21,857 nucleotides of DNA, from positions 1-21,857 of the IMG/VR virus record IMGVR_UViG_3300010885_085038. One strand, written 5' to 3'. Below the pieces are notes generated by a model, which made no database searches, was not told the DNA's origin, and worked only from the letters and a program-made list of their open reading frames with translations. The DNA comes from a virus. Each line of letters starts with the position of its first letter. The first letter of the stretch is position 1. A program made the translations under genes and the position numbers. Shown in pieces: positions 1 through 21,857 of the stretch.

Positions 1-1026
1 GTGGTCGGCAAGGACGTGATGAAGGAAAACATGAACGAGAAGGGCAAGGTCGTCGAGAAGGCACACACCGCAGTCGTCGCTGACTATGTCGGGCCAAAAG
101 TCAAGGCTCCCAAAAACGGCAAGCCCTACAGTGCCGCCGACGAGAAGAAGCCCTCCAAGAAGGAACTCGAAGCCGGTCTCGCTAAACTGGGCTCCGAGGA
201 ACTCGAGTACAACCCAGACACAAAGAATCCAGCCAAGGTGACAAAGACCGAAAATTTCATAAACAAGACAAAGGCGATGTCTCTGTCGGAGTTCACCAAG
301 TACATGCTCGATGAATGCGGATGCGGACAAGTCGAAGACGAAAACCTCCCGTTCATCACTGCGTACACAACAGGAAAGTTTCAGCCGCACCCGCCGGAAG
401 TAGTCCGCTATCTTTCGGTGCTAGCCGACAAGAACCAAGGCATACTCGAAAATCTTGTCTCGACAATGGTCAGCATGGGATATCTGAACAAACTGCTCAA
501 GGCCGTATTTGAACATCCCGAAGCGTACGAGGAACTGACCAAGCTCCTCAGCGATGAGGAAGAAGGTCCAAACAGATGCAATTCGCTCGTGGGCTCCATG
601 AACAATTCATATTCAAAGTTCGTCTCTGACCAAGAGGACATGTACGAGTCGGTCAGTTCGCCCATGGGATTTGACGTTGAGGACATGGAGGGAGAAGAAG
701 AAGAGGAAGAGGAAGACCTTGACGACGAGAACGGCGAAGAGGATTTCAGCGATGAGGAAGGCGAAGAAGATTCCAGCGACGAGGGCGACGAAAGCGAAGA
801 TTCAGAGGAATTCGGCGATGAGGAAGAAGAGGATTTCAGCGACGAAGAAGAAGAAGCTAGCCATGGAGAGGAAGAAATGCATTCAGACGATGGCGAAGAG
901 TCAGAGCATCCTCGCGAAAAGAAACTCAAGAAAAAGTTCGCTCACAACCACCTGCTCGACGCCATGAAAAAGCACGGGCACATGATGAGCGCCATGAAAA
1001 GCGAGTCAAAAAGATTCAAGGCATAA
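1..1026 (+). CDS. Acidic, low-complexity hypothetical protein (probably 5'-truncated)
   Basis: The frame is open from the first base of the window and ends at TAA 1024-1026. The GTG at position 1 may be only an internal Val codon, so the true start probably lies upstream. The visible 341 residues have a Lys-rich, probably flexible N-terminus (about 1-80), an ordinary-looking middle (about 90-215), an extremely acidic Glu/Asp/Ser tract (about 228-300) in which EEDFSDEE occurs twice, and a basic, His/Met-rich tail (about 302-341). I recognise no domain. The acidic block followed by a basic tail could suit a scaffold, a DNA mimic or a chaperone-like protein, but this is speculation. It is one of the few + strand genes, and its 3' end overlaps the convergent gene that ends at 1016 by 11 bp. 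Confidence 0.75.
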   Translation: MVGKDVMKENMNEKGKVVEKAHTAVVADYVGPKVKAPKNGKPYSAADEKKPSKKELEAGLAKLGSEELEYNPDTKNPAKVTKTENFINKTKAMSLSEFTKYMLDECGCGQVEDENLPFITAYTTGKFQPHPPEVVRYLSVLADKNQGILENLVSTMVSMGYLNKLLKAVFEHPEAYEELTKLLSDEEEGPNRCNSLVGSMNNSYSKFVSDQEDMYESVSSPMGFDVEDMEGEEEEEEEDLDDENGEEDFSDEEGEEDSSDEGDESEDSEEFGDEEEEDFSDEEEEASHGEEEMHSDDGEESEHPREKKLKKKFAHNHLLDAMKKHGHMMSAMKSESKRFKA

Positions 1027-1294
1027 CTATCCCCGAGCTTGCGACAACTATGGCTCCCACCTGGTTGGCGTAGGAGTCCTTGATTTCATCCTCGGGCTCG
1101 CACTCGAAGAGAATGTTGGCGGATGAAATTTCATACTCTGTCGTCTTCGAAAACGGACACAGAGGCATTGACGCAAGCCCCTCCTGAGAAAAGATAAGTC
1201 TGTGCGGTTTCTTTAGAATTATGAAGCCGGGCTTGCCCTCGGAGACCTCGGAAACCAAATCCTCGCCTGTCACAAGCTTGATTATCTTTATCAT
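1016..1294 (-). CDS. Small conserved phage protein with Sm-like N-terminus
   Basis: The protein is 92 aa and begins MIKIIKLVTGEDLVSEV. This opening (hydrophobic strand, then L-x-T-G-E-D/E) is typical of small beta-rich, Sm-fold-like proteins that I know from many phage genomes with no assigned function. I chose the ATG at 1294 because AAGGA lies 7 nt upstream and the family opening begins there. An in-frame ATG at 1360 would run 65 bp into dnaE. The stop codon of the DnaE fragment is at 1296-1298, so translation is probably coupled. RNA binding would fit an Sm-like fold but is not shown by any residue I can name. Confidence 0.75.
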   Translation of the reverse strand: MIKIIKLVTGEDLVSEVSEGKPGFIILKKPHRLIFSQEGLASMPLCPFSKTTEYEISSANILFECEPEDEIKDSYANQVGAIVVASSGIVMP

Positions 1295-1295
1295 T

Positions 1296-2711
1296 TCAAT
1301 CCTTCGTTTCAAATGGGATGTCAAACGGGCAATCTTTAGCAAGGTCTTCCGTGGCCACAACGGGGTCTATGGAGAACCTCAATTTCATCTGCTTCCCGCC
1401 ACGAGCAGGACTCAGAAATCTGGAGAACAAAAGGTCGTGTTCAATAGGGTCAACGTCGGTTATGCCAAGGCAGTAACAGGTAAGGGCTCCCACGGCAGAT
1501 CCACGCCCAGGGCCCACAGCCTCCGAGCCGTCCCCGTATCCGAGCAACTGCCTTGAAACTCTTCTAGCTTCGTCCGTCATCATCTTCTGGATGATGAAGT
1601 AGGACGCGAACCCCTTGCCGCAGATGAGGTCGTACTCCTCTTTCACCCGACCCATGTAAACAGGGTCGCCCTTCGGAAGGAGCCTCTTCTTGTAGCCGGC
1701 CGATATGAATTCAAGAAGTTTCTGGTCTGCATCTTCTATGTAGGGGAGTTTGACCGAGCGATCCAGCTTGACGCCCTTGGCTCTCTCGGCGACCCTGACT
1801 GTATTTCTCTTGGCCTCTTCAAAGAACTCGAGCGGGATCGCATCGCTGTAGTCGGAAGCCCACTTCTCGTTGAGTTCCTCCTCGCTCTTCATCCAGAGGT
1901 TCGTGTCTTGCAGTTCAAAGAGGTCGGCGGTCTCCTCCCTGTCCATCTTCTCCTGAATTTCCTTGAGGGTCTTTCGGGTCTGCACCATGAGCATGAGGCG
2001 CTGCATCTTGCTGTCATCTCGCTGGGCGTAATGGCAGTCTTGAGTCAGGATTACAGGAAGGCCATACCTGTCATGAGCCCTCATAATAAACTGGTTGTAA
2101 GGCTTCTGCTTGCTGAAGTCGAGGAGCATGATTTCAAGGAAGAAGTTGTCCTTCCCGAACATGCCGATGTACTTCTCCACCATGGCGAATCCGGCATCGT
2201 CGCCCCCGCGCTCAAACGCCTGCCCGATTTCGGAGTTGTAGCAACAAGAGGTAAATATAATTCCCTCCTTGTGCTTCAAGAGCATCTCGTGGTTGACCCT
2301 AGGCTTGTAATAGAAGCCCCTCGTCCAAGCGGCGGAAGAAAGGTTGACGAGATTGCTGTATCCCTTCTCGCTCGTGGCAAGAGCAAGAAGATGATAGCTC
2401 TTGCCCAATTTCTTCCTCTCTTCGGGACTCATATCCTCCGTGTGGTCAGCCATCTTCTCGCCCGGCTTGAGCTCGGGCTGCATGGGCTGAACATAGAGCT
2501 CGCAACCGAATATGGGCTCCCTGCCGTACTCCTCGCACGCCTGTATCTGGCGGGGGATGGCGCCCATGGAGCCGTGATCGGTGACACAAAGGAAATTCTG
2601 GTTTATCTCTTTGGCGCGCTTACTGTACTCATGTACAGTGCCAAATCCATCTAGGACGGAAAAATCGGTGTGTAGATGAAGATGTTCGAATCCGACAATT
2701 CTTGATTTCAC
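1296..2711 (-). CDS. dnaE: DNA polymerase III alpha subunit, N-terminal part only (PHP + first half of palm)
   Basis: The protein is about 471 aa against roughly 1,100-1,200 for full DnaE. The PHP domain comes first: HLHLHTDFS near the N-terminus, then DHGS, CELYV and TQDCHY, so its metal ligands look intact. The early palm follows, with the VGPGRGSAVG loop and LFSRFLSPARGG. Exactly where DnaE normally reads PDFDxDF, the sequence changes to about 35 unrelated residues ending FDIPFETKD and stops. The two catalytic aspartates of that motif, the rest of the palm, the fingers and the beta-binding regions are absent. No other frame downstream restores them. I chose the GTG start at 2711 (AGGAG 11 nt upstream) because the longer ATG start at 2789 overlaps the preceding gene. 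Probably one half of a split polymerase; a stand-alone PHP nuclease is the alternative. Confidence 0.88.
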   Translation of the reverse strand: MKSRIVGFEHLHLHTDFSVLDGFGTVHEYSKRAKEINQNFLCVTDHGSMGAIPRQIQACEEYGREPIFGCELYVQPMQPELKPGEKMADHTEDMSPEERKKLGKSYHLLALATSEKGYSNLVNLSSAAWTRGFYYKPRVNHEMLLKHKEGIIFTSCCYNSEIGQAFERGGDDAGFAMVEKYIGMFGKDNFFLEIMLLDFSKQKPYNQFIMRAHDRYGLPVILTQDCHYAQRDDSKMQRLMLMVQTRKTLKEIQEKMDREETADLFELQDTNLWMKSEEELNEKWASDYSDAIPLEFFEEAKRNTVRVAERAKGVKLDRSVKLPYIEDADQKLLEFISAGYKKRLLPKGDPVYMGRVKEEYDLICGKGFASYFIIQKMMTDEARRVSRQLLGYGDGSEAVGPGRGSAVGALTCYCLGITDVDPIEHDLLFSRFLSPARGGKQMKLRFSIDPVVATEDLAKDCPFDIPFETKD

Positions 2712-2743
2712 GGTGCATTTTTCTCCTTCCTGGCTAGCGCGAT

Positions 2744-2962
2744 CTAACCATTCTGACACTGACGACCTTCTAGTCCATTTCGCCACCATTCCCTGCGTCC
2801 ATTGATTGACTCCACGGCGGGGCCGTCGTGGCGGTGTAGTTTGCCATCAAGCCTCCATTCAACAGTACCGTCTTCGTACTCAGTGACTTCATACTCACTG
2901 GCGGGAATTACAGTCGCGATGATGGGCAAAGAAATCGACTTGATGAAAGTTCTTCTTTCCAT
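2744..2962 (-). CDS. Small protein with Tat-like signal and DGPA-type repeat
   Basis: The protein is 72 aa. The N-terminus MERRTFIKSISLPIIATVIPA has twin arginines followed by x-F-I-K and then a hydrophobic stretch, which resembles a Tat signal peptide (S/T-R-R-x-F-L-K). The second half, DGTVEWRLDGKLHRHDGPAV followed by GRREWWRNG, matches the W-x-x-x-G-x-x-H-R-x-D-G-P-A repeat common in small phage and bacterial proteins of unknown function. Only about one and a half repeat copies are present. It lies between the 92-aa gene ending at 2972 and dnaE, on the same strand. The Tat resemblance may be chance in so short a protein. Confidence 0.7.
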   Translation of the reverse strand: MERRTFIKSISLPIIATVIPASEYEVTEYEDGTVEWRLDGKLHRHDGPAVESINGRREWWRNGLEGRQCQNG

Positions 2963-2971
2963 TTTATTCTC

Positions 2972-3250
2972 TCACAGTTCCGGGTAGTTTTCTTTGATCC
3001 AGTCCTCAAGCTCGTCCTCGGAGATTCCCTCCTCGTTGGCCCTGCGAGTTATCTCTGCGACCAGACTGCCGAAGTGTTCGTCGCCGTCCGAGAGGGGTTC
3101 GACCATGGAGTTGACGTCCCCCATCGTCAGAAGTTCCATGGGCTCTAAGTCGTCGTCATACAAAATGTACTTAGACTTTCCTATTTTCTCGCATGTGCTT
3201 CCCTTGAAAACAAAATCGTCATACAACTCCAACTCTCTGAACGGGAACAT
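2972..3250 (-). CDS. Hypothetical small acidic protein
   Basis: The protein is 92 aa with a strong Shine-Dalgarno AAGGAG 7 nt before the ATG at 3250. It is rich in Asp and Glu and has a probable C-terminal helix (EEGISEDELEDWIKENYPEL). I recognise no family. It follows the methyltransferase gene after 10 bp on the same strand and is followed after 9 bp by the 72-aa gene, so it is almost certainly co-transcribed with both. Confidence 0.75.
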   Translation of the reverse strand: MFPFRELELYDDFVFKGSTCEKIGKSKYILYDDDLEPMELLTMGDVNSMVEPLSDGDEHFGSLVAEITRRANEEGISEDELEDWIKENYPEL

Positions 3251-3260
3251 ACAAAACTCC

Positions 3261-4826
3261 TTATGTCATCTCGTTAATCAGAGACCCCAACAAAAACCCG
3301 GCGAAGACTGCGGGCGCGTATCGCTCGACCTTTTGAAATCCAGGCGGATTGTGGCGTGAACACATGATTCCCGAGACTACGGAAGAAGATATCTTACTAG
3401 AATCCCCATCCATGAACAAGGCCACCGCCCTGCCGATAGCATCCACTAGATCATGAGGATGAATGCAGTCATCGGACTTGTGAATCCAAGCATCCTGAAG
3501 ATTGGTCGCATTCAAGGAATTAACTATGTCTCCCGACTCCACGATGGCCTTCATGGCCTTCGCCACGCAAGACTTCCCTCCACGAACCAGACGAATCTCA
3601 TCAAGCAGATCGGTGCCGAGCGGTATCTCCTGAATTTTTTTGGAGCTTCCAAAGAAGAACTTGATCCTCCACTTCGGGACTCCTCCTTCGAACGAGTTTC
3701 CAAGTTCGAACCTCATTCCGCTCTTGAACCTGAGGTTCGGGATAGCAGACCTGAATTTTCTGTCGGGGGCGTAGCGGCACCCTACCTTTTCGGGCTTTGT
3801 TTGGATCGGAACTGCGGTGGGCGGAGCGAAGTTCGATATCGCCTCGGAAGGCTTGGGAAGGTCGGAGGACTCCGTCCCAAGCATCGCGTGGGCTATGTAA
3901 AAAGTCAGAAGGGGAGGAACGGCGTTGCCGATCATCTTTAACTTCTGGGCGTGGCTGTCCCCGAAAAACTGATAATTTATCGGAAAGGACTGAAGGCAGG
4001 CGCTTTCCCTCAGCGTCGGCCTGCGGAACCCCCCAGGGGTTTCGACCACTATGCTCTCCCTAGAAACCCTCGTGGAGGTTGCCGTCACCGTCCTGGCGGG
4101 TTTTTCCAAAGAATCCGGGAAGGACATGTTGTTGTAGACCGGATGATAGGTCTTCAAATCCTTGTTGAGGCGTCGCTCCTCGGGGGAAAAGGGAGCCTCC
4201 TCCTCATGATCCACCAGATCGGCCCTAAGGCGTTTTGTGCCGTAGATCGGGTCAACCACGGCGTCTGAAGACAAAGCCTTTAAAACGCTTCCTAGAGTGC
4301 GAGATGGGGTCTCGTCCCTGAAGGACATGAGCCTGTCGAAGTCAAAATTGCCCATGATGCACCGCTGGCGACGTTGCGGGACGCCCCATTCGCTAGCGTC
4401 GACGACAACGAGGGTTGGGTCAAGCGGGCAGAAGCGGTGCAGGGAGCCACCTTGGTTAAGCTCGCGACACACTATGCTCGCGAGACGGGGCACATTTTCC
4501 ATGGCCCAAAAGCGGGGCTTTACGGCGGCAACGATCTCAAGGAATTTTTCGACATCCTTCAGCCCCTCACTTATGTCTCCCTTGCCTCCACGGTTCGCAA
4601 GGGAAAAATGCGTGCACGGGGGACTTCCGACAACCACATCCACCTTCGGGGCAGTGGCCGGGTCGAAAGTTCTTATATTCAGGCTCTCAGCCTTGTGCCG
4701 ATTGTTATTGAAGTTGGTGAGGTTGGCCTTGCTCCACCACTCGTACGAGGAGACGACATTGATCCCCGCCATCTTGAGGCCAAGAGACCAGCCTCCAATT
4801 CCAGAATAGAAATCAATAGCTTTCAT
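3261..4826 (-). CDS. C5-cytosine DNA methyltransferase with about 200-aa C-terminal extension
   Basis: The protein is 521 aa. C5-methyltransferase motifs are in order: I (IDFYSGIGG, 4-12, SAM binding), IV (GSPPCTHFS, 67-75, catalytic Cys71), VI (MENVPR, 109-114), VIII (QRRQR, 151-155), IX (RESACLQSFP, 273-282) and X (GNAVPP, 300-305). It should methylate cytosine C5 in a specific site; the target-recognition region between VIII and IX is fairly short. After motif X there are about 200 residues I do not recognise, ending in a hydrophobic segment (YAPAVFAGFLLGSLI). No restriction endonuclease gene is adjacent, so an orphan phage methylase that protects phage DNA or modulates expression is likely. 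There is no ribosome-binding site before the ATG; a -10-like TAGTAT ends 9 nt upstream. Confidence 0.95.
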   Translation of the reverse strand: MKAIDFYSGIGGWSLGLKMAGINVVSSYEWWSKANLTNFNNNRHKAESLNIRTFDPATAPKVDVVVGSPPCTHFSLANRGGKGDISEGLKDVEKFLEIVAAVKPRFWAMENVPRLASIVCRELNQGGSLHRFCPLDPTLVVVDASEWGVPQRRQRCIMGNFDFDRLMSFRDETPSRTLGSVLKALSSDAVVDPIYGTKRLRADLVDHEEEAPFSPEERRLNKDLKTYHPVYNNMSFPDSLEKPARTVTATSTRVSRESIVVETPGGFRRPTLRESACLQSFPINYQFFGDSHAQKLKMIGNAVPPLLTFYIAHAMLGTESSDLPKPSEAISNFAPPTAVPIQTKPEKVGCRYAPDRKFRSAIPNLRFKSGMRFELGNSFEGGVPKWRIKFFFGSSKKIQEIPLGTDLLDEIRLVRGGKSCVAKAMKAIVESGDIVNSLNATNLQDAWIHKSDDCIHPHDLVDAIGRAVALFMDGDSSKISSSVVSGIMCSRHNPPGFQKVERYAPAVFAGFLLGSLINEMT

Positions 4827-4835
4827 TGCAAGATG

Positions 4836-4841
4836 ATACTA
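4836..4841 (-). promoter_or_regulatory. Putative -10 box for the methyltransferase gene
   Basis: On the minus strand the context is GGAATCTAGTATCATC, with TAGTAT as the -10 hexamer. Only 9 nt separate it from the ATG at 4826, which would leave almost no 5' leader, and no Shine-Dalgarno is present. The -35 region is weak. The same CTAG-containing context precedes other genes in this window. Confidence 0.45.
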
Positions 4842-4868
4842 GATTCCATCATGTTTTACAATATTAAC

Positions 4869-5075
4869 TCACGGCCAATCAGACTCTAGTTTTTCAAGGG
4901 TGCCTTTGGCCAACGCGTCGAGGTAGAAACAATCGTCGTCCGTCCCCGTCAGCTGCTCGCACCTATCCGGCCACGCCTCCCTCAGGACGTTCATGACGGT
5001 CTGGCCGTACCGGAGGTGCGGGAGGTTACGGCGGTATTCGGAGTCCACCTTGGAGAGAAATTGCTCAAAGGTCAT
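4869..5075 (-). CDS. Hypothetical small phage protein
   Basis: The protein is 68 aa, beginning MTFEQFLSKVDSEYRRN and containing LRYGQTVMNVLREAWPDR and DDDCFYLD. I believe similar small proteins occur in other phages, but I know no function. I chose the ATG at 5075 because it begins the compact domain and follows the stop of the upstream gene (5084) by 8 bp; an earlier in-frame ATG at 5132 would overlap that gene by 49 bp. The first residues resemble the M-x-F-x-x-F-L opening of other small proteins here, but without an (I/L)-x-E cleavage-type motif. Confidence 0.7.
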   Translation of the reverse strand: MTFEQFLSKVDSEYRRNLPHLRYGQTVMNVLREAWPDRCEQLTGTDDDCFYLDALAKGTLEKLESDWP

Positions 5076-5083
5076 CTTAGATT

Positions 5084-5302
5084 TTATTTTTCCTTCTTGG
5101 TGGAAAGCTGGGATTTCTTCCATTCCTCCCACTTGGAGCTGGCGTCGGCGACCAAGGCCTCGATCTCCTTCTTCTTGTTCTTGTAGTCCTCGAAATGTTT
5201 CTTGAAATCCTCCTCCAAGACCTTCTTCTCCTCATGGACGGCGGCGATCACCTTTGAAAAGGAGACGAATTCGTCCGACAAAAGCAGTTCAGATTCGTTC
5301 AT
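5084..5302 (-). CDS. Hypothetical coiled-coil small protein
   Basis: The protein is 72 aa. It is dominated by charged residues with a heptad-like pattern from about residue 18 to 65 (KVIAAVHEEKKVLEEDFKKH and onward), so a helical coiled coil is likely. I chose the ATG at 5302 because AAAGG lies 8 nt upstream; an in-frame ATG at 5341 lacks a site. I recognise no family. It is co-oriented with the 68-aa gene after it (8-bp gap) and with clpP upstream (97-bp gap). Confidence 0.7.
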   Translation of the reverse strand: MNESELLLSDEFVSFSKVIAAVHEEKKVLEEDFKKHFEDYKNKKKEIEALVADASSKWEEWKKSQLSTKKEK

Positions 5303-5399
5303 TGTTTGCCTTTCTTTAATTAGAGCGCCCAAAAGACGCAATATGCAATGATATCAGATACATAATGACTTTGCCATAGGAGACATGAAAAATCCTTGT

Positions 5400-6086
5400 T
5401 CACTTGATCTTCCTGCCCACTCTGATTTTTGACAATGTTTCAAACCCCTTCTCGCCAAATATTCCGTCGGCGAAACCATAATACACAGCCTCATCCGGCA
5501 TCAAGTACCAGTCTCCCGCCTGCCGGATCCTCTGGTCTATGAAGGTCATGGCCCTCTTCAGGCTGAACTTGCGCTCCTTAAAGTACTTTCCAAGGATTGC
5601 CTTCTCGGCGAATATCTGAAGCATGCGGCGGCAGGACTTTTCATTCTGGTCGACGGCGGACTTGACCGCCATCGTGGTGTCGTCCACCGCTATAGATCCA
5701 TGATGAATCATTAGCTCGCAGTCGGGCATGAGAACGCGCCTGTCGGCGGCTTGGAATACTATGCCGCTCATGCTGCTTGCCTGGGCGTAGCCCATTATCG
5801 TGACCGGGGCCTTGCCGAGCCTCATCGCGTTGAACATCGCCATGCCGTCCGACCAAGAACCACCGATGGTGTGCATGTGGACGAGGATGTTCTGGCTGTT
5901 CTGGAGCCCGAGTATGTGGAGATTTTTTATGAAGGAGGTGGCCATCCTGTAGTCCACCCCAGGCTCCTCGTCGGCATCCACGTGGCCGTGAAGATATATC
6001 TCCCTAGTGAGATGGTTGATGTGGTGATTGTGTATCTCGCTTATCAACTGCTCGACAGAGACGTTTCTTTTGACGATCGAGTTCAT
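5400..6086 (-). CDS. clpP: ClpP-family serine protease
   Basis: The protein is 228 aa. The catalytic triad can be aligned with bacterial ClpP: Ser105 in GYAQASSMSG, His128 in LMIHHGS, and Asp192 in GDWYLMPDEAVYYGFAD, which parallels the D-x-F-M-S-A-x-E-A-x-x-Y-G-L-x-D of ClpP. The 70-77 stretch (HMHTIGGS) corresponds to the NSPGG strand-turn that shapes the active site. I chose the ATG at 6086 (GGGAG about 5 nt upstream) because the longer in-frame extension to 6314 overlaps the preceding gene and is not ClpP-like. In phages, ClpP-fold proteases may mature proheads or act on host proteins. The neighbours here are not capsid genes, which favours the second. It lies downstream of prkA-yeaH-spoVR on the same strand. 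Confidence 0.92.
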   Translation of the reverse strand: MNSIVKRNVSVEQLISEIHNHHINHLTREIYLHGHVDADEEPGVDYRMATSFIKNLHILGLQNSQNILVHMHTIGGSWSDGMAMFNAMRLGKAPVTIMGYAQASSMSGIVFQAADRRVLMPDCELMIHHGSIAVDDTTMAVKSAVDQNEKSCRRMLQIFAEKAILGKYFKERKFSLKRAMTFIDQRIRQAGDWYLMPDEAVYYGFADGIFGEKGFETLSKIRVGRKIK

Positions 6087-6139
6087 AAAGCTCCCGGGAA
6101 GGCCTAGGCATACATATTTAGACCTGCCGGAAACAAAAG

Positions 6140-6166
6140 AAAAATGCGGAAAAAGTGCGGAAAAAA
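6140..6166. repeat. Short A-tract/GCGG direct repeat between clpP and the gene before it
   Basis: On the + strand AAAAATGCGG is followed directly by AAAAAGTGCGG and then another A-run. It fills part of the 82-bp gap between the stop at 6169 and the clpP start. There is no stem, so it is not a standard terminator; on the minus strand it is a pyrimidine-rich tract after a stop codon. Confidence 0.5.
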
Positions 6167-6168
6167 GC

Positions 6169-6429
6169 CTATTTTTCGAACCAAATTGTATATTTAACCT
6201 GCTTGCTGTTCTCGGAAACCGACCACAGAAATGTGTCGCACTCACTGATTTTGGAGGCAAAATCGAGGACGAAAGAGGTGGTGTCCTCAGAAACCCCGCC
6301 TGAGGGGTCGACATCCTGCGTCTTCACCCTGACGACCCTGACGGGCTTTTGAATGTCGTCGGGCCTCAGCAGGAGAAAAAGATTGAATATCAAGGAGCAA
6401 ATCAAGAGATACGTGGCAAGGTTCTTCAT
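6169..6429 (-). CDS. Small membrane-anchored or exported protein
   Basis: The protein is 86 aa. The N-terminus MKNLATYLLICSLIFNLFLL is one uncleaved-looking hydrophobic helix or signal anchor, followed by a soluble portion with no family I recognise. I chose the ATG at 6429 because it immediately precedes the hydrophobic segment; another in-frame ATG lies 18 nt upstream (6447). No Shine-Dalgarno is visible, but a TAGATA -10-like box ends 5 nt before the ATG, which suggests a leaderless transcript. It sits between spoVR (29 bp away) and clpP (82 bp away). It could tether ClpP-related activity to the membrane, but nothing in the sequence shows this. Confidence 0.65.
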   Translation of the reverse strand: MKNLATYLLICSLIFNLFLLLRPDDIQKPVRVVRVKTQDVDPSGGVSEDTTSFVLDFASKISECDTFLWSVSENSKQVKYTIWFEK

Positions 6430-6434
6430 GCCAA

Positions 6435-6440
6435 TATCTA
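6435..6440 (-). promoter_or_regulatory. Putative -10 box before the 86-aa membrane protein
   Basis: On the minus strand GGCACTAGATATTGGC precedes the ATG at 6429. TAGATA lies 5 nt from the start codon and there is no ribosome-binding site. The CACTAGATA context recurs on the + strand before the gene at 20917. Confidence 0.4.
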
Positions 6441-6457
6441 GTGCCAAAAATCAAAAA

Positions 6458-8050
6458 TCAGCCATGGTCGAACTCGTCCCTCGGCATCACTTCAACAATG
6501 AGTTCGTCGGTCTTGCAGGTGTAGACGAACTCCTTCCCGTCCTTGTCCCTTGTGGAAAGGTAGACGTCTTTCTTCCAGAGATGCCTGATTGATTCCAAGA
6601 CGGGCCTCACATATGCGTCGTGGAGAGGGCGGCCGTGCCACGCATGCTGAAGGAACATTATTCCCTTGTTCCTGTGGTTGTGGTCAACCAACCTTATCTC
6701 GGGGAGGCCCCCGTTCATGTGCCTTCCGACGAGCTTGGCCTTGATTTTTGCATGATCCTTGCTCTCTATCTTGTACTCGCCGTTTGGATACTTCTTCCAC
6801 TCGAAGAACTCGTACTTGTCGCAGAACTCGGGGGTGAAGAACTCCATGATCAAAGTGAGGTCGTTGTAGAACTTCCTGACCTCGAACACCTTGTCGTGGC
6901 CAAGGCCGAGATTCTTGTCCCAGGCCTCCCTTTCTTTTATGTCATGACACTCATCCCACTCCGAACCGAATTTGCCCTTGTCCCATCGCTCCTCTATGTC
7001 GCAGAGAAGATTGAATCCGAGCTTGTAGGGGTTCATTGAATACTTGCCCCCGAGCACCCCCATCTTGTGCTTCGCGTACTCTATGATCCCGGAACTGTCG
7101 TGCTGTTGTCCGAGTCCGGCAAGGCCTTGTTTTGATATAATGTGGTAGTCGACCCAGCTGGCCATTCCCTCATTTATTGTCTTCGTCATCCTCTGGGGGG
7201 CGAAGTACATGCTCTCCTCGTAGAGCATAGAAACGATGTCGCTCTCCCAAGGCTTGAGGGGGGCGTTGTCCCTGATGAAGCCCATGATGTCCTTGGTCGA
7301 GCCTACGAAAAGATCCAGATACTCAGCCGCCTCAATCTTCTCTATCTGCTCGTTCTGCCTCTTGATCCACTCGGCGGTGTTTATGTACCCCTCCATGTAG
7401 TCATGACCGTCCTCCACCTTGAGGCGGCCGGGATGGCGGTACTTGCGATTGTCCTTTGGTATGTTGTCCTTGTACTTCTTGGGCTCCCAGGCCTTGGAGG
7501 GGTCTATGAGCGTCTCGATCCTTAGCACATGGTCTATGAATTCGGTGACCCTCTCCTTGCCCCACCGGCTCATGTACTTCTTGATCCTCGTGCCGTGGTT
7601 CGCCAGCTCATTCATCATGTTCTGGCTAGTCTGCGAGAAATAGATGTTGTTCTTGAAGAAGTCCGCGTGGCCGAGCGCGTGGGCGACAACGGTCACGTTG
7701 TCGAGGAGCGTGTTGGAGTCTAAACAATAAAGGTAACATGGATTCGTGTTCACGACCATTTCATATATTCTGTGCATCCCGTGCATGTATCCACGCTGGA
7801 GTTCCTCATATTCCATCCCCCACTTCCAGTGCGGGTACCTGACGGGGAAACCTCCATAGGCCGCTATCTCGCTTATCTCGTCGTAGGTAAGCATTTCAAC
7901 AACGGTCGGAGGGAAATCACAGCCGAACTCACTCACCTTTCTAAATATATCGGGAAGGAGTCTCTTGAGGTCTTCTGGCACGGACACCCCGGGGATCGTG
8001 TTGTTCCCCATGAGCACTGGCGATCCGAGCATGAATTTGTTCTGGTTCAT
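6458..8050 (-). CDS. spoVR: SpoVR family protein (YcgB-like)
   Basis: The protein is 530 aa, close to the 500-odd residues of bacterial SpoVR/YcgB. Family hallmarks are clear: WKWGMEYEELQRGYMHGMHR near residues 75-95, AHALGHADFFKNN at 123-135, NEGMASWVDYH near 290 and MNPYKLGFNLL. SpoVR was named for its role in Bacillus spore cortex formation, and its biochemical activity remains poorly defined. The conserved His/Asp/Glu residues suggest metal binding, which is inference. It starts 4 bp after the yeaH stop, with TAGGG overlapping that stop as a possible ribosome-binding site, so translation is coupled. It completes the prkA-yeaH-spoVR order seen in bacterial operons. There is no sign of decay. 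Confidence 0.97.
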   Translation of the reverse strand: MNQNKFMLGSPVLMGNNTIPGVSVPEDLKRLLPDIFRKVSEFGCDFPPTVVEMLTYDEISEIAAYGGFPVRYPHWKWGMEYEELQRGYMHGMHRIYEMVVNTNPCYLYCLDSNTLLDNVTVVAHALGHADFFKNNIYFSQTSQNMMNELANHGTRIKKYMSRWGKERVTEFIDHVLRIETLIDPSKAWEPKKYKDNIPKDNRKYRHPGRLKVEDGHDYMEGYINTAEWIKRQNEQIEKIEAAEYLDLFVGSTKDIMGFIRDNAPLKPWESDIVSMLYEESMYFAPQRMTKTINEGMASWVDYHIISKQGLAGLGQQHDSSGIIEYAKHKMGVLGGKYSMNPYKLGFNLLCDIEERWDKGKFGSEWDECHDIKEREAWDKNLGLGHDKVFEVRKFYNDLTLIMEFFTPEFCDKYEFFEWKKYPNGEYKIESKDHAKIKAKLVGRHMNGGLPEIRLVDHNHRNKGIMFLQHAWHGRPLHDAYVRPVLESIRHLWKKDVYLSTRDKDGKEFVYTCKTDELIVEVMPRDEFDHG

Positions 8051-8054
8051 ATTT

Positions 8055-9239
8055 CTACCCTAGAGCCGACCAGTAGTTCTCGACCTTCTTTTCCTTGCCG
8101 AGAAGTTCCGTTATTGCGTTCTTGATCTGCTTGTCCCTCTCCTCGTCCGACATCTGTCCAGCGACCTGAGTCGTCTTTACATTCTTGGACTTGCAGTGGC
8201 CGTCCACATACTGCTTCAGGCTGCCGTCGTACTGCCATGGAAGTATCTGAGTTATGCCTACCATATTCACGACCTTCGGGCCCAGTTCTTCCTCAAGCAC
8301 CTTCACGAAGTTGAGGTTGTCGCCGTCCCAGTTCTCCCCGTCGGTGAAGTAGAAGAGGTATATGTTCCACTTGATGGGATTGAACCTGTTCTCGAACATC
8401 TTGGAGATGAGCTTGAGGGCGGTGGAGCAAGTCGTGCCCCCGCCGTACCTGTACTTGTAGAACTTCTTCTCGTCCACCTCCTTGGCCACGGTGTCGTGCC
8501 AAACGTAGACGCGCTCCACCTTGTCGTAGAACTTCCTTATCCAAGCGTCTATCCACCAGCTCATGTCGCTAACGATGTCGCACTTGGTCTGATCCATGCT
8601 CGCAGAGCCGTCACGGGCGAAGAATATCACCGCGTTGTTGGAGGGTATCTTGATCTCGGTGAACTGCCTGTACCGCTTGTCGCTGTTTATGGGCGTTATC
8701 AGGCGAACGGGGTTGGCGAAACCGGGTATCTGGTGGAGTTTGTTTATTGATCCGTCGGCGCATTGCCTCTTGAGGGCCTGCTTTAGGGTCCTGGCGTTGT
8801 GCCTGAGGCTTTCGGGGCCGACGAGCGAGATGTTGTTGTACTTCTTGATTATATAGTCGTAGGTGTCGCTCGGCTTGGGCTTCATGTCGGGCAGTTCGAG
8901 CTCGTCCTGCATGAAGTTCAGAACCTCATCCAGGTCCACGGCGATGTCTATGCCGTCGCCAGCGTCCTGGCCGGCCTTGTTGCCCTTCCCCTGCCCCTTC
9001 TGGTCGTCCTTGCCTATGACGTCGCCCTGCTCGCCCTTACCCCTGCCGATCCCCTCGTCGCTCTCCCCGTATACTATGTGGGGAATGTCGATCTTGGGAA
9101 TGGTGACGACGATCTTGCCGTTCTTGCCACGGTTGCGGAAAATCGTTCCGTTCTTGATGTACTTCCTGAGTTCCTTGCGTCTTATGCCGCCATAGACGTC
9201 ATGGAAGTCCTTGTGGTCGGAATCTATTCTTCTAGGCAT
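8055..9239 (-). CDS. yeaH: DUF444 / YeaH family von Willebrand A-like protein
   Basis: The protein is 394 aa, a little shorter than E. coli YeaH (about 427). It opens with the DUF444 signature (RRIDSDHKDFHDV). A Gly/Lys-rich low-complexity linker follows at about 62-97, then a vWA domain with a complete MIDAS: D210-G-S212-A-S214, the GGGTTCS loop near 267-272, and D300 in YFTDGENW. YeaH proteins work with the PrkA AAA+ protein, presumably as a metal-dependent adaptor in the way vWA proteins pair with MoxR-type AAA+ proteins; the pairing is known genetically and the mechanism is inference. It starts 12 bp after the prkA stop and ends 4 bp before spoVR. Confidence 0.97.
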   Translation of the reverse strand: MPRRIDSDHKDFHDVYGGIRRKELRKYIKNGTIFRNRGKNGKIVVTIPKIDIPHIVYGESDEGIGRGKGEQGDVIGKDDQKGQGKGNKAGQDAGDGIDIAVDLDEVLNFMQDELELPDMKPKPSDTYDYIIKKYNNISLVGPESLRHNARTLKQALKRQCADGSINKLHQIPGFANPVRLITPINSDKRYRQFTEIKIPSNNAVIFFARDGSASMDQTKCDIVSDMSWWIDAWIRKFYDKVERVYVWHDTVAKEVDEKKFYKYRYGGGTTCSTALKLISKMFENRFNPIKWNIYLFYFTDGENWDGDNLNFVKVLEEELGPKVVNMVGITQILPWQYDGSLKQYVDGHCKSKNVKTTQVAGQMSDEERDKQIKNAITELLGKEKKVENYWSALG

Positions 9240-9251
9240 TTTGTCTCCTTG

Positions 9252-11327
9252 CTACTCCTCGGAGGCGTCGCCCCTCGCGAAAATGCTTGCCACATACTGG
9301 AGAACGTCCGTGGCGCTCTGTTCGTTGTATCCATACTGGGATATCAACCTCTGCTTCACGGCGTCGATCTTCTCCTGTATCTCCTTGTCCACGACCGTCG
9401 CCCCCTTGATGTTCAGGGCGGAAAGCTTGATGTGATCCTTGGTGTCCTCGAAGAGCTTGGACTCGAGAGCCTTCTTCAGCTGCGGGTTGCTGTCCCACTT
9501 GAACTGCTTGCCATTGTGGGCGAGGTGGCCTATGAACCCGGCGAGCATCCTCCTGAAGTCGTCCGCGCCGACCTCGGGGATGTCGATCTTCTCCTCGATC
9601 GATCGCATAAGCCTCTCGTCCGGCTCCTGATCCTGCTCGGTGAACGGGTTCCTTATCTTTGTCCCGTTGATGTAGGCCATGACGTTGTCTATGTAGTTTC
9701 CGCAGAGCCTCTCGACGGCATGCTCGTCGCCGACAAGTGCCTTCTGAACCTCGGTCTTCAATATCTCGTCCAATTCCTTCCTCGCTAGGTCGACACATGC
9801 GACAAACTTAGATTTGTCCTCTTGGTTGTCGAAGAGGGACTGATGGTCCACTCCCGACTTGAGCTCGTTGAGGACCATGAAGAAATTGATGTAGTCATAG
9901 TGCGAGCTGAGGCAATTGCTGATCTTGTCCTGAGTGTATCTGCAGCTTATGCCCGTCATGCCTTCGTCCGGGTACTTGTCGCGGAGTTCCTTGACGGAGT
10001 CCTCGGTCCAGCCAGGAAGCGACCTGCCGTCATACAGCTTGGCCTTCTCCACAAGGCCTATCTTCCCGTCCTTGTCCTCATGGAGCCTCGTGAGAACCGA
10101 CCACAGGGCCGCGATCTCGAGCGTGTGGGGGGCTATGTGCTGCCTTATTCGATCCTTGTTGTACTGATGCTCAAGTATCTTAAGCTCCTCGCTCCACCTC
10201 AAAAGGTAGGGCACGTCGATCTTCACGGTTCTGTCCCTCAAGGCCTCCATCGTCTGATCGCTCTTGAGCCTGAGGAACTCGGGGGAGTTCGTATGCCCGA
10301 TGAGCACGGTGTCCACGCCGACCTGCGGGAACTTCTTTGGCTTTATCTGCTTTTCCTGGGACGCGCCGAGAAGGTCATACAAGAACTCCTTGGCGAGCTT
10401 GAGAACCTCTATGAACTCGACGATGCCTCGGTTCCCCACGCAGAACTCACCGTCAAAGTTGAAGGCTCGAGGGTCGCTGTCGGTTCCGAAGTGGGGAAGC
10501 TTGCCCCAGTTAATGTCGCCGGTGAGCTCTGTGCTGTCTTGGTTCTTCTCGTCCTTGGGCTGGAACGTCGCTATGCCGCAACGGTCGGCCTCGCTGTGGG
10601 TCTTTCGAATCACGCGGATGTGGTTCTCTATGACCTTTCCCAAGTCGCCTTCGTTCCTGAGGAGAAGCTCCTGCATAAACTTCTTCGACCTTGGGTCTAG
10701 TTCTCCTTCTACGCTCAACTTGTAGAGGGAGGTTCTTTCCTGCTCAGACGTTTGATTGAGCAGGATTTCGTTCAGTTCTCCGACGACATCCTTCCTGATG
10801 TTCGGCGGGAGGAGCTTGAGCGGATCCTCACGCATGGGAGACTCGTCCTCCGCCTGCGTATAAATGCCGTCGTCCTTGCCGGTGGGAAGGTTTACCCACT
10901 TGAAGGTGTACCAGGCGCCCTTTTCGGTGAGCGAGTACTTCTCAAGGCCCTTCTTTATGCAGCGAAGTATCGTAGACTTGGAGCTTCCGACCGGCCCGTG
11001 GAGAAGGAGTACGCGACGCTCGGGTCCGTAGCCTCCGGCTGCGCCCTTGAAGAACTGCACAAGCTGGTGAAGGGTCTCGTTCAGTCCGAATATGGGCGTG
11101 TCGGAGCCCTCGAAGAACTTGTAGCGTACGTAGGTCTTCCTGTACCTCTCGACCTTGTCGGCGCCCTCGGCCATGATCATATCGTAAAGATATTGATATG
11201 CGGTCCGGGCAAGCCTTGGGTTCTCATATACAAGATCAAGGTACTCGGAAAAGGACATCTCCTCGTTGAGTTTCTTGAACTTGTCCTTGTCGAACTTAGA
11301 AGAGATTCTTTGAAGCACGTCTCGCAT
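9252..11327 (-). CDS. prkA: PrkA family AAA+ protein kinase/protease (YeaG-like)
   Basis: The protein is 691 aa (E. coli YeaG is about 644). It has an N-terminal PrkA segment, Walker A GPVGSSKST at about residues 111-119, the diagnostic GTFQPKDEKNQDSTELTG-like stretch (here ATFQPKDEKNQDSTELTG), NFDGEFCVGNRGIVEFIEVL, sensor-1 VLIGHTNSPEF and MEALRDRTVKIDVPY with a candidate arginine finger. A C-terminal domain once described as kinase-like follows. PrkA was called a serine kinase and has more recently been proposed to be an ATP-dependent protease. I chose the ATG at 11327 (AAAGGA about 6 nt upstream) over one 15 nt earlier that lacks a site. It is the first gene of the prkA-yeaH-spoVR unit and has its own good promoter. 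Confidence 0.97.
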   Translation of the reverse strand: MRDVLQRISSKFDKDKFKKLNEEMSFSEYLDLVYENPRLARTAYQYLYDMIMAEGADKVERYRKTYVRYKFFEGSDTPIFGLNETLHQLVQFFKGAAGGYGPERRVLLLHGPVGSSKSTILRCIKKGLEKYSLTEKGAWYTFKWVNLPTGKDDGIYTQAEDESPMREDPLKLLPPNIRKDVVGELNEILLNQTSEQERTSLYKLSVEGELDPRSKKFMQELLLRNEGDLGKVIENHIRVIRKTHSEADRCGIATFQPKDEKNQDSTELTGDINWGKLPHFGTDSDPRAFNFDGEFCVGNRGIVEFIEVLKLAKEFLYDLLGASQEKQIKPKKFPQVGVDTVLIGHTNSPEFLRLKSDQTMEALRDRTVKIDVPYLLRWSEELKILEHQYNKDRIRQHIAPHTLEIAALWSVLTRLHEDKDGKIGLVEKAKLYDGRSLPGWTEDSVKELRDKYPDEGMTGISCRYTQDKISNCLSSHYDYINFFMVLNELKSGVDHQSLFDNQEDKSKFVACVDLARKELDEILKTEVQKALVGDEHAVERLCGNYIDNVMAYINGTKIRNPFTEQDQEPDERLMRSIEEKIDIPEVGADDFRRMLAGFIGHLAHNGKQFKWDSNPQLKKALESKLFEDTKDHIKLSALNIKGATVVDKEIQEKIDAVKQRLISQYGYNEQSATDVLQYVASIFARGDASEE

Positions 11328-11364
11328 CTTATTTCCTTTCATTTAGACTGCGCCGGCCGTTATT

Positions 11365-11393
11365 ATTCTAGTTTCAAATTGATTAAAAATCAA
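11365..11393 (-). promoter_or_regulatory. Sigma70-like promoter for prkA-yeaH-spoVR
   Basis: On the minus strand TTGATT (11388-11393), a 17-bp spacer and TAGAAT (11365-11370) form a good promoter. The -10 context is TTGAAACTAGAATAAT, nearly the same as the promoter before the glycosyltransferase at 17346. The 5' leader to the ATG at 11327 would be about 30 nt and contains AAAGGA. Confidence 0.65.
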
Positions 11394-11400
11394 TGCCAGA

Positions 11401-11748
11401 CTACTTGACTTCTCCGAAATGCTTTCCGCCCGATACATCATCTATCTTTCTGTACGGTTCGTTGCCTACGCTCGAGGCCTTTTCGGCGGCCTTCCTTTGA
11501 TCCCTTGTGCCCCCCTTCTTGTCCATATTGTATTTGTAGCGGTAGTCATGGCCTTTGCTCTCGCTGTTCCACCTGTCCGTGCCGACCGGGTTGGAAAACT
11601 TGACCGAAGGGGCTCCCATGATCTCCTCCTTCACCTTGGAATTGCACTTGGGGCACTTCGCCGCCTTCACTTCCTTGTCCTTTTCGGCCATCTTGGTCCA
11701 CACGTCGTAGACCTCTCCGCACTTGCACTGAAATTCATATCTGGGCAT
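11401..11748 (-). CDS. FmdB-type zinc-ribbon protein
   Basis: The protein is 115 aa. It opens MPRYEFQCKCGEVYDVWTKM, the classic FmdB/regulatory-protein zinc ribbon, with metal ligands C8-x-C10 and C32-P-K-C35. The rest is Lys-rich and probably disordered, ending in VSGGKHFGEVK. Such proteins occur in many phages and bacteria without a firm function; nucleic-acid or protein binding is likely. Its start overlaps the end of the preceding gene by 14 bp (that gene ends at 11735), so the two are probably translationally coupled. It ends just upstream of the prkA promoter. Confidence 0.85.
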   Translation of the reverse strand: MPRYEFQCKCGEVYDVWTKMAEKDKEVKAAKCPKCNSKVKEEIMGAPSVKFSNPVGTDRWNSESKGHDYRYKYNMDKKGGTRDQRKAAEKASSVGNEPYRKIDDVSGGKHFGEVK

Positions 11749-12007
11749 CGTCTAGTCCTTCCATTAGTTTCATGAGGCCGTTGAAGACCTCTCCGATCAT
11801 CTTTAATTTAGAGCTGGTCTTGTAGAATCTCCAGAAAAAAGAACTCTCGCAAATTTTTATCGAACAATTGAGTATTTGCTGGTTGGTGTTCTCGAACTGA
11901 GTCATCGCTATGAGTTCTGTCGCGTCGGGAACCATGAACATGGACTCGTCCATGTTGTCGTCCTCGTCCTCCCCGTCCTCGTCGTCATTGAAATAGAACC
12001 TTTTCAT
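11735..12007 (-). CDS. Conserved hypothetical acidic phage protein
   Basis: The protein is 90 aa. The N-terminus is MKRFYF followed by about 15 mostly acidic residues, then a helical region (MTQFENTNQQILNCSIKI) and FFWRFYKTSSKLKMIGEVF. I have seen this arrangement in other phage hypothetical proteins but know no function. The ATG at 12007 overlaps the stop of the preceding gene in ATGA, and GGGGG 6 nt upstream may serve as ribosome-binding site. An earlier in-frame ATG at 12040 would lie well inside that gene and is less likely. Confidence 0.75.
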   Translation of the reverse strand: MKRFYFNDDEDGEDEDDNMDESMFMVPDATELIAMTQFENTNQQILNCSIKICESSFFWRFYKTSSKLKMIGEVFNGLMKLMEGLDDAQI

Positions 12008-12471
12008 GTAACCCCCGCAGACTGATAAAGAAGATGGCATTTTCCCCAGAAATTCAGAACGGCCATTTCGTTTACGGTCAGATTGTTGTACGACCCAAAT
12101 CTTCTCAAAGCATGGTCAAATGGGACCTTGGATGTATTTATCCACTGATCGACAACAAAATTGCCGCATCCGTCCTTGTAATCCACAAACGAAGTCTGGT
12201 CGTTGGATTTGGACGAAGAAATCTTGAAATCGCCCGAAAAATCTCGTACGGCCATGACGGTCGCGGGAATCTTAAAATCGGCGCTCGAACTTTTCAATAT
12301 TCTGACGCCAAACTTGTTCGCCCACTTGAATATCGGTATTTTAAGGCTTGTTTCTATGGAAACAACGCATTCGGGAATTGTCTTCTTGATTGAGTACCAT
12401 GATGCAAATGCCATCCAGTCGCAACAAGAACTGCATTCGCATTGTATCGCTATACTCAAATCATTATTCAT
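12004..12471 (-). CDS. Hypothetical protein, possibly glycosyltransferase-like
   Basis: The protein is 155 aa. The opening LSIAIQCECSSCCDWMAFAS and then WYSIKKTIPEC, followed by FKWANKFGVRIL, has the strand-helix-strand pattern of the start of GT-A enzymes, where a screening of host acceptor sites follows. There is no DxD motif, so catalytic activity is doubtful. The C-terminal LTVNEMAVLNFWGKCHLLY is helical. It has six Cys, mostly near the N-terminus. The start at 12471 lies 4 nt after the stop of the 54-aa gene, without a clear ribosome-binding site. I cannot assign a function. Confidence 0.7.
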   Translation of the reverse strand: MNNDLSIAIQCECSSCCDWMAFASWYSIKKTIPECVVSIETSLKIPIFKWANKFGVRILKSSSADFKIPATVMAVRDFSGDFKISSSKSNDQTSFVDYKDGCGNFVVDQWINTSKVPFDHALRRFGSYNNLTVNEMAVLNFWGKCHLLYQSAGVT

Positions 12472-12475
12472 TGAT

Positions 12476-12640
12476 TTAAGTAGAGTGAAGAAATGGCTTA
12501 ATTTTAGTCTTTATGTTGGGAGAGTGAGTCTTGACATGCCTGAACCTGCTAGCGTGCTGCGCCATTCCCCCCGAGTTAAGCCCGGTCGCAGTAAACTTGG
12601 TGCCCCTTTCCTGGATGAGCCAATCCTTGAAGGTGATCAT
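12476..12640 (-). CDS. Very small basic protein with capsid-targeting-like N-terminus
   Basis: This 54-aa frame starts at ATG 12640, which overlaps the stop of the preceding gene as ATGA, and ends at TAA 12476. It fills what would otherwise be the only 165-bp hole in this block. The N-terminus MITFKDWLIQERG parallels the neighbouring MKFQDWIAIREQQ and the T4 capsid-targeting peptide MKTYQEFIAE, with an I-Q-E at the position where the T4 prohead protease cuts. The remainder is strongly basic (about 13 Lys/Arg/His in 54 residues) and contains no acidic residue after Glu11, so it could be a DNA-associated internal head protein. The coupling and composition support a real gene; the function is inference. 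Confidence 0.7.
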   Translation of the reverse strand: MITFKDWLIQERGTKFTATGLNSGGMAQHASRFRHVKTHSPNIKTKIKPFLHST

Positions 12641-12921
12641 TTTGCCATTGGATTTTTGACCGGACTGATCAGATCGGCTATTGACTCCAAGTCCTCGGGC
12701 TTGGAGTTGGGGTCGAGAGCGACCTGCTTTCCGAGGTTCTCAAGAGCCTTCTTCCTCATGGCGGCCGGCTTGGTTAAATTCCCGGCAATCACCTGCTTAA
12801 CTCGAGTGTTTATCTTGCTCTTGTTGTCCTTCATGCCTGCGGGAACCATAGGCTTTTGGCCAATCTGTCCCGGCGCGGGAATCTGCTGCTCTCTTATGGC
12901 GATCCAATCTTGAAACTTCAT
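12637..12921 (-). CDS. Hypothetical protein with capsid-targeting-like N-terminus
   Basis: The protein is 94 aa. It begins MKFQDWIAIREQQIPAPGQ, closely matching the T4 internal-protein targeting peptide MKTYQEFIAE (F-Q-D-W-I-A against Y-Q-E-F-I-A) with I-R-E at the expected cleavage place. A Pro/Gln/Gly-rich linker and a basic helical region follow (NTRVKQVIAGNLTKPAAMRK), then LDPNSKPEDLESIADLI. I chose the ATG at 12921; an in-frame ATG at 13038 lies inside hldE. No Shine-Dalgarno is present but a TAGATA box ends 5 nt upstream. A virion-internal protein is plausible, not shown. Confidence 0.75.
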   Translation of the reverse strand: MKFQDWIAIREQQIPAPGQIGQKPMVPAGMKDNKSKINTRVKQVIAGNLTKPAAMRKKALENLGKQVALDPNSKPEDLESIADLISPVKNPMAK

Positions 12922-12926
12922 GGATG

Positions 12927-12932
12927 TATCTA
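12927..12932 (-). promoter_or_regulatory. Putative -10 box embedded in the hldE stop codon
   Basis: The minus strand reads GGACTCTAGATACATCC before the ATG at 12921. TAGATA includes the TAG stop of hldE (12930-12932) and ends 5 nt before the start codon. It matches the box before the methyltransferase gene (GGAATCTAGTATCATC) at most positions. Confidence 0.45.
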
Positions 12933-14285
12933 GAGTCCACGACGTATTTTTTCTACGAGAGAAGTGGTGGAATGACCGCCCACAAGGCCAAAAGAACACA
13001 CCTCTCCAACAAGATTTGAGCCTACAGGGGCGATCCAATCGGATCCCTTAACCAAGACATCGGGCATGATCTTCTTGATCAACTCACAAGGCGTGTCCTC
13101 GTCGAAATCAACGACGAAATCAACGCACCCAAGGGCAGCGACCATGGATTTCCTGAAAGGAAGGTCGTTGACCATGCCGTGGCTCTTGTTCTGTTTGGAG
13201 ATACTCCTGTCGGAGTTGAGGGCGACAACAAGCCTTTCCGCCTTAGATTTGGCAAACTCAAGCATGGCGACATGGCCGGGATGAAGAATATCAAAGCATC
13301 CGTTCGCAAACGAAAGGGAAAAGTCCCTCCTCGACAAAATGCGAGGGTCGACAATCTTAGAGGAGGATATCTGGGACGGGTGCACGGGGTAGTTGTAAAG
13401 CTGGTCCACATACAGGGAGCAAGCCTCGAAGGATATCTCCACAGCCCTACGTATGTCTATGGAATGAGCCATGCACATGGCGAGGAATGCTATAAACGCG
13501 TCCCCGGCGCCGACCACCGACCTGGGAGTCTTCTTGGAGGGGGGGCGGTACTCGAACCATCCACCCTCAACATTGCCGACCACGCCGTCGCCCGCCTGGG
13601 TGATCACCACTGCCTGGCAGCCGGTCTCTCGCATGAAGTACTCGCACTGAAGCCTCCAGTCGGAATGCCCGCTCATATCCCTAGCCTCTTGGGCGTTGGG
13701 CTTTATGATTGTGCAACCCCTCCACCGCTCCACGGGAAGCTTCTTGGGATCGACTATCGTTATGGTGCTTTCATCTAGTTTGCTGATGAATTCCCCAAGT
13801 CCCTTGAACAATCCTTTGTTGTAGTCGGAGAAAACAATGACGCTGAAAGGGTCGGAGGAAAAAAGGTTGTCCAGAAGCCTCCCTTGGAGGCTTTTCAAGG
13901 ATTCGGCGTCGAGGTTGTAGTCATCGCCCTCTATGTCCAGGCGACACAGGGGGAAGCCTTCGCCGCTGTAGAACCTCTTCTTTATGGGGACGCCGCTGGA
14001 GGGTATGCAACAGCCCATGTCTATGTCGCCCGCCAAGTTCTTTATTTTATCATTTGTGAGGGCAAAAAGGCTGACGTCAAAGTTGAAGTTGGAAAACTGA
14101 CGGCAAACATTTGCGGCTCCCCCAAGGACGACGCACGGCTCGTCCTTGTCTGCTCGGAGAACCGGTATTGGAAACTCCGGGCTGACCCTGTTGGCCGAGA
14201 CCTCATAGTATTCGTCAAGTATTGCGTCGCCGAAAACGGCGACCCTCGGCCTATAGTCGAACTGCCGCTCCAGGAGTTCGTTCAT
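12930..14285 (-). CDS. hldE: Bifunctional heptose 7-phosphate kinase / heptose 1-phosphate adenylyltransferase
   Basis: The protein is 451 aa (E. coli HldE is 477). The N-terminal PfkB-type kinase domain shows GDAILDEY (19-26), LGGAANVC (54-61), the VDPKK segment (178-182), KPNAQEA (195-201) and catalytic GAGDAF (259-264). The C-terminal nucleotidyltransferase domain shows FANGCFDILHPGH (326-338, with the HxGH motif), LNSDRS and GGHSTTSLVEKI (436-446). The enzyme phosphorylates D-glycero-beta-D-manno-heptose 7-phosphate and then transfers AMP to give ADP-heptose, the LPS inner-core precursor. Both active sites look intact. It starts in an ATGA overlap with the preceding secreted-protein gene. 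In a phage it could feed heptosylation of the host surface or of phage components. The later steps (HldD, GmhA/B) are not in this window. Confidence 0.93.
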   Translation of the reverse strand: MNELLERQFDYRPRVAVFGDAILDEYYEVSANRVSPEFPIPVLRADKDEPCVVLGGAANVCRQFSNFNFDVSLFALTNDKIKNLAGDIDMGCCIPSSGVPIKKRFYSGEGFPLCRLDIEGDDYNLDAESLKSLQGRLLDNLFSSDPFSVIVFSDYNKGLFKGLGEFISKLDESTITIVDPKKLPVERWRGCTIIKPNAQEARDMSGHSDWRLQCEYFMRETGCQAVVITQAGDGVVGNVEGGWFEYRPPSKKTPRSVVGAGDAFIAFLAMCMAHSIDIRRAVEISFEACSLYVDQLYNYPVHPSQISSSKIVDPRILSRRDFSLSFANGCFDILHPGHVAMLEFAKSKAERLVVALNSDRSISKQNKSHGMVNDLPFRKSMVAALGCVDFVVDFDEDTPCELIKKIMPDVLVKGSDWIAPVGSNLVGEVCSFGLVGGHSTTSLVEKIRRGL

Positions 14286-14830
14286 TTTATGATGACGACC
14301 TCCGGGTCCTCTATCGAGGCGAACCCCGCCACAACTCTCCTAAAATCACCGACGGAGAGCGCTGAAGCCCTCTGCAAAAGGGCGACCAAACGCTCCCTCT
14401 CGCCCATCAGACTCCTCCTCTGTTCGACATAGGACCCAAAGGCGACATACTCCAGCTGCGGAGGGTGGGTGACGGCAATGCAGTGGGCCACCGTTATGGG
14501 ATGAGGCATGGGAACGCCTTGGTATTCGCCGGAAAGCTCTATCCTTGTTCCTGCGGGGATAGACCTTGGAGAATCGATCTTTTCTCTCATGTGTATCCTG
14601 CAAATGAACTTGCAGACAAAGGAATCCTCCAGGTAGATTCCGTAGCCGATAAAATTTCTTTTGGATGACTGAATTTGTGCGAACTCGGGAAGGTCGACAC
14701 AATCGCGGTTCGCGGGAATGCTCAATTCCTTTTTGAGAATCAAAGATGAGCGGCCTAGGGTGTCGACCGGATCCAAATCCGCCGCGGCAGCAGCGGAGAA
14801 AAGAAGAAGAGAGGCGAAGAAGATTCTCAT
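14282..14830 (-). CDS. Secreted/periplasmic hypothetical protein
   Basis: The protein is 182 aa with a clear Sec-type signal peptide: MRIFFASLLLFSAAAAADLD, probable cleavage after the Ala run near residue 17. The mature part has four Cys (in DCVDL, FVCKFICRI and VAHCIAV) and a region rich in beta strand (IPAGTRIELSGEYQGVPMPH), then a helical C-terminus. I recognise no domain. Its start overlaps the thyX stop by one base (TAATG) and its end overlaps hldE in ATGA, so it is inside the operon. An exported phage protein could alter the envelope or block superinfection; this is only a suggestion. Confidence 0.8.
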   Translation of the reverse strand: MRIFFASLLLFSAAAAADLDPVDTLGRSSLILKKELSIPANRDCVDLPEFAQIQSSKRNFIGYGIYLEDSFVCKFICRIHMREKIDSPRSIPAGTRIELSGEYQGVPMPHPITVAHCIAVTHPPQLEYVAFGSYVEQRRSLMGERERLVALLQRASALSVGDFRRVVAGFASIEDPEVVIIK

Positions 14831-15474
14831 TAAAATCCGAAGGCCTCCATCGTCAACTTAAAAGGACTTCCCTCTATGTCCTTTACCAAGGAGAGCATCA
14901 TATGGGCAACATCCCTCGTCTCCTTCTGCGTGTCCGGCTTGAGCCTGAGCTTCCAGAGATTGAGGAACGCCGCCAGAGAACCCGTCCAGATGAACTGCGT
15001 CTCCAAACACAAGGGCAGAACCATGCGGCACTGCTCCTTGGCTATGCCGGCGATCACCATGTCATCATAAAGTTCCTTGCACTGCGAGATTGCCACGGAG
15101 ATTCTCGTCTTAAAGTGAGAGTTGTCCTCCGGGTTGAGGTCTTCCGCGCTGCCCTGCTTGCTGTCCTTGGACTGAAGCCTCAGTTGTTCGGGTAGCCAAT
15201 ATTCATCAGAAAAATCAACGTATCTTCCGCTGATCGAGTTCGCTGTGAGCCCCACCTGGTGCTTGAACAACTGCCTCTCCACAAATATTGGGCACTGTAT
15301 CCTGAATTGAAGCTGTGGGTGCCTGAACGGCGACGTGTGCCGGTGCTCCACAAGGAACTTTATCAGCCTATAATCCTTGTCGTCTAGAAGTTCCTTGGTC
15401 TTGCCGTAGCTGACCCTGGCGGCGTTGACCACCATGAGGTCGTCGCCGAAATGACTAAGAAGTTCAACCTTCAT
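14830..15474 (-). CDS. thyX: FAD-dependent thymidylate synthase
   Basis: The protein is 214 aa. It contains the ThyX core: NAARVSYGK near 17-25, HTSPFRHPQLQF (46-57), then ERQLFKHQVGLTANSISGRY (66-85), and the helical C-terminal part with W-K-L-R. The usual R-H-R-x7-S motif is replaced by K71-H-Q-x8-S, a variant I know from phage ThyX. The enzyme methylates dUMP to dTMP with FAD, NADPH and methylenetetrahydrofolate, supplying thymidylate for phage DNA. I chose the ATG at 15474; the longer in-frame start at 15549 lies within the upstream glycosyltransferase. The two genes overlap by 11 bp. Confidence 0.95.
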   Translation of the reverse strand: MKVELLSHFGDDLMVVNAARVSYGKTKELLDDKDYRLIKFLVEHRHTSPFRHPQLQFRIQCPIFVERQLFKHQVGLTANSISGRYVDFSDEYWLPEQLRLQSKDSKQGSAEDLNPEDNSHFKTRISVAISQCKELYDDMVIAGIAKEQCRMVLPLCLETQFIWTGSLAAFLNLWKLRLKPDTQKETRDVAHMMLSLVKDIEGSPFKLTMEAFGF

Positions 15475-16306
15475 TGCTTGGCTTTCCCCAAGGAACGAAC
15501 GAACGCTCCCCCTTCGTTTCTTCGAAAATCTTCTTTCCAACCGCCACAAGGGCGTCCTTGCTCCTCATCGCATGGACGATGGCGGGATTGACGCTGATCC
15601 TCTCGTGGGTCATATATTCTTGGAACTCCCAGAAAGACCCATTGGGAACCACGTCCTTCAGGACGCCCGTCCACTCGCTGGCCCAAACGTCCAGATACTT
15701 GCTATGGAATCTATCCGCGTAGTTCTTGCTGAACATGTGGGAGAGCACCGCGATCGCCACCTCCTCCGGAAGGTCTTTTCCCTTGCCCTTCTGGAAGTCC
15801 CTGAAGAGGAATGCCGCGTTTGAGACCTGAGTGATGAAATCCCTCTTGCACATCCAGAACCCACCGTTCGTGCTATAGACCGTCTTTTGAGTTACGCCGA
15901 ACTCGCGGTAGATGTCCAACATCTCCTTGTTCTGGACTCCCCACCAGTCCCCCCGCTTGGTCTCCGGTGCGTTTATCGGCGACTCAAGAAAGGAATGCCA
16001 CGGATCAGAACCGACGATCTCGGAAAAGTCCTTCGGCGGCTTCCTGACGAAGTAGTGGTCGCTGTCTATGAAGACAAAGAGATCGTAGTCAAGATCTTTA
16101 ATCTTGTTGAGGTAGTGGAATTTCCAGTACTGCTTGAAATCAAGCTCAATGTTCTTGTCGATCTCGCACGACACGACGCCCGCGAGGGGCTCGTCGGAGA
16201 ACGTGAGCATGTCGTGCCCAACGCCCGCGTTCTGCATGGAGCTCATGAGGCTCTGCATCATGTACCTGTATTCGCCCCACGCAACAGACCAAATAAGCGT
16301 CTTCAT
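15464..16306 (-). CDS. Glycosyltransferase, GT-A-like
   Basis: The protein is 280 aa. After an opening strand (MKTLIWSVAWGEYRYMMQSL), residues 75-90 read DLFVFIDSDHYFVRKP, with the D81-S-D83 motif that binds the metal and nucleotide sugar in GT-A enzymes. Further on, STNGGFWMCKRDF is the acceptor-side N-G-G-x-x segment often seen in this fold, and PEEVAIAVLSHMF resembles the E-D/E catalytic helix. Donor and acceptor cannot be read from sequence. Its ATG overlaps the stop of the preceding glycosyltransferase (ATGA) and its end overlaps thyX by 11 bp. Confidence 0.85.
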   Translation of the reverse strand: MKTLIWSVAWGEYRYMMQSLMSSMQNAGVGHDMLTFSDEPLAGVVSCEIDKNIELDFKQYWKFHYLNKIKDLDYDLFVFIDSDHYFVRKPPKDFSEIVGSDPWHSFLESPINAPETKRGDWWGVQNKEMLDIYREFGVTQKTVYSTNGGFWMCKRDFITQVSNAAFLFRDFQKGKGKDLPEEVAIAVLSHMFSKNYADRFHSKYLDVWASEWTGVLKDVVPNGSFWEFQEYMTHERISVNPAIVHAMRSKDALVAVGKKIFEETKGERSFVPWGKPSNEG

Positions 16307-17346
16307 TTTCCGCCCTCCACGTAATTAAGAACAGACATCCACTTCCTCTTGGCCGTCTCGGTATCGCACCATATGTCCCTAGTGCATTCGTTGGCCATCC
16401 GCCCCATCTTGGTTCTGAACTCGTAGTTCATAAGATCCGAAAGGCCGGCCCTGAGATCGTCCATGTCGTCCCAGAGGATGCCCGTCCTCTGGTTCCAAAC
16501 CATATTGGGGAAGTTCCATTTGTTGGGAGCCACTATGGGGCACCCCGTCAGCTGCGACTCGATCACCGCCCTGCTCTGGTTCTCTATGAACTTGAAGTTG
16601 CAGTTGTAAAGGAATATGTCTATTGAATCGAAATACTCTTGGGTCTTGAACTGATTGGTGCGGAGCATCTCCCACCTCGAGGAAAAGTCGAACCAGGAAT
16701 ACTTCTTGGCGAGTTCCTTGTTCCAGCCCATGACGCGGAAAGACGTGGGCAGACCCATCGTTGCCGACTCGTAGAACACGGGAAAGTCCTCGGAGAACTT
16801 CATGAAGTCGTCGCGGCTCACCTTGCCGCAGACCACGGAGCTTCGCCTAGGGCGTTCCGTGTAGTTCCACGTGGAACTATCGAAGTGGTTCTCCAGTATG
16901 GCGGCCTTCTGCTTCGGGTTGGCCTTGAATATGCTCTTGCTCAGCGCCTCCCTGTGGAACGGCGACGTGAAAAGAACGCAGTCAACCTTGCCCTTGGAGA
17001 TCGCCTCCAACTCCTCGTTCGTAGTCCACATCATATCGTTAGACCACAACAGCTTAAGCTTGGAGTTGCTTATGAAATCTATTCTGTCCCTCTCCTGAAA
17101 CATTCGGAAGTTGCAGTTCGAATATGCGAAGCCCTCCATGTCCTTGGGAAGGTCGGAAGGCATGCAGTACTTGATGCCGTGCAGGTCAAGGAAGTCAGTA
17201 CATTGCTTCTCCTTGAGCCTGAACTCGTCGTTTGGAATGCAAGTGATTTTAAAATCGTCCTTCAGCAGGATCAGCAGTTCTTTGAGCCGCGTGTCAGCCC
17301 CGCCGAGATCCGAAATCCACTGAAACACATAGAGATCTGTTTTCAT
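16303..17346 (-). CDS. Glycosyltransferase, GT-B-like
   Basis: The protein is 347 aa. The opening YVFQWISDLGGADTRLKEL resembles the GGAERQ-type start of GT4 enzymes. In the C-terminal half, FKFIENQSRAVIESQLTGCP and then IVAPNKW match the E-x7-E and G-x-P-V/I-V-A nucleotide-sugar-binding region of GT-B retaining transferases, and GILWDDMDDLRAGL is the following loop and helix. The sugar is unknown. It is the first gene after the cupin gene, behind a strong promoter, and overlaps the second glycosyltransferase by ATGA. Confidence 0.85.
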   Translation of the reverse strand: MKTDLYVFQWISDLGGADTRLKELLILLKDDFKITCIPNDEFRLKEKQCTDFLDLHGIKYCMPSDLPKDMEGFAYSNCNFRMFQERDRIDFISNSKLKLLWSNDMMWTTNEELEAISKGKVDCVLFTSPFHREALSKSIFKANPKQKAAILENHFDSSTWNYTERPRRSSVVCGKVSRDDFMKFSEDFPVFYESATMGLPTSFRVMGWNKELAKKYSWFDFSSRWEMLRTNQFKTQEYFDSIDIFLYNCNFKFIENQSRAVIESQLTGCPIVAPNKWNFPNMVWNQRTGILWDDMDDLRAGLSDLMNYEFRTKMGRMANECTRDIWCDTETAKRKWMSVLNYVEGGK

Positions 17347-17353
17347 CTTTGAT

Positions 17354-17383
17354 ATTCTAGTTCAAAACATGAATATTTGTCAA
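17354..17383 (-). promoter_or_regulatory. Sigma70-like promoter before the glycosyltransferase
   Basis: On the minus strand a perfect TTGACA (17378-17383), an 18-bp spacer and TAGAAT (17354-17359) form the best promoter in the window. The -10 is inside TTTTGAACTAGAATATC. It ends 7 nt before the ATG at 17346 and there is no Shine-Dalgarno, so the transcript may be leaderless. Confidence 0.7.
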
Positions 17384-17401
17384 CTGAACTTTTACTAGAA
17401 T
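17354..17401. repeat. Inverted repeat ATTCTAGT / ACTAGAAT around the promoter
   Basis: ATTCTAGT (17354-17361) and ACTAGAAT (17394-17401) are perfect 8-bp inverted copies, with TTCA and TGAA continuing the symmetry nearby. The left arm is the -10 box of the glycosyltransferase promoter. The arms could be an operator or two opposing -10 boxes. Confidence 0.5.
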
Positions 17402-17405
17402 CCCG

Positions 17406-17750
17406 TCAGTCGCCGCGAACTATTCTTATCGAGTCGTCGGGAAAATCGGTGGTTGAAAATTCGAAAAGTTCCGAATCCTCCATGGCCTCCATCTGATGAC
17501 GGAGTCCGACAGGAACATGAAAGGTATCTCCCTCAAAAAGCACAATTTCCTCAGAATCCTCCAGATCGTCCGAGCTTCCATGCCTCAACCTAATTTTTCC
17601 CTTGTGACAAAGAAACGTTTCAGTCTTCAAGCGATGGAAGTGATAACTACATTTCTTCCCCTTGTTGAAGCAAAGAATTTTTCCACAATACCCATCGGAA
17701 TTATGGATTATCTTTTCACAACCCCAGCCTTTTTGAACTATTTGCATCAT
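17406..17750 (-). CDS. Cupin protein, sugar-phosphate isomerase-like
   Basis: The protein is 114 aa (113 if the second of two adjacent ATGs is used). It has a single cupin domain: GWGCEKIIHNSDGYCGKILC, then GKKCSYHFHRLKTETF (cupin motif 1, H-x-H...E) and EGDTFHVPVGLRHQMEA (motif 2, G-D...P...H). This layout matches small cupins related to mannose-6-phosphate isomerase C-terminal domains that sit in surface-polysaccharide gene sets. The metal ligands appear intact. It precedes two glycosyltransferases on the same strand. Earlier in-frame ATG at 17768 is inside the promoter and less likely. Confidence 0.82.
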   Translation of the reverse strand: MMQIVQKGWGCEKIIHNSDGYCGKILCFNKGKKCSYHFHRLKTETFLCHKGKIRLRHGSSDDLEDSEEIVLFEGDTFHVPVGLRHQMEAMEDSELFEFSTTDFPDDSIRIVRGD

Positions 17751-17758
17751 GACTGAAA

Positions 17759-17787
17759 AACATAACATAAAAGTTCAAAAAATGCAA
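17759..17787 (-). promoter_or_regulatory. Putative sigma70-like promoter before the cupin gene
   Basis: On the minus strand TTGCAT (17782-17787), a 17-bp spacer and TATGTT (17759-17764) end 8 nt before ATG 17750. No Shine-Dalgarno is present. Confidence 0.5.
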
Positions 17788-17807
17788 TTCTTGTAAATCT
17801 AGACTGT

Positions 17808-17822
17808 CGTGGAAGAGCCACG
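17808..17822. repeat. Small hairpin CGTGG-AAGAG-CCACG
   Basis: A 5-bp stem with a 5-nt loop lies in the 90-bp gap between the nuclease gene and the cupin gene. No T-run follows on either strand, so I do not call it a terminator. A CTAGA motif lies beside it at 17799-17803. Confidence 0.35.
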
Positions 17823-17840
17823 CAAGAACAAAGAAGTGAA

Positions 17841-18506
17841 CTATTCGTCTATCTTCTGACGGCGGACCTCCTGTCCCAGCTTGCTTATCCTCTGCTCCGT
17901 GTAGACCTGGAAGCTCCAGCCCCTGATCTTGCACGCCTCCTCGGCAGCCCTCCACTTGTTCTTGTTCATCTCCAAGTCGGTCTGATCGGAGGGCTTGACC
18001 TCCCATACCTGCTTCGATCCGTCCATAAAGTTGACGAGAATGTCGGGCGTATACTTATGAGCCTGGCCCTTGTGTATGTAGTCTATGTGGAAAGGCTCGG
18101 CGAAGAACGAAACGACGTCGTCGTGAGAGTCCAATATCTTGTAGAGCTTTTCCTCGAGCCCCGACCTGTATCCTAGTATCTTGCCCGTCTTGGTGGACTC
18201 GTACTTCCCCTGCTTGAATCTTGGCTTCTTGGTCTTCTTCTTGCCCTTGGCCGAGAAGTCGTGCCAGACTATGGCTCTCGCCTGCCCCTTGAAGTTCTTT
18301 ACATTGAAGCCGGGGTGCTTGACTTTAAGATGAAGCGCCACATCCCTCACCGGAGCCTTGCAGTGATCAAGGGGGCAACTAACGTAATCACGGCCCTCCT
18401 CGTGGTTGTCTATGATGTGCGAGGTGAACTCATTGTAGTCGGAAAACCGAACGCCGCAACAGAAGCAGCAGTACTTGGAAGACCCATCGGAAAACGGCAG
18501 AGTCAT
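17841..18506 (-). CDS. T4 gp4/TnsA-like nuclease with two N-terminal zinc fingers
   Basis: The protein is 221 aa. Finger 1 is a classic C2H2: C14-x2-C17-x12-H30-x4-H35. Finger 2 is C44-x4-C49-x9-H59-x4-H64. After a Lys-rich linker (87-101) comes a PD-(D/E)xK-type core: E118/E119 in YRSGLEEKLY, D155 in KYTPDILV, and E169-V-K171 in VWEVKP. It ends NKNKWRAAEEACKIRGWSFQ plus VYTE, which strongly resembles the end of T4 gp4 (head completion) and TnsA-like nucleases. It probably cuts or processes DNA, perhaps at head completion. The zinc fingers are not part of T4 gp4 as I know it. It starts in an ATGA overlap with a 58-aa gene. Confidence 0.8.
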   Translation of the reverse strand: MTLPFSDGSSKYCCFCCGVRFSDYNEFTSHIIDNHEEGRDYVSCPLDHCKAPVRDVALHLKVKHPGFNVKNFKGQARAIVWHDFSAKGKKKTKKPRFKQGKYESTKTGKILGYRSGLEEKLYKILDSHDDVVSFFAEPFHIDYIHKGQAHKYTPDILVNFMDGSKQVWEVKPSDQTDLEMNKNKWRAAEEACKIRGWSFQVYTEQRISKLGQEVRRQKIDE

Positions 18507-18679
18507 TCGCCCCCCTCGTAGCTAGATTTTATATTGGAAAGAATCTGCTCGACGACATCCTGGGTTGTCCGACCACGCCCGGTGTAAGAATCCTTGTGCC
18601 AAACATAACCGTTGGAGTCCAACTCGACGACGTACCCCAAGCTGCTGGCCCAGCTCTCTATGGTTTTGAACTTATTCAT
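18503..18679 (-). CDS. Small hypothetical protein
   Basis: This 58-aa frame starts at ATG 18679, overlapping the stop of the preceding gene (ATGA), and ends in an ATGA overlap with the nuclease gene. The sequence starts MNKFKTIESWASSLGYVVEL and continues through NGYVWHKDSYTGRGRTTQDV to a short Glu-rich end. I recognise no family. The two tight overlaps and the conserved reading direction make it a real gene of the operon. Without it there would be a 169-bp hole. Confidence 0.78.
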   Translation of the reverse strand: MNKFKTIESWASSLGYVVELDSNGYVWHKDSYTGRGRTTQDVVEQILSNIKSSYEGGE

Positions 18680-19065
18680 TTTTCACCGAGCGTTCGCCCA
18701 CCCTCGTCGTCGGATATGGCGGGCATCTTCTTGCCCTTCTTTTCAAGCTCCTTTTCTGCCTGCTCCTGGCTGAGCATCTTAAGCTTGTCCACGTCGGAGG
18801 CGCTGAAGAGGGACATGGATTTGTTGCCGTCCGAAGTCTTCTCAAGGTCGTAGGCGGAGAAGTTGGCGTCCTTGCTCCATGCCTCGTCCTCCTTGGACTC
18901 TGGATTCTTTATCCTGGCAAAGTTGATGCGGCCGTCCTCGGTGGCTCCGTACAGGACGCCGTCCTTCTTGAAAAACAAGCACAGGTCGTTCTCCTCGAAC
19001 AACCTAAAGGACGCATCCCAGCGATCCATGAGATCCCTAAACTTCGAAAATGCAGGACTTTCCAT
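18676..19065 (-). CDS. Hypothetical protein
   Basis: The protein is 129 aa with a strong ribosome-binding site, AAGGAG 7 nt before the ATG at 19065. The N-terminal half (SFRLFEENDLCLFFKKDGVL and on) looks like a compact alpha/beta domain; the second half is charged and helical (EQAEKELEKKGKKM) and probably extended. I recognise no family. It is the first gene of the 18-kb minus-strand run and is divergent from the gene at 19097, with only 31 bp between the two start codons. Confidence 0.78.
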   Translation of the reverse strand: MESPAFSKFRDLMDRWDASFRLFEENDLCLFFKKDGVLYGATEDGRINFARIKNPESKEDEAWSKDANFSAYDLEKTSDGNKSMSLFSASDVDKLKMLSQEQAEKELEKKGKKMPAISDDEGGRTLGEK

Positions 19066-19082
19066 AAATTCTCCTTATCAGC

Positions 19083-19088
19083 TATATA
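19083..19088 (+). promoter_or_regulatory. Putative -10 box in the 31-bp divergent gap
   Basis: TATATA lies 8 nt before ATG 19097. The + strand gene has no Shine-Dalgarno. The hexamer is palindromic and could also serve the minus-strand gene at 19065, which does have AAGGAG. Confidence 0.4.
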
Positions 19089-19096
19089 TCTTTAAT

Positions 19097-19471
19097 ATGG
19101 GAGAAAAATCGTTCAAAACATTCCTAGAGGAGCAAGAGCAGCCCTTCATAGCGTCCTTGAAGGACGTCCTCGGCATAAATCCCGAGGATTTAGAGAACGA
19201 ACCCCAGGTGGCGAGCTTCTTCCCGATGGGACTCACGACAAACCTTGGCTCGTACGAGCTCGTCCGATTCAACAGAAACAAGCACGGGAAGATAACGCAC
19301 GCGGTGGTAAAGCCAACCAACATGGACAAGAAATACAAGGATGATAAGGGAGAATTCAAGCAGATCGACGGAGGCGAGACTGATCAAAAAGAGATCACAG
19401 TCAGAATAGAAGACTTGGATAAGCTGCTGTCGCAGGATTTCCAGCCCGCACCTACTCCCGAGGGAATGTGA
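19097..19471 (+). CDS. Hypothetical protein with capsid-targeting-like N-terminus
   Basis: The protein is 124 aa. The N-terminus MGEKSFKTFLEEQEQPFIA aligns with the T4 capsid-targeting peptide (S-F-K-T-F-L-E-E against T-Y-Q-E-F-I-A-E), with L-E-E at the cleavage place. The rest is mixed and includes SYELVRFNRNKHGKITHAVV. I recognise no domain. I chose the ATG at 19097 because upstream codons lie inside the divergent gene; no Shine-Dalgarno is visible. The stop TGA overlaps the next start (TGATG). Confidence 0.78.
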   Translation: MGEKSFKTFLEEQEQPFIASLKDVLGINPEDLENEPQVASFFPMGLTTNLGSYELVRFNRNKHGKITHAVVKPTNMDKKYKDDKGEFKQIDGGETDQKEITVRIEDLDKLLSQDFQPAPTPEGM

Positions 19472-20325
19472 TGAAGATCAGAGGGGAATACTGGATACAG
19501 AACGGCCAAGTAGACTTCGCCGACGGCGATGTGGGAGATCAGAACCACGAGATGGTCGCGCTCAATCACGTGGCATCAGAGCACCTCGACAGCTTGTTTG
19601 ACTACGCCGAGGAACTGGGCATGGAGACAGAGGAATTCGACAGATACAGCGAAAACCCCTCCTCCACAGCATCGGAACTACTGAGTTCCATACATCATGA
19701 ACTTGTGGAGAAAGGCGTATCCTCCGTCCAAGTCGCTCCCGAAGTCATAGGAAAACTCGGGATAAATGCCGAAACATACAAGATGCTCGGCGGCGGAGGC
19801 GATGCCAGGCTCTACGTGATGAAGAACGAGGGCTGGATCGCGATCCGGTCAAACAACATAGAACTGTTCGGATACGACGCGAACAAAAAAAAGCAACTGG
19901 CAAGCGGGCTAGAGGATATACTCGACCAAGAGGGGATAGAGGAGCCGTACGAACAGATCGAATTCGGCCTGTACGACCACAAAACAAACAGAAGCTCGGA
20001 GGTGACGCTCGCGGATATAAAGAACACAAACGCGTTCGCAAGGCCACAGCAGCTTCCGAACACGACATACAACAAGCCCATGATCGTACCGGCAGACAGA
20101 ACCGGGCCGATGGGATCCCAAGCCCCCAAGGCAATGAGCATCCAGCAGAAACAAGCAATGCAGACCAGCGAAGGCAATCTGGGATTCAAGCAGTGGATCG
20201 GAAAATCCAAGCCAAAAAACTTCATGGTCAGAAGGACGTGGCCGTCTCTTTTGGAACAATGTGGGGCAGAACAAGACGGTCGATCTTCGAATAAAGACGA
20301 TCAAGATTCCCGTCATTCACGATGA
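19471..20325 (+). CDS. Hypothetical protein, coupled to the preceding gene
   Basis: The protein is 284 aa. I chose the ATG at 19471, which overlaps the previous stop and has GAGGG 7 nt upstream; a GTG at 19468 is the alternative. Residues up to about 180 look globular (an acidic N-terminus, then GGGGDARLYVMKNEGWIAIR near 105-124). A Pro/Gln-rich linker follows, then GFKQWIGKSKPKNF. The last 40 or so residues (EQDGRSSNKDDQDSRHSR) look unlike a folded protein and run 98 bp antisense into the dNMP kinase gene. A frame change near 20220 would give a shorter C-terminus ending at about 20295. I recognise no family. Confidence 0.72.
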   Translation: MKIRGEYWIQNGQVDFADGDVGDQNHEMVALNHVASEHLDSLFDYAEELGMETEEFDRYSENPSSTASELLSSIHHELVEKGVSSVQVAPEVIGKLGINAETYKMLGGGGDARLYVMKNEGWIAIRSNNIELFGYDANKKKQLASGLEDILDQEGIEEPYEQIEFGLYDHKTNRSSEVTLADIKNTNAFARPQQLPNTTYNKPMIVPADRTGPMGSQAPKAMSIQQKQAMQTSEGNLGFKQWIGKSKPKNFMVRRTWPSLLEQCGAEQDGRSSNKDDQDSRHSR

Positions 20326-20833
20326 AGAAGTCTACGAGGCCATAGTCACCCTGCAGTTCGCTCCTGCCCTCCCGACCGTGGAGGAGAAAATATTCCACGA
20401 ACTGCCTTATCTGGGCCTCCGACTCGTTGGGATCATCGTTCAAATAGCCGGGACGATGGATGAGGATGTTGACACCGCCGTGCCTCTTCACCGCAAGAAG
20501 CTCGTTCCGGTAGCGGATGTCCGAAATCGCCATCGGTCCCGGGTTTCGATCAAGCAGTGAATCTATCCATATGGAATCCTTGATGCCCCTGAACCCGTCG
20601 CCTATAAACTGAAGGGCTTGTCGGACGGGAATCTTGAATCCCGGGGGAGGGGTCGGAACCACCTTCCATTCTTCTATGAAGTCCATGTCCACGCCGAAAG
20701 CGTCGCAAAATATCCTCTTCACATTCGTGGCAAAGGCTCCACGACCCCAACCAAGCTGACGGGCAATGTGGTCTGAGGTCATGTCCTTGCCGACCCTCTG
20801 CTGACCCGCACACCCAACAAGCTTCAATTTCAT
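20228..20833 (-). CDS. Deoxynucleoside monophosphate kinase, T4 gp1-like
   Basis: The protein is 201 aa. It opens MKLKLVGCAGQQRVGKDMTS, a P-loop (G7-x6-G15-K16-D17) in which Asp replaces the usual Ser/Thr, as in T4 gp1-type dNMP kinases. FAFATNVKRIF-like and QALQFIGDGFRGI segments follow, then the W-I-D and DIRYRNEL lid-type region. The enzyme phosphorylates dNMPs to dNDPs and complements ThyX in making phage DNA precursors. AAGGAG lies 8 nt before the ATG at 20833. It is a single minus-strand gene among + strand genes and its 3' end overlaps the convergent gene by 98 bp. Confidence 0.9.
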   Translation of the reverse strand: MKLKLVGCAGQQRVGKDMTSDHIARQLGWGRGAFATNVKRIFCDAFGVDMDFIEEWKVVPTPPPGFKIPVRQALQFIGDGFRGIKDSIWIDSLLDRNPGPMAISDIRYRNELLAVKRHGGVNILIHRPGYLNDDPNESEAQIRQFVEYFLLHGREGRSELQGDYGLVDFFIVNDGNLDRLYSKIDRLVLPHIVPKETATSF

Positions 20834-20856
20834 GGAAAAACTCCTTTGTTAATAGG

Positions 20857-20884
20857 ATTATACTACTTTATTGTGGGTGATCAA
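20857..20884 (-). promoter_or_regulatory. Sigma70-like promoter for the dNMP kinase
   Basis: On the minus strand TTGATC (20879-20884), a 16-bp spacer and consensus TATAAT (20857-20862) lie 23 nt before the ATG. The leader contains AAAGGAG. The -35 overlaps a TGATCA palindrome shared with the divergent + strand promoter. Confidence 0.7.
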
Positions 20885-20906
20885 TATGAATTTTGCACAC
20901 TAGATA
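20878..20906 (+). promoter_or_regulatory. Putative divergent promoter for the 83-aa Cys protein
   Basis: TGATCA (20878-20883), a 17-bp spacer and TAGATA (20901-20906) precede ATG 20917. The -35 is poor, but the CACTAGATA context matches other boxes in the window. GAGG (20907-20910) is the ribosome-binding site. Confidence 0.45.
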
Positions 20907-20916
20907 GAGGACGACA

Positions 20917-21168
20917 ATGAAAAAGGAACCAAGGTGCGGAAACTGCATGCTTTTTCGCAAGGATGACGAGACTTGCGGGGTGGCAATACTTGTCGGCGGG
21001 CAGAAATACAACATGCCAGTCGACCCCACGGACAACTGCCACATGGACAGCCTGGGAATACCTGTGGACCAAGTCAGATGGTGGGTGGAAGATCCCGCGA
21101 CGGGCGAGAAGACAGAAAAGAACGGAGTCGTAAAAATTGAATATCCAGATAATTTCTTCGGGAGATAA
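20917..21168 (+). CDS. Small Cys-containing conserved phage protein
   Basis: The protein is 83 aa. Four Cys lie in the first 42 residues: RCGNCMLFRKDDETCGVAIL (C-x2-C-x9-C), then a further Cys in DNCHMDSLG. This spacing suggests a zinc or iron-sulfur site; I know similar short phage proteins without a function, some of which recall high-potential iron-sulfur proteins. The second half (QVRWWVEDPATGEKTEKNGV) is ordinary. GAGG lies 6 nt before the start. The stop TAA directly abuts the ATG of the next gene. Confidence 0.78.
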   Translation: MKKEPRCGNCMLFRKDDETCGVAILVGGQKYNMPVDPTDNCHMDSLGIPVDQVRWWVEDPATGEKTEKNGVVKIEYPDNFFGR

Positions 21169-21857
21169 ATGTCAAACTGTTGTGGGCCATTCAAAAGAGG
21201 AATTAAGGGAACGGCCACAAATCCAAACCAACAGTGCTTCGTGGACTGCTGCGACAAAATATGCCCTCCTACCGACTGCTGCTCCTCCGTGGACATATAT
21301 TTCGAGTGCGGATGCAAAAGGCCCCCGCCCGACGGATGCGACTGTGAGTTCAACGGGTTCTCATTCAGCAACGGGATAAAGTTCAAAAAAAAAGCAAAAA
21401 AACTCCGCCAAACTATCGAACCAAACGATTTTGTATCTTCACAGGCAGCGTGCAATTGTGCGAGCGATTATTGTTGCTTCAATGCCGAGAGCCAATACAA
21501 GTGCGGCACATTGGTCGGCCCCGGAACCTGCAATAGCGTTATTTTCAGAAGACCCTCGGACGGCACCGATGCAAGTCCTGGATTCAGAGTGGGAGTCAGC
21601 GGTCTTCCGGGAGGAACGCAGTTCACCAATCTTACGGCGTGGAACGACCGTGAAGAGGCAATTGCCTATGTCGAGAGCTTTTGCGGCTCTGGTTCTTTTT
21701 GGTATTTTAGGGCGCTCAATTCAGGTGTCAATCCTTGCGGTGCTGGATATCAGTGTTTCACAATATCGAAGTGCGACTTCAGCAGTTCAAGCAGTTCCTC
21801 TGATTCAAGCAGTTCCTCTGATTCAAGCAGTTCCTCTGATTCAAGCAGTTCCTCTGA
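21169..21857 (+). CDS. Cys-rich protein with Ser/Asp repeat tail (3' truncated by the window)
   Basis: The frame opens at ATG 21169, directly after the preceding stop, and stays open to the end of the window (229 complete codons). There are 12 Cys in the first 59 residues, many as CC pairs (for example NCCGPF, DCCDKIC, DCCSS), and about 22 in all. A Lys-rich stretch (KFKKKAKK) separates two Cys-rich parts. The middle (about 130-200) looks like a small folded domain. From about residue 205 the protein is nearly pure Ser with an Asp every sixth residue. Cys spacing suggests metal binding or disulfides, and the tail resembles the flexible stalk of surface adhesins. A virion surface or tail-fibre role is a guess. 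Confidence 0.78.
   Translation, partial: MSNCCGPFKRGIKGTATNPNQQCFVDCCDKICPPTDCCSSVDIYFECGCKRPPPDGCDCEFNGFSFSNGIKFKKKAKKLRQTIEPNDFVSSQAACNCASDYCCFNAESQYKCGTLVGPGTCNSVIFRRPSDGTDASPGFRVGVSGLPGGTQFTNLTAWNDREEAIAYVESFCGSGSFWYFRALNSGVNPCGAGYQCFTISKCDFSSSSSSSDSSSSSDSSSSSDSSSSS
21787..21857 (+). repeat. Perfect 18-bp tandem repeat coding for SSSSSD
   Basis: The unit TCAAGCAGTTCCTCTGAT occurs almost four times with no mismatch (21787-21804, 21805-21822, 21823-21840, and 17 of 18 bases at 21841-21857) and continues past the window. It keeps the frame. Perfect identity at silent positions implies recent expansion. Confidence 0.95.

Follow-up and report, generated by a model that had tools for sequence, protein, structure and literature searches.

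The analysed window, a whole IMG/VR virus record of 21,857 bp, carries a complete PrkA-DUF444-SpoVR operon, and comparison with related contigs establishes this operon as a core gene set of a jumbo myophage clade. The explanation that we favour overall, at a probability of about 0.5, is that the window derives from a T4-like jumbo myophage whose core operon encodes an AAA+-vWA-SpoVR machine for control of the host stress state. In bacteria, the same three-protein set is used in starvation survival and spore formation.

The three genes are adjacent on the minus strand, with gaps of 12 bp between prkA and the DUF444 gene and 4 bp between the DUF444 gene and spoVR. The first-pass annotation of the window had described a complete operon with exactly these gaps and with intact Walker A, MIDAS and SpoVR AHALGHADFF motifs. 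The gene coordinates (6458–11342 overall), the Pfam scores and the conservation of key residues across relatives are in full agreement with that description. The start of prkA was placed by that annotation at an in-frame ATG at 11327, and a longer call begins at 11342. The features of the operon are as follows:

9252–11342, minus strand: PrkA-family AAA+ ATPase, 696 aa, start likely at 11342 or 11327
10971–10997, minus strand: Walker A motif GPVGSSKST, PrkA residues 116–124, key residues invariant in 16 aligned phage PrkA proteins
8055–9239, minus strand: DUF444 (YeaH/YhbH) vWA protein, 394 aa
8598–8612, minus strand: MIDAS motif DGSAS, DUF444 residues 210–214, completed by T269 and D300
6458–8050, minus strand: SpoVR, 530 aa, gluzincin-like fold predicted
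7667–7681, minus strand: HALGH motif, SpoVR residues 124–128, both His residues (H124, H128) with at least 95% conservation in phage and bacterial proteins
7166–7174, minus strand: NEG motif, SpoVR residues 293–295, at least 95% conserved, with an intein site of the relatives just after it (A297/S298)

All three proteins score far above the curated Pfam cut-offs. PrkA matches AAA_PrkA (PF08298; E-value 6e-77, 259.5 bits) and the PrkA C-terminal family (PF06798; 5e-78, 262.8 bits) against a cut-off of 25 bits. The DUF444 protein matches PF04285 (2e-64, 218.8 bits; cut-off 27), and SpoVR matches PF04293 (7e-101, 338 bits; cut-off 27) as well as SpoVR_C (3e-7, also above its curated cut-off). In PHROGs, the three proteins are covered by viral families 22605, 19072 and 35217, which have no assigned function. 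The window PrkA scores 206.3 bits with the NCBIfam equivalog NF011999 (E. coli YeaG type), below the threshold of 576, and on these profile scores it is classed as a member of the PrkA family and not as a YeaG equivalog.

A solved homologue of PrkA (PDB code 9xip) matches the window protein with an E-value of 4e-205; no solved structure of SpoVR or DUF444 was returned by the sequence search. The AF2 model of the DUF444 protein adopts a vWA fold (Z 15.8), and the MIDAS residues D210, S212, S214, T269 and D300 are invariant across relatives, so that Pfam score, fold and metal site all agree with membership in DUF444. For SpoVR (AF2 model, pLDDT 85), a zincin (gluzincin)-like fold is predicted on a match of moderate strength: a Foldseek search gave no strong hit (best E-value 0.019), and the top row in VIA-align is a putative lipoprotein at Z 10.6. 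The next rows are mostly gluzincin-type metallopeptidases, namely aminopeptidase N (Z 8.8), M32 carboxypeptidases (8), ACE (7.5) and DPP III (7.0), and enzymes of families M1, M32, M2, M3, M9 and M49 make up most of the leading rows. The signature H-[AV]-x-G-H ... N-E-G-x-A is conserved in phage and bacterial SpoVR. The protein lacks the catalytic motif HExxH, as the corresponding segment reads HALGH or HVYGH with the Glu replaced by Ala or Val. These two segments, the most telling of the conserved ones, look like an HExxH motif that has lost its catalytic Glu and like the distal Glu ligand. In E. coli YcgB the segment reads HACYGH, one residue longer than HxxxH, and the spacing of the metal site is therefore not universal in SpoVR. 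A YcgB H127Y substitution reached high frequency in an evolved population under iron selection (PMC10044975); it alters the latter of the two His residues in the conserved SpoVR motif (E. coli ycgB, L223:710–2242). Purified PrkA of B. anthracis showed no protease activity, and it is disputed whether PrkA itself acts as a protease (PMC13001217).

The proteins of the 21.9-kb window include no capsid, portal or terminase protein, and tail sheath and S77 prohead protease are likewise absent. These genes are located on larger contigs of relatives that bear the same operon, which reach 436 kb, in addition to the huge phage LR756511.1 (595 kb). A Gp23 major capsid protein scores above cut-off on 8 of 15 operon-bearing contigs, versus none of 14 control genomes; tail sheath (7/15), T4-type terminase (5/15) and T4 portal (5/18) genes were found as well. 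The head cluster of one relative runs from terminase through an intein-bearing portal gene and the S77 prohead protease to Gp23. Because relatives with the operon carry Gp23, portal, prohead protease, terminase and sheath genes, the clade is assigned by gene content to the T4-like jumbo myophages, of which the window would be a fragment. The phage setting postulated in the first-pass annotation is thereby confirmed, the search that it advised for capsid, terminase and tail genes has located them in the relatives, and its alternative of a bacterial chromosome fails in view of the virus record and of structural genes that accompany the same operon.

Scans of viral contigs with PrkA and SpoVR gave 117 loci on about 90 contigs. 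PrkA, DUF444 and SpoVR lie on one strand and in the same order at every locus with space for all three (112/112), and the five exceptional loci are all truncated by contig ends; the co-occurrence of the three families in viral sequences, suggested earlier as a check, is thus consistent throughout. The dN/dS values against close relatives, where dS is unsaturated and estimable, are 0.04–0.08 and point to strong purifying selection. As the operon is intact, fixed in order and under selection, the phages evidently need its three products. Quick trees place the viral proteins in a single group for each of the three families (SH-aLRT 99 for PrkA, 100 for DUF444 and 87 for SpoVR), which indicates that the three travelled together. 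The trees suggest an ancient acquisition of the operon from bacteria and its inheritance as a unit since then. Viral homologues are mostly about 60–90% identical to each other, versus at most 55% to bacterial proteins among the matches listed. Among these matches, the best bacterial PrkA proteins (52–55% identity) come from Myxococcota, Planctomycetota, Bdellovibrionota, Chloroflexota and other groups, and mostly belong to operons of the same order. A recent transfer from a single bacterial genus is rejected because of this low identity and the spread over several phyla; trees nested in one bacterial genus had been named at the outset as an outcome against a phage operon, and all three proteins belong instead to a viral clade that excludes the bacteria sampled.

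The operon is flanked in the window by the following features:

11401–11748, minus strand: FmdB-type zinc-ribbon protein, 115 aa (Zn_ribbon_8, 9e-9; TIGR02605), upstream neighbour of prkA
11365–11393, minus strand: candidate sigma-70-like promoter upstream of prkA, TTGATT-17-TAGAAT, 9/12 match
5400–6314, minus strand: ClpP-like serine protease (CLP_protease, 3e-18) downstream of spoVR, conserved part from about 6086

Several neighbours are kept around the viral operon: the zinc-ribbon gene upstream of prkA at 106 of 118 loci, HldE at 97, the N-terminal region of DnaE at 75 and the ClpP-like protease at 59. The ClpP-like protein is probably not a prohead protease, since the head cluster of the relative described above already has the S77 enzyme. 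The genes reported earlier around the operon are recovered by Pfam or PHROG matches: ThyX, an N-terminal DnaE piece, a TnsA-like/gp4-like nuclease with a match to a PHROG family of head-closure proteins, and a dNMP kinase with a weak Pfam match and a good PHROG match. The DnaE frame of the window (1296–2789, 497 aa) stops after the PHP domain and the beginning of the polymerase domain, as do those of L004–L008 and L018. In distant relatives the DnaE frames reach about 1,180–1,195 aa, and the part missing in the subclade of the window may have been split off or lost. A C5-cytosine methyltransferase of 521 aa with an additional C-terminal part is encoded at 3261–4826, and is present at 7 of 118 related loci.

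The claim of a good promoter for the operon stands only in part. Within the window, two sites of such quality were found versus 3.2 in shuffled sequences, which is at chance level. Across the clade, 26 of 66 non-redundant relatives have an exact TATAAT in the 120 bp that precede prkA, versus 7.8 in controls (maximum 15). The T4 late promoter TATAAATA was found upstream of prkA in 0 of 70 cases; the four capsid genes that were checked lack it as well, which makes it a poor marker.

The three products most likely constitute an AAA+-vWA-zincin-like machine, which in the course of infection would remodel or process proteins, with either the host stress state or the virion as its target. PrkA would provide an ATP-driven AAA+ ring, and the DUF444 vWA protein would dock clients or SpoVR via the MIDAS metal site. 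SpoVR, with its predicted zincin fold and modified HAxGH...NEG metal site, would act as a metal-dependent effector or be itself a remodelled client. The phage most likely expresses the operon from host-type promoters. The operon would keep the infected cell productive and stress-adapted during prolonged infections of hosts that are slow or starved, and would not serve as a sporulation trigger. Control of the host state is favoured over virion assembly, at about even odds overall, and is supported by the gene context, the distance to the capsid gene and the upstream TATAAT. In the clade of the window, the operon is placed amid replication, nucleotide and sugar genes, and roughly 30–190 kb separate it from the capsid gene where one contig has both. 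The moderate strength of the zincin match, the missing catalytic Glu of SpoVR and the inactivity of pure B. anthracis PrkA as a protease count against this explanation.

The strongest competitor, though unlikely, is a virion-assembly machine in which PrkA, the vWA protein and SpoVR act as chaperone, co-chaperone and (pseudo)metallopeptidase in the folding or processing of structural proteins. The module adjoins terminase, portal and minor head genes in phages phiYS40 and Lalka8, and in the L037/L038 lineage the operon is about 13 kb from the capsid gene. Both placements fit a virion role and speak against the host-state reading, and a three-part architecture of the same kind has a precedent in the MoxR-vWA-metallopeptidase system of group 2.2 jumbo phages (PMC7824862). 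However, the capsid distance and the replication and nucleotide genes around the operon in the clade of the window do not favour such a role, the phages already have a prohead protease and a portal of T4 type, and the -10 sequence upstream of prkA is sigma-70-like. Less probable still is counter-defence or host shut-off, in which the AAA+ machine and SpoVR would extract or destroy proteins of host defence or of the host stress response, perhaps together with the ClpP-like neighbour. AAA+ unfoldase chemistry and the recurrence of that neighbour downstream of spoVR would suit this function, but at about half of the loci, truncated ones included, no ClpP-like gene was seen near the module, and no defence context was seen. 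The joining of a bacterial operon to a phage contig by misassembly or host contamination is rejected for the clade and has a negligible probability, as the loci are consistent across many metagenomes and mostly nearer to each other than to bacteria, form a viral clade in the trees and share contigs with structural genes, even though Enterobacter phage LAU1 (L121, 30.8 kb) has a record that opens with host-type yeaG-yeaH, perhaps leftover flanking host DNA.

In-frame inteins interrupt 18 of 74 distinct viral SpoVR genes (one or two inteins each), 2 of 72 PrkA genes and none of 71 DUF444 genes, which marks SpoVR as an intein hotspot. The affected SpoVR genes include L018, L028, L030, L033, L034, L036, L058, L081, L096 and others. 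Two sites are used, one before a conserved T-[NS]-P near residue 101 and one between NEGxA and S (297/298). Group I introns are not needed to explain these genes, because the inserts are in frame and contain Intein_splicing and LAGLIDADG domains. The PrkA inteins (L003:5373–8789 and L008:5539–8790) do not share a site: they are inserted near residues 292 and 301, within the conserved FNFDGEF/NRG stretch. A T4-type portal gene on the 340-kb contig of a relative (L219:10798–13365) is also interrupted by an intein. The NEGxA|S allele is found in seven bacterial SpoVR genes of Chloroflexota, Planctomycetota and Myxococcota (L139, L148, L154, L156, L196, L199 and L202), with up to about 43% identity over about 410 residues. 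SpoVR of the 636-kb megaphage LR756504.1 (L122) has a short intein (NEG|C...HN|CATF) two residues off this allele. The common allele suggests that phage and bacterial spoVR exchanged DNA, or shared one homing element, at the presumed active site; in the papers searched, no mention of an intein together with SpoVR was found. A wider proposal, to which we give somewhat less than even odds, is that SpoVR is a metal protein of zincin fold whose active site has been rewired, that the AAA+-vWA-zincin machine has been domesticated repeatedly and independently by jumbo phages as a core infection function, and that homing inteins mark its active site in phages and bacteria.

Phage carriage of the module is already visible in public records. 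Whether it had been described in phages was left open by the first-pass annotation, and the answer is divided: parts are annotated in phiYS40 and RsoM2USA, and in the papers searched nothing was found on the core status in a jumbo clade, repeated independent acquisition, a zincin-like SpoVR or a shared intein. The jumbo clade offers an independent selective setting for finding the task of this module, which is widespread in bacteria. Virome surveys have catalogued SpoVR as a 'sporulation' AMG (PMC8940887); if SpoVR is zincin-like, the labels 'sporulation gene' and 'serine kinase' in such surveys and in phage records are misleading.

The bacterial operons (E. coli yeaGH and ycgB; B. subtilis prkA, yhbH and spoVR) comprise the same three Pfam families and motifs, and those of Planctomycetota, Myxococcota and other bacteria have the same gene order as the phage operon. 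The phage proteins differ in sequence, with at most 55% identity for PrkA among the matches listed and about 35–42% for SpoVR, score under the NCBIfam equivalog cut-offs and form their own clade. A close counterpart is LR756511.1, which has all three genes in identical order (PrkA 67%) and shares the DnaE, HldE and zinc-ribbon neighbours, but is larger and unannotated. The isolated Thermus phages phiYS40, TMA, Lalka8, phiLo and MN1 cluster PrkA, a DUF444-like vWA protein and SpoVR or an unnamed substitute gene; in the phiYS40 record, SpoVR and a serine kinase are annotated with the DUF444-like gene adjacent. Their modules differ in order (vWA-SpoVR-PrkA), in identity (about 30%) and in adjoining terminase and portal genes. 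As these phages are cultivated, they make the task of the module testable. In the Ralstonia jumbo phage RsoM2USA, SpoVR and PrkA are ORF28 and ORF30, two genes apart (PMC8504454). Because its sequences are of proteobacterial type (SpoVR 56% identical to Vibrio SpoVR), a separate acquisition is probable. Megaphages of about 635 kb carry versions distant from that of the clade; their PrkA shares 61–65% identity with Enterobacter YeaG, and their SpoVR about 53% with E. coli YcgB. The module is thus directly seen in no fewer than three separate lineages of phages, and probably in four. Outside the PrkA family, the MoxR AAA+ and vWA-metallopeptidase pair of group 2.2 jumbo phages, for which a role in virion assembly was proposed, follows the same logic of AAA+, vWA and metallopeptidase-type domains, but uses MoxR in place of PrkA, has the peptidase fused to the vWA protein and belongs to other families (PMC7824862). 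NorQD is a further AAA+/vWA pair, and the vWA proteins matched by the YeaH model include its NorD.
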